Shown: positions 1-64,000 of the stretch, piece after piece
How the letters are laid out: every line of letters begins with the position of its first letter
Position numbering within the stretch: the stretch's first letter is position 1
Assembly (NCBI RefSeq): GCF_004323185.1
Contig: NZ_NAPS01000002.1
Location: 1,773,892 to 1,837,891, forward strand
Direction: 5' to 3'
DNA from: Westiellopsis prolifica IICB1
GTDB lineage: Bacteria; Cyanobacteriota; Cyanobacteriia; Cyanobacteriales; Nostocaceae
Length of the DNA: 64,000 bases
Made by a program: the position numbers and the translations under genes
Notes under the pieces: model-generated
The model's database searches: none
Seen by the model: the letters and a program-made list of their open reading frames with translations, nothing else
Told to the model about the DNA's origin: nothing

Positions 1-84
1 GTCGATGCATTAACAATGTAAGTCGATGCATTAACAATGTAAGTCGATACATTAACAATGTAGGTCGATACATTAATAATGTGA
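1..84. repeat. 21-bp tandem repeat, four copies
   Basis: Four direct copies of a 21-bp unit (gtcgatgcattaacaatgta plus one base) start at 1, 22, 43 and 64, with a few substitutions, mostly in the last two. The array may continue to the left of the window. Period 21 equals two helical turns or seven codons, but I see no gene in it. Confidence 0.9.
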
Positions 85-102
85 AAGCGCTAGTAGTGGT
101 TT

Positions 103-198
103 GTCAATTTTATTTTGACGGGTATGTGTACGTACATGCAAAACCCTGTAGAGACGTAGCATTGCTACGTCTCTACAACCCGTCATTTTTATCTTGAC
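103..198. repeat. MITE-like element with nested palindrome
   Basis: Imperfect 21-bp inverted ends (103-123 and 178-198, sharing gtcaa...tgacgggt) flank a perfect 15-bp inverted repeat with a one-base centre (147-161 and 163-177, core gagacgtagca). The whole could fold into one long hairpin. The inner palindrome belongs to the same family as the one at 29275-29307 (gtagagacgt...acgtctctac). No ORF inside. Confidence 0.7.
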
Positions 199-269
199 CG
201 AAAATAATGGGATACAAGCCCCGTCCTAGAAGGAGGGCTTTTCGACTATTGTGGTAGAATTTGAATAGT

Positions 270-420
270 CGCCATAGGGCATTGGGAGACTTTAAACGAA
301 CGTCGAGGGATGATAAGACTATTTCGGTAGCACAACCCAATGAAGCGTTAAGGAATCCTTGGACTTTAGGACAAGGAGGTATGTCAAAGACTACTAATCT
401 CCAATTCCTAATAAAGCATT
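270..420 (+). pseudogene. Possible decayed transposase C-terminus
   Basis: On the + strand a short open stretch reads DDKTISVAQPNEALRNPW and ends at a stop near 420; the piece just upstream (ETLNERRG) lies in another frame. This layout resembles the frayed C-terminus and right end of an IS200/IS605-type TnpB gene as I remember them from cyanobacteria, but the match is weak and there is no catalytic core here. Treat as a guess. Confidence 0.25.
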
Positions 421-695
421 GAATTAGTCTGTGGCTGGTAATCCATACAATTGATTGCTTCTTCCGTGTTAGCAATGGAAGGATGAACTGTGCATTTGAG
501 GCGATGATCGTCGGTAAAATATTGACAGCCAGCGCAGGGAATTTGATGCATTTTTTGGGCTGTTTTAACACCGTCACGGGTTGCAGTCCACAGACTCCAA
601 ACAACCATAGTAATTAATACCCAAGAGCTGACGAAACAAATCGGTACTAGAAGTTTTGAAATCGCCAGAAAAAGAAAGTTTATTATTTGCAACAC
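408..695 (-). CDS. Small membrane protein with conserved cysteines (hypothetical)
   Basis: 95 aa. A hydrophobic N-terminus (about residues 5-35) is followed by a short polar domain with four cysteines, CAGC near residue 55, one in LKCTVHP and one in INCMDYQP. The spacing suggests a metal site or disulphides. I recall close homologues as conserved hypotheticals in cyanobacteria, and the cysteine domain looks under selection. The listed start is TTG (695); a downstream ATG at about residue 30 would remove the membrane segment. Function unknown. Confidence 0.6.
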   Translation of the reverse strand: MLQIINFLFLAISKLLVPICFVSSWVLITMVVWSLWTATRDGVKTAQKMHQIPCAGCQYFTDDHRLKCTVHPSIANTEEAINCMDYQPQTNSMLY

Positions 696-849
696 AGCAA
701 TTATTGCGAAAACCTACAAAAAAAACTGATGAGCCGGACTTAATATTATCAATGATCTTAACTTCTCATTCCCCACTTGTGACTTCTTGCTAAAGAGATA
801 TCAGTTATCAAAAATGGATAATTGATAACTGATAACTATTCACTGTTCA

Positions 850-1866
850 CTAAATTCCTGCATGACCAATTGCTAAACCAGCCACAAGCATTCCCAGGAC
901 GAGGAAAGGTTGAGCGCTGGCTTGATATTTGACATCGTTAGTTAGGGGATCACGTAGGAAATACATGTCTTGGAAAGTAATTTGCGGGATGATTAACAAT
1001 GACAGAATTGCTGCATACAAATTTTCGTGGATGTAGACTAAATAGCCCGCGATCGCAATCTGGAAGACATCAATCATCGCGACACAAATCCAAGCTGCGT
1101 TTGTGATACCAAACATGACAGGGAGTGATTTTAATCCAAGTTTGCGATCGCCTTCTACACTTTTGAAGTCATTAACAATGGCAATACCCAAGCCAGCTAG
1201 ACTGTAGAACATGGTAAGAACAACTATTTTCCAGTTGAGTTCGCCAAATAAAGCATGACCAGTACACCAAGGGAAGGTTATATAACTTGCACCCAAGGCG
1301 TAGCTACCCAACCAGCCATTTTGTTTTAGCTTTAAGGGTGGGGCAGAATAAATGTAGCCGATAAAAGAACCGATGATGGCGATCGTTGTAATTGTAGGGA
1401 ATTCATTTCCACCCCATTTATCGAGGGCAAAAGCTAAAGCAACACCAGCAATAAGTAATACCCATATCTGCGTAATTACCTGGGGTATGGAAATCGCACC
1501 AGAGGGGATAGGGCGGTAAGGTTCGTTAATGGCATCAATTTCGCGATCGTAGTAATCGTTCATGATTTGTACGTAACCTGCCATCAATGGCCCTGATAGC
1601 AACATACAAACAACTGCTTTTAAGACATTTTCGAGTGTCCAGGTATATTCGCCAGAAGAAGCTGCGCCACAGATTACGCCCCAAATCAGAGGAATCCAAG
1701 TAATTGGTTTCATCAATTGCAGGCGGATTTTCCAAATCGAACTTTCTCCAGGCGCTGCACCTTTCATACCCAACAGTTGCCTAGTTTTAGCACTGCGGTC
1801 AACAGTAGTATTTGCTTCTTCTGTGGGTGTAGTGGAATCAGGAGCAATGGGACTTGATTCAGACAT
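850..1866 (-). CDS. chlG: Chlorophyll a synthase ChlG
   Basis: 338 aa UbiA-family prenyltransferase that esterifies chlorophyllide a with phytyl or geranylgeranyl diphosphate in the thylakoid membrane, the last step of chlorophyll synthesis. The first Asp-rich motif is NDYYDREIDAINEP and the second DFKSVEGDRKLG; both are typical of the family and bind Mg-diphosphate. About eight to nine hydrophobic segments follow a soluble N-terminus of some 50 residues. I start at the ATG at 1866 (MSESSP); the frame stays open 31 codons further upstream only because of a low-complexity repeat. The next gene upstream on the same strand is the Get3d-like ATPase, separated by a repeat-filled spacer. Confidence 0.95.
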   Translation of the reverse strand: MSESSPIAPDSTTPTEEANTTVDRSAKTRQLLGMKGAAPGESSIWKIRLQLMKPITWIPLIWGVICGAASSGEYTWTLENVLKAVVCMLLSGPLMAGYVQIMNDYYDREIDAINEPYRPIPSGAISIPQVITQIWVLLIAGVALAFALDKWGGNEFPTITTIAIIGSFIGYIYSAPPLKLKQNGWLGSYALGASYITFPWCTGHALFGELNWKIVVLTMFYSLAGLGIAIVNDFKSVEGDRKLGLKSLPVMFGITNAAWICVAMIDVFQIAIAGYLVYIHENLYAAILSLLIIPQITFQDMYFLRDPLTNDVKYQASAQPFLVLGMLVAGLAIGHAGI

Positions 1867-2018
1867 AAGGTATATAGGGGATAGGGGATAGGGGATCGGG
1901 GACAAGGAGATAAGGAGACAAGGAAGACAGGGGAAGGGGGACAAGGAAGAATTTTTCACTTATTTTTACCTGATCCCCGATCCCTGATCCCCGATCCCTG
2001 ATCCCCGATCCCCGATCC
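1867..2018. repeat. Self-complementary low-complexity spacer
   Basis: The spacer between chlG and the ArsA-like gene consists of purine-rich units (ggggata, ggggatcgggga, acaaggaga) followed by pyrimidine-rich units (tgatccccgatccc, about three copies from 1971, running into the end of the ArsA-like gene). The halves are complementary, so the RNA could form a long hairpin between the two genes. Such heptamer-based repeats are common in Nostocales intergenic DNA. Confidence 0.8.
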
Positions 2019-3119
2019 CTAAAACGAGATTATCAAATAATTATTTTGGAATTTGGCGCCAGTAACAGATCTGCCATTTAAGGCAGGAGGTAGAAAAATA
2101 TTCCGCCTTTGATCTCCGGCTTCAATTGTCACCTCTGGCCCGTATTGGGTAAGTTTGACCTGTTTTTTATCAAATCCCGGCAAATATAAGCTTACTTTGT
2201 GTTCTTGGATGTTAATTTCAATAGGTTTGGGAGCCTGTACTGCTTGGTCTACAAAGTTGGGTAAGGTATCTACTAATGCTTGCCAGTCTTCTGTTTTGAT
2301 ATCTGGAACTAAGCTCACATTTAGGGGGCTAAATTGCTCAGAAATTTGCTGGTTTGTGTCATTAGAAACAAGGATAATGCCACCCACGGTTAAACCAACT
2401 TGTTGAGCGCTACCCCAAAGATAGCGGACGGAAGCAACCTCAACAGGGTCATCGGTTGTCACCAAAAAAGCAGCAACTTGTTTGGGGTCAGCGAGGGCGG
2501 CCCTACCCTTGTCTAAAAAATTGTTAACTTGGTTAGTAGGTTGGGCGAAGTTATCCGAAGTCCAGTTGATATTGAAAAAAGAACTAATTAGCGGTTGAAT
2601 CAAGGGTGATTCGGAAATTGCTTTACCGAGGTCGGAACTGACGAACAATTTCTGGAATCGCCGTACGTACCAACTGAGAAATTCTGGCATTCCGAACATT
2701 CGCAAAGTCGAGGTATCGCCATTGCCATCGTAAACGATCGCGTCATATTTGCCGCTTTCGTAGTACTCGCGAATAGCATTGAGGACAAGGGCGCTATCCA
2801 TCCCTGGTAAGACGGGTAGTTCTTGACCATAAACCTCTTTGAGGATAGGCGTTTTGAGATATTGCGCTTCTAGTTTTTTCACATCTTCCCAACTACGTTC
2901 TAGTAGTACAGAAGTTTGAAACTGAACGACGTGCAAATTCGCAGCAATTTCTTGAGGGTGAGAACCAATAGGAACACCCAACAAAATCTGCAATGCTGGT
3001 TCTGCACTCCCAGCTAAGAGTACGCGTTTTCCTTGGCTTGCTAATTGTTTGGCAGCTGCGATCGCTACTTTTGTCCTAGCGCTACCGCTTTTGCCCAAAA
3101 ATGTCAATATCAGGGCCAT
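2019..3119 (-). CDS. Get3d-type ArsA/Get3 family ATPase with alpha-crystallin C-terminus
   Basis: 366 aa from the ATG at 3119 (MALILTFLGKSG), chosen because the P-loop normally begins a few residues after the start; an upstream in-frame start would add 14 residues. The deviant Walker A reads GKSGSART (canonical GKGGVGKT): the signature Lys is kept but the second Lys is Arg. A DGNGDTST segment near residue 145 follows. The last 70 residues (KVSLYLPGFDKKQVKL...) match the HSP20-like domain found on cyanobacterial and plastid Get3d proteins. Role is unproven; tail-anchored or hydrophobic client handling has been suggested for the family. Confidence 0.8.
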   Translation of the reverse strand: MALILTFLGKSGSARTKVAIAAAKQLASQGKRVLLAGSAEPALQILLGVPIGSHPQEIAANLHVVQFQTSVLLERSWEDVKKLEAQYLKTPILKEVYGQELPVLPGMDSALVLNAIREYYESGKYDAIVYDGNGDTSTLRMFGMPEFLSWYVRRFQKLFVSSDLGKAISESPLIQPLISSFFNINWTSDNFAQPTNQVNNFLDKGRAALADPKQVAAFLVTTDDPVEVASVRYLWGSAQQVGLTVGGIILVSNDTNQQISEQFSPLNVSLVPDIKTEDWQALVDTLPNFVDQAVQAPKPIEINIQEHKVSLYLPGFDKKQVKLTQYGPEVTIEAGDQRRNIFLPPALNGRSVTGAKFQNNYLIISF

Positions 3120-3233
3120 TACTTGATTCCTAATTTTTACCGCCGATTTTTTCAACTCCAACTTAGCATTCGGCTGATTTAAGTAGCTTCCTTCTGAAGT
3201 TCAGCAATCAGAGGACACTTCGCCGCCCGCTTA

Positions 3234-3425
3234 CTATACTATTTTGAGTTCATCTTCAAAAAACCAAGTGGCAAAATTATCATCAAATTTGACTACAATG
3301 CCAACACCACTACCATCGGTCATTTTGTAACCTTCAATGATACCGACTTGTCCTAATCTTTTAACAATAGAAGCAGGTACGCGATCGCGCAAACGAAAAA
3401 CCTTTACTTTTTGTCCGATTTCCAT
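3234..3425 (-). CDS. petP: PetP-like small protein (cytochrome b6f-associated, DUF2862)
   Basis: 63 aa, SH3-like basic protein: starts MEIGQKVKVFRLRDRV and contains GYKMTDGSGVG and TWFFEDEL, the conserved core of the Tsr0524/Ssr2998 family (PetP). PetP binds the cytosolic side of the cytochrome b6f complex and affects linear versus cyclic electron flow. No membrane segment, as expected. It stands alone on the minus strand, about 110 bp upstream of the Get3d-like gene and possibly co-transcribed with it. Assignment rests on motif memory, not a search. Confidence 0.75.
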   Translation of the reverse strand: MEIGQKVKVFRLRDRVPASIVKRLGQVGIIEGYKMTDGSGVGIVVKFDDNFATWFFEDELKIV

Positions 3426-3469
3426 GCCAACTCACAATGCAATAAACCAAGACTCAGTGTACCGGAATC

Positions 3470-3600
3470 CGGTGCTGAGTGGGGAGTGGGGAGTGGGGAG
3501 ACATATCAATTAAAAATTCAAAATTCAAAATTCAAAATTGGGAAGGGGGACAAGGGAGACAAGGGAGAAATTTTTCCCAATGACCAATGACTATTGAGAA
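3470..3600. repeat. Heptamer-type short tandem repeats
   Basis: Consecutive blocks of gtgggga (three to four copies), attcaaa (four copies) and acaaggg (two copies) fill the gap between the PetP-like gene and the Uma2 remnant. These are STRR-like repeats of the kind scattered through heterocystous cyanobacteria. No gene seen. Confidence 0.8.
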
Positions 3601-3604
3601 ATGA

Positions 3605-3964
3605 CTAAAATTTTGGTTTTCACCAGAAAGTTTGGAATTTGTTGGTTTTGAATTAGTGGGAAATCAGTATCAAGAAATTGTCCATAATTCACAAGGATGG
3701 CGTTGGAGTCAAGTACTAAATTTGTATTTAGGTATATATGAAGACAATTTACGCTATTTTACTACGGTTGGTGATTTAGTTCCGACACCGGAGGAAGCTG
3801 CTTTTGCAGCACAACAACAAGCACAGCAAGCACAGCAACAAGCACAACAAGCACAAGCTAGGGCAAATGATACAGAATTACTTTTAGAACAGGAAAGACT
3901 GCGATCGCAACGTTTAGCTGAACAATTGCGTTCTTTGGGAATTGAACCGGATAATTTAACTTAG
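3605..3964 (+). pseudogene. C-terminal remnant of a Uma2-family endonuclease gene
   Basis: The + strand frame opens right after a stop at 3602-3604 and reads LKFWFSPESLEFVGFELVG, then a QEIVHNSQGW-type block, LGLY-like and TPEEAAFAAQQQAQQ segments. This is the usual C-terminal third of Uma2 (DUF820, PD-(D/E)XK) proteins, ending in an Ala/Gln-rich coiled coil and LRSLGIEPDNL. The nuclease core is missing, replaced upstream by heptamer repeats. A TTG at 3632 could start a 110-residue peptide, but no ribosome site supports it. Confidence 0.75.
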
Positions 3965-4137
3965 GCTCACACAACCAAAACTGAGAAACAACAGAGTAGA
4001 TTTAATAACTATTTGTGGTAAAATCTCCTAAACATTTTGGCTGCCATTTTGGAGTAGCGACTATTTTCAACAAAATAACAAAGGAACTTTCATAAAAAAT
4101 TGGCTTCAAAACAAGCAATTGGGTGTGTAGGTAGTGA

Positions 4138-5010
4138 GTGAGGAAGCAAAAATTGCTGCAAACAATGCGAGGAGTTGTCCGAAAAGCAGGTAAGCTGAAA
4201 AAATTGCTACCAATCAGCGAATTGTGGTGGGCAAAATTTGATTTATTAAGAGCGTTGGTAAGACGCGATTTAGAAGCCCGCTACAAAGGTTCAATCCTGG
4301 GTAATTTGTGGCCTTTATTAAATCAACTATCACAGTTATTAATTTATACCTACGTATTCTCGATAGTTTTAAAGGTCAAACTTAGTCTTAAAGGCGTTCC
4401 AGAAAACAATTTTACTTTTGGTTTGTGGTTATTTGCTGGTTTACTACCTTGGATTGCTTTTAGCAGTGGATTAATTCAGGCTGCAAATTCAGTAGTAGCA
4501 CAACCTAATTTAGTTAAAAAAGTAGTATTCCCTCTGGCTTTATTACCATTAGTACCAACTTTATCAACGTTTATTGAGAGTTCTTTTGGACTCATGGCGT
4601 TGATATTTTTTGTGGCTTTATCTACTCACACTTTACACTCAACCTTAGCGCTTTTACCCCTAATCTGGTTAACACAATTATTATTGACGGCGGGATTAGG
4701 TTATCTCATGGCGGGACTAACCGTGTTTTTGCGAGATATTCCCCAAACTTTGGGAGTTGTTTTAAATTTGTGGTTATATTTGACGCCAATTCTTTATCCT
4801 GCCAAAGCAATACCAGAAGAATGGCAAAATTTAGTATTTTGGGTAAATCCCATGACAGCTATTAGTGAAGTTTACCGCGATTTGATTTTAGTAGGAGAAG
4901 TCAAGCACTGGGGTGAATGGGGGGTTGCAAGTGTAATATCTGCAATTGTATTTTGTATAGGTTTTTTAGTTTATAAACGATTGCGTCCAGCTTTTGCAGA
5001 TGTTTTGTAA
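4138..5010 (+). CDS. wzm: ABC-2 type polysaccharide export permease (Wzm-like)
   Basis: 290 aa inner-membrane permease, first gene of the polysaccharide island. The RALVRRDLEARYKGS motif before the first membrane segment and the NLWPLLNQL and YLTPILYP segments are hallmarks of TagG/Wzm/RfbA permeases; six hydrophobic segments. It should pair with the ATPase at 5248 to move a lipid-linked glycan to the periplasm. The listed start is GTG 4138; ATG at 4165 is an alternative. A 133-bp palindromic element separates it from the ATPase gene. Confidence 0.9.
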   Translation: MRKQKLLQTMRGVVRKAGKLKKLLPISELWWAKFDLLRALVRRDLEARYKGSILGNLWPLLNQLSQLLIYTYVFSIVLKVKLSLKGVPENNFTFGLWLFAGLLPWIAFSSGLIQAANSVVAQPNLVKKVVFPLALLPLVPTLSTFIESSFGLMALIFFVALSTHTLHSTLALLPLIWLTQLLLTAGLGYLMAGLTVFLRDIPQTLGVVLNLWLYLTPILYPAKAIPEEWQNLVFWVNPMTAISEVYRDLILVGEVKHWGEWGVASVISAIVFCIGFLVYKRLRPAFADVL

Positions 5011-5024
5011 ATAGCTGTATGTAA

Positions 5025-5157
5025 TTAAGTAAGTCGGCAGGAATAAACCTAACTATATTACAGAAAGTAAATAACCCTAAAATCCTTACCAATAACCAAT
5101 GACCAATGACAAATGACGACCCCAATGAGTTATCTTGATTTGTGCCGACTTACTTAA
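5025..5157. mobile_element. MITE-like element with 15-bp perfect inverted ends
   Basis: Perfect inverted repeats ttaagtaagtcggca (5025-5039) and its complement (5143-5157) enclose about 100 bp containing ccaatgaccaatgac repeats and no ORF. It lies between the exporter permease and its ATPase, so the two may be transcribed through a long hairpin or from separate promoters. No clear target duplication seen. Confidence 0.65.
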
Positions 5158-5247
5158 CAGAAAACGGATAAATAGAAATTTTTTACTATTTGATGACATC
5201 AATGTGTAAAATTTAGCACAGTTAGTTTTGAGAGCGTATGTAGTGAT

Positions 5248-6615
5248 ATGGGTGAGGAGCTTGCAATTTCACTGAAGAATATCTCTAAGTGCTACAAGTG
5301 CTATGCTCGTCCAGTAGATAGGCTGAAAGAAATTTTGCTACCTGGAAATAGTCATGCACAAGAGTTTTGGGCATTACGTAATATAAACCTAGAAGTTTTT
5401 AAAGGAGAGACTTTAGGGATTATTGGTCAAAATGGCTCTGGGAAAAGTACGCTACTACAGATTATTGCTAGAACTTTGACACCTACTACAGGTGATGTGT
5501 TGGTAAATGGACGGGTCTCGGCCTTACTGGAATTAGGTAGTGGTTTTAATCCAGAGTTTACAGGACGACAAAACGTATTTTTTAATGGGCAGATTTTGGG
5601 TTTAAGTCGAGAAGAGATAGAAGCCAAGTTTGATGATATTGCTGCTTTTGCTGAAATTGGCGATTTCATGGATGAAACTGTCAAAACATATTCTAGCGGA
5701 ATGTTTGTCCGTTTAGCATTTGCAGTAGCTATTAATGTTAACCCAGAAATTTTGATCGTTGATGAATCATTAGCAGTAGGAGATGGAATTTTTGTGCATC
5801 GCTGCATGGCGAAAATTAAAGATTTTCAAGATACAGGTGGCACAATTTTGTTTGTATCACATGATATTGGAGCTATTTCACGCCTTTGTTCAGAAGCTAT
5901 CTGGATTAATAGTGGTGAAATTGTAGATACCGGAAAACCTGCTGAAGTTTGCAAACACTATCAAGCTTGGATTCATGAGGAAGTAAATAAGAGAACTGCA
6001 AAACAAATTTCTTCAGAACGAAATGTTTCAAAAAACTCACAAAACATAGATGAAGAAAAAATAGATATAAGCAAAATTACTACTAAAGAATTCAATCCTT
6101 TTACAAAAAAGCCATATATAGCATTTTCTGGATATGAGAGATTTGGTACAGGTCGTGCAGAAATAGAAAGTGTATCTATTGTTGATATGGATGAGCAACC
6201 AATCCAGTTAGTTTATCCTGGTGATCTAGTTAAAATCCGCGTTACCACATATAGACACGACAAAATTGTGAAGCCAAATGTTGGTATTGCTCTACTTGAT
6301 AGATTACGCACTGTTTTATCAGGATGGAGTACTGAGTTGTTAGATAAGAATTTTGCAAATTACTGGTTAAGTCAATCGGATATAGGAAGGGCAACAGTTG
6401 AATTCGAGTTTATTTGGCCTCATTTAGCTGGAGGAAATTATGCCTTTGATATAGCATTTGGAGACGGACCTCATGAAAATTTAGAAATGCTGGATTGGAT
6501 TCAAAATACAACTGTTATCCAAGCAGCAGTAAATGATTTATTTGATGGAATCTTTCAAGTATCTGGCAGAAAGGTCAGGTTATTTGAAGTTGAGGATACA
6601 TTATGTACAAAGTAG
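5248..6615 (+). CDS. wzt: Polysaccharide ABC exporter ATPase with Wzt C-terminal domain
   Basis: 455 aa. Residues 1-250 are an ABC ATPase: Walker A GQNGSGKST (about residue 60), signature YSSGM, Walker B ILIVDESLAVGD, then the His switch FVSHD. A linker follows, and residues about 285-455 form a beta-rich Wzt_C-type domain, which in E. coli O9a reads the terminal modification on the glycan and licenses export. Its presence fits the neighbouring methyltransferase and acetyltransferase. The last 13 bases overlap the acetyltransferase gene, so the two are translationally coupled. Confidence 0.92.
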   Translation: MGEELAISLKNISKCYKCYARPVDRLKEILLPGNSHAQEFWALRNINLEVFKGETLGIIGQNGSGKSTLLQIIARTLTPTTGDVLVNGRVSALLELGSGFNPEFTGRQNVFFNGQILGLSREEIEAKFDDIAAFAEIGDFMDETVKTYSSGMFVRLAFAVAINVNPEILIVDESLAVGDGIFVHRCMAKIKDFQDTGGTILFVSHDIGAISRLCSEAIWINSGEIVDTGKPAEVCKHYQAWIHEEVNKRTAKQISSERNVSKNSQNIDEEKIDISKITTKEFNPFTKKPYIAFSGYERFGTGRAEIESVSIVDMDEQPIQLVYPGDLVKIRVTTYRHDKIVKPNVGIALLDRLRTVLSGWSTELLDKNFANYWLSQSDIGRATVEFEFIWPHLAGGNYAFDIAFGDGPHENLEMLDWIQNTTVIQAAVNDLFDGIFQVSGRKVRLFEVEDTLCTK

Positions 6616-7130
6616 TTAAAGATTTTTTTAAGTCCCGTTTTGAAGACAAAATAAAACTATATATCGAGACTAATATTGAAAAATATATTAAACAATATAT
6701 ATCCCAAGGATATTTTGATGAACGTATAAAGAATATTAGTTTAAGCCAATATTTAGTATTTGGTGATGCTCAAAGATTGAAAATTTCTCAAAATTGTGTA
6801 TTGAATAATGCCTTATTCAATTTATCTTCTGGAGATATTTATATTGGTGAATATGTATTTTTTGGTCATAATGTCAGCTTAATAACTGGTACACATGATT
6901 ACAATAAATTTGGTCTGGAAAGAATGTATGATTTTCCAAAAGAGGGTAATGATATTGTGATCGAGGAAGGTACGTGGATAGCAAGTAACGTCACAGTTAT
7001 TGGCCCATGTAAAATTGGTAAGAATTCTGTAGTGGCCGCTGGTGCAGTTGTAAAAGGAGACGTTCCTAGCTATCATTTAGTTGCAGGTATCCCAGCTAAA
7101 ATTGTAAAAGAAATTAAGCCACAAGAGTGA
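6603..7130 (+). CDS. Hexapeptide-repeat acyl (acetyl) transferase
   Basis: 175 aa left-handed beta-helix enzyme. Hexapeptide-like repeats run from about residue 60 (DIYIGEYVFFG, IEEGTWIASNVTVIG, KIGKNSVVAAGAVVKGDVP) and end in the typical YHLVAGIPAKIV cap; the catalytic His is probably in GTHDYN. The N-terminal 50 residues are charged and helical and unlike most family members, perhaps for docking. It starts inside the end of the wzt gene and probably O-acetylates the exported glycan or a precursor. Substrate not visible from sequence. Confidence 0.88.
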   Translation: MYKVVKDFFKSRFEDKIKLYIETNIEKYIKQYISQGYFDERIKNISLSQYLVFGDAQRLKISQNCVLNNALFNLSSGDIYIGEYVFFGHNVSLITGTHDYNKFGLERMYDFPKEGNDIVIEEGTWIASNVTVIGPCKIGKNSVVAAGAVVKGDVPSYHLVAGIPAKIVKEIKPQE

Positions 7131-7233
7131 AGCTAAATAATGCTTTACTATTAGATTTAAACTATAGATATAAGTTTAATTTAAAACACTAAAATTCAAA
7201 ATCGGAAAATAATTGAGGAAAATTAAGTTAAGT

Positions 7234-8760
7234 ATGAATAAAATTAATATAGATGAACTGATGGAGAAAATTCGAGAAGAAGTAGCCCAACGTAAGTTTC
7301 AACAATCTCAATTGCAAGCTATTCCATCTGCTAATAGCTCTAATTCAAATAATAATAATATTGAAATTTCGGCAATAAAATGGGCAATAAATCACATTGA
7401 GGCTTTATTGAAAAATGCAGAATCTAGAGCAGTTCTCCGTACAAAATGGCCTGATAATTTAAATCGATTTCCTTACAATTTCAGTCGAGGATTGCAAAAT
7501 ATAGCACTCAAAATCCTCAATTTTATATTTAAAGACCAGCGGGAAGTAAATTTTAATGTTATCAATGCTTTGAAAGAATCTGTAGCACTCAATCAACAAA
7601 TAATTGCACAAATATCAGTTTTGCGATCGCAACTGGATGAGCGTTTGATAGCTGTAGAAAATCGCTTACAAGAACTGGATGGACATTTGAATGTTGTAAA
7701 TAGCAGTTTCCAAAAGGTAGATCACAATTTTCATAAAATTGACATTCAAACAAATAGCTGGATTAATGATATACAAAAGCACCTAGATGCCGTAAATAAA
7801 CAAATGCAAGGAATAAACGAGCATTTAGTTTCTGTAGATTCCCGTGTTGGAGGGTTGGGTCAACGCTTAAGTACTGTAGATTTTCGTGTCGAAGGGTTAG
7901 ATCAACGCTTAAATGCTGTAGATTCTCGCTTGAAAGAATTGAGTGAGCGCTACATGATAAATGAAAATTATATCAAAAACGATCTCTCACAGCAAAAGCG
8001 TTTAATTACTCTATTTTTAGAAGAAGCACGGCAAAGATTACCAGAACCTCTAAATCAACAGCAATTAGAGACTTTTGTCAATGAAGAAAACCACTTACTA
8101 GATGCATTTTACGTTGCATTTGAAAATCAGTTTCGCGGAACTCGCGATGATATTATCAATAGGTTAAAAATTTATTTGCCATTCATTGCAGAAGCAAAAA
8201 TTGGTGAATCAGATTCTCCGATTTTAGATGTAGGCTGTGGTCGTGGAGAATGGCTAGAACTCTTACGAATTCACAATTATACAGCACGCGGTTTGGATAT
8301 TAATAGAGTAATGCTAGAGCAATGTCGCTCTAGAGATCTAGAAGTGATAAAAGCAGATGTCATCTCTTATTTAAACTCCTTACCTGAGAATAGTTTGGGA
8401 GCAATTACAGGATTTCATATCATTGAGCATCTACCATTCCAGATACTGATGAAGTTGTTTACTGAAACAGTTAGAGTGCTTCGACCAGGAGGATTAGTAA
8501 TTTTTGAAACTCCTAATCCAGAAAATATATTAGTTGCTAGTCATAACTTTTATACAGATCCAACTCATCGCAATCCTTTACCAAGTACTACAGTCAAATT
8601 TATAGCTGAATCAGTTGGTTTGTGCAGAGTCAATATTATGAAACTTCACCCCTATACAGAGAATTTCAAAATAGATGATTCGGAACTGGCTGAACGGTTG
8701 AATGATTTATTTTATGGCCCACAGGATTATGCAGTAATTGGGTATAAAAATGACTTATAA
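7234..8760 (+). CDS. SAM-dependent methyltransferase with long N-terminal coiled coil
   Basis: 508 aa. I start at ATG 7234 (MNKINIDELMEKIREEV) rather than the TTG 21 bases earlier. Residues about 125-250 form a coiled coil with near-repeats (SVDSRVGGLGQRL, TVDFRVEGLDQRL, AVDSRLKELSERY). The class I methyltransferase domain follows: motif I LDVGCGRGEW near residue 330, GFHIIEHL, and LRPGGLVIFETPNPEN. Proteins of this shape are common in cyanobacterial and proteobacterial glycan clusters. By analogy with WbdD it may cap a growing chain, with the coiled coil setting distance; that is inference. It overlaps the next gene by 11 bases. Confidence 0.88.
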   Translation: MNKINIDELMEKIREEVAQRKFQQSQLQAIPSANSSNSNNNNIEISAIKWAINHIEALLKNAESRAVLRTKWPDNLNRFPYNFSRGLQNIALKILNFIFKDQREVNFNVINALKESVALNQQIIAQISVLRSQLDERLIAVENRLQELDGHLNVVNSSFQKVDHNFHKIDIQTNSWINDIQKHLDAVNKQMQGINEHLVSVDSRVGGLGQRLSTVDFRVEGLDQRLNAVDSRLKELSERYMINENYIKNDLSQQKRLITLFLEEARQRLPEPLNQQQLETFVNEENHLLDAFYVAFENQFRGTRDDIINRLKIYLPFIAEAKIGESDSPILDVGCGRGEWLELLRIHNYTARGLDINRVMLEQCRSRDLEVIKADVISYLNSLPENSLGAITGFHIIEHLPFQILMKLFTETVRVLRPGGLVIFETPNPENILVASHNFYTDPTHRNPLPSTTVKFIAESVGLCRVNIMKLHPYTENFKIDDSELAERLNDLFYGPQDYAVIGYKNDL

Positions 8761-9781
8761 AATTGCAGTTGTAGCACCTCGGATGGTAAGTGGTGAAGTT
8801 GGTGGTGCAGAGCGCTTTCATTTAGGACTTACAAATTCACTCAACTCTACTGATACCAATACCGATTTGATTCAGGTGGTGATTGATGAATCTACTTTTG
8901 AAGCAATTGAAGAGTCATATTTACGCTGTTATGACTTAGATTTATCTGCATATGATGCAGTAATTTCTACAAAAGCACCTACCTATCTAGTGCGTCATCA
9001 TAATCATATATGCTATTTGCAGCATACTATTAGAGTTTTCTACGACATGTTTGAGAAAGAATTTCCTTATGCAGATGCAACTCTTAACAGTCGAAGAGAA
9101 CTTATACATAAATTAGATACAGGGGCTTTAAGAACTCCTAGAACTCGTAAAGTTTTTTCTCAAGGACACGAGATCAAACACAGACTTCTCCATTGGAACG
9201 GTATTGATAGTGAAGTTTTATATCCTGGAATTGTTATTAATTGCGCTTTCCCAGGAAATTATGAATATATATTTATGCCTGGAAGATTGCATCGCTGGAA
9301 GCGTGTTGATCTAGTAATTGAAGCGATGCGCTATGTCAAACATCCTGTTCATTTAAAGATTGCTGGTACAGGTGAAGATGAAAAACAATTACGCATACTG
9401 GCTGCTAATGATGAACGCATAGAATTTTTAGGTCGAGTCCCAGATGAAGAACTTGTGAATTTATACGCAAATGCTTTAGCAGTACCATTTGTGCCAATTC
9501 GAGAAGATTATGGTTATGTCACCTTAGAAGCTTTTGCTCATGCAAAACCAGTAATTACCTGTGAAGATTCTGGTGAACCATTGCAATTTGTGAAAAATGG
9601 TGACACAGGTTTTGTTGTTCCTCCTCATCCCAAAGAAATTGCTAAAGCAATTAACTATTTTGTCGAAAACCCAGAAAAGACTAAAAGTATGGGACACAAA
9701 GGTAAGGAAGATACTAGTTACATTACTTGGTCAAATGTATCTCAAACCCTTTTAAGTTGTTTACAGAGTAAAAGAGGGTAA
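8750..9781 (+). CDS. Glycosyltransferase family 4
   Basis: 343 aa GT-B fold enzyme. N-terminal half MTYKIAVVAPRMVSGEVGGAER has the usual acceptor-side GGAER loop; the C-terminal donor-binding half shows IFMPGRLHRWKRVDLVIEAM, KIAGTGEDEKQLR, and the EX7E-type region PIREDYGYVTLEAFAHAKPVI. I use ATG 8750; a TTG 12 bases upstream also stands in frame. It overlaps the methyltransferase gene and is followed after one base by the next transferase, so the genes form an operon. Sugar and linkage unknown. Confidence 0.9.
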   Translation: MTYKIAVVAPRMVSGEVGGAERFHLGLTNSLNSTDTNTDLIQVVIDESTFEAIEESYLRCYDLDLSAYDAVISTKAPTYLVRHHNHICYLQHTIRVFYDMFEKEFPYADATLNSRRELIHKLDTGALRTPRTRKVFSQGHEIKHRLLHWNGIDSEVLYPGIVINCAFPGNYEYIFMPGRLHRWKRVDLVIEAMRYVKHPVHLKIAGTGEDEKQLRILAANDERIEFLGRVPDEELVNLYANALAVPFVPIREDYGYVTLEAFAHAKPVITCEDSGEPLQFVKNGDTGFVVPPHPKEIAKAINYFVENPEKTKSMGHKGKEDTSYITWSNVSQTLLSCLQSKRG

Positions 9782-9782
9782 A

Positions 9783-11831
9783 GTGAGTCAAAATCAAAAA
9801 TTTCAAGTCACTGTTTTAGATATGCAGCCTATTGATCCTCCAGTTGGAGGAGGAAGACTGAGATTATTAGGTTTGTATCACGATATGGGTAGTAAGCTTC
9901 CTACTACTTACATAGGTACCTATGATTGGAAAGGAGAAAAGTATCGTAGACATAAATTGAGCGATACTTTAGAAGAAATTGATATACCACTGAGTGATGC
10001 ACACTTTGCTGCTTGTGCTGAATGGCAGTCAAAAGTGGGTGGTAAAACAATAATAGATTCTTGTTTTAACTTGCTAGCTCATCATTCACCGGAATTTGTA
10101 GAAACAGCAAGAAAAAGAGTCGCCGCATCAGATATTGTCATTTTCTCTCATCCTTGGATTTATCCGTTGGTGAAAGATTTATTGCGATCGCGTCCTCAAT
10201 TAATCGTTTATGATTCTCAGAATGTAGAAGGATTACTTAGAACAGATTTATTGGATGATGATGGTTTTGGAACTGAAATTGCTAAAAACGTAGTCAATAT
10301 AGAATATCAACTCTGTCATGATTGCAATTTGATTCTTGCTTGCTCCCATGAAGATAGAGAGCTATTTCATAAATTATATAAAGTGCCATTTAGCAAAATA
10401 GCTATTGTTCCCAATGGTGTATTTACAAATAAAATTCAAAAAGTTGACGACAGCATTAGATATGCAGCTAAACAGAAACTAGGTCTAGAAAATTCTTTAC
10501 TTGCTATTTTTGTTGGCAGTTCCTATACACCCAATATTGAAGCTGCCAGGTTTATTATTGAAAAGTTAGCTCCTGCACTTCCTGAAGTTCAATTTGCCAT
10601 CTGTGGAGGTGTATGTACTAATTTTAATCAATTGGAATTGATTAATAAAAATATTTCTAATATAATTTTAACAGGCTTTTTAAAAGAAGAGGAAAAACTT
10701 AACTACTTAGCTGCGGCTGACCTAGCCATCAACCCCATGTTTTCTGGATCAGGCACAAATATAAAAATGTTTGATTTTATGGCTGCGGGTCTACCTATTG
10801 TGTCAACTCCTATAGGAGCAAGAGGCATTTTCCAAGGCTCAGAGCCAGCGTATCATATATCAACAGAAGCAAATTTTGTTAAAGGTATCCAGCTTCTACT
10901 TCAAGATAAAGGTTATGCGAAGGAACTTGGTAAATCAGCTAGGATATTAGCAGAAAGGAAATATTCATGGGAAAGAATCTCAAAAAAATTAGGGCTACTG
11001 TTATCCATAAATAGAGCCAATATTGATGTGAAACGTCCTGACTTTAGTGTCATTATTCCTTCCTACGAAAGACATCACAAATTAGAGGAATTACTAAACT
11101 GTTTGCAAAATCAAATTTGCCAAGATTTTGAAATAATTATAGTTGATCAAAGTCGAAAACCTTGGGAAAGAAAAAATAGTTATCCTGACTTAGATATACT
11201 TTACATTCATACTGATATCAAAGGGGCTGTCATAGCACGTAATACAGCCGCTTTCTATGCTAGGGGTGAAATACTTGCCTTTACAGATGACGATTGTCAG
11301 CCTAAACCTGATTGGTTAAAGAATAGTCTGAAATATTTTTATGAGAAAGAAGTAGTTGGTATAGAAGGACTAATTATCTCAGACAAATTAGAAGACAAAA
11401 ACTACCGTCCTGTAACCAATATAGGTTTTGAAGGAATTGGTTTTATGACTGCCAATTTACTAGTTAGACGAGAAATTTTTATGGCAGTTGATGGATTTGA
11501 TGAGTCTTTTGAGAATCCTCATTTTCGAGAGGATACAGATTTGGGTTGGCGAATCAGTAACTACGGCAAAATTCCTTTTGCCCATGATGTATGTGTTTTT
11601 CACCCACCTCATCTTCGTTGCGATCATCGTGAAAGTCTTGAAGAAAGATGCCGCTTTTTTGAGAAAGATGTTTTGTTGATGAAAAAGCATCCTGAACGCT
11701 ATCGAGAACTATTCATCATGGAGTCTCACCACTATAAAACTCCAGGTTTTAGAGAAAATTTTTTAAGAGGAGCAATAAAATACAATATTGAAATTGATAG
11801 TTTTTATTTTAATTTTTTAGAAAAATGCTAA
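9783..11831 (+). CDS. Bifunctional glycosyltransferase: GT4 fused to GT2
   Basis: 682 aa, GTG start directly after the previous stop. Residues 1-400 are a GT-B transferase (PVGGGRLRLLGLY near the start, LAIFVGSSYTPN, GSGTNIKMFDFMAAGLPIV). Residues about 420-680 are a GT-A family 2 domain: FSVIIPSYERHHKLEELL, then the metal-binding TDDDCQP near residue 500 and GFDESFENPHFREDTDLGWR. Two transferases in one chain suggest two consecutive sugar additions. Both domains look intact. Substrates cannot be told. Confidence 0.9.
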   Translation: MSQNQKFQVTVLDMQPIDPPVGGGRLRLLGLYHDMGSKLPTTYIGTYDWKGEKYRRHKLSDTLEEIDIPLSDAHFAACAEWQSKVGGKTIIDSCFNLLAHHSPEFVETARKRVAASDIVIFSHPWIYPLVKDLLRSRPQLIVYDSQNVEGLLRTDLLDDDGFGTEIAKNVVNIEYQLCHDCNLILACSHEDRELFHKLYKVPFSKIAIVPNGVFTNKIQKVDDSIRYAAKQKLGLENSLLAIFVGSSYTPNIEAARFIIEKLAPALPEVQFAICGGVCTNFNQLELINKNISNIILTGFLKEEEKLNYLAAADLAINPMFSGSGTNIKMFDFMAAGLPIVSTPIGARGIFQGSEPAYHISTEANFVKGIQLLLQDKGYAKELGKSARILAERKYSWERISKKLGLLLSINRANIDVKRPDFSVIIPSYERHHKLEELLNCLQNQICQDFEIIIVDQSRKPWERKNSYPDLDILYIHTDIKGAVIARNTAAFYARGEILAFTDDDCQPKPDWLKNSLKYFYEKEVVGIEGLIISDKLEDKNYRPVTNIGFEGIGFMTANLLVRREIFMAVDGFDESFENPHFREDTDLGWRISNYGKIPFAHDVCVFHPPHLRCDHRESLEERCRFFEKDVLLMKKHPERYRELFIMESHHYKTPGFRENFLRGAIKYNIEIDSFYFNFLEKC

Positions 11832-12118
11832 TAATTTTAATATCAATTCAGTTTAATATCAATTCAGTATTTTATAATAAACTAAAAATATCAAATCCAA
11901 AATAATCTTTGATTTGATTATAATTTAAAATATAAGTATCGCTTAATTGAGACATATCAAAAAGAGTAACTTGAATTTTATGGAGAATCTTATAGATAAT
12001 TGAATGCACATACTTCAAGTAATAATGTACAATATTAACTTTTATGACTATTTGTTTAACTTGTATATTTAGTAATAAAATACAAATCAATCATTAAACA
12101 ATTAGAGAACTTGATTAC
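11832..12118. other. AT-rich gap without a supported gene
   Basis: Very AT-rich DNA after the GT4-GT2 fusion, with a direct repeat of tttaatatcaattcag (11846-11872 region). A 72-codon frame on the minus strand has a composition typical of random AT-rich DNA, so I do not call it. The gap ends in the hairpin at 12119. Confidence 0.6.
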
Positions 12119-12149
12119 ATCGACATATTTAATCACTAAATATGTCGAT
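12119..12149. promoter_or_regulatory. Perfect 13-bp inverted repeat upstream of GT2 gene
   Basis: atcgacatattta (12119-12131), five-base loop, exact complement (12137-12149), 64 bases before the ATG at 12214. AT-rich and without a clear U-run, it could be an operator, a weak terminator of the upstream operon, or a small MITE end. Confidence 0.45.
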
Positions 12150-12213
12150 TGTTACATTCTAAAATGATGTGTTGAAAAGGGTTGAAGTGGTGTGCAGTAT
12201 AAGGAGTATAGAT

Positions 12214-12903
12214 ATGAAATTATCTGTTGTAATTCCTTGCTATAACGAACTTGGAACAATTGGTCAAGTTGTTACAGCAGTGAAAGCTTCTCCAGTGAAG
12301 GACTGTGAAATTATTATAGTTGATGATTGTTCAAAAGATGGCACACAAGAACTTCTCAAATCCAAAATAGAAGCACAGGTAGATAAAGTCATTTATCATC
12401 CACGCAACTTAGGTAAAGGAGCTGCTTTAAGAACTGGATTTGCTGCTGCTACAGGCAATATTGTAATTGTTCAAGATGCAGATTTAGAGTATGATCCGCA
12501 AGAATATTTAATAATGATTCAACCTATTTTAGATGACAAAGCTGATGTGGTCTTTGGCTCTCGTTTTCAAAGTGGTAGACCTCATAGAGTTGTGTATTAT
12601 TGGCACAGGCTAGGAAATGGATTTTTAACAATGTTGTCTAATATGTTCACTAACATAAATCTTACAGACATGGAAACTTGTTATAAAGCTTTCCGACGCG
12701 AAGTAATTCAATCAATTAAAATACAAGAAAATCGATTTGGATTTGAACCTGAGATAACAGCGAAAGTGGCAAAAAAGGGATGTCGTATTTATGAAGTCGG
12801 TATATCTTATTATGGACGTACATATAAAGAAGGTAAAAAAATAGGCTGGAAAGATGGGATAAGAGCTATAATTTGCATCTTCAAATATAATCTTTTAAAT
12901 TAA
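12214..12903 (+). CDS. Polyprenyl-phosphate sugar transferase, GT2 (DPM1/GtrB/ArnC-like)
   Basis: 229 aa. ATG 12214 chosen because AAGGAG lies 7 bases upstream and the GT2 fold starts at once ([20 protein letters not shown]). DDCSKDGT and the catalytic QDADLEYDP (about residue 87) are DPM1-like; [13 protein letters not shown] and [12 protein letters not shown] also fit the DPM-like subfamily that charges undecaprenyl or dolichyl phosphate with one sugar. No C-terminal membrane segments, unlike GtrB/ArnC. It is followed by a polytopic membrane protein and an EamA-type protein, the layout of a lipid-linked sugar donor system. Confidence 0.88.
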
Positions 12904-13062
12904 ACAATCAATTTAATTACAATCAGTCAGAATTTTATAAATCAACTGAAGTTAGTGCTTGATTATCTGATACAAGTTTAAGACTACTAAGAAAGCATAA
13001 ATTATTGCAAATTTACAATTCTACTATTCACAGTCGAATTACTTTAGTTTGAAAATCAAGAT

Positions 13063-15177
13063 ATGCATAGTTTTAAAAATCAATATTTGCTAATTAATAA
13101 TAAGTTAATGAAGTTCCGAAGTCATGGATTTTTAATACATGCACTCATTTGTGCTTTAGGAATATTCATAGCTTTTTACCCAACTATTTTAAGTGGTTTT
13201 CATCGTATACAAACAGATCCAGGAGATACTGTCTTAAATAATTACTTTTTAGAACATTCTTTTCAACTTTTATCTAATAAAAACTATCAAGGTGAATTAT
13301 GGTCACCTACATTTTTTTATCCTTATAAAAGGGTTTTAACTTTTTCAGATAATCTATTTGGTTCAGCACCTATTTATTGGTTATTTAGAACTTTTTTATT
13401 ACCTAATTTAGCATTTCAATTATGGATGATTACTGTCTGTATTCTTTCTTTTGTTAGCTTTGCAATGTTAATGCAAAGATACAGAGTTAATCATATATTA
13501 AGTGCTTTGGGTGCTTTTCTATTTGCTTTTGGGATGCCCAGAATTTCTCAAATAGGTCATCAACAGCTACTTCCTCAGTTTTTCACTCCTCTAGCCTTTC
13601 TAATAGCTTGGGAGTGTTTCAAAAAACCAACCATAAAAAGGTTAGCTTTATTTTTGTTACTAACTTATCTACAAGTTCTGGCAGGAGTTTATCTAGGGTG
13701 GTTTTTCTTATTTAGCTTACCTATATTTTTTAGTATAGCTTACAAATTAGATAAGGAAGCCAATATTAGGCTTTTAGCTTACTGGCGCTCCAACCGTGCA
13801 GCTGTTACTTCTATTTTTTTGTGCTGGTTAGGCATTATGCTCCTAACTTTGCTTCCATATATTCAAGCTAAATCTGTTTTAGGAGCACCTCTTTATTCAC
13901 AGGTTGACAAAATGCTACCAAGAATTTCCTCTTGGTTCTCTGTTCCATCAACTAGCCTTTGGTCATCTTTACTTTTTTGGGCTTCTAAAGATTTACCTAT
14001 GGCTTGGGAACATCAAATGTTTGCTGGTTTTACAGTGGTGTTATTAACTGGAATTACGATATACACACTATTTTTCAGAAAAGCTATACTTTCCGTTGAA
14101 AGAGCATTATTAATTCAGACATGTTTACTAGTTTTTATTATTCTGTTTTGCTTATCATTACGTCTACCATTTGGATTAACACTTTGGAAAATAATTTATG
14201 AATTTGTGCCAGGAGCTTCTGTCATCAGAGCAGTAACTAGGATATGGACAGTTGCTTATTTTTATCTATTTATAGCTTTAACATTATGTTTTGATTCCAT
14301 CATCAATGTATTTTTTGCTAAAAAGCATATCCGACTATTAGTATCCACTATAGTTTTCTTTATAGTCTTCTCAGAACAAATTGTATTTAACATACCCAGT
14401 TATGAAAAATCTTATGTCAGCAAGCAAGTTAATGAAATTCGCCATCTAATAGAAAAAAACTGTGATATGGCATATGTACAATTGGATTCTAAACAGCCTT
14501 TTTACGTCAGTCAGCTATCTGCTATGTGGGCTGGAATCGAGGCAAACAAACCGATAATTAATGGTTATTCTGGTAATGTTCCGCCTCAATATGGAGATAA
14601 TGCAATATCAATGAACACAATTCAACTTATTAATTGGCTGAATATAGCTGGGAAAAATATTTCTGGTCAGTTATGCATTTTAAGTCCTAAACTAGAGAAA
14701 AATAATGATACTCTATTAAGTGATTACATAGAACAAACAAAACAAAAACCTGAGTATTCGGAAAATTTTATTTCTTATAAAATTAATTTACCCTTTTTAC
14801 AGAAATTTGGTCAAGATCTTAAATACTTTGATATACCTAAAACTGCAATAACTAATTCTGAAATTAAAATACCAGTTATTATCAAAAACACTAGTAATTT
14901 TATCTGGTCAAATAAAGGTATTAAACATACTAATTTTTCTTATCGTTGGATAGATTTTAATGGCAAAATAGTTAATTTTAATGGAAATGGCAAACGTACT
15001 GGATTACCTTATGACTTATCTCCTGGAGATTCAACAGCATTAAATGTAGTTATAAAAACACCTGATATTCCAGGAAAGTATAAATTAATTTTGACAATGG
15101 TTCAAGAAAATGTCGCTTGGTTTAATGATAAAAACCCTAATTATCCGGAAGTTTTTATAGAAATTGTTTCACAATAA
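13063..15177 (+). CDS. Polytopic membrane protein, GT-C-like, with C-terminal beta domain
   Basis: 704 aa. About ten to eleven hydrophobic segments between residues 25 and 450; the first extracytoplasmic loop holds TDPGDTVLNNYFLEH, reminiscent of the acidic first loop of GT-C transferases. After the membrane part comes a soluble region, and residues about 600-704 look like a beta-sandwich with the spaced pattern SYRWIDFNG, GKRTGLP, LSPGDS, PGKYKL, VQENVAWF. I know this pattern from various surface-glycan proteins but not a defined function. Probably transfers a lipid-linked sugar in the periplasm; this is inference from fold and neighbours. Confidence 0.7.
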   Translation: MHSFKNQYLLINNKLMKFRSHGFLIHALICALGIFIAFYPTILSGFHRIQTDPGDTVLNNYFLEHSFQLLSNKNYQGELWSPTFFYPYKRVLTFSDNLFGSAPIYWLFRTFLLPNLAFQLWMITVCILSFVSFAMLMQRYRVNHILSALGAFLFAFGMPRISQIGHQQLLPQFFTPLAFLIAWECFKKPTIKRLALFLLLTYLQVLAGVYLGWFFLFSLPIFFSIAYKLDKEANIRLLAYWRSNRAAVTSIFLCWLGIMLLTLLPYIQAKSVLGAPLYSQVDKMLPRISSWFSVPSTSLWSSLLFWASKDLPMAWEHQMFAGFTVVLLTGITIYTLFFRKAILSVERALLIQTCLLVFIILFCLSLRLPFGLTLWKIIYEFVPGASVIRAVTRIWTVAYFYLFIALTLCFDSIINVFFAKKHIRLLVSTIVFFIVFSEQIVFNIPSYEKSYVSKQVNEIRHLIEKNCDMAYVQLDSKQPFYVSQLSAMWAGIEANKPIINGYSGNVPPQYGDNAISMNTIQLINWLNIAGKNISGQLCILSPKLEKNNDTLLSDYIEQTKQKPEYSENFISYKINLPFLQKFGQDLKYFDIPKTAITNSEIKIPVIIKNTSNFIWSNKGIKHTNFSYRWIDFNGKIVNFNGNGKRTGLPYDLSPGDSTALNVVIKTPDIPGKYKLILTMVQENVAWFNDKNPNYPEVFIEIVSQ

Positions 15178-15370
15178 CTGATGAAATATTTTATATCTTT
15201 TTTATACAATCTTACTGATATCTATAAAATACTTGAACATATAAAAATGTAATTTTAAAAAACATGATTGTCAATAAAAATATTAATTGTTGTCATTTCA
15301 CAATACTTATTCAAACCTTATATCAACATAAATTGTCTAAAATTATCATCAATAATTAAAGGAATTTTAT

Positions 15371-15739
15371 ATGACACCGCAGGAATTTAGCTTACTACTC
15401 ATGTCAGTTTTAGCTAGTGTAGCAGGTCAGTTTTTTTTAAAAACAGGTGCATTAAAGTTAGGTAAAGTTAACATAGAAAATGTTCTTAGTCATATTCTGA
15501 ACATTATTACAGTACCTGAACTTCTATTAGGGCTTATCTGCTATGCTCTAGGTGCTGTAGCTTATATACTTGTTTTAACCAGAGTCAACCTTAGTGTTGC
15601 TAGCCCTTCTGTATCCTTAGTTTACGTTTTTGCAGTATTACTAGGTTATTTTATCTTTAGAGAAACAATATCATTGATACGTCTCACAGGCTTGAGCTTT
15701 ATTATAATCGGGGTCATATTAGTAGTCTGGCAAAAATAA
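15371..15739 (+). CDS. EamA/SMR-type four-helix membrane protein, putative lipid-linked sugar flippase
   Basis: 122 aa, four hydrophobic segments, a single EamA half-unit like ArnE/ArnF. ASVAGQFFLKTGALKLG at the start and ARVNLS-like SVASPSVSLVYVFAVLLGYFIFRETIS are family landmarks. ATG 15371 has an AAAGGAA ribosome site 8-10 bases upstream. With the DPM-like GT2 and the GT-C-like protein before it, it probably moves the prenyl-phosphate sugar across the membrane. A small multidrug transporter is the alternative. Confidence 0.75.
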   Translation: MTPQEFSLLLMSVLASVAGQFFLKTGALKLGKVNIENVLSHILNIITVPELLLGLICYALGAVAYILVLTRVNLSVASPSVSLVYVFAVLLGYFIFRETISLIRLTGLSFIIIGVILVVWQK

Positions 15740-15755
15740 AATCTAAGTTACAGCC

Positions 15756-16721
15756 ATGACCAAAAAAGCCCTAATCACCGGTTTAACCGGACAAGATGGT
15801 TCTTATCTCGCCGAACTCCTTTTAGAAAAAGGCTACCGAGTATTCGGTTTAGTTCGTCGTTCTAGCACCAGTAACCTAGAGCGCATTAGTCATCTGTCTA
15901 ACCAAATCCAAATAGTATCTGGTGACTTGTTAGATCAATCTTCGCTGATGGATGTGGTGACTGATTGTCAACCAGATGAAATATATAACCTTGCATCTCA
16001 AAGTTATGTTCCTCTATCTTGGACACAACCAGCCCTCACTGCTGAATATACTGCTTTGGGAGTGTCACGCCTACTAGAAGCAATTCGGCGCTGTAAACCG
16101 GATGCTAAATTTTACCAAGCTTCCAGTAGTGAAGTTTTTGGGCAACCTGATGAGTCACCCCAAACCGAACGTACCGCTTTTCGTCCACGCAATCCCTATG
16201 GTGTTGCTAAAGCTTATGCTCATTGGATGACAGTTAACTATCGTCAAAAGTATGATCTTTTTGGTTGCTGTGGGATCACCTATACCCATGAATCTCCCCG
16301 TCGCGGTACAGAGTTTGTATTTCGCAAAATTACCCATACTGCGGCGATGATTAAACTCGGTTTAGCCCAAGAATTAAAACTTGGTAATTTAGATGCACGT
16401 CGTGACTGGTGCTATGCAAAAGATGCAGTCAATGGAATGTGGTTGATGTTGCAGCAAAGTAAAGCAGATGACTACATTATTGCCAGTGGTGAAACTCATT
16501 CGGTGCGGGAACTGGTAGAATGTGCATTTAACTATTTAGATTTGAACTGGGAAGATTATGTATCTGTTGATCCTGCATTCTACCGTCCAGATGAACCAGT
16601 ACAATTAGTTGGTTGTATTTATAAGATTAAAGCGGAACTCGGTTGGAAACCGCAGTATTCCTTTGAACAGATGGTGCAATTAATGGTAGAAAACGATTTG
16701 AAAGAATTAAGCGATAAATAA
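15756..16721 (+). CDS. gmd: GDP-mannose 4,6-dehydratase
   Basis: 321 aa short-chain dehydrogenase that turns GDP-D-mannose into GDP-4-keto-6-deoxymannose, precursor of fucose, rhamnose and perosamine. Rossmann motif TGLTGQDGS (residues 8-16), SSSEVFG, catalytic Tyr148 and Lys152 in YGVAK, and the ESPRRG segment that contacts NADP are all present. The codon use and GC are higher than in flanking transferase genes. No fucose synthase or RmD reductase is in this window, so the final sugar is unknown. It starts 16 bases after the flippase gene. Confidence 0.93.
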   Translation: MTKKALITGLTGQDGSYLAELLLEKGYRVFGLVRRSSTSNLERISHLSNQIQIVSGDLLDQSSLMDVVTDCQPDEIYNLASQSYVPLSWTQPALTAEYTALGVSRLLEAIRRCKPDAKFYQASSSEVFGQPDESPQTERTAFRPRNPYGVAKAYAHWMTVNYRQKYDLFGCCGITYTHESPRRGTEFVFRKITHTAAMIKLGLAQELKLGNLDARRDWCYAKDAVNGMWLMLQQSKADDYIIASGETHSVRELVECAFNYLDLNWEDYVSVDPAFYRPDEPVQLVGCIYKIKAELGWKPQYSFEQMVQLMVENDLKELSDK

Positions 16722-16783
16722 TATCAAATACCGCTCATTTAAAACATCACAGTGAAAATATAAACGACATTTGAGGAGAAAAA

Positions 16784-18085
16784 ATGGAACAAAAACCTGA
16801 AATTAGCAACAACACCAATAACGATAATTTTGGTGTGAATATTTCAGGTTATGTTAACAGTGAATTTGGACTTGGTGAAGGAGTCAGAGGAACAATAAGA
16901 GCCGTTGAAGCGGCTAAAATTCCTTTTGTGATTAATAATTGTACTTTTAACACTATGCATAGGAAGATGGATTCTTCCTACACAGATTTTACTGATGAGA
17001 ATCCTTATCCAATAAATATTATTCAGGTAAACGTAGATATGATAAACACTTTTATCAGTTCTACTAGTCCTGAATATTTCCAAAACAAGTATAATATCGG
17101 ATTTTGGGCATGGGAATTACCAGAATTTCCCAAAGCATGGTTGTCAGCGTTTAACCTTTTTAATGAAATATGGACTCCCAGTGCTTATTGTGTTGAGGCG
17201 ATCGCACCGATATCTTCTATCCCAGTGCTGAAGGTTATGCATAGTATCTCACTTCCCCAACCTTCAATCAGTAAACAATCACTAGGCTTACCAGACAGTA
17301 AATTTATTTTTCTATTTATATTTGATTTTTGTAGTGTATTTGAACGAAAAAACCCTCTTGCAACTATTGAAACATTTCAACAAGCTTTTGGTAAAAGTAA
17401 TCAAAATGTACAATTAGTAATTAAGTTTTCTAATAGTAAATACTTTCCAGAAAAACTCAAACAACTAAAAGATTTAGTAGAGGATTTCAAAAACATTAAA
17501 CTCATTGATGATTATTTACTCAAAGAAGAACTGAATGCTCTAATTTATCACTGTGATTGCTATATATCTTTACATCGCTCTGAAGGTTTTGGTTTGACTA
17601 TGGCAGAGGCTATGTATTATGGAAAACCAGTGATAGCAACTGGTTATTCAGCCAATCTTGATTTCATGAATATTAATAATAGCTTTCTAGTCAAATATTC
17701 TTTAGTGGCGATCGCAGAAGATTATGGCCCTTACAAAAAAGGAAATTTATGGGCAGAACCAGATATTGATCATGCTGCATACTTAATGCAGTATGTATTT
17801 AATAATTATGAAGATGCTAAACAAATTGGCAAAAGAGCATCTGAGCATATCAAGTCTGTGTTAAGTCCAAAAGTCATTGGAGAAAAGATCAAAAATAGAT
17901 TAGCTCATGTAATGCAGAGGCGTAAGCATTCCTCAAATATTGATAATATCTATACAGAACTGCAATATCAAACATTAGAAATTCAAAGATTACAAAACCT
18001 AGTTACAACTATGGAAACGAGTAAGTTTTGGCAGTTGCGAAATCAATGGTTGAAATTGAAACAAAATATCTTCTTTACTAAGTAA
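16784..18085 (+). CDS. Glycosyltransferase family 4 with C-terminal coiled coil
   Basis: 433 aa, GT-B fold. ATG 16784 with TGAGGAG about 8 bases upstream. GYVNSEFGLGEGVRGTIRA near the start and WAWELPEFPKAW are typical of a group of bacterial GT4 enzymes; donor-site region HRSEGFGLTMAEAMYYGKPVIATG near residue 264. The last 50 residues form a short amphipathic coiled coil (ELQYQTLEIQRLQNLV) that may bind membrane or a partner. Sugar unknown. Confidence 0.88.
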   Translation: MEQKPEISNNTNNDNFGVNISGYVNSEFGLGEGVRGTIRAVEAAKIPFVINNCTFNTMHRKMDSSYTDFTDENPYPINIIQVNVDMINTFISSTSPEYFQNKYNIGFWAWELPEFPKAWLSAFNLFNEIWTPSAYCVEAIAPISSIPVLKVMHSISLPQPSISKQSLGLPDSKFIFLFIFDFCSVFERKNPLATIETFQQAFGKSNQNVQLVIKFSNSKYFPEKLKQLKDLVEDFKNIKLIDDYLLKEELNALIYHCDCYISLHRSEGFGLTMAEAMYYGKPVIATGYSANLDFMNINNSFLVKYSLVAIAEDYGPYKKGNLWAEPDIDHAAYLMQYVFNNYEDAKQIGKRASEHIKSVLSPKVIGEKIKNRLAHVMQRRKHSSNIDNIYTELQYQTLEIQRLQNLVTTMETSKFWQLRNQWLKLKQNIFFTK

Positions 18086-18110
18086 TAATTAATCGGTAAT
18101 ACCAATAATC

Positions 18111-19889
18111 ATGAATTATAAAATTCAAAAAATACAACGCATCTGGGGGAGGCGGGGAATCATAGGAGTTTTGCATTTTTTATATCAAAATACTGCCTCT
18201 CGCATCAAGAATAAAATAGCATATCAACAATGGATCGAAAAAAATACTCTGAATCAACAAGAGATTCTCGCTGCTCATCAGCAAATCGCTCAATGGCAAA
18301 TCAAACCTAAATTTTCTATCATTATGCCTGTTTATAATGTAGAGGCAAAATGGTTAACACAAGCTATTGAATCAGTTCGTAATCAAATCTATCCTAATTG
18401 GGAGCTTTGTATTGCTGATGATGCTTCTCCCCAACCTCATATTCGTTCTATATTAACTCACTATAGTAAACTTGATTCACGTATTAAAGTTGTATTTCGG
18501 ACAGAAAATGGACATATTTCCGCAGCGAGTAATTCTGCTTTAGAACTGGCTACAGGAGATTATATTGCACTGTTAGATCATGATGATGAGTTAGCAATTA
18601 ATGCTTTATTTGAAAATGCTAAGTTAATTAACCAACATCCAGAAGCAGATTTTATTTATAGTGACGAAGACAAAATAGATATCAAAGGAAAACGTTTTTT
18701 TCCTTGTTTCAAACCTGATTGGTCGCCAGAATATTTTTATTCTTGCATGTACACCTGCCATCTGGGTGTTTATCGTACTAGGATTATTCGTGATATTGGT
18801 GGTTTTCGTAGTGAGTATGATGGCTCACAAGATTACGATTTGGTATTAAGATTCATCGAAAAAACCAAAAACATCTTTCATATTCCTAAAATTCTCTATC
18901 ATTGGCGCAGTATATCTGCTTCTGCTGCTTCTGGTTCACAAGCAAAACCATGGGCTTATACTGCTGGTAGAAAAGCTTTAGAATCGATGCTAGAGCGTAG
19001 CGTATATCCAGGACGTGTTGAAGAAACACCGAATCCAGGTATTTATAGAGTGCGACGCAATATCATCGGAAATCCTTTAGTTAGTATAATTATTCCTAGT
19101 GCGGGTACAACTATTAATACTGCTTCTGGTAAATTATGTCTTTTAGAAAATTGTATTCGTAGTGTTCAGCAAGTGAGTACCTATCGCAACTTTGAAATTA
19201 TTGTGGTGGACGGGTATGACATTCCAGATGCAACTTTAGAGAAAATACTTGGTTTAGATGTGAAGTTAGTTCGTTGTGCTGAACCTTTTAATTTTTCAAT
19301 GCGAATTAATCGAGGTGTAGCTGAAGCAAAAGGGCAATTTCTGTTGTTATTAAATGATGATACAGAAGTAATTACTTCTGATTGGCTAGAATCAATGTTA
19401 GAACTTGCACAACAAACAGAAATTGGTGCAGTCGGAGCAAAACTTTTATTTCCAAATGGCAGATTACAGCATGTAGGGGTAATGATTATTGAGGGTAATC
19501 CCTGTCATGCTTTCTATGGTTTTGATAACGAACAATCTGGTTATTTTTGTTCAAATATTGTGAATAGAAACTATCTAGGTGTGACTGCTGCTTGTTTGAT
19601 GATGCGACAAGAAGTATATCAGCAATTAGGGGGACTAGATGAAAATTTTCCCGTGAATTATAACGATGTCGATTTATGTTTAAAAGCCCATCAAGCTGGG
19701 TATCGCAATGTAGTTACACCATATGCTCAACTGATTCACTATGAATCTGCCAGTAGGCAAAAAGGTTTAAAACCAGGTGAATGGAATCAACTAAGTCATA
19801 AGTGGAAAGATTATTTTGAGCAAGTGGGTACGGATCCTTACTATAACCCAAATCTGTCTTTGAAAGCTCCTAATTTTGAATTATTTTAA
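18111..19889 (+). CDS. Tandem GT2 glycosyltransferase
   Basis: 592 aa with two GT-A domains. First: KFSIIMPVYNVEAKWLTQAI (about residue 65), DDASPQ, metal-binding LLDHDDE (about 153), ending near 300. Second: PLVSIIIPSAGT (about 323), LLLNDDTEVI (about 414), and NYNDVDLCLKAHQAGYR. Such double GT2 proteins build repeat units of O-antigen-like chains. Both DXD-like motifs are intact, so both domains may be active. Last gene of the island on this strand; AT-rich DNA follows. Confidence 0.9.
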   Translation: MNYKIQKIQRIWGRRGIIGVLHFLYQNTASRIKNKIAYQQWIEKNTLNQQEILAAHQQIAQWQIKPKFSIIMPVYNVEAKWLTQAIESVRNQIYPNWELCIADDASPQPHIRSILTHYSKLDSRIKVVFRTENGHISAASNSALELATGDYIALLDHDDELAINALFENAKLINQHPEADFIYSDEDKIDIKGKRFFPCFKPDWSPEYFYSCMYTCHLGVYRTRIIRDIGGFRSEYDGSQDYDLVLRFIEKTKNIFHIPKILYHWRSISASAASGSQAKPWAYTAGRKALESMLERSVYPGRVEETPNPGIYRVRRNIIGNPLVSIIIPSAGTTINTASGKLCLLENCIRSVQQVSTYRNFEIIVVDGYDIPDATLEKILGLDVKLVRCAEPFNFSMRINRGVAEAKGQFLLLLNDDTEVITSDWLESMLELAQQTEIGAVGAKLLFPNGRLQHVGVMIIEGNPCHAFYGFDNEQSGYFCSNIVNRNYLGVTAACLMMRQEVYQQLGGLDENFPVNYNDVDLCLKAHQAGYRNVVTPYAQLIHYESASRQKGLKPGEWNQLSHKWKDYFEQVGTDPYYNPNLSLKAPNFELF

Positions 19890-20156
19890 CAAGATATTTG
19901 GTAAGGAAAATATAACGGCTAAAATACTGATTAAGTATTTATAATTAGAATGAAAAAACAGGATTTAATAGGATAAAGATAGCACATAGATAGTATTGTA
20001 TATATTGAAATATAATATATAGATAGATAGCGTTTACTTACACTGCGTGATAATTCACGATCAGAGTGTCTATATAAAACTTTTAGAGGATGACGGGACA
20101 AGTGAGAGTTTGGAAGTAAACACTTAATCAAGTTTATCTACCAACAGGATAAAACA

Positions 20157-20813
20157 ATGGTTAGTAGTCTTAAAGAACTAATTGACGAGTCTGAACTTGC
20201 TCGTGTTGAAGACCCAGAAGAAAGATTTATTACCAGTAATGTTAGCTGGGAAGTATATGAAGCCTTGCTAGTAAAACTAGAAGACAATTCTCATTACCGT
20301 GTCACTTACTTGGATGGAATATTAGAGATTGTGTCGCCTTCAATCAGACATGAAAACATTAAAAAACGTTTGGCTATTTTGATAGAGCGATATCTCTATC
20401 AAAAGCGAATTCGATTCAGTCCTATGGGGAGTTCCACAATCAAAAAGCAATTCAAACAAGCTGGGGTAGAACCAGATGAATGCTACTCCATTGGAGAGAA
20501 GAAAAATATTCCAGACTTGGCTGTAGAGGTGATTGTCACCAGTGGTACCATTGATAAACTCAAAATTTATCAGCGCTTAGGAGTTACTGAGGTTTGGTTT
20601 TGGGAAAGCAACAGGCTCAAACTCTACCATTTAAGAGAAGAAACACCATCAGAGTTTATGGAAACCTACGGGTATGAAAAAATTAAACGTAGTGAGTTAT
20701 TACCAGAACTAAATATAGACCTACTGGAGGAATGCACTCTAATTTCAGATGAAATTCAAGCAATTGACGAATTTGAGCTTGGTATACTACCTCATAGACA
20801 AAACCCACTTTAA
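20157..20813 (+). CDS. Uma2 family endonuclease-like protein (DUF820)
   Basis: 218 aa. Contains the core of the Uma2 family, a PD-(D/E)XK nuclease fold: YLDGILEIVSPSIRHE, a PDLAVEVIVTSG strand, then KLKIYQRLGVTEVWFWE, where E and K fit the catalytic pattern. These genes are very numerous in filamentous cyanobacteria and their role is not established. Start at ATG with AGGA 10 bases upstream. The stop codon falls inside a palindrome (20801-20821). Confidence 0.85.
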   Translation: MVSSLKELIDESELARVEDPEERFITSNVSWEVYEALLVKLEDNSHYRVTYLDGILEIVSPSIRHENIKKRLAILIERYLYQKRIRFSPMGSSTIKKQFKQAGVEPDECYSIGEKKNIPDLAVEVIVTSGTIDKLKIYQRLGVTEVWFWESNRLKLYHLREETPSEFMETYGYEKIKRSELLPELNIDLLEECTLISDEIQAIDEFELGILPHRQNPL

Positions 20814-20843
20814 GTGGGTTTGTTCAGTCTACTAAAAGTAGAC
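20801..20843. terminator. Two adjacent hairpins at the end of the Uma2 gene
   Basis: aaacccactt and aagtgggttt (20801-20821, one-base centre) overlap the stop codon of the Uma2 gene. A second hairpin, agtctac-taaa-agtagact, follows at once. There is no long U-run, but the position suggests RNA 3' end formation, or a repeat inserted at the gene end. Confidence 0.45.
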
Positions 20844-20890
20844 TTAGATAATGAACCGCGCAGTTTAGCAGTTAAGCGAAAAATATTTAA

Positions 20891-21559
20891 CTAAGGCTGA
20901 GGAGGCGCAGGGGGTGCATCTGGGATTTCTGCATCTCGTCCTTGTCTTTGCAGGTATTTACTCAGTACATAAGCCATATCACCACGAGTCATGGGTTTTA
21001 ATGGGTAAAGATTTCCTTGAGTATCTGTATTAACAAATGCTTCCGCTACAACTGTGGCGATCGCTTTTCTTGCCCAAGAAGGAATAGTAGCTGCGTCAGG
21101 ATGAGGAGCTAAAATTTCATTGACAGTCTCATCAGGAAACTGAAACACACCGTAGGCTTGAGCAAAAATTGCTAAAGCTTCTGCTCTTGTTACTCTTTGA
21201 TTAGGAAAAAACAAATTACCCCGATAGCCTCTCATAATATCTGTTTTTAAGACAGTTTGAATATCTTTATACGCTGGATGAGAGGATGGTACATCTGAAA
21301 GCACAATATTTGCTTTGCTCGCTGCTTGTCGTTTATCTAGTCGAAATGCTTTCACCATAATAGAGGCTAAGTCTGCTCGACTGATTATCCTTTCTGGATA
21401 AAAGTTATTATCTGGATAGTTAGTCATCCAATTCGCAGCCACTACCATTTGAATTGGATCAGATGATTGTTTGTCTTGTGGTTGAACTTGGGCAGAAACG
21501 ACAACTGGAAAGGATTGTATTAATGTTACTAAAGTAAGAACACTTATAAATTGACGCAT
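20891..21559 (-). CDS. Secreted SLH-domain protein
   Basis: 222 aa from ATG 21559, chosen because a signal peptide (MRQFISVLTLVTLIQSFP...VSAQ) begins there; the frame extends 14 codons further. Two to three S-layer-homology-like repeats follow, with ISRADLASIMVKAF, ..FPNQRVTRAEALAIFAQAYG, and ..LYPLKPMTRGDMAYVLSKYL. SLH repeats bind peptidoglycan-linked polymers and tether outer-membrane or S-layer proteins. Pro-rich C-terminus. Protein lacks a beta-barrel, so it is probably a periplasmic or surface adaptor. Confidence 0.85.
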   Translation of the reverse strand: MRQFISVLTLVTLIQSFPVVVSAQVQPQDKQSSDPIQMVVAANWMTNYPDNNFYPERIISRADLASIMVKAFRLDKRQAASKANIVLSDVPSSHPAYKDIQTVLKTDIMRGYRGNLFFPNQRVTRAEALAIFAQAYGVFQFPDETVNEILAPHPDAATIPSWARKAIATVVAEAFVNTDTQGNLYPLKPMTRGDMAYVLSKYLQRQGRDAEIPDAPPAPPQP

Positions 21560-21784
21560 AAATGTAAATTTAAAAAATAGTACACTGAAGAATAACATCA
21601 ACTTTGTTATAGCCCGATCCGGAAATCAACCAAATTTTCTTTGGTATTTTATGACTGATATTCTTGGTATAAGCCAAGTCAAAAAAAAGGGTGAATATGT
21701 ATTATTTAACACAATTTTTCACCCATATCGCTATAAATTTCCGTAGGTTTCTATCAACAGAAAGATTGATTTAAATTAACCTAA

Positions 21785-21976
21785 CTAAACTTGAGTGGCA
21801 TCTTCCTGATTAATTTGCTGCTCAAGATTACTGATAGCACCATTTAAACCAGCAAGCTTAGTTTCTAAGTCATCGCGCATTGCTTTGAGAAATCTCAGTT
21901 TGCGTTCTAAACGATTTTTCCGAGAAACAGGCTCCCCATCACAGCAAGAGTTATACCAGAAATTAAAAGGAAACAT
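21785..21976 (-). CDS. Small coiled-coil protein (hypothetical)
   Basis: 63 aa. Start ATG 21976 with an AAGG ribosome site. The N-terminus has a CC pair (YNSCCDGEP) and the remainder is a basic then acidic heptad helix (RLERKLRFLKAMRDDLETKLAGLNGAISNLEQQI). I recall similar small proteins in Nostocales but no function. Strong helical periodicity argues that it is translated. Confidence 0.55.
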   Translation of the reverse strand: MFPFNFWYNSCCDGEPVSRKNRLERKLRFLKAMRDDLETKLAGLNGAISNLEQQINQEDATQV

Positions 21977-22039
21977 AGCTACCTTTCCAAATAAACCCTA
22001 CTTAAATTCTGACGAAATTATTTTCAAATGAGGGGAAAG

Positions 22040-22205
22040 CAGATGGGAGGAAAACCGATCCAATGTTGGTTATTAGTCATTTGTCAAAAGTCATTTGTCA
22101 TTTGTCATTGGTCATTCGTCATAAATCAGTTAACAGTTATCAGTTATCAAATTAATACCAATTCTTCGTGAAGCTGCTCCCGAATTTTACCGCTCCCCGA
22201 TCCCT
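22040..22205. repeat. gtcatttgtcatt / cagttatcagtta interspersed repeats
   Basis: The gap before the PstS-like gene's 3' end is made of heptamer-like units (tcatttg, tcattgg, cagttat). Similar blocks recur at 27640-27715, 34735-34760, 37850-37880 and 50713-50840. Non-coding. Confidence 0.7.
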
Positions 22206-22206
22206 A

Positions 22207-23283
22207 CTAGCGAACTCCTGCAAACCCGGCTCGCTCAATCGCTTTTTGTCCTTGGTCTGTGAGTAAAAGTTGGGCGTAAGCTTCACCAATTTGCTGTGCT
22301 TGTCCGTTGTTTTGCTTAATGATTACAAACAAGTTAGTTGTAATTGGATAGCTGCCATTTTTGATCGCTTCAGTGTTGATTTGATGACGCTGACGTGGGC
22401 ATTGTTCAGGTGTTACTAATGATTCACGGTATGGTGAAATTAATTGTGTAGATGTCAGACCCAATGGTAAAGGCTTGACGGTGCATTGGGGAACTACTGC
22501 ACGAGCCGAGGCGTAATATACACCACCAGGTATTTTACTGACTTGTCGTACTGCTTCTGTAGTTGATGAAACATATTTAACATTAGAGCCAAGTGGTTGA
22601 TTCTGCAAGTTTTTGTTACCAGAGAAGATTGCTGTATCTGCTTTTTCTAAACGTTGGGACAAAGGGGTAATGGGTAAGTCTGGCCCGCCTACCTCTTTCC
22701 AATTAGTAATTTTCCCCAAATAAATCTGTTGCAACTGATCAACGGTTAAACCTGGTACTTGCAAAGATGGATTGACTACTACTGCAATACCATCAATACC
22801 AACTTGACGTTGTTCAAGGGTAAACCTTTTTTGTTTGGCTAGAGAATATTCTAAATCTGTCAGGGGACGGGAAGACTGAGCAAAATCTAATTTCCCATCT
22901 AGTAACATGCGTATACCAGAACTAGAACTAGGACTGCTATTATTTGGGTTTTGGTAGCGCAACTGTAATTCTGGGCGATCGCTTTGAATTTGTGAATCGA
23001 TTAATTGACGAATTGGCGCCCAAGCTGCACTACCACCATAGTTAGCTGCTACAACTGGAACATTCGCAACATTCTGAAAATTAGATGCAACAGATGAGGT
23101 TGGATTGGAATTTTGACTAGAGGTAGCAACTGTGTTTTTGCGAACTAATGTGTAAGGTCTTAACAGCCACCAGGCTACTCCACCCAGCACCAAAATTGTC
23201 AATATTTTGCCAATTATCAACCCTCTAAGAAAAAGCCAGATTTCTCCATTAATAGGTATTCTTCTTTGGTTTGTATTATCCAT
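22207..23283 (-). CDS. Membrane-anchored PstS-like substrate-binding protein
   Basis: 358 aa. One N-terminal membrane segment (about residues 14-38, then WWLLRPY) rather than a lipoprotein signal, so the binding domain is anchored in the inner membrane and faces the periplasm. The rest matches PstS-like periplasmic binding proteins: AAWAPIRQLIDSQIQ, FAQSSRPLTDLEY, VVVNPSLQVPGLTVDQLQQIYLGKITNW, and the C-terminal TNLFVIIKQN. No Pst permease or ATPase genes are nearby; instead a kinase gene lies just upstream on the same strand. A sensor role, not transport, seems likely. Confidence 0.85.
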   Translation of the reverse strand: MDNTNQRRIPINGEIWLFLRGLIIGKILTILVLGGVAWWLLRPYTLVRKNTVATSSQNSNPTSSVASNFQNVANVPVVAANYGGSAAWAPIRQLIDSQIQSDRPELQLRYQNPNNSSPSSSSGIRMLLDGKLDFAQSSRPLTDLEYSLAKQKRFTLEQRQVGIDGIAVVVNPSLQVPGLTVDQLQQIYLGKITNWKEVGGPDLPITPLSQRLEKADTAIFSGNKNLQNQPLGSNVKYVSSTTEAVRQVSKIPGGVYYASARAVVPQCTVKPLPLGLTSTQLISPYRESLVTPEQCPRQRHQINTEAIKNGSYPITTNLFVIIKQNNGQAQQIGEAYAQLLLTDQGQKAIERAGFAGVR

Positions 23284-23394
23284 GATGATTGTTTTGTTAG
23301 TTTGTTAAAATTACATTTCCGGTATCTAGCCATAAATGATGAAGCGGTAGATGCAAAAAACTTGAAAATCTTAATTATCTGATTTTGAAATTTT

Positions 23395-24480
23395 TCAACT
23401 CTGTAAATTTTCTGGAACTGGTTCAAAAAACTGTTTGATAAACCTGATTAAGTGTGGAGGTTGATTTAGATTGAATATACTTGTTTGTAAGAATATATAA
23501 AAAATGAAGATTATCAATAAACTTGTGCTAATACCAAACCCCATTCCCAGAAGTAAAATATTTTTTTTATAGGTAATAGAAGAATTATTATGAGTGATTT
23601 TGTCTTTAATCACACGTAAAGAAGAAAAAGATAAATCCCTAGCAGCAATAAGTGCTTCTAGAGCTTCTAATGCTGATTGATAACGCTTACTAGAGTGATC
23701 GCACACCATTTTATCTATTACATTTGCGAGACTGTTACTTACCCTGATGCGATCGCGCCAGATAATTTCTCCTGTATTGGGATCTTTTGGTATTTGGTCA
23801 GATTTTAATCCTGTCAGAGCTTGAATACCAATCATCCCAACCGCATAAATATCACTGCACAGTTGTGGTTTACCCTTGCTCTGTTCACTAGACATATAGC
23901 CAGGAGTACCCACAACAAGCGTGACACTAGTTTGTCCAAACTCATTGATTCCCAAACCACCAATTTTTTTAATACTGCCAAAATCAATCAATACAATTTT
24001 TCCGTCACTATGCCGTCGCATTAAATTTTGAGGCTTAATATCCCGATGAATAATGTTATTTTGGTGGACAAAAACCACTACTTCTAGAATTTCCCGCAAT
24101 AGGTTAAAAACCACATCTTCATTTAGACATATACCAGGAGAAATTTCTTGGGTTAAGTCATGACCATCAATAAATTCCTGAACCAGATAAAAATCACCAT
24201 TTTCATCAAAATGGGCAAATAAGCGAGGAATTTGGTTGTGATTGTCGCCTAGCTGATATAAAACTTCTGCTTCTTTTGCAAATAAATTTTTAGCAATTGG
24301 CACATGAGCCGGATTTAGATTCTTAGGCTTAAAATGTTTAACTACACAATAAGGTATCCCTGGCAAATCTAAATCAACAGCCAAGTAAGTATCGCCAGAA
24401 CCCCCACTCCCTAAAAGTTTAATAATCTTGTAACGATTCCGAAGGGTTATCCCAATTAGAGAGAGAAGATACTGACTCAT
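23395..24480 (-). CDS. Hanks-type serine/threonine kinase with C-terminal membrane segment
   Basis: 361 aa from ATG 24480. Kinase domain about 17-285: Gly loop GSGGSGDTY (24-32), catalytic HRDIKPQN (145-152), DFG (166-168), and GTPGYMSSEQ in the activation region. A single hydrophobic helix lies near residues 303-328, then a short extracytoplasmic tail of about 30 residues. The PstS-like gene begins 111 bases downstream on the same strand, so both may be one operon. Ligand unknown. Confidence 0.92.
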   Translation of the reverse strand: MSQYLLSLIGITLRNRYKIIKLLGSGGSGDTYLAVDLDLPGIPYCVVKHFKPKNLNPAHVPIAKNLFAKEAEVLYQLGDNHNQIPRLFAHFDENGDFYLVQEFIDGHDLTQEISPGICLNEDVVFNLLREILEVVVFVHQNNIIHRDIKPQNLMRRHSDGKIVLIDFGSIKKIGGLGINEFGQTSVTLVVGTPGYMSSEQSKGKPQLCSDIYAVGMIGIQALTGLKSDQIPKDPNTGEIIWRDRIRVSNSLANVIDKMVCDHSSKRYQSALEALEALIAARDLSFSSLRVIKDKITHNNSSITYKKNILLLGMGFGISTSLLIIFIFYIFLQTSIFNLNQPPHLIRFIKQFFEPVPENLQS

Positions 24481-24674
24481 ATCGTGCATTCTGAATGCTA
24501 AATTACTAACCAGCAAAAATAGTTAGTATTATTTTAAATAAGTAACTTATTTTTTACACGTACAAATTTAGTAACTAGAATAGATGTAGTAACGTTCAAA
24601 ACGATACTACTTGGTATCTATCCTCTGAGCATCAATCTCATTAGAGATTATTTTGTTTATAATTTAAAAATTTC

Positions 24675-24842
24675 AGGACTTACGCAAAAATCATCAAAAA
24701 GCTTAATTTATTGTAGACGCACTGCGGCTTGCCGTAGGCTACCGCCAAGACGCCTTAGACGCGCAAGCGGCTACTTTCAGAAGCCACTTCGTGTCTACCG
24801 TAAGGTAGAACGCCAAGGATTTGTTGAGTGTGCGTAAGTCCT
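24675..24842. mobile_element. MITE-like element, 12-bp perfect inverted ends
   Basis: aggacttacgca (24675-24686) and its exact complement (24831-24842) bound about 168 bp. Inside is gtagacgcactgcggcttgc and related GC-rich units (accgccaagacgcc) often dispersed in Nostoc genomes. No ORF. The ends resemble termini of cyanobacterial insertion sequences, so a non-autonomous element is likely. Confidence 0.7.
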
Positions 24843-25217
24843 AAATTTATACAAGTAATACTTTTAGACATGCTAATTTTTTTAGATGTATTTTAGATGT
24901 ATTGAATTATATTAATATAGTACGAATAAAATTTAAACGTTAAGCTTAAGTAAATGTAACATCAACCTCATAATAAAATTATAGTTCAATCTTTGCTTGA
25001 TACTAAGAGGACTATTAAAAATTTGTGACCAAATATAATTGATTTGGAGGATGTGATAACCAGGGCTATTTTATTCTCATTTAGCCCGCTTCAGAATCAA
25101 TTGTGAGGCTAATAGCAAAAATCGGTTAAAACTGATAACTTACGCCAATTGCGAATTGCCGTAAAACAAATTTCAAAGCTTTAAGCTTAAACCCGTTTCC
25201 AACGGGTTTAAACTCTT
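24843..25217. other. AT-rich gap with an 11-bp hairpin
   Basis: No gene seen. Near its end is a perfect hairpin ttaaacccgtt / aacgggtttaa with a three-base loop (25187-25211). The same hairpin core recurs at 55628-55650. Confidence 0.6.
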
Positions 25218-25335
25218 AAACAGTCGGTTTTTAAGCGAATGCGCGCTATCAGCGGTGAAATTTATTTTTGATCTAATTTTAGGCTTGTTGAGAATGGTAC
25301 AAGTTATCAATTTCATCAATTTAAACCGACTGTTT
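25218..25335. mobile_element. MITE-like element, 13-bp perfect inverted ends
   Basis: aaacagtcggttt (25218-25230) and complement (25323-25335) flank about 90 bp with no ORF. It follows directly on the hairpin repeat above, so the gap upstream of the lipid kinase 3' end is a pile of small repeats. Confidence 0.6.
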
Positions 25336-25371
25336 TGTGGTGATTTAATCCTTTTGAACGGACTTAAACTA

Positions 25372-26421
25372 TTAGCTGCTGAACTTTAGTTCAGGGTGGT
25401 TGAGGTCTAGACTGAAATAGCCCTGGTGTGATAATACTCCAAAATTAAGAGGTTTATCGGTTTGTTTGACCTCAATAGTTAAGTTAGGTAATCCCTCTAA
25501 TTTTTCTAGAGGTGGTATTTCTTCTTCCAAAAGTGGTACAAAAACTTTTAAACTTGCTGGCAGACATTCAATTTCAACTGGAGTTTTTCCTAAAATTTCA
25601 CCATCAACAACAACTTTTTGAGGTGGGTCAGTTGTAATTTTAAATTTTTTAGCTCGTAGGTAGCCAATATCATTTCTTTCAGCTGGATTACCCGCCGAAG
25701 CAGTCTGAAACAAATGAAACGTGGCTGCGATCGCAGCTGCTCTATTCACCGGAGCGACTATAGTTAAATCCAAAAATCCATCATCTACAATTAGTCCTGC
25801 TGGTCCCTGCGCTAAAACAGATGTCGCAGGTGCAGCATTTGCTATTGTCACTGCTGCTGCACAAGTTGAAATTACCTTATCTTCGGTTTCAATTTCGACC
25901 TCAAATGACTGTAATTCACTTAATTGTTTAAATCCAGCTATGATATAAGCCAAGAAACCAAAACGATTTTTCGATTCCCGATCTGCTTTTTCTACGGTTT
26001 CTGCTTCAAAACCAATACCTGTCAGCAGTACCATAGGATAACCGTTGCAAGTGGCAGTATCTACAATTCGTGTCCCACCCTGCAAAATTGTTTTGCAAGC
26101 ACCTTCAATTGTGTCCGGTATACCTAAAGCTGTAGCAAAAGCATTCGCTGTTCCGCGAGAAATAATTCCAAACGGAATATCACTACCCACAACAGCAGCA
26201 GCCGCCGCCGAGAGAGTACCATCTCCTCCAGAAGCAATAATGGCATCTACTCCCCTTTCTACTGCTTCGTGGGCTAGTTGATCGGCACAAATTTCTTCAG
26301 TTGTAAAATGGATATCTAGGTCAATTTCTGGCTCTAACAAAGCTCGAATCTGTGCCAATTCTTGCTCTGAGTCACCCTGACCTGCAACTGGATTAAAGAT
26401 GAGGCAGGCTGAACGTTTCAT
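25372..26421 (-). CDS. YegS/BmrU-type lipid (diacylglycerol) kinase
   Basis: 349 aa. The DAGK catalytic domain shows the phosphate-binding start (CLIFNPVAGQGD), GGDGT (65-69) for nucleotide binding, and RGTANAFATALGIP. The second, beta-rich half carries the C-terminal YegS domain. Enzymes of this family phosphorylate diacylglycerol, ceramide or similar lipids at the membrane. Length and motifs are complete up to about residue 320; the last six codons lie in a dispersed repeat. Exact lipid substrate not readable. Confidence 0.88.
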   Translation of the reverse strand: MKRSACLIFNPVAGQGDSEQELAQIRALLEPEIDLDIHFTTEEICADQLAHEAVERGVDAIIASGGDGTLSAAAAAVVGSDIPFGIISRGTANAFATALGIPDTIEGACKTILQGGTRIVDTATCNGYPMVLLTGIGFEAETVEKADRESKNRFGFLAYIIAGFKQLSELQSFEVEIETEDKVISTCAAAVTIANAAPATSVLAQGPAGLIVDDGFLDLTIVAPVNRAAAIAATFHLFQTASAGNPAERNDIGYLRAKKFKITTDPPQKVVVDGEILGKTPVEIECLPASLKVFVPLLEEEIPPLEKLEGLPNLTIEVKQTDKPLNFGVLSHQGYFSLDLNHPELKFSS

Positions 26422-26661
26422 ATATCGTGATTCATTTAAGTATTCAAAGTTATTAAATTAATTCCTAGCGCATCTGTAGAATTAAAGCTTCCACCTTACG
26501 ATAGTATTTTTAATTTTGGTTACAAACAACAAAAGTTGTAAAGATAAGTAAAGCTAAAAAAAGAAACTTAATGGCAATCGCCAGAGTGCAACGCCGAACG
26601 TCACCCACTGCGGTAGTCTAGATGAAGTGAATTTATCTCTGCCCTTTGACATAATTGATTT

Positions 26662-27633
26662 ATGACATCAGTGGTTTCCAGTCCGAGCCGTACAATCCGC
26701 ATTGGTTCTCGTAAAAGCCAACTTGCTCTGATTCAGACTTATTGGGTACAAGAACAACTGCAAAAAAGCTTTCCAGATATTACTTTTGAAGTCCACACAA
26801 TGGCCACTCATGGCGACAAAATCTTGGATGTCGCATTAGCCAAGATTGGTGATAAAGGACTGTTTACCAAAGAACTCGAACTGGGAATGATCAATCAGGA
26901 GATTGATTTTGCTGTTCATTCTCTCAAGGATCTACCGACTCGCTTACCAGAGGGTTTGGTTTTAGCAGCAATTACAGAACGAGAAAATCCCGCCGATGCG
27001 CTTGTGGTACATGAAAAACACAAAGACAAGCAAATTGACACCTTAAGCGAAGGGGCGGTGATTGGTACATCTTCTTTACGACGTCTAGCACAGTTACGGC
27101 ATCAATTCCCCCATTTCACATTTAAAGATGTGCGTGGTAACTTGAACACGCGTATGGCCAAGCTAGATGCAGGTGAATATGATGCTTTAATTTTGGCCGT
27201 GGCTGGGTTACAACGTTTGGGAATGGGCGATCGCATTCATCAAGTTCTCCCCAAAGAAATTTCCCTGCACGCCGTTGGTCAAGGTGCATTGGGTATTGAA
27301 TGTCGATCTGAAGATACAGAACTGATATCTTTACTGAAAGCCATTGAACATCCCCAAACACGCGATCGCTGTTTAGCAGAACGCGCTTTCTTACGGGAAC
27401 TCGAAGGTGGTTGTCAAGTACCAATTGGTGTAAATACTGAAATCAATGGTATTAATTTAACATTAACAGGTATTGTCGCCAGTGTCGATGGCCAAAAAGT
27501 TGTCAAAGACAGCATTTCTGGCGAAACCAAAGACGCAGAACAGCTAGGTACACAACTAGCCAAACAAATGCGGGGACAAGGAGCGCAGGAAATTTTGGAT
27601 CAAATCTTTGCCGAAATCCAGCGTGGTTCTTAA
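26662..27633 (+). CDS. hemC: Porphobilinogen deaminase (hydroxymethylbilane synthase)
   Basis: 323 aa. Polymerises four porphobilinogens to hydroxymethylbilane, feeding haem, chlorophyll and bilin synthesis. Visible are [54 protein letters not shown] and EGGCQVPIG, where Cys251 carries the dipyrromethane cofactor. Full length. A gap with tandem cagttatcagtta-type repeats separates it from glgA. Confidence 0.97.
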
Positions 27634-27824
27634 ATTCAGTTAACAGTTATCAGTAATACAGTGAACACAAAGAGTAACTGATAACTGATAACTGGTCACT
27701 GATAACTGTTATTGTGATGTTATTAAAAAAGATTGGATTTGCTAAATATATCTATCAAAGTTAATTGGTAGTTTAGCAAAGTAAATTTTAACACGTAGGC
27801 AAGTTCGGGGAAGCAAAAATTACC

Positions 27825-29258
27825 ATGCGGATTCTATTTGTTGCAGCAGAAGCAGCTCCCGTTGCAAAAGTCGGCGGAATGGGTGATGTCGTCGGCGCAC
27901 TACCTAAAGTCCTGAGAAAAATGGGGCATGATGTGCGAATCTTCCTGCCTTACTACGGCTTCCTGCCAGACAAAATGGAGATTCCCAAAGACCCTATTTG
28001 GCATGGATATGCCATGTTCCAGGACTTTACAGTTTACGAAAGTGTTCTACCTGGTACTGATGTGCCACTATACCTGTTTGGACACCCCGCTTTTTCGCCT
28101 CGTCGCATCTACTCTGGAGAAGATGAACACTGGCGCTTTACTTTGTTTGCCAATGGTGCAGCCGAGTTTTGCTGGAATTACTGGAAGCCAGAGATTGTTC
28201 ATTGTCACGATTGGCACACAGGTATGATTCCTGTTTGGATGCACCAGTCTCCCGATATCACCAGTGTGTTCACAATTCATAACCTAGCATATCAAGGGCC
28301 GTGGCGCTGGTATTTAGAGAAAATTACCTGGTGTCCTTGGTATATGCAAGGACACAACACCATGGCCGCGGCGGTGCAATATGCTGACAGGGTAACAACA
28401 GTTTCCCCAACTTATGCTGAACAAATCAAAACAGCTACCTATGGCGAAACTTTAGAAGGTTTAATGTCTTTTATCAGTGGTAAATTATCTGGGATTGTCA
28501 ATGGGATTGATACAGAAGTTTACGATCCGGCAACTGACAAATATATTGCCCAAAACTTTACCACCGAAACCATCGATAAGCGCAAAGCTAACAAAGTTGC
28601 TTTACAAGAAGAAATCGGTTTAGAAGTTAACTCAAATGCTTTTTTGGTGGGGATGGTAACACGCCTAGTAGAACAAAAAGGTATTGATTTAGTGTTGAAT
28701 ATTCTGGATCGGTTTATGTCTTATACCGATGCCCAGTTTATCGTATTGGGTACAGGCGATCGCTACTACGAAACCCAATTATGGCAAATGGCATCCCGCT
28801 TCCCTGGACGCATGAAAACCTATTTACTTTATAATGATGCCCTAGCCCGTCGTATCTATGCAGGTTCCGATGCTTTCTTAATGCCTAGCCGTTTTGAACC
28901 CTGCGGTATTAGCCAAATGATGGCTTTGCGCTATGGTTCCATACCCATTGTCCGCCGTACTGGAGGATTAGTCGATACTGTATCCCACCATGTCCCCGCG
29001 CATCATAGTGGTACTGGTTATTGTTTTGACCGCTATGAACCATTAGATTTATTCACTTGTATGGTTCGCGCTTGGGAAGGCTTCCAATATAAAGATTACT
29101 GGCAAGATTTGCAAAAACGTGGTATGAATCAAGACTTTAGTTGGTATAGCTCCACTAAACAATACGTGAAACTGTATCGCTCAATGTTAGGCTTGCCTGA
29201 AGAAGAGGAACAGCCACAACCAGAAGCAGAACAACCTGATTTAGCTTTGCAATCTTAG
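27825..29258 (+). CDS. glgA: Glycogen synthase (ADP-glucose)
   Basis: 477 aa GT5 enzyme elongating alpha-1,4-glucan from ADP-glucose. The donor-binding KVGG is at residues 15-18; [23 protein letters not shown], and the C-terminal [32 protein letters not shown] are diagnostic. The [16 protein letters not shown] insertion resembles the cyanobacterial GlgA1 branch. Acidic Glu/Gln/Pro-rich tail of about 15 residues. Converges with the PgpH-like gene, with a palindrome between. Confidence 0.96.
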
Positions 29259-29274
29259 TCCCAATTTTTTGGGC

Positions 29275-29307
29275 TTGTAGAGACGTTGCACTGCAACGTC
29301 TCTACAA
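29275..29307. terminator. Perfect 16-bp palindrome between convergent genes
   Basis: ttgtagagacgttgca (29275-29290), one base, exact complement (29292-29307). It sits in the 49-base gap between glgA (+) and the PgpH-like gene (-), touching the latter's stop. It probably works as a bidirectional terminator, though no long U-run follows. Related to the palindrome at 147-177, so it is a dispersed repeat. Confidence 0.6.
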
Positions 29308-31920
29308 TTAATTCCCAGGCTTTAATTTAGGATAAGCAATACGTTTATGATGGAATTGTTGCCAAACTTCTACGAAAATTTCGGCAATTCTCTTCATTTC
29401 TCCCCGTGTTAGCCCTGAATCTACCAATTGCTTGTCTTTCCATCTAGCGCGAAGAATATTGTTAACCATCACCAAAGCTTGTTCACAACTAGCATCTTTG
29501 AGCGATCGCAATGCTGCTTCACAGGAATCTGCTAACATGACAATTCCTGTTTCCCGTGATTGAGGAATAGGCCCATCGTAGCGAAACTCTGCCTCATCTA
29601 CTGTCAAGCTCGGATCTTCTTTAGCCATCTGTTGAGCTTGATGATAAAAATAAGCTATTTGCATCGTGCCTTGATGTTCTGGAATAAAAGCTTGAATCGA
29701 GGAAGGTAAACTGTGTTTTTTTGCCATTGCTAAACCTTCACTGACATGCTTTTTAATAATGTCAGCACTATGCCAAGGGTCTTTGATTTCTGTATCATGC
29801 TTGTTTGGCCCCCCCATTTGATTTTCAATAAAGGATTGGGGGTCATGCATTTTACCAATATCATGATATAGTGTCCCAGCTCTGACTAATTCAATATTGC
29901 ATCCTAATTCTTTGGCAGCAGCCTCAGCTAAAGTAGCGACAAATAGCGTATGCTGAAAAGTGCCAGGAGCAACTGTTGCTAGTTTTTTTAATAAAGGACG
30001 GTTAGGACTTGCTAGTTCTGCCAAGCGAATCGGAGTCACTAAATCAAATAATTTTTCTAAATAAGGGCTTAACCCCAAGGCTACAATACTCCAAGCTAAA
30101 CCAGATAAGGCAAAAAATCCTGCTTCTTTGAGTACAATATAAAAAGAAGGGCCAAAAGCTGCACCTAAGAAGATTTGAACCAATAGGTAAACACCACCTT
30201 CAGTTAAAGCGATCGCCACACTTAAGAGTGCTAATTCCTCACGCGATCGCAGCCGATGAGCCATACAACTACCTAACAATCCCCCAGCCGCACCAGCGAA
30301 CAGCGATACTTTGCTGATTTCTAGGCTCATGCCTAATAATATCATCAGTAATCCGACTACTGTCACACCGACAGTTGCACCGTAAAAGCTACCTAGCAAT
30401 AAACCTACACCACTCCAAGTGGTGTATGGTGTACCCATTGTGAGTACTAAAGGCGTACTTAAAGTGAGCAACAATACCAACAGGCGATCGCTTTGTCGCC
30501 ATCGATATTTAATCCTGCGTTCAATTAAAGTAAAAATTCCCACACCAGTGCTGACAGTTCCCGCCAAATATAGCAATCCCCGCCAGTTAATTTCCCGACG
30601 CAGTAGGTGGTAATGTTCCAGTATATCTAAATGGCTACTTGTAATGCGATCGCCCTTGCGGATAATGACTTCACCTTGCTCTACCGCTACAATTACAGGC
30701 TTGACTTCCGCAGCAGCCATTGCTACTTGTAATTTGGTTTGTTCTTGATCTTGTTTGAGATTTGGTACCAAAACACCCACTAGTAGTTTCTGAGCAAAAG
30801 ATTCTGCTTGTTTTGGTACCAAGTTATGTACATGCAGATTGACTGCATTTTGTAAAATAGCAGGAGGTAGTCCTGGGGGGATACCTTGAGCTAAAATCCG
30901 CTTTGTACTCTCTTGAATCCCCTTTTGGGTTTTTGCCCAGTCTTGATCAGATAAATTGAGGAAGAAAGTTTCTTCGTAGGCAGTATAAGAGTTTTCACTC
31001 AGCAGTTGTGACAACTTGCTCGTGGCCTGGGTATACCCTTGGCGTGCTTGAGAAATTTTATCCAACAGTGAAACCAATTTTTGTGTAGAAGTCTTCAGGC
31101 GATAAGCTTCTAATTCTGCTATTGCTTGTGTAAATTCCGTATTTTGGAACAAATCAATGGGTTTGACTTCCGGTTTTGAGGTAATAGTAACTAAGGAAGG
31201 CTTTGACTCCGAAGAGGATAGGTTGCGCTCTGGATGTGATGGTATGGAAACATTCTCAACGTCTTCAACTCTCGGTGTCTTGAGATTTTGATTTGCTTGT
31301 TTTGTTTTAATGAAAGTGTTTTTGAATTTTTGAGTTAATAATCCTGATTTTTGTTCATTGGTATGTTCTAGAGCTACTAGCAGGGTTTTCCATTCTGAGT
31401 CATCACAGGAGCGCAGATAAACTTGACTAGAAACGGACAAAACAAAAGTATCAAAAAAAGGAAAAGAACCGGCAGAAGCTCGAACTTCAGTACCCTTAGC
31501 CAGAAGTTTTTGTAATTTAAGTTTGATTTGTTGATTAATGTTTTCATCAACCATCAACACTGGCACAAATTCTTTACTAACATCTTTGCGCCGTTCTTCT
31601 GTTTTGTTTGTATCCTCAATCAGGCTACTGTAGGGCGCTCGAATGGTCTGTGGTGCAGTACTACCCATCTTTAATTGGGGTTGGTTGTATAACTTTTGCC
31701 CCATTACACCAGTAAGAGACACTACTGCAATTACGAAAACAACAGGAGCAGGTTTTCCAGATAGACAACCAGTAGTTGCCTTTGAGTGTAGCGCTCTTTG
31801 TTTGTTATGTTTGCCTTTCACAGTTGGTTTCGATAAATTTAAACGGTGTAGGGCTTTGGAAAGTCGCTTCCAGTGAATAAATCGCTGAGTCAACGATTGA
31901 CAAAAAAGCTGCGTTTTCAT
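29308..31920 (-). CDS. PgpH-type 7TM-HD phosphohydrolase
   Basis: 870 aa. Order: cytoplasmic basic N-terminus (about 1-53), one membrane helix (about 57-77), a long extracytoplasmic 7TMR-HDED-like domain (to about 435), seven membrane helices (about 440-620), and a C-terminal HD domain with AGTLYHDIGK (His about 686) and IKKHVSEG, TGIVMLADSCEAALRSL. PgpH homologues hydrolyse c-di-AMP; the same reaction is expected here. The N-terminal basic extension is longer than usual. The AT-rich upstream region shows no other gene. Confidence 0.92.
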   Translation of the reverse strand: MKTQLFCQSLTQRFIHWKRLSKALHRLNLSKPTVKGKHNKQRALHSKATTGCLSGKPAPVVFVIAVVSLTGVMGQKLYNQPQLKMGSTAPQTIRAPYSSLIEDTNKTEERRKDVSKEFVPVLMVDENINQQIKLKLQKLLAKGTEVRASAGSFPFFDTFVLSVSSQVYLRSCDDSEWKTLLVALEHTNEQKSGLLTQKFKNTFIKTKQANQNLKTPRVEDVENVSIPSHPERNLSSSESKPSLVTITSKPEVKPIDLFQNTEFTQAIAELEAYRLKTSTQKLVSLLDKISQARQGYTQATSKLSQLLSENSYTAYEETFFLNLSDQDWAKTQKGIQESTKRILAQGIPPGLPPAILQNAVNLHVHNLVPKQAESFAQKLLVGVLVPNLKQDQEQTKLQVAMAAAEVKPVIVAVEQGEVIIRKGDRITSSHLDILEHYHLLRREINWRGLLYLAGTVSTGVGIFTLIERRIKYRWRQSDRLLVLLLTLSTPLVLTMGTPYTTWSGVGLLLGSFYGATVGVTVVGLLMILLGMSLEISKVSLFAGAAGGLLGSCMAHRLRSREELALLSVAIALTEGGVYLLVQIFLGAAFGPSFYIVLKEAGFFALSGLAWSIVALGLSPYLEKLFDLVTPIRLAELASPNRPLLKKLATVAPGTFQHTLFVATLAEAAAKELGCNIELVRAGTLYHDIGKMHDPQSFIENQMGGPNKHDTEIKDPWHSADIIKKHVSEGLAMAKKHSLPSSIQAFIPEHQGTMQIAYFYHQAQQMAKEDPSLTVDEAEFRYDGPIPQSRETGIVMLADSCEAALRSLKDASCEQALVMVNNILRARWKDKQLVDSGLTRGEMKRIAEIFVEVWQQFHHKRIAYPKLKPGN

Positions 31921-32199
31921 CGTTTCTGACCGCAGTTGTGAGATTGATTACTTTGAAGAAAAACACTTGAAGCCTGCTTGCCACAATTGCTACCTACAGA
32001 ACCCGAATTGCATTTTAATGTTTTCCCTGTATATAGTATATTTTTTTACTAAAAATTAATTTATTGTAATAGATAATTTTTATAGTTTATACTTCGGGTG
32101 ATAAGTAAGGTAGTCACAATCAAAAAATTTCATCACCAATCATAAAAACTTCTTGCCAATCTCTGATACTTAATCCCTATTTTCAACTCAAAAGTGAGG

Positions 32200-33129
32200 T
32201 TAACGTAGTCGAATGACGCGGGGGGCTGCGATCGCTTCTAGGGAGGTGTGATTTAGAGTTATAGGCCATTCTGCTCTCACTTCACCTTGGTTCAAAGTAG
32301 AATGATACACTCCTGACCAAGTAGCCACAAGTATATTTGTTAATTTTACCATTTTAGATAAGTCGGTTGTTTGCCATTGTGCCGGACTGTTTTTAGCTAG
32401 TAAAAACCGCCAACTGACAGGAATACCTGTTGTAGCGTTATAGGCTCCTGATAAAGCAGCAGTAATTGTACTGTGATACACTGAACATGATTTAACTTGG
32501 CTAGCTCGTAAAACTGAGAGGCGAAAGTCTTCTAAACTACTAAGAAAGCAATAAAAAGCAATTGCTAGGTTATAACTGAGCTTTTCTTCTGTACAGAATT
32601 CAGCTTGTATTATTTCTAATCCAACTTGTTTTTCTAGCAAATTGTCTAATTTCAAAAAAATTTGTGGTACGGATGTGAGTGTTTGTCCCAAAAAGTCAAT
32701 AATTTGCGCAATCAGGGTAGCAGGAGTCAGTTTTTCAGTGAAAGATTGAGCGATCGCATAGCCTACTGCGAGAGTCCAATCTTGTATAAGTGGGTTATTG
32801 TGCAAAATTTTGACTACATTTAGTAAATTTTGTCGCAGTTTGACAATATCTTCATGAAAAAACAATGTTACTGGAAGTGCAGACAAAATTACTTGTAATG
32901 AAGCGTGTATATTGTTTTCAATAATAATTCCTGATTGTTGCTGACGCCGACTCCAATCATCTAAATCAAATCTACCAAGTTCTATTAAACTTTCAGCACC
33001 CAGAATCGTCATTTTTTGCCAATAGCTAGATGCAAAATTTTGCATCTGCTCACCTTCAAAAGCTAAAATTTCCCCAATTAAGGCCCCTAGTATAGTGCCT
33101 CCAGTGCGGCTAATAAGAGAATAACGCAT
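32200..33129 (-). CDS. ADP-ribosylglycohydrolase-like protein (divergent)
   Basis: 309 aa. TGGTILGALIGEILAF near the start and ALSGAYNATTGIPVSWR near residue 230 resemble the first and last conserved helices of the ADP-ribosylglycohydrolase (DraG/ARH) fold. The usual metal-binding Asp/Glu motifs (GDALG, GDSD) are not recognisable, so catalysis is doubtful. I recall such degenerate forms in cyanobacteria. It could be a structural relative with another role. Confidence 0.6.
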   Translation of the reverse strand: MRYSLISRTGGTILGALIGEILAFEGEQMQNFASSYWQKMTILGAESLIELGRFDLDDWSRRQQQSGIIIENNIHASLQVILSALPVTLFFHEDIVKLRQNLLNVVKILHNNPLIQDWTLAVGYAIAQSFTEKLTPATLIAQIIDFLGQTLTSVPQIFLKLDNLLEKQVGLEIIQAEFCTEEKLSYNLAIAFYCFLSSLEDFRLSVLRASQVKSCSVYHSTITAALSGAYNATTGIPVSWRFLLAKNSPAQWQTTDLSKMVKLTNILVATWSGVYHSTLNQGEVRAEWPITLNHTSLEAIAAPRVIRLR

Positions 33130-33134
33130 AAGTT

Positions 33135-33340
33135 AACGGGGATCGGGGATAAGGGAGTTCTTAGCAGGGAGTTCTTAGCAGGGAGTTCTTAGCAGGGAGT
33201 AGGGAGTAGGGAGCTCTTAGCAGGGAGTATGGCGAGTGTGGGAAGTGGGGGAGGAATTATTTAACAAGTCTTTTCCCAATCCCCAATGCCCAATGCCCAA
33301 TCCCCAATCCCCAATGCCCAATCCCCAATCCCCAACTACT
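33135..33340. repeat. Three blocks of tandem short repeats
   Basis: Block one: agggagttcttagc, 14 bp, three exact copies from 33152 and variants to about 33225. Block two: gggagt/gtgggg units. Block three: ccccaat/gcccaat heptamers, about eight copies, 33275-33335. This is classic STRR-like DNA between the DraG-like gene and aroQ, both on the minus strand. Confidence 0.85.
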
Positions 33341-33343
33341 AGC

Positions 33344-33808
33344 CTATATATTTTGTCTTAAATAATGCACTAATGCTTGTAATCCCAGGATATAACTTTG
33401 CGCTCCAAAACCACTGATTTGACCAATGGCAATTGGGGCAATGTAGGAGTGATGACGGAACTCCTCTCGTTTATAAATGTTACTTAAATGTACTTCTACT
33501 GTAGGTAGATTTACAGCGGCGATCGCATCTCGCAATGCTACACTAGTATGGGTATAGGCTCCAGCATTAATCAAAATGCCTTGGTGTTTTCCCAAGGCAT
33601 CATGAATTGCATCTACCAATACCCCTTCATGATTTGACTGCATCGTGGATACTGTCACTGCCAGTTTTTGTCCTTCTGCTTCTAACTGGCGGTTAATTTC
33701 AACCAGACTCAAGGAGCCATAAATACCAGGCTCCCGGAGTCCTAGCAGATTCAGGTTTGGACCATGCAATACTAGAACGTTTAAGGGGCTTAATTTCAAT
33801 TCCTGCAC
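33344..33808 (-). CDS. aroQ: 3-dehydroquinate dehydratase, type II
   Basis: 154 aa from GTG 33808, third step of the shikimate pathway. [22 protein letters not shown] contains the catalytic Tyr loop; [17 protein letters not shown] and [19 protein letters not shown] are diagnostic. I prefer GTG 33808 because AAGAGG stands 6-7 bases upstream and the family usually starts just before LVLHGPN; ATG 33841 would add 11 residues and overlap the small gene upstream. Complete. Confidence 0.95.
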
Positions 33809-33818
33809 TTTTGCCCTC

Positions 33819-33956
33819 TTAGCGACGGCGTGAGCGATCATCTACAGGAATGGGAATTAGCTCCGGTTCCGGCTCTGCTTCTGGCCCTAAAAGAGCTTCA
33901 ATTAGCTTACGTGCCAATTCCTTAACCTTTTCTAGCACCTTTTCAATATAGTCCAT
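33819..33956 (-). CDS. 45-residue conserved-looking small protein upstream of aroQ
   Basis: Too short to be found by length cut-offs: ATG 33954-33956 to TAA at 33819. It reads [25 protein letters not shown], an amphipathic helix, then an acidic Pro-Glu linker and a basic end DDRSRRR. The stop lies 10 bases before the aroQ GTG, and the aroQ ribosome site sits in that gap, so translation may be coupled. I recall similar short ORFs at aroQ in other cyanobacteria. Function unknown. Confidence 0.6.
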
Positions 33957-34224
33957 TGGACTGACCGCTCCTGAAATACTAACTCGATTTTTCGGTTATC
34001 AGCTACGGAGAAACTTAGCTTTTTTGCACTCTGGCTTTCGATCAGACAATTTATGTTCCCGTACTCCGGGCTTGAGCCACTTCTTAAAATAATAGTCTTA
34101 TTTTCTCCGTTATTTTTTAGAGTATCACATCCTTCACCTAGACGGCTCATCTGACTGAAGATAGCTTTTTTGAAAACAGGGACCAGGGAGTACATACTGG
34201 AGGTACATACTAAATGATTTTTTA

Positions 34225-34330
34225 TATAGCAATCCTAATTGAGTTATGAGAAAATGCAAGATTCTAGATACCGGACAACTCATGAAAAGTAGGGTATCTT
34301 GCTTCTCACGAAAGAATTAGGATTGCTATA
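34225..34330. mobile_element. MITE, 16-bp perfect inverted ends (tatagcaatcc family)
   Basis: tatagcaatcctaatt (34225-34240) and its complement (34315-34330) enclose an imperfect palindrome (tgagaa..gcaagat on both arms). No ORF. Same family as copies at 38360, 49419 and 53994 in this window. Confidence 0.75.
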
Positions 34331-34880
34331 GGTGAGTATTATCAAGATAAAGCTAACAATCAACTGCTGCAAGGTTTATTTTAGTCAATTTAAGCTGTAA
34401 TTATGGCTAAAAAACTGTTTTTAAATTAATTTCTACTGGATACAAAATACTAAGTTGAAAAATTTTTGCAATAAATGGATAGCTCAAAAGCTTTTCCAGT
34501 ACATATTGAAAATGCAAAATCTCAAATTTATTATCCCAAATATATAAGGATTTCCAATATATTTGTTGGAACCGGAAATTATGGAAGTTATATTCATGTA
34601 TTAATCCCAATAGTCAGTAGGGGCGAAGCATTTGAAAAGTAATATTTTGAGTTAGTTGATTAAAGATTACCTCACTGCTTCGCCCATAGAAAAGTCAATA
34701 GTAAAGACCGTGAACTATAGACCTACTAACAGTTACTAGTTATCAGTTATCAGTTATCAGTTTGATTAATGGGTATAAGTTCCCCAGCAATTCTATGAAA
34801 GGGTTTGGTGGCGTTTATATGACCTCCAGTATACGCTTAATAACTGCGGCTGGTACTGTTCACTGATTTAACTATTGGAT
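34331..34880. other. Gap upstream of the topA 3' end with a small inverted repeat
   Basis: No convincing gene. gggcgaagca (34621-34630) and its complement (34676-34685) frame a 65-bp element of a type often seen near Nostoc genes. cagttatcagtta repeats occur at 34735-34760. A 67-codon minus-strand frame here looks random. Confidence 0.6.
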
Positions 34881-37553
34881 TTAGCTAGTTTTTTTGGCAG
34901 TTGTCGTTGATGATTTAGCTTTTGTTGATTTGCTACGAGAACTAGTTGTGGATTTAGTTGTTGATTTAGTAGTTTTGCGAGTAGATTTGCTGCTCGATGC
35001 TTTAGTTGCTAGCAACTCTAATGCAGTATCCAGCGTGATATTTTCTGGTGATGTATCTTCTGGGAGACTGACATTAGTTTTGCCGTGCTTGATGTAAGGT
35101 CCGTATGGTCCATCATAGATGTTCACCGGTTCGCCATCTTCTGGGTGAGTTCCCAATTCTCGTAAAGCTGTCTTAGATTTACTACTTGCGCTGCGTCCTT
35201 TTTTCGGCTCAGACAATAATTCTAATGCACGATCAAAGGAAATTGTCAATACATCGTCACCTGCTTTGAGAGAACGATAGTCTTTACCCTCCTTGGCATT
35301 ATGCACAACATAAGGACCAAAGCGTCCCAAATTTGTTTGAATGGTTGCGCCTGTTTCTGGATGTGTGCCTAATGTCCGTGGTAGAGATAAAAGACCAACA
35401 GCCATATCTAAGGTGACATCTTCTGGCTTCACAGCCTTGGGTAAAGAAGCTTGCTTCGGTTTAGGATTTTCATCAGACTTGTCACCCAATTGCACGTAAG
35501 GACCGTAGGGGCCTATGAGTAAATAAATGGGTTCGCCTGTTTCGGGGTGACGTCCTACCTCGTCTGGTCCAGAGGTTTTTTGTCTGAGTAATGTTTCTAT
35601 CTTTTGGGGATCGAGGTCAGCAGGAGTCAAGTCTCTAGGAATTGATGCTGTAACGACATCATCACCATTTTCAACTTCGATATAGGGGCCAAATTTACCA
35701 ATACGAATTTTGGCGTCTATATTTTCGAGTTCAACAGTTCTAGCCTGGTTAGCATCAATCTGGTCTTCTTTTTGCTTGACTAGTGTTTCTAGACCTTGCT
35801 CTCCGAGATAAAATTTTTGCAAGTAGGGTAGCCACTGAGCTTCACCAGTAGCGATATCGTCTAGGGTTTGCTCCATTTTGGAGGTAAAACTGGGGTCAAC
35901 GACATCACAGAAGTATTTTTCTAGCAGTTCAGTCACAGCAAAAGCAGTGAAGCTGGGGATCAAGGCATTATTAGTCAGTTGGGCGTAACCTTTGTCAATG
36001 ATGGTACCAATAATACTGGCATAGGTACTAGGACGTCCAATACCTTCGCTTTCTAAGGTTTTGACTAAAGTCGCTTCAGTAAATCTGGCTGGGGGTTGAG
36101 TTTCGTGTTTTATTGTTTCTAAATCTTGACAGTTGGGATGTTCTCCAACTTTGAGGTCAGGCAAAATGATTTCTTGGTCTTCGAGTGCAGCTTCGGGATC
36201 ATCAGATCCTTCAACGTAGGCGCGTAGGTAGCCAGGAAAATCGATGCGTTTACCAGAAGAACGAAACCCAGCATCTTCGACTTGCAAATGCACTGTAATT
36301 TGAGTTTGGCGAGAGTCAGCCATTTGGCAGGCGACGGTGCGTTTCCAAATCAAATCGTACAGTTTGAGTTCGCGATCGCTCAACCCTGTTTCTTGGGGGG
36401 TGCGGAAGGTGCTACCCGCCGGACGAATCGCTTCGTGGGCTTCTTGTGCGCCTTTAGATTTGGTGGTGTACTGTCGCGGTTGGGGGCTAAGGTATTGCTT
36501 GCCGTATAGTTGTTCTACACAACTACGGGCAGCTGCTATAGCCTGTTCCGACAAATGCACCGAGTCTGTACGCATGTAGGTTATATACCCTTGTTCGTAC
36601 AAACTTTGAGCGACCCGCATTGTATCCCTTGCTGAAAGCCGCAATTTGCGGTTTGCTTCTTGCTGCAAAGTAGAAGTCGTAAACGGTGGTGCAGGTTTGC
36701 GGCTGACTGGACGTTCTTCGATTTCTGTAACTGTCCAAGTTTGGTCACTCAGGCGTTGTTTGAGGGCTTCAGCTTCGGCTTGGTTAAGCAGCACGACTTT
36801 GCGATCGCCAACTATTTTCCCTGTGCTAGGGTCAAAATCGCTACCAGTTGCTAGTCTGGTTCCTGCTAAGGTGACAAGTACAGCAGTAAAGGACTGCTCT
36901 TTGCTCTTTGGAGTTGGCGAGGGGGTCAAAGTAGCTTTCAAATCCCAGTATGTCGCTTGTTTGAAAGCACGGCGTTCTCGTTCCCGACTCACCAGCAACC
37001 GCACTGCTACAGACTGTACACGACCCGCAGATAATCCCCAAGCAATTTTTTTCCACAGCAGAGGAGACAGGGTATAACCCACTAGTCGATCCAAAATTCG
37101 CCGTGTTTCTTGGGCGCGAACTAACTGTTCGTCTATAGTGCGGCAGTTTTGCAGAGCTTTTTTGATGGCTTCTTGAGTAATTTCATGAAAAACCATCCGC
37201 TTAGTTGGCACTTTGGGCTTGAGCAACTGGTATAAATGCCAACTTATGCTTTCACCTTCTCGGTCTTCGTCTGTTGCCAATATCAGTTCAGATGCGTCTT
37301 TGAGAGCCTCTTTGAGCTGGGTGACAACTTTCTTTTTGTCCTTAGGAACGACATACAGTGGTTCAAAGTCGGCGTCTACATTAACACCTAACTGCGCCCA
37401 TTTTTCCCCTTTGATATTGGCGGGAATTTCGCTAGCTGACTGCGGTAGGTCACGCACATGACCCATAGATGCTTCTACCCGATAGCTTTTTGGCAGGTAG
37501 TTGCGAATGGTACGAGCTTTGGTCGGAGATTCGACGATGACAAGAGTTGACAT
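34881..37553 (-). CDS. topA: DNA topoisomerase I
   Basis: 890 aa type IA topoisomerase relaxing negative supercoils. [18 protein letters not shown] at the N-terminus with acidic DEDREGE; the active Tyr is in [10 protein letters not shown] near residue 325; ERRAF and [12 protein letters not shown] belong to the gate domain. Instead of Cys4 zinc fingers the C-terminus has four repeats of the type LGxHPETGxPIxxxxGxYGPYV, then a Lys/Ser/Thr-rich tail (about 35 residues, [14 protein letters not shown]) likely to contact DNA. The cyanobacterial form. Full length. Confidence 0.97.
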
Positions 37554-37980
37554 GGAAATTAAAAAAAAAGAATAGCTGCGAAGCTAAACAGTCACTAAAC
37601 AGTCAAATTGAAATAATTAGGAGGTTAATGTCAAGATTATCAGTCACTAGAAGTATGTGATTTCATCCTCACACAAACTACTCGCAAAGTAATCCCCTAA
37701 AATTCCAGCGTCAGGCATTTGCCATGTCCGCCAGTACTATTTCCCAGAGGGTGGGGTAAGCACAACTGCGAATTTCCAGTTATTTCAATCTTTAACTTAT
37801 CTGAGGCATATTTGGCGACTATTATTTTAAAAATTGCAATTTTTGGGTCATGGTCAATGGTCAATGGTCAATGGTCAATTTTCGCTCCACCTTACCCATT
37901 TATCCATTTTTCCTACTGTTTTCTCTAGTTTGTGGCAAAATTAAACTAAATTGTCTGAGAGTCTGTAATGCGGCCTGCGT
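37554..37980. other. Gap between topA and the next + strand gene
   Basis: Upstream region of topA (minus strand) and of the 109-codon gene (plus strand). It includes a run of ggtcaatggtcaatggtcaa heptamers at 37850-37880. A 69-codon frame across it is low-complexity and not called. Promoters for both genes should lie here but I cannot mark them. Confidence 0.5.
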
Positions 37981-38310
37981 ATGATTCAGTGGGGAAATAA
38001 GGACATGCAACCAGTTCGTCAAGGCGATGTGATTTTACTGCCTGTACAGCACACCATACAGCAAATCGAAGGACAAAAGCTACCACATTTAACTTTAGCG
38101 GAAGGCGAAGTCACGGGACACAAACACCGCATCATTGAGGGAGAAGCGGAATTATACGAAAAAGATGGCACTCTCTACTTGCGTGTCTTCTCAAAAGAAG
38201 CAATCCTTGCTCATGAGGAGCATAAGCCAATTTCTATCCCTCAAGGTACGTGGATGGTACGAATTCAGCGGGAATATCAGCCTCAAGGGTGGCGATATGT
38301 GGCAGATTGA
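37981..38310 (+). CDS. Conserved hypothetical protein (RQGDV/GEVTGHKHRI type)
   Basis: 109 aa. The conserved core is PVRQGDVILLPV, LAEGEVTGHKHRI and PQGTWMVRIQREY; I have seen this pattern in other bacterial and phage hypotheticals but know no role. It looks like a small beta-barrel, and the conserved His pair in TGHKHR may bind metal. Start is ATG 37981 or ATG 38005 (MQPVRQGD), which better matches where the family pattern begins. Stands alone. Confidence 0.6.
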   Translation: MIQWGNKDMQPVRQGDVILLPVQHTIQQIEGQKLPHLTLAEGEVTGHKHRIIEGEAELYEKDGTLYLRVFSKEAILAHEEHKPISIPQGTWMVRIQREYQPQGWRYVAD

Positions 38311-38359
38311 AAAGCATTTTTGAAAATCATATACCTGTTAGCAAAATTTTATATTTTTT

Positions 38360-38401
38360 ATAGCAATCCGTTTAGGAGTTGTGACTCAGTGATATTGCTA
38401 T
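38360..38401. repeat. Short hairpin of the tatagcaatcc family
   Basis: atagcaat (38360-38367) and complement (38394-38401), 26 bp apart. It holds only the ends of the MITE family seen at 34225, and its right edge overlaps the stop codon of the DUF1349 gene. Confidence 0.5.
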
Positions 38402-38943
38402 GGTTGAGTAATTTGGAAATCTTCAAAGATAACTGAGAAACCTTCTCCCTCTGGTGAGGCACACATTAGCCCCACTTGTAATGTTTCTGTATGGGTAAGA
38501 TATGCCAGTCGCAGCATTTGATAATTCTCGCCATCAAGAGAATATTGCACCTCTAAAGTTTCTGAGCGACGTTGTACGCGCAGCCATAAAGCAGCTGGTG
38601 GTTGTGATAAGGGGACTACTGACCAATCTGAATAATCTCTTGTCACTACAGCGCTGACATTCTGCACCCCTTCAACATACTCAATCCCGCATTTGAGCCA
38701 GGTATTTTCGTTCTCCCGAATCATCAATCCAGCTTGGTCATATAAAGCCTGATACTTTCCTATAATTTTGACCTCAACTGTAAAATTACCCTTTACTTGC
38801 TGATAGTAAAAGTTGCCATTATCACGCATGAAATTATAGTGAGTCTTTTGCCAAAAATCTGTTTTGGGGTCTGCGTTCACAGAAATAACTTTTGCTTGAT
38901 CATTCCAGATAGAAGGTTCGTTGTACCACTTCATTTGAGTCAT
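38398..38943 (-). CDS. DUF1349 family protein (concanavalin-like fold)
   Basis: 181 aa, cytosolic. TDFWQKTHYNFMRDNGNFYYQ, AGLMIRENENTWLKCGIEYVEG, and a C-terminal QVGLMCASPEGEGFSVIFEDFQI match DUF1349, a beta-jelly-roll family possibly binding carbohydrate. No signal peptide. The last codons end in a repeat. Function unproven. Confidence 0.85.
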   Translation of the reverse strand: MTQMKWYNEPSIWNDQAKVISVNADPKTDFWQKTHYNFMRDNGNFYYQQVKGNFTVEVKIIGKYQALYDQAGLMIRENENTWLKCGIEYVEGVQNVSAVVTRDYSDWSVVPLSQPPAALWLRVQRRSETLEVQYSLDGENYQMLRLAYLTHTETLQVGLMCASPEGEGFSVIFEDFQITQP

Positions 38944-38993
38944 AGATTTATCATGTCAAACTAGTTATACAATCAAGCACAAATTACTGTCTA

Positions 38994-39104
38994 ATACCAA
39001 TTATTTATGAAGATGCACAGAATATAAAAAACTAACCGCCAAGACGCCAAGACGCCAAGATTGGAGAGTTAGTCATTTAGTGCGGCTTCACATTAAATTG
39101 GTAT
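38994..39104. mobile_element. MITE-like element with taccaatt ends
   Basis: ataccaatt (38994-39002) and aattggtat (39096-39104), with imperfect extension to about 19 bp. Inside are three cgccaaga units. No ORF. Similar half-elements (aataccaattctt) appear near 22155. Confidence 0.55.
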
Positions 39105-39399
39105 AACTATTTAATTTAGCAATGAAAATGTTCAGAATTTCATATGCGTTTACTCTGATTTAAACTACCCCGTGGCGGGACTATACGCGGCCTTCATTTT
39201 GTGCCAGTTGTATAAGTCCTGATTAATTTATGCTTTGGAAGTTGCTCAGAAGATTAACCGTAAAAAATAATACATTTTGCCCCAAAATACGATATAAAAG
39301 GGCAAATTTCGCCTTGGTGAAATCGAGTTTATGTTAAAATAAGCTCGGAGAATAAAGTTCGGCGGTGGTGTTCTTGTTTTTGTTGAAAACTGCAAGTGG

Positions 39400-39440
39400 C
39401 TCTCCGGATGAACGGCTCTGCATAACCGAATTCTGGAGAG
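39400..39440 (+). promoter_or_regulatory. Hairpin masking the ribosome site of the RRM gene
   Basis: ctctccgga (39400-39408) pairs with tctggagag (39432-39440) in nine pairs, one of them G-U, loop 23 bases. The right arm contains the GGAGAG ribosome site four bases before ATG 39445. Melting or protein binding would set translation. Cyanobacterial rbp genes are known to be cold-induced; regulation by this stem is inferred. Confidence 0.55.
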
Positions 39441-39444
39441 ATTA

Positions 39445-39759
39445 ATGTCAATTTACGTAGGCAACCTATCCTACAACGTTAGCCAAGAAGAATTAAGCGA
39501 CGTATTTTCAGAGTATGGCACTGTGACGCGAGTTCAACTTCCCACAGATCGGGAAACAGGTCGCTCACGAGGTTTTGGTTTCGTAGAAATGGAATCAGAA
39601 GAAGCAGAAACGGCTGCTATTAATGCCTTGGATGGTGCCGAATGGAAAGGTCGCGTAATGAAAGTTAATAAAGCCAGACCACGGGAGGAAAAAGGTGGGC
39701 GTTCCAATGGCAATAGCTGGGGAAAAGCTAACGCCGGTGGATACTCTCGACGCTATTAA
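39445..39759 (+). CDS. RRM-type RNA-binding protein (Rbp family)
   Basis: 104 aa. One RNA recognition motif: RNP2 IYVGNLSY (residues 3-10) and RNP1 RGFGFVEM (about 43-50), followed by a short Gly/Ser/Asn-rich tail ending YSRRY. Typical of cold-inducible cyanobacterial RNA-binding proteins, which also take part in mRNA localisation. The long leader upstream (about 140 bases or more) and a clear terminator downstream mark it as a single-gene transcript. Confidence 0.95.
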   Translation: MSIYVGNLSYNVSQEELSDVFSEYGTVTRVQLPTDRETGRSRGFGFVEMESEEAETAAINALDGAEWKGRVMKVNKARPREEKGGRSNGNSWGKANAGGYSRRY

Positions 39760-39865
39760 ATTCTGAATTAACTGATAAAGCTCAATCTGAAGAGCATTAA
39801 GCATTAAATTGCCAGCAGGCATAAATTATAACTATTCGCCAAGCGCAATATAATTACGCGAGAAC

Positions 39866-39905
39866 AGCAGATTCAATCATACACTGAATCTGCTTATTAT
39901 TTTGA
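39866..39905 (+). terminator. Intrinsic terminator of the RRM gene
   Basis: agcagattca (39866-39875), nine-base loop, tgaatctgct (39885-39894), then tattattttgaaatttttt. About 110 bases after the stop codon. Confidence 0.75.
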
Positions 39906-40084
39906 AATTTTTTAGTGGGTAGTGGTAAAAAACCAATAACTCACAAATAACAAACTTAAGGATAAATTAATTTGATGGTATTGATCCCGTAATACAGACA
40001 TATTCGCAAAACTTTAGTTAAAAACACAATAGAATTAACACAGTTGATTCCTTAAATGTCTAATAGCCAAAACCTATACAGCTC

Positions 40085-41647
40085 ATGGATTTTGCTAATG
40101 TTGCATCCCAGTTGAATGCTGGAACGATATTACCAGAGGGAATTGTCATCATCACCCTTTTGGGGGTTTTGATAGTGGACTTGATTTTGGGGCGCACTTC
40201 TTCACGCTGGATTGGATATCTAGCGATCGCAGGTTTGTTTGCTTCCATAGTCGCCCTCTATTTTAAATGGGATAATACCAATCCCCTATTCTTTGCTGGT
40301 GCTTTCAACGGCGATAACCTCAGTATTGTCTTTCGCGGCATTATTGCTTTGTCCGCAGCTGTGACAATTTTGATGTCAATTCGTTACGTTGAGCAAAGTG
40401 GCACTGCTTTAGCGGAATTCATAGCGATTTTGCTGACAGCTACCTTGGGAGGAATGTTTTTATCAGGGGCCAATGAACTAGTGATGATTTTCATCTCACT
40501 AGAAACCTTGAGTATTTCCTCTTATTTGCTGACTGGTTACACCAAGCGCGATCCCCGTTCTAATGAAGCAGCATTGAAATATTTGTTAATTGGTGCTGCA
40601 AGTACGGCGGTATTTTTGTATGGCGTTTCTTTGCTGTACGGTTTGTCTGGTGGACAAACAGAACTTAGTGCGATCGCTAATGGTATCGCTACAGCTAACC
40701 TGTCTCAATCATTGGGTATAGTTATTGCCCTGGTATTTACCATTGCAGGTATTGGCTTTAAAATCTCCGCCGCACCCTTCCACCAGTGGACACCAGACGT
40801 TTATGAAGGCGCACCCACCCCAGTCATTGCTTTTTTATCTGTCGGTTCCAAAGCGGCTGGTTTTGCTTTAGCTATTCGTTTGCTGACAAATGTTTTCCCT
40901 CTTGTCGCCGAAGAGTGGAAGTTTGTCTTCACCGCTTTAGCTGTGCTGAGTATGGTGTTGGGTAACGTCGTCGCCTTAGCACAAACCAGCATGAAACGGA
41001 TGTTAGCTTATTCATCCATTGCCCAAGCAGGGTTTGTGATGATTGGATTGATTGCTGACACTCAAGCCGGATACGCCAGCATGATATTTTATCTGTTGGT
41101 CTATCTGTTTATGAACCTGTGCGGTTTTACTTGTGTGATTCTCTTCTCTCTGCGGACGGGAACTGACCAAATTGCCGAATATTCTGGTTTATACCAGAAA
41201 GATGCACTGTTGACTTTGGGATTAAGTCTTTCTCTGTTGTCGTTGGGTGGTATTCCGCCTTTAGCTGGATTTTTTGGAAAGATTTACTTATTCTGGGCTG
41301 GTTGGCAAGCAGGTCTTTACTGGTTAGTTTTGTTGGGGTTAATTACTAGTGTTGTCTCCATTTACTACTACATTCGTGTAGTCAAGATGATGGTGGTTAA
41401 AGAACCCCAAGAAATGTCCGACGCTGTGAAGAATTATCCCGCTATCAGTTGGAATTTGCCTGGATTTAGACCTTTGCAAGTGGGTTTGATAACTACTTTG
41501 ATCGCCACTACAATTGCTGGAATTTTGTCGAATCCATTATTTACCTTGGCTAACAATTCCGTCACCGATATTCCAACTTTACAAGCTAAAACAGTTGCTA
41601 GTACACAAGTAAATGTGATTTCTACTCAACAAACCGAGGGGCTGTAG
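40085..41647 (+). CDS. ndhB: NAD(P)H-quinone oxidoreductase (NDH-1) subunit 2, NdhB
   Basis: 520 aa polytopic proton-pumping subunit of the thylakoid NDH-1 complex, used in respiration, cyclic flow and CO2 uptake. Start [19 protein letters not shown] is the family's; [28 protein letters not shown] and [21 protein letters not shown] are hallmark segments, with a Lys/Glu pair in membrane helices. About 14 hydrophobic segments. Full length, single gene, with a terminator 45 bases after the stop. Confidence 0.96.
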
Positions 41648-41690
41648 ATTTTATTGCAAATACTTGCTCTGTCTAATATTTTGCAACAAG

Positions 41691-41719
41691 ATGCCTGACA
41701 AAAATGTCAGGCATTTTTG
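41691..41719 (+). terminator. Intrinsic terminator of ndhB
   Basis: atgcctgaca (41691-41700), loop aaaa, tgtcaggcat (41705-41714), then ttttt. A textbook hairpin with U-run. Confidence 0.85.
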
Positions 41720-41857
41720 CGTCTTTAGATCTTAAAGTTAAGGTGAGTTCGATAAATTTTATTAGTCACAAGATTTCGCTCACAAATAAATAGCTGTTGT
41801 AAATAGCGATCGCTTTTTCCTTTACAAATTAACAAGCGATCGCCTTATTTACCAAGT

Positions 41858-42100
41858 CTACATCTTACCTTTTTGCATTACTTCCTGAAGATGATGACGG
41901 ATCTCTTGTGCTTGCTCAATGTCAGACTGACGCAATTTTTGGAACAATTCTACACAAGGCTGAGAACCAGCTTGTTGTGCATCTTGGATATAGGTATCGT
42001 AAGCTTTAATCGCTTCACCTTTATTGTGCAACACAGTTAAAAAGTCGTATTCTAGGTCGCTAATAGGATTTTGAGCTTGTCTTTCTGTAGTTTGAGTCAT
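41858..42100 (-). CDS. Small helical protein (hypothetical), source of a duplicated fragment
   Basis: 80 aa, all helical by composition: ISDLEYDFLTVLHNKGEAIKAYDTYIQDAQ, then ELFQKLRQSDIEQAQEIRHHLQEVM. It resembles a small ferritin-like two-helix hairpin (conserved E, H near the end), but I cannot name a family. ATG 42100 with a GGAGGG ribosome site about 6 bases upstream. The 3' third and its flank are copied at 55020-55152. Confidence 0.7.
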   Translation of the reverse strand: MTQTTERQAQNPISDLEYDFLTVLHNKGEAIKAYDTYIQDAQQAGSQPCVELFQKLRQSDIEQAQEIRHHLQEVMQKGKM

Positions 42101-42180
42101 TGATTCACCCTCCTTTAGGCTTTCTATACTTACTTCTACTAGCCCTCAAAGAGGTGTTCATCTGTCCAGAAGGGTATAAG

Positions 42181-42239
42181 GGGATCGGGGAAAGGGGATC
42201 GGGGAAAGGGGATCGGGGAAAGGGGATCGGGAATTGGGC
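42181..42239. repeat. 14-bp tandem repeat gggatcggggaaag
   Basis: Three full copies from 42181 and a fourth partial one. Same low-complexity class as the repeats at 1870-2020. Confidence 0.85.
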
Positions 42240-42273
42240 TTTAAGAGTCGTTTTTCGGAAATAAGTAGTTGTA

Positions 42274-42690
42274 TTTCGCTGACGGGTCTTTTATACTCGG
42301 CGATGAGTGTTTGATACTCGACGATGAGTGTTTGATACTCGACAACGAGTGTTTGATACTCGACGACGAGTGTTTGATACTCGATGACGAGTGTTTGATA
42401 CTCGATGACGAGTGTTTGATACTCGACGACGAGTGTTTGATACTCGACGACGAGTGTTTGATACTCAACGACGAGTGTTTGATACTCGACGACGAGTGTT
42501 TTATACTCGACGACGAGTGTTTGATACTCAACGACGAGTGTTTGATACTCAACGACGAGTGTTTTATACTCGACGACGAGTGTTTGATACTCGACGATGA
42601 GTGTTTAATACTCGACGATGAGTGTTTGATCCTCGGCGATGAGTCTTTTATCCTCGACGACGGGTGTTTGATACTCGACAACAGGGAAGA
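42274..42690. repeat. 21-bp palindromic tandem array, about 18-20 units
   Basis: Eighteen full units of 21 bp start every 21 bases from 42295 to 42652; degenerate units at 42274 and 42673 flank them. The consensus is actcgacgacgagtgtttga plus one base, with changes mostly at unit positions 5-11 and 19. Each unit holds a small hairpin actcg-acga-cgagt. Because the period is divisible by three, several frames stay open on both strands, which explains long low-complexity ORFs (KHSSSSI or DDECLIL repeats). No spacers, so not CRISPR. It lies downstream of the PsiE-like gene. Confidence 0.95.
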
Positions 42691-42768
42691 GTAAAAAACA
42701 AGGGAGAATCTATCAAAAATATTCGACCTGTCCTCCTTGTCTTCCCACACTCCCCACACTCCCTTCCC

Positions 42769-43308
42769 TTATCTCCTTTTTTGGATTGACGCGGTTCGCT
42801 CAAATTCTTGCTGTTTTTGTTGTTGATTACTGTCCATATATACAATTGGGCAAGATTTTGTGTTAGCACTAATGCAATCCATATGCGGTGTTTTGGCACA
42901 CACTATTAGTAATGCACCAAGAATTAATAATAAGGCACAAATTGAAGCTCCCTGAATCCAAGAAATTTCCAAAGCTCCATGCACAACTACTTCTCGAAGT
43001 ACTGATACAATTGTGACTTCAACTGCCACACCTACAGCAATACTGTGTTCTTGTAAGTAAATCATCAGCAATCGAAATAATTCCACCAAAATTAAGATAA
43101 ATAATATTTTGGCAGTCACTAGTTTATAGTCAAGTTGTTGTGTGATGGCCATAAATATCGACCATAGTTGCATTAGCATGACGCCAAATAAGCTCAAACA
43201 CAAGATAACCACAATTAAATCTTGGAAGGCTTCCATATTGCGGACTATCCAGTGTCGATCAAACCAGCGATCGCAAAACAAAAATTGGCTTTTGGGGCGC
43301 TTGTTCAT
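42769..43308 (-). CDS. PsiE-like membrane protein
   Basis: 179 aa from ATG 43308 (MNKRPKSQF). Four hydrophobic segments (about 30-50, 65-85, 90-110, 120-145) with VELFRLLMIYLQEHSIAVGVAVEVTIVSVLREVVV, the conserved region of the phosphate-starvation-inducible PsiE family. The C-terminus is soluble, Gln-rich, and holds three cysteines. Function of PsiE is not known. The tail may extend into low-complexity DNA. Confidence 0.78.
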   Translation of the reverse strand: MNKRPKSQFLFCDRWFDRHWIVRNMEAFQDLIVVILCLSLFGVMLMQLWSIFMAITQQLDYKLVTAKILFILILVELFRLLMIYLQEHSIAVGVAVEVTIVSVLREVVVHGALEISWIQGASICALLLILGALLIVCAKTPHMDCISANTKSCPIVYMDSNQQQKQQEFERTASIQKRR

Positions 43309-43531
43309 GAATTTTCCATTTTCATATTGGGACAACTGTTGACACACCAGCCAGTCCACCCAATACTTTTATTTTGGCAGAATTAAAGATGAGGGGAACA
43401 TGGAAGCAAAGTTTTTGGCTTTTAGAAAAAGGGCGTAGGAGTGTATGAAGATTTTGATTAGTTTTTGATACTTTCAATACTTTAAGGATACTTTTAGGCA
43501 TATACTAATTTTTGCGTTGAGGAATTAAGTC

Positions 43532-44158
43532 ATGACTCAAGCTTTACGGAAACTAGTTACATTTGATGAATTCGTTACTTGGTATCCCGAAAACTCACAA
43601 CACCGATATGAATTATACGATGGAGTAATTATTGAGATGCCCCCACCTACAGGTGATCATGAAGAGGTAGTTGGATTTTTAGTTGGAGAAATAGTTACAG
43701 AATATAAACGTTTAAAACTGCCTTACTTTATCCCCAAAATAGCATTCGTCAAGCCATATGAAAGTGAATCAGCTTATTCGCCTGATGTGGTGATACTAAA
43801 TCAGCCTAACCTAGTAAATGAACCACTCTGGAAAAAAGCATCTACTGTTAGCCAAGCTGAATCTATTCCTCTGGTTATTGAAGTTGTTAGTACCAATTGG
43901 CGCGATGATTATCTCAAAAAAGTGGCTGATTATGAGGCTGTAGGTATTCGAGAATACTGGATTGTAGATTATGCAGCTTTAGGAGGTAGACGGTTTATTG
44001 GCAACCCTAAGCAACCAACTATTTCTATTTATGCTTTGATTGAAGGTGAATATCAAATTAATCAGTTTCGGGGTAATGAGCGCATTGTATCACCAACATT
44101 TCCAGAATTGAATTTGACTGCTCAACATATTTTTGAAGTTGGGGGGACATATAATTAG
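43532..44158 (+). CDS. Uma2 family endonuclease-like protein (DUF820)
   Basis: 208 aa. VTFDEFVTWYPENSQHRYELYDGVIIEMPPPTGDHE at the N-terminus, SPDVVIL with the catalytic Asp, LVIEVVSTNW with the Glu, and DYLKKVADYEAVGIREYWIVD with the Lys: all expected parts of the PD-(D/E)XK Uma2 fold. Complete. Its stop overlaps the stop of the convergent GNAT gene by four bases. Confidence 0.88.
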   Translation: MTQALRKLVTFDEFVTWYPENSQHRYELYDGVIIEMPPPTGDHEEVVGFLVGEIVTEYKRLKLPYFIPKIAFVKPYESESAYSPDVVILNQPNLVNEPLWKKASTVSQAESIPLVIEVVSTNWRDDYLKKVADYEAVGIREYWIVDYAALGGRRFIGNPKQPTISIYALIEGEYQINQFRGNERIVSPTFPELNLTAQHIFEVGGTYN

Positions 44159-44619
44159 GTATCTTGATAATGCATCAAGACTACAGGTACAATACCTAGC
44201 TTTCTTCCTAACTCAGATAATTGAAACTTGCGTTGTAGCGATCGCGGTAAATCTTCAAAAGCGATAGGTACAAAACCAAATTTATGATAAAAATTTGCTA
44301 GGCGCTGACCTAAGCATTCTAAATATAGCGGTTGAGTGGCACTGTGGATTAAATGCTGAGTCAAAATACTCCCCAAGTTGCGATCGCGCCAATTTTGTTT
44401 CACTACTAAACTACCAAGTTCTTGAGCGCCAGAAAAATTACGTAGTTGTCCACAAGCTACTATTTGTTGCTCACATTCAATTACCCAGAATTGTTGCCAA
44501 ATTAATTGTGTTGGATCAAGTTTTGCTGATAGCACCAACCACCGAATTGACCAGATATCAGTTGCAGTTGCTTGGCGGAGAATACAACCAGCGGGTAAAG
44601 ATAAATTCTCTTTTTCCAT
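44155..44619 (-). CDS. GNAT family N-acetyltransferase
   Basis: 154 aa. RQATATDIWSIRWLVLSAKLDPTQL is the usual N-terminus; ELGSLVVKQNWRDRNLGSILTQHLI carries the acetyl-CoA loop (RDRNLGS in place of R-x-x-G-x-G/A), and LGQRLANFYHKFGFVPI follows. Substrate unknown. Convergent with the Uma2 gene with overlapping stops. Confidence 0.85.
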   Translation of the reverse strand: MEKENLSLPAGCILRQATATDIWSIRWLVLSAKLDPTQLIWQQFWVIECEQQIVACGQLRNFSGAQELGSLVVKQNWRDRNLGSILTQHLIHSATQPLYLECLGQRLANFYHKFGFVPIAFEDLPRSLQRKFQLSELGRKLGIVPVVLMHYQDT

Positions 44620-44745
44620 AATTCCATATTGGTACGCATCAAATTAAATTTGTATTATGTTTATTAGTAATTATCAATAAATTTGTAATTGTTTATTCAA
44701 TTAGATATCCCTCGTATGTACAAGCTTTTCGGGCTAATTTGTCGT

Positions 44746-47286
44746 CTAGTCAGATTGGCGGGTACATCCTTGAAGCAATTGAAACTGTTTATTCTCAGCG
44801 TTTGTCTTTGTGTTTTTGTTTGGATCTGGTGGAGTAACTGTAACTAATAACCGCTTCTTAATTTCGTTGCGATCGCCATTATTCAAATCAAAACTAATAG
44901 TCTTGATACCATATCTAGGGTTAAACACATCACTTTCAAGAGGACTCTGTTGATTCTGTTTTTGAATTTCTTGAAAAAGAGTACCTCTTGAAAGTGGTTT
45001 TTGTGACTGTTGTGACTGTTGTGACCGAAAAATAGGAAATAATACTTGCACTGCTTCATACGATAAAGCTGTTAGTCGATTTACTGTACCTCCCCATTTT
45101 TGATTTGCATCCCTTGTAAATGTGCGATTACCGCAACCAGCAAACCAGTCTGTTGCAAGTACGAATTTTGTTGATAATTTATTATTATCGGTAATTGCTC
45201 CATACTGAAGAAGAGGATTTGAGCCTAGAATTTTTTGTACTTTGTTAAACTTATCTATCTTCTTCAGCACATGTTTAGCATTTTTATAGGCAGTCTCACT
45301 ATCTGTAGCACCATCAGGAAACAAAGCAATTATATCAGAATCGCCGATCTTATTTAAAATGTCATCAACCTTGAATTTACTATCATTTAAATTAATCGGA
45401 ATTTCAACTGTTAGGTTTCGTGGTAGTTTTGACTTAAATTCTTTAAATAGGTCTTCACTGTATTTGTCTTCTTTGTTGTATAAAACAGCTATTTTTGGTT
45501 GTTGTAAGTTCAGATTCTCTACATAATTAGCCAAAGATTGTGCCTCAAGTTGAACAGACGAAGCTGTTCTGAAGAATGCTTTATGACCACAACGAGTTCT
45601 GAGTTCACTCACTGAACTGCTTGGGGAAATTACAACTAGGTTTTGGTCATATTTTTTTAGTGCAGCACAAGTAACATCGCTAGCATAGTGACCAATCACA
45701 GCAAGAATGGATCGACCTTCTTCAAACGTCATTTCACTTAGTTTGTCTGCAATAGATCCGGCTTGCTCTTTCAAGTTGCGATCATTTGCAATTACTACTT
45801 CTAGATTAATTTTTTCACTTTCTATTGCTTTAGTTTGTGCTTGAGCCACACCAAATAAAATTTGTTGTCCTTGAGCAAAAAAATCGTTATCGTTTTGTGT
45901 CATATCATTCACATTAGTTATAGGAGTAACAACAGCAATGGTATAGATTGGTTTATTGTTTTTCTTTTGTCTTACTATGGCATTATTTCGGAAAATATAA
46001 ACCTCTGGATCTTTACCCCCAGTATTTATAATTTCATTGAATTTCTTTTCAGCTTCTTGATAACCTTGTATAGAATCTTTTTGAAATTCTGCAATTCCTT
46101 CAGTTTTTAATTTTCTATGATTATGTGTAAGATTTAGATCATAATAAATTGATTTTTCTCCCCAACTAATTAGCTCTTCAGCAGCTTCTGTTTGAGTGGG
46201 AGGGGGTGGGGGTATGTCGGTATATGAAGTAGATCGACAACCATTATCTTGACATCCGATTAAATAACCTAAAAAAACCAATATTGCACCCAATATTGCA
46301 ACTAGACCAATTACAGCCAGAGTATCACGGAGCCAAAATAAATTTAGAGGGAATATAGTTCTTTGTTGCAATTCCCTAGCACGGATTTCTTCAATTCTTT
46401 CCAGTATCACTTCTGTTGATTGAGGGCGGTCTTCAGGACGTTCTCTCATTAGGTCATTAATCAATTTGATGATACCAGAATGAGGAAATACGGTATCTTT
46501 ATTCCAAACTTGTAGTTGATTTCCATACTCATGAGGGTGCTTCTTGGTGAGAAGATAAACAAAAGTTTTGCCAAGAGCATAAAAATCTGATTGAAAAACA
46601 GGTTCACCCTGCCGCACTTCTAAAGGAGTATAACCCCAAGAACCCTCTACAAGAGTTCCTTGAACACCAGGAGTAGCATTTTTAGCTATACCAAAGTCAA
46701 TTAGTGCCAGTTCTTTCCTCCCTTCACCATTAGCTATCAGCATTATATTAGATGGTTTAATATCTCGATGGATAACATCTTTTTGGTGAATAGAACTCAA
46801 TATATTAGTTAATTGCTCCAGTAAATCTAAAGCTAGAGTTTTAGCTTCTCTAGATGATCGAGTAGAACCAATTTTACCATTGTCTCTTATCCAGTCTTCC
46901 AGGTTTTTACCATCAATATATTCCATAATTAAACAGGGAAGTTCGCGGCGTTCTGGGTTGGAAATACTTACTGAAAAACTATCTATACCTCTGGGCAAGG
47001 TACGTTCATTCATATTTAATAGTAATCTTTTTTCTTGCTCAAATAGTCTATCGAGAATAGGGTTACGTCTTATCTGAGTTTTTAAAACTCTTCGTTTCTT
47101 ATTAGTTGTATCTTTAATTTCAAATATCTGATAGTTATCATCGTGAGAAAGCTGCCTTAATGGTCTTAGCAAGTGGAAGCGCCCGTTAATTAACAAATCA
47201 GTTCCGCAATATTGGCATGAAGAAGCATCTATTAAATTTTGCCGATGCTCCTCGCCTGGACACCAAGGATTTATGCAGTAAATCAT
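44746..47286 (-). CDS. Receptor-like Ser/Thr kinase fused to a periplasmic ligand-binding domain
   Basis: 846 aa from ATG 47286. Order: zinc-ribbon-like N-terminus (C4, C9, C24, C27); kinase domain about 36-305 with HRDIKPSN (173-180) and DFG (197-199); one membrane helix (about 322-344); a linker with Pro-rich PPPPPTQ; then an extracytoplasmic type 1 periplasmic-binding (Leu/Ile/Val-receptor-like) domain from about residue 440: YTIAVVTPITN, ILAVIGHYAS, LVVISPSSS, PKIAVLYNKEDKYSED. The Gly loop is weak (RPLRQLSHDDNYQIFEI), but the catalytic loop is intact. It looks like a one-piece sensor for a small ligand. Lies 228 bases downstream of the NB-ARC gene, same strand. Confidence 0.9.
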   Translation of the reverse strand: MIYCINPWCPGEEHRQNLIDASSCQYCGTDLLINGRFHLLRPLRQLSHDDNYQIFEIKDTTNKKRRVLKTQIRRNPILDRLFEQEKRLLLNMNERTLPRGIDSFSVSISNPERRELPCLIMEYIDGKNLEDWIRDNGKIGSTRSSREAKTLALDLLEQLTNILSSIHQKDVIHRDIKPSNIMLIANGEGRKELALIDFGIAKNATPGVQGTLVEGSWGYTPLEVRQGEPVFQSDFYALGKTFVYLLTKKHPHEYGNQLQVWNKDTVFPHSGIIKLINDLMRERPEDRPQSTEVILERIEEIRARELQQRTIFPLNLFWLRDTLAVIGLVAILGAILVFLGYLIGCQDNGCRSTSYTDIPPPPPTQTEAAEELISWGEKSIYYDLNLTHNHRKLKTEGIAEFQKDSIQGYQEAEKKFNEIINTGGKDPEVYIFRNNAIVRQKKNNKPIYTIAVVTPITNVNDMTQNDNDFFAQGQQILFGVAQAQTKAIESEKINLEVVIANDRNLKEQAGSIADKLSEMTFEEGRSILAVIGHYASDVTCAALKKYDQNLVVISPSSSVSELRTRCGHKAFFRTASSVQLEAQSLANYVENLNLQQPKIAVLYNKEDKYSEDLFKEFKSKLPRNLTVEIPINLNDSKFKVDDILNKIGDSDIIALFPDGATDSETAYKNAKHVLKKIDKFNKVQKILGSNPLLQYGAITDNNKLSTKFVLATDWFAGCGNRTFTRDANQKWGGTVNRLTALSYEAVQVLFPIFRSQQSQQSQKPLSRGTLFQEIQKQNQQSPLESDVFNPRYGIKTISFDLNNGDRNEIKKRLLVTVTPPDPNKNTKTNAENKQFQLLQGCTRQSD

Positions 47287-47375
47287 AAAATTAAATGACA
47301 AACTAAGCTTATTTCAGTTATCATTTTTTAGTTTGCCATAAGAACACAAAAAATGATAATCAAACTTAGATTTCA

Positions 47376-47420
47376 AACCCCACATTTTTTAATAATGTGG
47401 AGTTCTAAATCTTATTTCAG
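47376..47420 (-). terminator. Weak hairpin between NB-ARC and kinase genes
   Basis: ccacat and atgtgg arms around a run of t and a, with partial extension (ttagatt / ctaaatc) outward. It could end the NB-ARC transcript before the kinase gene, but the stem is short. Confidence 0.3.
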
Positions 47421-47529
47421 CTATTAACATTTTCTGCTATACTAACAATATATTTACTTTATAAATACTTCTAAAAAATAAAAATCCTAGTGCGAACTCC
47501 CATAACCTGCCATAATTATGCTTGGCAGA

Positions 47530-48810
47530 TTACTGTAGTTTTCTGTTCAGTTGTCGCAGAACAAACTTTCTGACCATTGGTTGCAATGTATAAAAATATT
47601 CATTACTCTCGGAAACCTGTACTAATAGTAGTAGCGATCGCTGTTTGAGAGCTTCCAAAACTCTTGGAAGTTCTGAACTATGCATTCCATTAGGCAAATT
47701 GCTGTCTAGTTCATCGCGAGAAACTGGATCGGATGCTTTAGCTAAGTATCGCAAAATCTCTATTTGAAATTCCTTCAAGTCTCTAGTTACTGAGGTGAGA
47801 ATATTTTCGATTTCCTCTGGTACTACCAGACTTTTGTAGTGTCTATCAAGAAACTTTCGTTCATCACTATAATGCTCGCGAATCAAACCAGCTACTAATT
47901 TTAGTGCTAAAGGATTTCCATGATATTTGCTTACTAGCTCTTTTCTAGCTTGCTCATCAGATGTGAGATTCTTGGGATATCCAATACCATCACTTAAAAG
48001 TTTGCAACCTGCATTTTCATCTAATCCTTTAAGTTCATGAGCTTTGACGAAACTTGTTACTGCATCAAGATTATTGGGTTTTTTACGGCTGGTCAACATA
48101 ATACAACTTTGATGACGTTCCCAGCTTAACTGACCTAAAAAATTACAATAATCTTGGTAGCTGTCCCGGTTATCATGGGTCTGTTCTTCCTTTTCCGATA
48201 ATTCATGTTCATTCAAAATTATTAAGATCCGTTGCCGTTTTAACTCTTGCAAAAATCTTTTTTCTACATTACTAGTTATTTGCTCGGTATTGGGCAATAG
48301 GCGATCTAGCAATTCACTCAAGAGCTGGTCTTTAGGAGTGCTATAAGATATCTGTTGCCAAATTAATTTGTCAAATTTATTTTGTTTTTCTAGCTGTTCT
48401 GCCAGTTTTACTGCTAACTGAGTTTTACCAATTCCACCTAAACCATAAAGAATAATCCAACGGTAGTCTTCATCTAGTACCCATTTTTCTAATTTTTTCA
48501 GATCCTCATCACGCCCATAAAAATAAAGTTCAGCTGACGGGGCTGAATCCGAGTCATATTTAGATGGTTGTGATGGTTGTCTGGAATCAGCAATTTCTTC
48601 CCAATTTAAACCCAAGAACTCGCAGCATTTCTTAAAGTTGTCATTACTAATCGCACGATCAGCATACACAAAACGTTTCCAAGTTTTTTCTTCTATAAAA
48701 AGTTTCGATGTTACCTCCTGGAAAGTTTTTGCACTTGTACGTTGCAACCCTTTATTTTTAATAGCTTCCCGAATTTTGCGCTTACCTTCTTCAGATGCCT
48801 TTAAGCCCAT
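47530..48810 (-). CDS. NB-ARC (STAND) ATPase
   Basis: 426 aa. Residues 1-80 form a small helical domain common at the head of cyanobacterial NB-ARC proteins (MGLKASEEGKRKIREAI, TWKRFVYADRAISNDNFKKC). NB-ARC: FYGRDEDLKKLEKW, P-loop GLGGIGKT (123-130), Walker B-like ILIILNEHEL, LTSRKK, and GNPLALKLVAGLI, then a winged-helix end. There are no C-terminal TPR, WD40 or LRR repeats, so the usual sensor is missing or in another protein. STAND ATPases serve in signalling, transcription and phage defence; the role here is unknown. Confidence 0.88.
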   Translation of the reverse strand: MGLKASEEGKRKIREAIKNKGLQRTSAKTFQEVTSKLFIEEKTWKRFVYADRAISNDNFKKCCEFLGLNWEEIADSRQPSQPSKYDSDSAPSAELYFYGRDEDLKKLEKWVLDEDYRWIILYGLGGIGKTQLAVKLAEQLEKQNKFDKLIWQQISYSTPKDQLLSELLDRLLPNTEQITSNVEKRFLQELKRQRILIILNEHELSEKEEQTHDNRDSYQDYCNFLGQLSWERHQSCIMLTSRKKPNNLDAVTSFVKAHELKGLDENAGCKLLSDGIGYPKNLTSDEQARKELVSKYHGNPLALKLVAGLIREHYSDERKFLDRHYKSLVVPEEIENILTSVTRDLKEFQIEILRYLAKASDPVSRDELDSNLPNGMHSSELPRVLEALKQRSLLLLVQVSESNEYFYTLQPMVRKFVLRQLNRKLQ

Positions 48811-49004
48811 AAATCTTAAATATAAAAGTCTGCTAAAAGTCTGCGACCATTACATTACATGACCAACGTTCACTTGTAAAGTACCTGAATCACTTTCAAA
48901 ATCAGACCCAAAGTGACCTGTTTTGGGAAGATATCATTTTCTCATCGGCAGAAAGCCTATTAGGTTTTATCTAAATAACTCAATCATATTTTGGAGGTAT
49001 TGCA

Positions 49005-49367
49005 GTGAAAAAGCTTCTAGTTATTCCTTTTGTTGCACTTTTTAGTATGGTTTTATCTCTACCAGCTAATGCTCAATATCAGTCCTCATCTGATGATATT
49101 TTTATTCAAGCTGTCAACAACAAATTAATAGATGATAGCAATCCCCTGTCTATGATTCCAAACAATCAGAAAATTGAACATGGTCTATCAGTTTGTCGTG
49201 CGCTTAATAGCGGTTTAACAATCAATGAAATTGCTGAGTACATTACCCTGAATCTTACAGATAGCAATCTATCAAAACGGGATGCAAAATATTTCGTAAC
49301 CTATATCGCAACTATAACTGCTGGGGGCGTGGCTTACTATTGTCCACAATATAGACAGCAGATTTGA
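49005..49367 (+). CDS. Secreted DUF732-like small protein
   Basis: 120 aa, GTG start 49005 with GGAGG eight bases upstream. Signal peptide MKKLLVIPFVALFSMVLSLPANA, mature part about 97 aa. GLSVCRALNSGLTINEIAEYI and the end YYCPQY fit the DUF732 pattern (VC...YCP disulphide). DUF732 is best known from actinobacteria; small versions occur in cyanobacteria. Exported, function unknown. Divergent from the NB-ARC gene. Confidence 0.7.
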   Translation: MKKLLVIPFVALFSMVLSLPANAQYQSSSDDIFIQAVNNKLIDDSNPLSMIPNNQKIEHGLSVCRALNSGLTINEIAEYITLNLTDSNLSKRDAKYFVTYIATITAGGVAYYCPQYRQQI

Positions 49368-49418
49368 ATACCAGACTCATAAAAGCTCTAGAGCAATTTG
49401 TGGTACTGCTTAAGCATA

Positions 49419-49519
49419 TATAGATCCCATTTAATTTGTGAGAATTGAAAGCATCAGATACCCGACTTCCTTGAGAAGTCGAGTATCTGATTGTTCACAA
49501 ATAATTTAAGACTGCTATA
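49419..49519. mobile_element. MITE of the tatag...ctata family with strong central hairpin
   Basis: Outer ends tatag / ctata with imperfect similarity over about 25 bases. In the centre atcagatacccgacttc (49453-49469) and gaagtcgagtatctgat (49475-49491) form a 17-bp stem with one mismatch and a five-base loop. Could also stop transcription of the DUF732 gene. Confidence 0.65.
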
Positions 49520-49638
49520 AATGATTTATTACTTATTTTTGCTGAGGTAATCAAAGTCTACAAATGTGCCAATTGACAAAGATAAAAGTAATTATTTATT
49601 AAAAATAATTTTGTTTTTAATGAAAAAATTACCAAATA

Positions 49639-49947
49639 TTAAACCAACCATTCCGTTGATCTTTCTCCTAAATCTAGAGGGATACTAACAGCTTTACCGA
49701 GTCGTGGACGTTCTCGTGTTTCTTGAATAAATTCTTGCACCTGTGCTGTCCCACCTAAGTAATTTAGATAGTTAGCAATACTTTCCAAATGCTCTTGGTA
49801 CTCAGCCTCACTGAGGGGAAATGAAGCTTGTTCTAAATATTTCCACATTACTTGCAAAAATATTTTGCCTTGAGTGCGGCGCAGTTGAACATCATAAGAG
49901 CAGCCCCACTTTTCTAGCAGCAGTTGACGTAATTGTTGTCCTGTCAT
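49639..49947 (-). CDS. DUF3067 family protein
   Basis: 102 aa from ATG 49947 (MTGQQLRQLLLEKWG). SYDVQLRRTQGKIFLQVMWKYLEQASFPL and RPRLGKAVSIPLDLGERS are the strongly conserved DUF3067 blocks found in cyanobacteria and plastid-bearing plants. Divergently placed from petC, as I recall in other cyanobacteria, which may point to a photosynthesis-related role. Function not known. Four upstream codons (TTG start) are ignored. Confidence 0.85.
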   Translation of the reverse strand: MTGQQLRQLLLEKWGCSYDVQLRRTQGKIFLQVMWKYLEQASFPLSEAEYQEHLESIANYLNYLGGTAQVQEFIQETRERPRLGKAVSIPLDLGERSTEWLV

Positions 49948-50173
49948 GGTGATTCTCAATTATATTTTACATTTAGTTATGATGTTAAGTTCAGTTACTC
50001 AAGTATGATAAGAATATAAAGAAATGTAATGCTACAAAACAAGATGCTAGAAATATCTTGACAAGAAAACTGGCGTCTTTGTGGGCATGGGCATCAAAAA
50101 ATAGACATGAGTTTCTGGATAATTAGAACTCAAGTCAAATTTGTTTACAAAATACACCTAGAACGCGTAGATT

Positions 50174-50713
50174 ATGGCTCAATTTTCCGAATCAATGGAC
50201 GTACCCGATATGGGGCGTCGTCAGTTCATGAATCTTCTGACTTTCGGAACTGTCACAGGAGTTGCCGCAGGGGTATTGTTTCCCGTTGTCAAGTATTTCA
50301 TCCCACCTGCTAGTGGTGGTGCTGGCGGTGGTACAACAGCCAAAGATGAATTGGGTAACGATGTCAGTATTAGCAAGTTTTTAGACAGCCATAATGCGGG
50401 CGATCGCGTTCTGGTTCAGGGACTAAAGGGCGACCCCACCTATATTGTGGTAGAAAACAAAGAGGCGATCGCCGATTACGGAATTAATGCTGTTTGCACC
50501 CACTTGGGTTGTGTTGTACCTTGGAACGCTGCTGAAAACAAGTTCAAGTGTCCTTGTCACGGTTCTCAATATGATGCAACCGGTAAAGTAGTTCGCGGAC
50601 CTGCACCACTTTCTTTGGCTTTGTCTCATGCTTCCACACAAGAGGATAAAATCGTCCTCACCCCTTGGACAGAAACCGACTTCCGTACAGGGGAAGAACC
50701 TTGGTGGTCTTAA
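50174..50713 (+). CDS. petC: Rieske iron-sulphur protein of cytochrome b6f
   Basis: 179 aa. N-terminal membrane anchor about residues 20-42 preceded by GRRQF (Tat-like twin Arg), then a Gly-rich hinge (SGGAGGG) and the Rieske fold: CTHLGC (108-113) and CPCHGS (126-131) hold the 2Fe-2S cluster and its disulphide. Takes electrons from plastoquinol to cytochrome f. First gene of petC-petA; the 176-base spacer has cagttaacagtgaac and aactgat repeats. Confidence 0.97.
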
Positions 50714-50840
50714 ATTCAGTTAACAGTGAACAGTTAACAGTGAACAGTGAAAATTATCAGGTCTATGGTAGGGGAAATCTCTATCAAGCGATAAAACTGA
50801 ATAATTGATAACTGATAACTGATAACTGATAACTGTTAAC
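50713..50840. repeat. Tandem cagttaacagtgaa / aactgat repeats inside petCA
   Basis: The petC-petA spacer is largely direct repeats: cagtgaacagttaacagtga and aactgat (five copies). The two genes remain on one strand and are normally co-transcribed, so the repeats would be in the mRNA. Confidence 0.75.
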
Positions 50841-50889
50841 GATTCTCTTGTATTATTTGACGTTGCTCCCAAAAACTAGTCCTTAAGAG

Positions 50890-51891
50890 ATGAGAAAAGC
50901 CTTGAAAAACGCGAGACTAACTCGCAGTGCTAGAGTAATTACCAAAACATTGCTCGTTGCGATCGCCTGCGTGACATTCTTCTTCAGCAGCGATCTGATC
51001 CTTCCCCAATCAGCCGCCGCCTATCCATTTTGGGCGCAGCAAACCTATCCAGAAACACCCCGCGAACCTACAGGAAGGATTGTTTGTGCTAACTGTCACC
51101 TAGCGCAAAAGCCTGCGGAAGTAGAAATTCCCCAATCAGTTCTACCTGACACAGTATTTAAAGCGGTAGTAAAAATTCCTTACGACACCAGCGTTCAGCA
51201 AGTAGGCGCAGACGGTTCCAAAGTTGGTTTGAACGTCGGCGCTGTGTTAATGCTACCAGAAGGCTTCAAGATTGCTCCTGAGGATCGCATTCCTGAAGAA
51301 TTAAAAGAAGAAGTAGGCGATGTTTACTTCCAGCCTTATAAAGACGGTCAGGACAACGTGCTTCTTGTCGGCCCCATCCCTGGCGAACAGTATCAAGAAA
51401 TTGTCTTCCCAGTTCTTTCCCCTGATCCAGCCAGCGACAAGAACATTCACTTCGGTAAATATGCAGTTCACTTAGGTGCTAACCGGGGACGCGGACAAGT
51501 TTACCCAACAGGCGAAAAGAGCAACAATACTGTTTACACAGCTTCTGCTGCTGGCACAATTACCAAAATTGCCAAAGAAGAAGATGAGTATGGTAGCGCT
51601 AAATATCAAGTCAGCATTCAAACTGACTCTGGCGAAACTGTTGTTGATACAATTCCTGCTGGTCCTGAGTTGATTGTCTCTGAAGGACAAACTCTCAACA
51701 GTGGAGACGCTTTGACTAATAATCCCAACGTCGGCGGCTTTGGTCAAGACGATACAGAAATCGTACTCCAAGATCCCAACAGAGTGAAATGGATGATTGC
51801 ATTTGTCTGCTTGGTAATGCTTGCTCAAGTCATGTTGGTTCTGAAGAAGAAACAAGTTGAGAAAGTCCAAGCGGCTGAAATGAATTTCTAA
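50890..51891 (+). CDS. petA: Cytochrome f
   Basis: 333 aa. Signal peptide to Ala44; mature protein begins YPFWAQQ (Tyr45 amino group is an axial haem ligand), haem motif CANCH (C66, C69, H70). Large lumenal domain, C-terminal membrane anchor (about 300-320, [18 protein letters not shown]) and KKKQVEKVQ stromal tail. Passes electrons from the Rieske protein to plastocyanin or cytochrome c6. Complete; terminator follows. Confidence 0.97.
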
Positions 51892-51913
51892 ATTTTGATT
51901 GGAATTATCAAGT

Positions 51914-51942
51914 AAGGACAGGCAAGACGCCTGTCTTTTTTT
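51914..51942 (+). terminator. Intrinsic terminator of petC-petA
   Basis: aaggacaggc (51914-51923), short loop, gcctgtcttt (51929-51938), then a T-run. 23 bases after the petA stop. Confidence 0.85.
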
Positions 51943-51958
51943 ATATTGAAGTGCTATG

Positions 51959-51976
51959 TTATAATATTTATTATAA
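51959..51976. promoter_or_regulatory. 18-bp AT palindrome upstream of the antitoxin gene
   Basis: ttataata, two bases, tattataa; 18 bases before ATG 51995, overlapping a possible tataat -10 box. Toxin-antitoxin operons usually autoregulate through such palindromes; pure AT sequence lowers confidence. Confidence 0.4.
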
Positions 51977-51994
51977 TAAACAAAACTCACTTAT

Positions 51995-52318
51995 ATGGCT
52001 GATAAAATTTATCCCATAGCTCATGCCAAAATAGGTACTCAAGACGGATTTCGTCTACCCCGCGCCTTTTCCAAAGACTACCCTCATTTAGTTAATGCTT
52101 CTGGTTATATAGAAGTATTATCTGACAATACATTCTTAGTAAGATTAGATACGGAAGAGACAGAAAATACAGATGAAACAGAATCATTAATGTTGAGCTT
52201 ATTTCTCGACTTTCTAATGAAAGATGCAATCAAAAATCCCTCAAAGCTTATTCCTTATACACAAGAAATGAGTGATGAAATTGATGATTTATTATCAGAC
52301 GTAGAGTTAGATTCATGA
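51995..52318 (+). CDS. PrlF-like antitoxin
   Basis: 107 aa. The N-terminus (AKIGTQDGFRLPRAFSKDYPHLVNASGYIEVLSDNTFLVRL) resembles a swapped-hairpin AbrB/PrlF fold; the C-terminal part is acidic (EETENTDETES, DEIDDLLSDVELDS) and likely wraps the toxin. The stop overlaps the toxin start (ATGA), the standard antitoxin-first order. Assigned mainly by its partner. Confidence 0.65.
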   Translation: MADKIYPIAHAKIGTQDGFRLPRAFSKDYPHLVNASGYIEVLSDNTFLVRLDTEETENTDETESLMLSLFLDFLMKDAIKNPSKLIPYTQEMSDEIDDLLSDVELDS

Positions 52319-52794
52319 ATTCATTCACTTGTCATGGATGGATAATCTTTTTTTACCCATTGTTTAATGAGCAATGGGTAGAATTGTCAAATCGAGTTTG
52401 TATTTTAAAAACTAAGTTAACTAAAGAAGAATTTATTAAACATCCAGATGCCAAATTATTAAAAGCATTAAATGTTGGTATTAAAGAAAAAATACCTCAA
52501 GATCCTTTTGCTTCCTACTTTGTTTTACAAAAACCTTTACAAAAATATGGTCGTCTCAAAAAGATGGGACTACCTGAAAGATATAGATTGTTTTTTAGAG
52601 CATTTAAAGAACAAAAATTTATTATTATTCTTTGGTTAGGATTTCCACGTAAGGAAGGGGATAAGAAAGATTGTTATCAAGTTTTCTCTAAAAAAGTAAC
52701 GAATGGAGAATTCCCTGAAAGTATTGATGAGTTGCTAGCTGAATTTCAAAAAGAAGATTCTCAAGAAGAAAAAGAAGATATCGCGAATGATTAA
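52315..52794 (+). CDS. YhaV-like toxin (putative RNase)
   Basis: 159 aa. GWIIFFYPLFNEQWVELSNRV, IKEKIPQDPFASYFVLQKPL, LPERYRLFFRAFKEQKFIIILWLGFPRK and DCYQVFSKKVTNGEFPESIDELL follow the YhaV pattern (RelE-type fold ribonuclease inhibiting translation). The central hWrR block is replaced by GRLKKMG. Overlaps the antitoxin gene by four bases. Probably stabilises the accessory region or acts in stress. Confidence 0.78.
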   Translation: MNSFTCHGWIIFFYPLFNEQWVELSNRVCILKTKLTKEEFIKHPDAKLLKALNVGIKEKIPQDPFASYFVLQKPLQKYGRLKKMGLPERYRLFFRAFKEQKFIIILWLGFPRKEGDKKDCYQVFSKKVTNGEFPESIDELLAEFQKEDSQEEKEDIAND

Positions 52795-52812
52795 TGTAGC
52801 TAGCTAGCCAAT

Positions 52813-53015
52813 CCATTGAAGTTTCCCTACCTAGTGAAGTTTTAGGGTTAGAGTTACACCTTAAATCTTGAGAAATGCGCTTCTACGATCCAGCTACGGG
52901 TAAAACACTCCTCAGTTATGAGGAAGAAGCAGCTGCACGACAAGCCGCAGAAGAAAAAGCCCAAAAACTAGCCGCCAAACTTCGAGAGTTAAATATTGAT
53001 CCAGATTCTCTGTAG
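52813..53015 (+). pseudogene. C-terminal fossil of a Uma2-family gene
   Basis: In one frame, SIEVSLPSEVLGLELHLKS, stop (TGA), then EMRFYDPATGKTLLSYEEEAAARQAAEEKAQKLAAKLRELNIDPDSL (seen here in parts), the usual Uma2 C-terminus. The segment after the stop (ATG 52875 to TAG 53015, 46 codons) is open but lacks the nuclease core. A second Uma2 remnant beside the one at 3605. Confidence 0.75.
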
Positions 53016-53304
53016 AGCGGGTCATGGGCGGCGATCGCAACCCAACATAGATGGAAGAAACTTGCGCTGTGAGGAAATCAAAAAGTACGATTTTATAAGC
53101 CTTTCAGCGCAAGTTTCTTAGAAGACGCACCAGCACGGAAAGCATCGCAATTTTTGAAAAAGACTTCTGTTAAAGAATGGATTTTTTAACAAAAACATAA
53201 TATTTTTATTATTTTTAGTAACTAAAGAAAATAAATTATAGTTTTATAAACTATGTTTTGTATTTATAAAACATTTCTGTATAACATTTCCATCAAACGA
53301 ACCC
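53016..53304. other. Gap with a 15-bp perfect inverted repeat
   Basis: aagaaacttgcgctg (53055-53069) and complement (53105-53119), 35 bases apart, form a strong hairpin or a tiny MITE. The rest of the gap to 53304 is AT-rich and empty of genes. Confidence 0.65.
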
Positions 53305-53883
53305 GTGAAAAACCCAAATACAAAAGTGCAAAAAACTTGGATTCAACAACATAAAAAAACTGGTATTATTGGGGGTGTAATTTTAGTAAGCGCTACCACG
53401 CTAACTTTCTTAGGACATTTAGGTGTTATGGCCCAAATTTGTGAATTTGTTGGATTAAATTGTCCTGGCAAAGATATTTTTAATCCTCCTCTTCCCAAAA
53501 CTCAATGGATTGGTGTGAGAATTGAACATGTTAGTGATAAAGAATTGCCCGGTCAAAATAGCGAAACAACGCTTGTCCAAACTGATAGGTCAGCAAATGA
53601 TCTTACAGCAGTATTAAAGAATACTGATGAACGTGCATTTCATAAATATAACTCAGGAAATTACAGAGTTGCTCTTCAGCGATCATTGGAAAGAAAAGAA
53701 AAATTATGCCTTAAGATTTCTGGTGAAAGAGTCCCAAGGCAAAGCGAATTTATGAACATCATCCAAATAAATAAATTTCCTAACAAAGAAAATTATGATG
53801 GGCTTGCTCCGGAACGCCGAGACAAATTATGCGAAGAAGACGCGAAAGGAACACATCAGGTTATAGTTGCTCCTATGGAATGA
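53305..53883 (+). CDS. Single-span membrane protein (hypothetical)
   Basis: 192 aa, GTG start. Basic N-terminus, one membrane helix (about residues 19-42, GIIGGVILVSATTLTFLGHLGVM), then a soluble extracytoplasmic domain with four Cys (ICEFVGLNCPG; EKLCLKI; DKLCEED) that could form disulphides. I do not recognise the family. The N-terminal QICEFVGLNCPG segment resembles tails of other cyanobacterial sensor proteins, a weak hint only. Confidence 0.55.
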   Translation: MKNPNTKVQKTWIQQHKKTGIIGGVILVSATTLTFLGHLGVMAQICEFVGLNCPGKDIFNPPLPKTQWIGVRIEHVSDKELPGQNSETTLVQTDRSANDLTAVLKNTDERAFHKYNSGNYRVALQRSLERKEKLCLKISGERVPRQSEFMNIIQINKFPNKENYDGLAPERRDKLCEEDAKGTHQVIVAPME

Positions 53884-53993
53884 TTATTAAGCTCACATTG
53901 TGCCAATTTATATATTTTGATTCTCGTTTTTCATAAGAGACTAATGTAATTTCAAGTGGGGAATTTCTTGTTTTTAGTCTCGTTCTTCACGTC

Positions 53994-54097
53994 TATAGCA
54001 TTCCTAAATCATTCGCTCCAGACAAGATCCCCTACTTCTCAGCAGAACTCTGAGATCTAAGCTCTGCAATTCTCACAAATCATATATGATCGCTATA
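53994..54097. mobile_element. MITE of the tatagcaatcc family
   Basis: Ends tatagca-ttcctaa and its approximate complement to gctata (54092-54097); inside, aagatcccctacttctc and gagatct arms can pair. Same family as 34225 and 49419. No ORF. Confidence 0.6.
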
Positions 54098-54125
54098 CAC
54101 GAGAAACACATTAACTCAAACCCCA

Positions 54126-54989
54126 GTGCAAACTGACAAAATCTTCTATAGTTTATTTCAAGCTTTCCCCAGTATATTTTTTGCGATCATTGGCAATACA
54201 ACAGCCAATGTCGATGCTTATGAATTTGTCTCTATCGAACTTAAGGAAACAGCTTTTCGGATTGATGGGGTGTTTGTCCCGGTAATTGAAACTGCCACAC
54301 AGCCAGTTTACTTTGTCGAAGTTCAGTTTCAACTAGATGCTAGTTTTTACAGGCGCTTCTTCGCAGAAATATTTCTCTACCTCAAGCAAAATGCATCTGT
54401 GAATTTTTGGCGTGCGGTTGTGATCTATCCTAAACGGAGTGTAGAGCCTGAAGATCAACAAGCATATCGATCGCTGCTTAATAGTTTACAAGTTCAGCCT
54501 ATTTATTTAGATGAGTTGGGTACAGCAGCAGAAAACTCTCTTCAAATAGCAATTGTCAAGCTAATTATAGAAAGGGAAGAGACAGCCGTTGAGCGTGGTA
54601 GAGAATTAATTTTACAAGCCAGACATGAACTAACGGATGAAGCTATCCAAAAGCAAATTGTAGAATTAATAGAGACCATCCTGTTGTACAAATTTACCCA
54701 GTTAAGTCGAGAGGAATTAGCAGCGATGTTAGGCATAGATGACGAATTTAAGAAGACAAGGATGTATCAATCAATAGCACAAGAAGCCAGACAGGAAGGT
54801 TTGGCAGAAGGTTTGGCAGAAGGTTTGGCAGAAGGTTTGGCAGAAGGCTTGGAAGAGGGTAAGCAGCAAGGTAAGCTCGAAGCTATACCCCGCTTGTTGG
54901 CTTTGGGGTTAAGTATAGAACAAATAGCCCAGGCTCTAGATTTAACTGTAGAGCAAGTCCAGCAAGCAGCAGGTAATCAAAGCAAATAG
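54126..54989 (+). CDS. DUF2887 / Rpn-type PD-(D/E)XK nuclease family protein
   Basis: 287 aa, GTG start. MQTDKIFYSLFQAFPSIFF, FRIDGVFVP and VYFVEVQFQLDASFYRRFFAEIFLYL form a PD-(D/E)XK-like core (D near residue 48, E-x-Q near 68). A helical middle and then a tandem EGLA repeat (four to five units, DNA period 12, 54796-54855) lead to an HTH-like end LGLSIEQIAQALDLTVEQVQQ. Such proteins are abundant in cyanobacteria and related to Rpn (recombination-promoting) nucleases. Confidence 0.85.
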   Translation: MQTDKIFYSLFQAFPSIFFAIIGNTTANVDAYEFVSIELKETAFRIDGVFVPVIETATQPVYFVEVQFQLDASFYRRFFAEIFLYLKQNASVNFWRAVVIYPKRSVEPEDQQAYRSLLNSLQVQPIYLDELGTAAENSLQIAIVKLIIEREETAVERGRELILQARHELTDEAIQKQIVELIETILLYKFTQLSREELAAMLGIDDEFKKTRMYQSIAQEARQEGLAEGLAEGLAEGLAEGLEEGKQQGKLEAIPRLLALGLSIEQIAQALDLTVEQVQQAAGNQSK

Positions 54990-55019
54990 CGATCGCTCCT
55001 TTTTCCTCTATAAATATAA

Positions 55020-55152
55020 GAAGCGATCGCCTTGTACCACCAAGCCTACATCTTACCTTCTTGCATTACTTCCTGAAGATGGTGGCGGATCTCTTGTGCT
55101 TGCTCAATGTCAGACTGACGCAATTTTTGGAACAACTCTACACAAGGCTGAA
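55020..55152 (-). pseudogene. Duplicated 3' fragment of the gene at 41858-42100
   Basis: From aagcgatcgcctt through cacaaggctga the sequence is nearly identical to 41832-41963, including the non-coding flank. Only about the last 35 codons of the 80-aa gene are present; similarity stops abruptly at 55152. No start codon. A recent partial duplication or recombination scar. Confidence 0.85.
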
Positions 55153-55262
55153 GTGTGGAATACCCGATCTTTTTTTCGGTATTCACACCATAACCTATTT
55201 GTTGAGATTCGGTTACATTTATTTACATAAAGACATAAAAGTTAAATAAAGAACTAAAAACT

Positions 55263-55493
55263 ATGATTAGTATCTTGATTGGATTATTCGTTGTTGGTTG
55301 GGTAGCAGCTTCCTTACTGGGTTCTATGGCTTATTTCTTGGGAGAACAAAGAAAGCCTATCCACGAACGTAACTGGCGTTCTGAATCTTTTGAAAAATTG
55401 GCTAAATCTATCACTGGTAAAGATATAGACTATAGCGATCGCACCCCTGCATATGGGATGGATGCTTACGTCAGCAATACATTACCCAACTAA
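55263..55493 (+). CDS. Single-span small protein, possibly photosystem II factor Psb35
   Basis: 76 aa. N-terminal membrane helix (residues 3-25, ILIGLFVVGWVAASLLGSMAYF) then a basic stretch GEQRKPIHERNWRSESFEKLA and SITGKDIDYSDR. I recall this pattern as a conserved cyanobacterial family and think it is Psb35 (Ssl2148-type), which stabilises the CP47-HliP module, but I am not sure. Own terminator downstream. Confidence 0.65.
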   Translation: MISILIGLFVVGWVAASLLGSMAYFLGEQRKPIHERNWRSESFEKLAKSITGKDIDYSDRTPAYGMDAYVSNTLPN

Positions 55494-55551
55494 AGCGCAG
55501 ACATTTGGGTTTCTTTCACACAAGTTTAGTTAATTTGAGAGTATTTCAGAT

Positions 55552-55585
55552 ATCCCCAGTTGAACAACTGGGGATTTTGTTTTTC
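55552..55585 (+). terminator. Intrinsic terminator of the 76-codon gene
   Basis: atccccagttg (55552-55562), loop aa, caactggggat (55565-55575), then tttgttttt. A perfect stem with a U-rich tail. Confidence 0.85.
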
Positions 55586-55599
55586 AAAAGCCCAATAAA

Positions 55600-55651
55600 G
55601 CCGTGAACTAAAGTTCCGGCTAATAGTTTAAACCCGTTAAAACGGGTTAAC
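55600..55651. repeat. Dispersed double hairpin (gaactaaagttc / aacccgtt)
   Basis: gtgaactaaagttccggctaatag then ttaaacccgtt-aa-aacgggttaa. The first part, reversed, recurs at 25362-25396; the second recurs at 25187-25211. It ends five bases before the DUF3370 stop. Confidence 0.7.
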
Positions 55652-55655
55652 TTGA

Positions 55656-57026
55656 CTAAGGGCTAGTTTGTGAAGTTTCAACCGTTAATACCTGGGGTGG
55701 TGTTGCGTCTGGCGGATAGAGGAAATCTACTTGTACTAATCTTTTGTCGCCCGGTTTCATATTTAATACTACTAAGGGTTCTCCAGACTGACCGCGCTTT
55801 TGTACCAAATGCACAAACTGGGTTTGCTGCTGACCTTGATCATCTTTGTAGCCTAAGCGGACTGTCCCACGGAAAAATACTTGTTGGGCTGGTGTACTCA
55901 AAAAGCGTAACCCCGGTTTGACTAATTGGTCTTCTTTTAGGGGTGTTTGCATAGATATAGTTACTTTTTGCGGTGTCTGGGTGTTGTTATGTAGTGGGAA
56001 CTTCAGGTTGTATTGTATACCGTAATTTCCATGAGCTAGATAAGCTGTGTCAGGATAGCGTACTAACATGGGCGCACTTTGAATTTGATCGGTTCCTAAA
56101 GTTCCACCAGGGACAGTGCTTAATGCATAAGAATAAGCTTGACCCGGTTGAGGAATTGTTAGATATTTGGATTTAGCACCATCTGTAATAAAAGCCCGCC
56201 AAAAAGAACCGTTTGCTACACCTGCGACACGTCCATAAATTATAGGTTTGTCAGTTTTTTCTAGAGGAGTAGGAGTTTTATCTCGCGGCCCAGATAAACT
56301 ACCATTATTGAGTAAATTTTCCCATTCTTCTAAATTAGGCGGGCGATCGCTACCATCAGGATTAGTTTTTGCAAACATCGCCAAACTAGCTGCGTAGACA
56401 GTTCCGCTACTATGCATACGAATCAAAGCAGATCGACCATTTAAAGGTGGGGTGAGTCCTTTAACTGGAATTGGCGCATTCAACAACATCTGACTTTCCC
56501 CTGGTGGAATCACAATTTGGGGAGGGAAAATATCTTGGCGACGTCCACGTAAGACATCATTCATCACGCGATCGCCTGGCCCAGCGAAAACATTTCCTAA
56601 AAGATTTCGAGTTAAAGATGGTAATTCCACAAAGGGTGCATCTGGTTGACTTAAATAAGTTGCGCCTTGAAACACGTTAATCTTTACTGGTTGTTTACCT
56701 GGGTTATGTAGGATGATTCCGAGATAAAGCGATCGCAAGTCATTGGGGGTAGGTGCTTCCGCAACATGATGGGCAAAAATATCAAATCTTCCCTTAAAAG
56801 GATAGTTGAGATGTGCGGTTGGCACTTTTTTCCCTTTATCAGGAAAGGTAGACAAAAGAATTCCTTCTGTCATTACTTTTTCTGGACTATTGCTATTAAA
56901 GGTTGGTATTTTATCCAGTTTTCCTGGTAAAGCACGTACTTGTTGAGTTTGTACTACTTCTTCAGGTACTGATGGTGGTAGAGGATTTGTTTGAGCGAGA
57001 GGAATAATTAGTAAGATTGGCAACAT
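55656..57026 (-). CDS. DUF3370 family secreted protein
   Basis: 456 aa. Signal peptide (MLPILLIIPLAQTNP), then VRALPGKLDKIPTFNSNSPEKVMTEGILLSTFP, the conserved start of DUF3370, and a long beta-rich body. Probably exported to periplasm or outer surface. Found mainly in cyanobacteria; function unknown. Faces away from hisH, with a pseudogene between. Confidence 0.85.
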   Translation of the reverse strand: MLPILLIIPLAQTNPLPPSVPEEVVQTQQVRALPGKLDKIPTFNSNSPEKVMTEGILLSTFPDKGKKVPTAHLNYPFKGRFDIFAHHVAEAPTPNDLRSLYLGIILHNPGKQPVKINVFQGATYLSQPDAPFVELPSLTRNLLGNVFAGPGDRVMNDVLRGRRQDIFPPQIVIPPGESQMLLNAPIPVKGLTPPLNGRSALIRMHSSGTVYAASLAMFAKTNPDGSDRPPNLEEWENLLNNGSLSGPRDKTPTPLEKTDKPIIYGRVAGVANGSFWRAFITDGAKSKYLTIPQPGQAYSYALSTVPGGTLGTDQIQSAPMLVRYPDTAYLAHGNYGIQYNLKFPLHNNTQTPQKVTISMQTPLKEDQLVKPGLRFLSTPAQQVFFRGTVRLGYKDDQGQQQTQFVHLVQKRGQSGEPLVVLNMKPGDKRLVQVDFLYPPDATPPQVLTVETSQTSP

Positions 57027-57069
57027 ATACTTAGATAAATTTTTCTACAAACAGACGCAAAAGATTTTA

Positions 57070-57575
57070 TCAAAGTGCCACACTGTGAATAATGAATAAA
57101 AGATCAGCAAGTATTGATGGCAAATTTTCTGTAGTCAAAATAGAAACGTGGATAAATATGCAAGGAATTTTTAATTGGGACTGTGGCAGGTGATCTAGTA
57201 CTGAATAATTTAGACCTTCAACAGACAAATTTGTCGCAGTCATGACGAACTCAAAATTTCCTGTCTTGACCAGGAATTGCTTTAAATTCAATGTTGTTTA
57301 CAACACAGTTTGACCAAAACCAGGATTCGATTTCACACTTAATTGCTTCTGCTTTTGAGTCATGACACAGCAGATAATCCCATCTGGCAGTAGTTTTGCG
57401 ATTTTTTCCAGTACTTGAGTTTTCGCCAGTTGCACATCCACAGGCAACAATCGCACCAAAGTTAAATCATGAGATGTCGAATCAAGTTTCGCTAGTCAAA
57501 TCAATAAATCATCATCACAATTTAAATGTTGATCGGGTAGGCAAGTTGCAAAATAAATTAATAGCAACCTTCTCG
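57070..57575 (-). pseudogene. Pyroglutamyl-peptidase-like pseudogene
   Basis: One minus-strand frame reads ATCLPDQHLNCDDDLLI, stop (TGA, 57497-57499), LAKLDSTSHDLTLVRLLPVDVQ, DGIICCVMTQKQKQLSV, stop (TAA, 57298-57300), then NLSVEGLNYSVLDHL and IPCIFIHVSILTTENL. These are the successive blocks of cyanobacterial pyrrolidone-carboxylate peptidase (C15) proteins. The catalytic Glu/Cys/His are eroded (GFGQ, V for the Cys region) and the start is lost. A dead gene on present evidence. Confidence 0.7.
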
Positions 57576-57637
57576 TAATTACGAATATTATTTAAAATAG
57601 AATTACCCTCCATAATAAATTGACAGGGAGCAAGTTA

Positions 57638-58279
57638 ATGGCGGTTATAGCAGTTGTGGACTATGACATGGGGAATTTGCACTCAGTCTGCAAAGGTTTA
57701 GAAAAAGCTGGGGCAACTCCGAAAGTTACAGATTCTCCAAAGGAATTAGAAAGAGCAGATGCGATAGTATTACCGGGAGTGGGTGCATTTGATCCGGCAG
57801 TACAACATTTAAGATCGCGGAATTTAGAAGTACCTATCAAGGCTGCGATCGCATCTGGCAAACCTTTTTTAGGTATTTGTTTGGGACTGCAAATTTTGTT
57901 TGAATCCAGTGAAGAAGGCTGCGAACCAGGACTAGGAATTATAAAAGGAAAAGTGCGCCGCTTCCGTCCAGAACCAGGAATTACTATTCCCCATATGGGT
58001 TGGAATCAACTCGAATTGACTCAACCAAAATGTCTTTTATGGGAATATTTAGCGCCTCAACCCTGGGTATATTTTGTCCATTCTTATTATGTTGACCCCG
58101 CCGAACCTCAAGTCCGTGCGGCTAACGTCACTCATGGGAATCAAACTGTTACTGCTGCTATTGCTTATCAAAACTTAATGGCAGTCCAGTTTCACCCAGA
58201 AAAATCTTCTAATATCGGATTGCAAATTCTATCTAATTTTGTTGCTCAAGTCCGCGATCGCGAAGAAATTGCTGCTTAA
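57638..58279 (+). CDS. hisH: Imidazole glycerol phosphate synthase, glutaminase subunit
   Basis: 213 aa from ATG 57638, AGGGAG seven bases upstream. Class I glutamine amidotransferase delivering ammonia to HisF in histidine synthesis. PGVGAFDPA, nucleophile Cys81 in GICLGLQ, and the catalytic His/Glu in VQFHPEKS are present. Monocistronic here; hisF not in window. Confidence 0.96.
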   Translation: MAVIAVVDYDMGNLHSVCKGLEKAGATPKVTDSPKELERADAIVLPGVGAFDPAVQHLRSRNLEVPIKAAIASGKPFLGICLGLQILFESSEEGCEPGLGIIKGKVRRFRPEPGITIPHMGWNQLELTQPKCLLWEYLAPQPWVYFVHSYYVDPAEPQVRAANVTHGNQTVTAAIAYQNLMAVQFHPEKSSNIGLQILSNFVAQVRDREEIAA

Positions 58280-58501
58280 AATCAAGTTAATTTTTGTAAA
58301 TTTCTCTGATCAGTTCACCTGTTTTATCCTCTCCACCATTCCTAGTCAGAATGATGGAAAAATTCTACTATAAATGTGGTGGATTGTTATTTAATGGAAC
58401 AGGAATTAGTTAATATTTTACCTGAACCACTTTTTGTGATCATACAGTTAGAGCGGAAGTGAGTTTGTATTGAAGTCTGCATTAATTTTGCTCCCAAGCT
58501 C

Positions 58502-59175
<674 letters not shown>

Positions 59176-59240
59176 TCAACGTCACCGCGTCTTTTATTCC
59201 TCGCGTCTTCCTCTGTCTTCTCCCGTCTCCTTAATAAAAA

Positions 59241-59354
59241 TTAACCTCCCAACTCGTTGGGACGCTTGTATTGCTTATAAGCAGCGTAGAACAGTCCACT
59301 TAGAGTTACGAAGATTAGACCCAGAACAATGCCATCTAGTAGGGGTTCAACCAC
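59241..59354 (-). CDS. petG: Cytochrome b6f subunit PetG
   Basis: 37 aa single-helix subunit needed for b6f assembly. Starts at GTG 59354 with GGAG about nine bases upstream; reads [36 protein letters not shown] after the first residue, which matches PetG end to end. The frame is open 25 codons further upstream, but PetG never has that extension. Confidence 0.95.
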
Positions 59355-59549
59355 TTGAGATCTCCTTGTTGCAGTTGTTAAAGATTTATTTCCTGTTCCC
59401 AATCTTACCAAATTTAGCATCAATCCCATGTCTGAAGATGGTTTGAGGCAACAAAAGAATATAGAAAAATAGATATTGTGCTTGCAAACACAATCAAAGA
59501 AATTTTAAGCTATGTGTATGAAATGAAAATTTTTTTGTACACCTAAACT

Positions 59550-59939
59550 TTGACAGCAAAAAATTTGGATAACCAAATTACCCAACCTAAAAACATTATT
59601 CAGCGAATCGCCTTGATGGCTCTGGCGATTTTGCTAGCGCTTCTCTTGGGGATTTTTGCTGTTCGGATAGTCAGAGCTTCCGATCCCTATGTTAAGACAG
59701 TTCTATCCCTGACAGGTGATCCAGTACAGGGACATGCTATCTTTCAAATCAACTGTGCTGGTTGTCATGGTTTGGAAGCAGATGGTCGAGTTGGTCCAAG
59801 TCTACAAGGAGTCTCTAAGCACAAATCACCCTATGGTCTAATTCATCAAGTCATTAGCGGCGAAACTCCTCCGATGCCAAAATTCCAGCCTAATGCTAAA
59901 GAAATGGCAGACCTGCTTAGTTACTTGGAAACACTGTAG
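59550..59939 (+). CDS. cytM: Membrane-anchored c-type cytochrome, cytochrome cM-like
   Basis: 129 aa. N-terminal membrane anchor (about 20-40), haem site CAGCH (C69, C72, H73), likely Met109 ligand in PPMPKF. ADGRVGPSLQGVSKHKS and EMADLLSYLETL match cytochrome cM as I recall. CytM takes part in respiratory or dark electron flow. Start is TTG 59550; no ATG upstream in frame. Divergent from petG. Confidence 0.75.
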   Translation: MTAKNLDNQITQPKNIIQRIALMALAILLALLLGIFAVRIVRASDPYVKTVLSLTGDPVQGHAIFQINCAGCHGLEADGRVGPSLQGVSKHKSPYGLIHQVISGETPPMPKFQPNAKEMADLLSYLETL

Positions 59940-60024
59940 TTTTGTTGGTAGTTTATGCTTTTTGCTTGATGACTAATTGTTGGTAGTTTATGATTCCAAA
60001 CAATTAATTATTGATCATTGACAA

Positions 60025-61194
60025 ATGACAATTGAAGTAGACTACCGCTTTCCTGCGGGTGTAGACCCTCACAAACAAGCCAAAGTAATCGCCGTTGGGC
60101 AAACAGTCGGAACTTGGGATGAGCGTTTTGCCTATAGAGATGCAGCTTTGCGATCGCACTTGGCAGAAGTTGTCTCAGTCCAAACCCAAACCGAAACAGG
60201 TCATAGCATCGCTACTATTCGTTTTCCAGAAGCTAATGTGGAAAATGATATATCCAGCCTGTTGACGATGATATTTGGTAAATACTCAATGGCTGGTGCG
60301 GCGAAAGTGATTGCGGTGCGTCTACCAGAAACCTATGGTCAGTTTCCAAAAGTTGGGATTACAGGTATCCGTGAACAGTTGGGAGTGTTTGACCGCCCCT
60401 TAATTATGGCTATATTTAAACCAGCTTTGGGGCTTTGCGCCTCAGATCACGCTGCAATTTTGTCAGAGGTAGCCCATGCTGGTCTAGATATTATCAAAGA
60501 TGATGAAATTTTAGGAGATTTAGATATTGCCCCAACCCTAGAACGCCTCCAGGCTTGTCGCCAAATTATCGAAGAAGTCAAGCAAAAAACTGGACGCACA
60601 ATATTGTATGCAACCAACGTCACAGGTACAGCAGACAAATTAATCGAGAAAGCACGTCTTTTAGTACAACAAGGCGCTAATGCACTCTTGCTAAATGTCC
60701 TCACTTATGGTTTTTCAGTACTATCTGCTCTAGCTAGTGATCCTGAAATCAACGTCCCCATCTTCGCCCATCCAGCATTCGCGGGGGCAATATGTGCCGC
60801 TCCCGATTACGGTATAACATACTCGGTAGTATTGGGAACTCTCATGGCTCATGCTGGTGCTGACGCTGTTTTGTATCCAGCACATTACGGCAGTTTACCT
60901 TTTGATCCAGCAGAGGAAGCCCAAATTAAAAATATCTTGCGTAGTCGTGGAGTCTTCCCTGTCCCTTCTGCCGGCATTCATCCAGGTATTGTTCCCAAAG
61001 CCTTAGCAGATTATGGTCAAGATGTAATTCTCAACGCTGGTACTGGCATTATGGATCATCCAGATGGTGCTGCTGCGGGTGTGCAGGCGTTTTTTGAGGC
61101 GTTAGAACGTGTTACTCAAGGTCAATCTTTTGCACTGGAAAGTTTACCAGCAGGTTCACTACGTCGGGCTATAGAAAAGTGGGGTAGCAAGTAA
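60025..61194 (+). CDS. RuBisCO-like protein (type IV), DK-MTP-1-P enolase-like
   Basis: 389 aa. RuBisCO large-chain fold: KP in FKPALGL (K132), IKDDE (K158, D160, E161) for carbamylation and metal, PIFAHPA (H249), loop region YPAHYGSLPFD in place of the CO2-handling Lys loop, PSAGIHPG (S315), GTG (339-341). Lack of the loop-6 Lys shows it is not a CO2-fixing enzyme. The pattern is close to MtnW of methionine salvage, but no other salvage gene lies here. Ends at a terminator shared with clpC. Confidence 0.88.
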   Translation: MTIEVDYRFPAGVDPHKQAKVIAVGQTVGTWDERFAYRDAALRSHLAEVVSVQTQTETGHSIATIRFPEANVENDISSLLTMIFGKYSMAGAAKVIAVRLPETYGQFPKVGITGIREQLGVFDRPLIMAIFKPALGLCASDHAAILSEVAHAGLDIIKDDEILGDLDIAPTLERLQACRQIIEEVKQKTGRTILYATNVTGTADKLIEKARLLVQQGANALLLNVLTYGFSVLSALASDPEINVPIFAHPAFAGAICAAPDYGITYSVVLGTLMAHAGADAVLYPAHYGSLPFDPAEEAQIKNILRSRGVFPVPSAGIHPGIVPKALADYGQDVILNAGTGIMDHPDGAAAGVQAFFEALERVTQGQSFALESLPAGSLRRAIEKWGSK

Positions 61195-61198
61195 ATAA

Positions 61199-61231
61199 AA
61201 AAGGTAGAGGGTGTAATTCCTCTACCTTTTT
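61199..61231. terminator. Bidirectional terminator between RLP and clpC
   Basis: aaaaggtagagg (61199-61210), 8-base loop, cctctacctttt (61219-61230). T-run on one side and A-run on the other fit both converging genes. Confidence 0.85.
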
Positions 61232-61257
61232 AAATTTATAAGATTTAACCCAAAATC

Positions 61258-63726
61258 TTACTCAACTCCAGGCGTCATCAATTCCCGGCGCTGTTCGCCT
61301 CTGACAGTGACATTACCGCTTTCATCAACATCAACAATGGCGGTGTCGCCTTCTTTGATGCGACCAGACAGGATCTCTTCTGCGAGACTGTCTTCTAGTA
61401 AGCGCATAATGGCTCGACGTAAGGGTCTTGCACCGTAACTGGGATTATAACCCTCTTGTAACAAGCGCTCTTTGAAGCGATCGCTCACTTCGAGATTGAT
61501 TCCTTTCTCGGTAAGACGACCAAATACTTCTCTGAGCATAATGTCGGCAATTAGCATTACCTCTTCCTTGTTCAGTTGACGGAAGACGATAATTTCATCC
61601 AGACGGTTGAGGAATTCTGGACGGAAGTAGTTCTTGAGTTCTTCGTTAACTAAGAACTTAATCCGGTTGTACTGGGATTCGCTTTGGTCTTCAGCAAACT
61701 CGAAGCCGATACCGCCACCACCTTTTTCAATTACCTTGGAACCGATGTTGGAAGTCAAAATCAGCAAGGTATTCTTGAAGTCTACGGTGCGACCTTTGGC
61801 ATCAGTTAAACGACCGTCTTCCAAAATTTGCAGCAGCATGTTGAAAACATCGGGGTGGGCTTTTTCGATTTCGTCGAATAGCACCACGGTGTAAGGACGA
61901 CGACGTACTGCTTCGGTGAGCTGACCACCTTCGTTGTAACCAACATAGCCTGGAGGTGAACCGATTAACTTGGAAACGGTGTGACGCTCCATGTATTCGG
62001 ACATATCCAGACGGATCATCGCTTCTTCTGAACCAAAGAAGTAAGATGCTAATGCTTTTGCCAACTCGGTTTTACCAACACCGGTAGGCCCGGAGAAGAC
62101 AAAGCTAGCAATAGGTCGGTTGGGGTTCTTTAAGCCGACACGAGCGCGACGAATTGCCCGCGAAACAGCCTTCACAGCATCTTCTTGACCGATTAGGCGC
62201 TGATGCAGGGTGTCTTCCATGTGCAGCAGCTTTTCAGACTCGGACTCGGTGAGTTTATTGACTGGTACACCTGTCCAGGAAGCGACAATGTGGGCAATGT
62301 CTTCTTCTGTTACTACTGGTTCTTCACCTTCTGGACGGCCAGTACCGGTTTTGCTTTGAGCGATCGCGCGAATTTCGGCTTTGATTTCCATTTCGCGATC
62401 GCGTAATTCTCCGGCTCGGTCGAAGTCTTGGGCGCGAACTGCATCATCTTTTTCTTTTAATAATTGGCGCAGTTCTCGATCTAACTCTTTGGCTGCGGGT
62501 GGCAATTGGGAGTTAATTAGACGGACGCGAGATCCAGCTTCATCGATTAAGTCGATGGCTTTATCTGGCAGATAGCGATCGCTAATATAACGGTCTGATA
62601 ATTTGGCGGCAGCGATCAAAGCTTCGTCCGAAATCTTGAGCTTGTGGTGTTGTTCGTAGCGATCGCGCAGACCATGCAAAATTTCGATTGTCTCATCAAC
62701 CGAGGGTTCACCGACCATCACTGGTTGGAAACGGCGTTCCAAGGCTGCGTCTCGCTCAATGTGCTTACGGTATTCGTCTAAGGTTGTGGCACCAATGCAC
62801 TGTAATTCGCCTCTAGCCAAGGCTGGCTTGAGGATATTTGCTGCATCAATTGCCCCTTCTGCCGCACCTGCACCAATTAGGGTGTGTACTTCATCAATGA
62901 CTAAAATGACATTGCCAGCCTGACGAATCTCATCCATGATCTTCTTCAGGCGCTCTTCAAATTCACCCCGGTACTTTGTACCTGCTACGAGTAAACCGAT
63001 ATCCAGAGTGACTACGCGCTTTTCTTCCAGGATGTCCGGGACATCTTTGTTGGCAATACGCTGTGCCAGACCTTCGGCGATCGCGGTTTTACCAACTCCT
63101 GGTTCCCCAATTAAAACTGGGTTATTTTTTGTGCGGCGACCCAAGATTTGAATCACCCGCTCAATTTCTTTGGCGCGTCCTACCACTGGATCGAGCTTGC
63201 CGTCAACTGCCATTTGGGTCAAATTCGAGCCAAACTCATCCAAGGTCGGGGTTTTGTTGCCGCGTGATGGACCACCTTGTGTAACCTCGGCGGTCTCTCC
63301 CAGCATCCGGATAACTTGAGTTCTTACCTTTGAAAGATCTACACCCAGATTTTCTAGCACTCTGGCTGCTACACCTTCCCCTTCTCGGATCAGGCCCAAC
63401 AGCAGATGCTCGGTGCCAATGTAGTTATGCCCTAATTGGCGCGCTTCTTCCAAGGATAGTTCCAGAACTCGCTTTGCCCGTGGCGTAAACGGAATTTCCA
63501 CGGCAACAAAGCCCGAACCCCGGCCTATGATTTTTTCTACTTCAATCCGAGCGTCTTTGAGATTGACACCCATGGATTTCAGCACCTTAGCCGCCACTCC
63601 GGTACCTTCTCCAATCAGACCCAGGAGGATCTGCTCGGTACCAACGAAATTATGTCCCAGGCGGCGTGCCTCTTCCTGGGCCAACATGATTACCTTAATG
63701 GCTTTTTCTGTGAAGCGTTCAAACAT
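61258..63726 (-). CDS. clpC: ClpC, Hsp100 chaperone-unfoldase
   Basis: 822 aa from ATG 63726 ([29 protein letters not shown]); 29 open codons upstream are ignored because the family starts here. Two Clp-N repeats (1-150), AAA-1 with GEPGVGKT and VIDEVHTL, a UVR-type middle domain (about 430-450), AAA-2 with GPTGVGKT and [12 protein letters not shown]. Feeds substrates to ClpP3/R or ClpP1 in the cytosol. Full length. Confidence 0.97.
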
Positions 63727-64000
63727 GGCATTTTTCCCATCACCTGCGTCGTGCCGGTACGCTGATTTTAGCACAGGCAAATCGATTGAATGTCTGTATA
63801 AAGAAATAGACATTCAATTGGGATCACCCAGCGTTGATGGGAAATTGCTAACTTTTTATTACTTTTTATTGACTGTGTATTGAGGAGCCTGAATTTACCG
63901 TCTTTGTAGAGATTGACAAGCAAATAAAAATTGGGTTTGCAAGTTTTTAATGCCAATCCCAAGCAAAGATATTTATCATATTTTTAGAGCATTGTCAACT
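63727..64000. other. clpC upstream region
   Basis: AT-rich, without a supported gene. The clpC promoter is expected here, and the inverted short repeat tgtctataaag..agaaatagaca is visible near 63792-63811, but no clear -10/-35 can be named. Confidence 0.4.

Follow-up and report, generated by a model that had tools for sequence, protein, structure and literature searches.

A predicted receptor kinase of Westiellopsis prolifica with a periplasmic-binding head from a shared sensor family and an NB-ARC neighbour gene

The stretch of Westiellopsis prolifica IICB1 DNA analyzed here (64,000 nucleotides, called the window below) encodes a protein that joins a kinase domain, a membrane helix and a periplasmic-binding domain, and that has the gene of an NB-ARC ATPase as its neighbor. 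We propose, with a probability of roughly 0.6, that this protein is a receptor kinase whose ligand is small and probably resembles an amino acid, and that it signals to the NB-ARC protein, which carries no recognized repeats. The first-pass annotation of the window had described the receptor and was silent on two features, a sensor head that is common to other types of output and a conserved NB-ARC neighbor gene; these make the receptor more interesting than first described.

Results

Architecture and predicted topology of the receptor

The annotation from the sequence had placed a four-Cys N-terminus, a Hanks-type kinase, one membrane helix and a binding domain in a single protein, and each of these parts was confirmed in the 846-residue product (Table 1). 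A TTG codon five codons upstream of the ATG is a possible alternative start of the gene. The four-Cys prefix scores 24.7 bits with the NCBIfam model NF045510 (cut-off 24), and the Pkinase domain scores 81.1 bits in Pfam (cut-off 31.7), with K69, E85, HRD at 173–175, N180 and DFG at 197–199 all present. In a full-length model (pLDDT 77.6, pTM 0.57), whose relative domain placement is not reliable, the kinase superimposes on PknB (5u94) with Z 25.0 over 247 residues. The segment corresponding to the TPR-like part of the linker is matched by TPR families in three relatives (L012, L022 and L235). The defence-kinase label PD-T4-6 that PADLOC assigns to the receptor kinase (PDLC04044, E 1.4e-64) was rejected as unspecific, because the same model matches four other kinases of this genome, three of them more strongly (1.3e-85, 4.1e-163 and 6e-103) and one less (1.9e-56).

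Table 1. Features of the receptor gene and its neighbor; positions are those of the window.
Feature	Position	Strand	Basis
Whole receptor gene, 846 aa	44746..47286	(-)	ORF, ATG start, 0 internal stops
Four-Cys prefix, Cys 4, 9, 24, 27	47194..47286	(-)	NF045510 above cut-off
Hanks-type kinase domain, residues 33-305	46372..47190	(-)	Pfam PF00069, PknB fold match, catalytic residues
Degenerate Gly-rich loop, residues 43-52	47131..47160	(-)	Alignment of kinase-sensor proteins
Single transmembrane helix, residues 321-343	46258..46326	(-)	Hydropathy, positive-inside statistics
Pro-rich linker after helix, residues 344-371	46174..46257	(-)	Sequence
Short helical TPR-like segment, residues 372-441, conserved DPE..IY.NNA motif	45964..46173	(-)	Alignment, model helices
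Type 1 periplasmic-binding domain, LivK/LivJ-like, residues 446-840	44767..45951	(-)	Model, fold matches
Gap of 243 bp, NB-ARC gene to receptor gene	47287..47529	(-)	RNA folding, copy count
NB-ARC STAND ATPase gene P0002, 426 aa, upstream of receptor	47530..48810	(-)	Pfam NB-ARC

The receptor contains one strong hydrophobic stretch, at about residues 321–343. Its orientation was judged by the positive-inside rule only, a rule of thumb, by which Lys and Arg are in excess on the kinase side in 41 of the 53 kinase-sensor proteins with a helix and on the sensor side in 5. Sensors with a CHAT output show the same excess on the output side (21 of 25, with 0 of 25 on the sensor side), as do those with an AAA-type output (29 and 3 of 45), and the bias is weaker in sensors that carry an anchor only (26 vs 11 among 51). 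This distribution supports a topology with the output inside and the sensor outside. The binding part is thus predicted to lie beyond the membrane, as the first reading had it, and a cytosolic sensor, which would have spoken against that reading, is not predicted.

Fold and ligand pocket of the sensor

Family profiles fall short on the sensor of the receptor itself: Pfam ANF_receptor gives 21.7 bits, under its cut-off of 25.4, and Pfam Peripla_BP_6 has no match in the receptor at E up to 1; in a 12-member alignment that includes it, all 11 other proteins match Peripla_BP_6 at E up to 0.001. The structure model of the sensor (pLDDT 88, pTM 0.91) adopts the two-lobed type 1 fold, with Z 33.7–34.2 to Leu- or Ala-bound structures; it aligns with Leu-bound 4q6b over 323 residues (Z 33.7 by VIA-align, Foldseek E 1.7e-17) and with 4n0q over 335 residues (Z 34.2). 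Likewise, a profile of 25 sensors searched against the PDB retrieves branched-chain amino-acid binding proteins (E 3.4e-34), and 4mlc/4q6b of Desulfitobacterium also scores high with it. The binding fold, on which the earlier reading had been staked, is clear in the model. Since the domain follows a kinase and a transmembrane helix, it does not have the free or lipid-anchored form of binding proteins of the ABC-transporter type. Where the sensor has matches on cyanobacterial plasmids, their product names are ABC transporter substrate-binding protein, hydrophobic amino acid uptake ABC-transporter or caspase family protein.

We take Ser79, Thr102 and Glu226, in the numbering of the LIV-binding protein, to be the positions that hold the ligand. 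The comparison of pockets that the first-pass annotation had proposed bears out an amino-acid-type site at two of them: Ser536 of the receptor stands at the Ser79 position, where 190 of 200 sensors have Ser, and at the Thr102 position the receptor has Ser558 (Thr in 152 and Ser in 23 of the 200). At the third, the amino-group-binding position of Glu226, the receptor departs from the family, having Asn690 where Asp is commonest (105 of 200); Asn is found in 13 of the 14 members of its own clade. Leu-bound 4q6b has an Asn near this place, but a gap opens there in the alignment, so the correspondence with Asn690 is unsure. Our best guess from these residues is that the ligand is an amino acid or a close relative of one, and the clade to which the window's sensor belongs may prefer a ligand other than that of the remaining family.

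A sensor family with exchangeable outputs

A sensor match was found in 52 of the 59 genomes searched, the own genome included. Across the phylum, with at most 6 candidates scored per genome, sensor matches at E up to 1e-20 occur in at least 103 of 292 genomes; among the matches listed, 79 of these 103 genomes reach E 1e-60, and some of the weaker matches may simply be transport proteins. From the genome collection we can name 79 loci, the best of 468 confirmed candidates from one peptide pattern, and by their titles they are presumably cyanobacterial; with this scope, the family may well extend beyond the phylum.

The genome of the window itself holds the sensor in four other proteins. Two of them have an output that Pfam recognizes, L009 (AAA_35 and sensor, 915 aa) and L012 (CHAT and two sensors, 1238 aa), and two (L010 and L011) are an anchored sensor alone, one with a kinase gene directly upstream. 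A census of 35 genomes (own, genus and family; two matches without a locus left out) yielded 105 distinct sensor proteins, and the search for the same architecture elsewhere was thus rewarded, as 25 of them are kinase-sensor proteins. The others comprise 33 with an anchor only, 19 with an AAA-type output, 14 with CHAT, 6 of a class of 615–632 aa without a clear helix, 4 with caspase, 3 fragments and 1 with NB-ARC. Outputs were called with HMMs built from the sensor family and checked on samples with Pfam, which recognized TIR_2 in L051, AAA_35 in L009 and L030, Peptidase_C14 in L044, L161, L165, L188 and L199, CHAT in L012, L017 and L045, nSTAND1 with WD40 in L111, and NB-ARC in L135. Support within the AAA-type class varies: in L009 and L030 the AAA_35 match is clear, L235 comes only near the cut-offs of ATPase_2 and AAA_16, and L022, truncated at its start, has no match to an ATPase family in Pfam.

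A quick tree of 199 sensors, with SH-aLRT support only and close relatives left in, requires at least 25 changes of output label, where the least possible number is 6 and the mean after shuffling is 110.5. The window's sensor falls in a clade of 14 (SH-aLRT 100) with 9 CHAT, 3 kinase, 1 TIR and 1 caspase outputs. The ortholog L015 shares 60% identity with it across the sensor part, and the next nearest by tree path are a kinase (L016), a caspase (L044) and a CHAT protein (L046); outputs were thus swapped within this very clade. Judged by the sequences of the family, the sensor behaves as an interchangeable head on several outputs. Kinase and sensor also occur as neighboring genes: of 57 sensors without an output domain, 22 directly follow a kinase gene on the same strand, and in 11 of these pairs the genes overlap or lie within 15 bases of each other. 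Some of the 57 are incomplete because their locus or contig stops short, and two further sensors were excluded for too little upstream sequence. Six of the 57 belong to the 615–632 aa class, and none of these has an upstream kinase.

The NB-ARC neighbor gene

Directly upstream of the receptor gene on the same strand, 243 bases away, lies P0002, which scores 68.2 bits with the NB-ARC family (Pfam, cut-off 23.5) and among whose 20 listed Pfam families there are no C-terminal repeats. The gap between the genes folds as RNA better than its shuffles (z -4.54); its sequence is single copy in the genome, so that a mobile repeated element is ruled out there. A spacing of 243 bases is no proof that the two genes share a transcript.

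With adjacency defined as under 500 bases on the same strand, at loci with flanks and with duplicates removed, 10 of 54 kinase-sensor genes have an NB-ARC gene beside them, and none of the 74 genes for other sensors does (35 AAA-type, 23 none or other, 13 CHAT, 2 caspase and 1 TIR); the Fisher values for this difference ignore relatedness. As the first NB-ARC profile had been seeded with partners of kinase-sensor genes, a control profile was built from 13 NB-ARC genes lying elsewhere in five genomes, none of them a receptor partner; it again gave 10 of 54 and 0 of 74, which rules out seeding bias as the cause of the count. The background of P0002-like genes is about 58 match rows in about 44.7 Mb (six genomes), and we therefore estimate that chance would place one within 500 bases at well under one in 54 genes.

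The arrangement recurs in both gene orders. A P0002 homologue lies directly upstream of the ortholog of the window's receptor in genome G008 (409 bases by open frame), and NB-ARC genes also precede kinase-sensor genes directly in G001, G002, G003, G029 and Elainella Prado103 (L068), in the last of which the two frames overlap. They follow directly, at 38–261 bases, in G017, G031 and at a second gene of G008. In L135, NB-ARC is fused to a transmembrane helix and a sensor. Genome G024 (L270) has a pair in which a four-Cys kinase with a helix, but with neither Gly loop nor sensor, stands directly behind a short NB-ARC gene, and this links NB-ARC to the kinase moiety.

P0002 is the only short match in its own genome, the others lying in frames of 1176–1208 aa, and the NB-ARC partners near receptors have frames of 352–537 aa (a further frame, of 132 aa, is truncated where its locus ends). 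Other genomes have short NB-ARC frames away from sensors as well; four such genes were examined, and since three stood without kinase or sensor and one, that of G024, beside a kinase, a short NB-ARC protein is not always tied to a receptor. One partner (L239) scores 20.3 with NB-ARC, under the cut-off of 23.5, and has NACHT above its own cut-off. As to a possible HTH at the N-terminus of P0002, a five-partner profile had PezA as its sole match, a weak one (E 0.39), and the related partner at L248 matches HTH_26 at E 0.00077, below the cut-off of that family. Taken together, the gene neighborhoods suggest a partnership of NB-ARC and kinase that is fed by the sensor.

An atypical Gly loop in the kinase

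The weak Gly loop that had seemed odd on first reading is real. The receptor kinase lacks GxGxxG in the alignment, having LRQLSHDDNY at residues 43–52, and for this reason we speak of a kinase-fold receptor with an atypical loop. Read from alignment segments of 56 kinase-sensor proteins (57 rows, one protein standing twice), the loop glycines are missing in 12: the window's receptor, L015, L020, L021, L023, L068, L167, L191, L210, L217, L218 and L219. As the loss is shared by the ortholog and recurs, it is not a sequencing error. The Lys, Glu, HRD, Asn and DFG are kept in 12 of 12 loop-less kinases, which may have retained catalysis; with a loop so degenerate, the activity of the receptor kinase could have been lost.

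Loop loss and the NB-ARC neighbor tend to coincide. An adjacent NB-ARC gene is found at 7 of 12 loop-less kinase-sensor genes, whereas among the 41 whose loop is normal there are 3 such cases (L246, L248 and L252); counting the fragment L087 as loop-less gives 7 of 13 (Fisher p 0.0008, relatedness ignored). Among the other loop-less loci, L236, L237, L240 and L241 have an NB-ARC gene 3.4–5.4 kb upstream on the same strand, and L238 has none. By our reading of the sensor tree, the loop-less kinases fall in about five lineages, so we regard the association as a lead.

The four-Cys prefix may add a second input. The kinase SpkB of Synechocystis is described as losing its activity when a Cys motif at its N-terminus is oxidized (PMC12189002); by analogy, the receptor may respond to redox state as well as to its ligand.

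Discussion

How might such a receptor work? A periplasmic Venus-flytrap head of the branched-chain amino-acid binding type would close on a small molecule, in all likelihood an amino acid or something similar. Closure would be relayed by the TPR-like linker and the transmembrane helix to the Hanks kinase in the cytoplasm, which bears a four-Cys prefix of the redox type as well. Downstream, the likeliest partner would be the short NB-ARC STAND ATPase P0002 encoded directly upstream. In STAND and NB-ARC proteins the C-terminal repeats are often the sensor, and as P0002 has none, the receptor would supply its input.

It is worth considering other readings of the same genes. Pseudokinases of plants serve the NLR protein ZAR1 as platforms, and by this analogy the kinase domain would be a scaffold rather than an enzyme, which has lost its loop, holds the NB-ARC ATPase and releases it on ligand binding. 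The loop loss common to 12 proteins, its excess beside NB-ARC genes (7 of 12 vs 3 of 41) and the sensor-free loop-less kinase of L270, which also stands beside an NB-ARC gene, are consistent with this. However, pseudokinases usually lose some of the Lys, Glu, HRD, Asn and DFG residues, and these (K69, E85, HRD, N180 and DFG in the receptor) are all kept in the 12; the normal loops of three NB-ARC-adjacent kinases and the small number of lineages also weigh against a scaffold, and we consider it improbable. We likewise think it unlikely that the NB-ARC gene is an unlinked neighbor and that the kinase phosphorylates targets that have nothing to do with it, perhaps in the metabolism of nitrogen or carbon in the manner of GlnH-GlnX-PknG. 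Signaling through PknG under the control of a periplasmic binding protein is established in actinobacteria (PMC9769921), and an adjacent NB-ARC gene is missing at 44 of 54 kinase-sensor genes, but the adjacency recurs in several lineages, in both gene orders and as a fusion.

A further reading concerns what is sensed. The head could detect a cue of conflict or damage, such as a peptide or a molecule derived from a phage or a neighbor, and trigger a response of the cell-death type; the predominance of CHAT in the window's clade, with TIR and caspase beside the three kinases, would fit, and conflict systems with caspase, TIR and STAND parts have been described (PMC7159879). Set against this are the two amino-acid-type pocket positions that are kept, the closest solved structures, which are amino-acid binding proteins, and the unspecific nature of the PD-T4-6 match, so that we hold this reading to be somewhat unlikely. 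We prefer a receptor kinase that answers to an amino-acid-like ligand and signals to its NB-ARC partner.

Bacterial TIR, caspase, CHAT and NB-ARC systems are mostly thought to sense intruders within the cell. One extracellular head wired to such outputs and to kinases would show how the chemistry of the outside is coupled to them, and this question becomes testable in a few proteins; the receptor and its NB-ARC partner make a pair small enough to be rebuilt in vitro. In its boldest form, which we offer as a long shot, the pair would be a membrane counterpart of receptor-kinase/NLR pairs, in which the loop-less kinase of an amino-acid-type flytrap receptor directly switches a repeat-less NB-ARC ATPase. 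If this were true, a small molecule outside the cell would gate immunity- or death-type machinery, in a cyanobacterial family that fits a single extracellular head to outputs of the NB-ARC, AAA, TIR, caspase, CHAT and kinase types.

Relation to known systems

The one-piece receptor kinase proposed in the first-pass annotation stands as an architecture, on the strength of structure prediction, predicted topology and conservation in the family, but not as a novelty, for the combination of kinase and binding domain is already known in cyanobacteria: Krupa and Srinivasan (2005) list a kinase with an ANF receptor for Nostoc sp. PCC 7120 (PMC1262709). The receptor has this architecture, with the kinase recognized by Pfam and the binding fold by the model, and like the Nostoc protein it unites a Ser/Thr kinase and a domain of the branched-chain amino-acid type. 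That source gives the Nostoc protein a single sentence besides a table entry and a mention in a figure legend, without implied orthology to the receptor, and the parts of the account available do not mention an NB-ARC neighbor, loop loss or a shared sensor family. Searches under the NCBI product names found no paper that pairs the two phrases for a bifunctional kinase and binding protein, and the literature searched, as far as its text was available, gave no account of a head shared across these outputs or of the NB-ARC pairing.

Several systems resemble the receptor in part; for those cited, we rely on the text available. Cyanobacterial proteins with caspase and ANF_receptor domains place the same kind of binding domain on an output of the cell-death type (PMC3501461, PMC5756287), although they have a protease where the receptor has a kinase and are described as one architecture among many. 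Some instances of System 4 of Kaur et al. (2020) have a transmembrane helix and then an extracellular periplasmic-binding domain behind a caspase (PMC7159879); that system differs in being defined by its EACC1 partner gene and in being prevalent in actinobacteria. In GlnH-GlnX-PknG of Corynebacterium, a periplasmic amino-acid binding protein likewise controls a Ser/Thr kinase, but through three separate proteins, of which GlnX has four membrane segments (PMC9769921). Finally, the LivJ/LivK binding proteins and the ligand domains of mGlu receptors have the fold and part of the ligand pocket in common with the receptor, whose own domain is instead the membrane-tethered C-terminal part of a signaling protein.

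Sensor-containing and related loci

The intergenic stretch between the NB-ARC gene and the receptor gene exhibits folding far above that of shuffled sequence (z -4.54) and exists as only one copy in the genome. Elsewhere in the window, a 21-base tandem repeat (19 copies) creates extended open frames of repetitive sequence on each strand, and a search of the organism's own genome returned a kinase match for a further gene of the Hanks type.

Six proteins of 615–632 aa (loci L142, L149, L171, L172, L194 and L227) contain the type 1 periplasmic-binding sensor, and in these a membrane helix is not clear. By eye, the N-terminus of the L149 protein, the only one of the six inspected in this way, resembles a DNA-binding helix-turn-helix; the N-termini of the two proteins scanned against Pfam (L142 and L149) gave no match. 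These six sensor proteins are possibly cytoplasmic regulators.

At locus L270 of genome G024, the gene that comes after an NB-ARC gene encodes a four-Cys, loop-less kinase, which has a membrane helix and stops short of any sensor.

Plasmid pNLP1 (L256), typed as conjugative, encodes a caspase family protein of great length that bears the sensor at its end, and an IS1380 transposase gene lies nearby. In genome G020 the frame of a kinase-sensor gene of the loop-less kind (L238) is overlapped by a transposase-like gene, judged by eye to be of the TnpB type.

At locus L010 of the window's own genome, two binding proteins appear PstS-like by eye, and their N-terminal anchor (MSQKNET...) is nearly identical to that of the adjoining type 1 sensor protein, as if different binding-domain types had come to share the anchor.

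Coordinates of features in the window and at related loci
Feature	Location	Positions	Strand
Further Hanks-type kinase gene	window	23395-24516	-
21-base tandem repeat	window	42281-42679	
NB-ARC/receptor intergenic stretch	window	47287-47529	-
Binding proteins (PstS-like by eye)	L010	2682-4873; 5020-6441	-
Transposase-like gene (TnpB type by eye)	L238	8915-10123	-
NB-ARC gene; kinase gene	L270	5638-6852; 7016-8299	-
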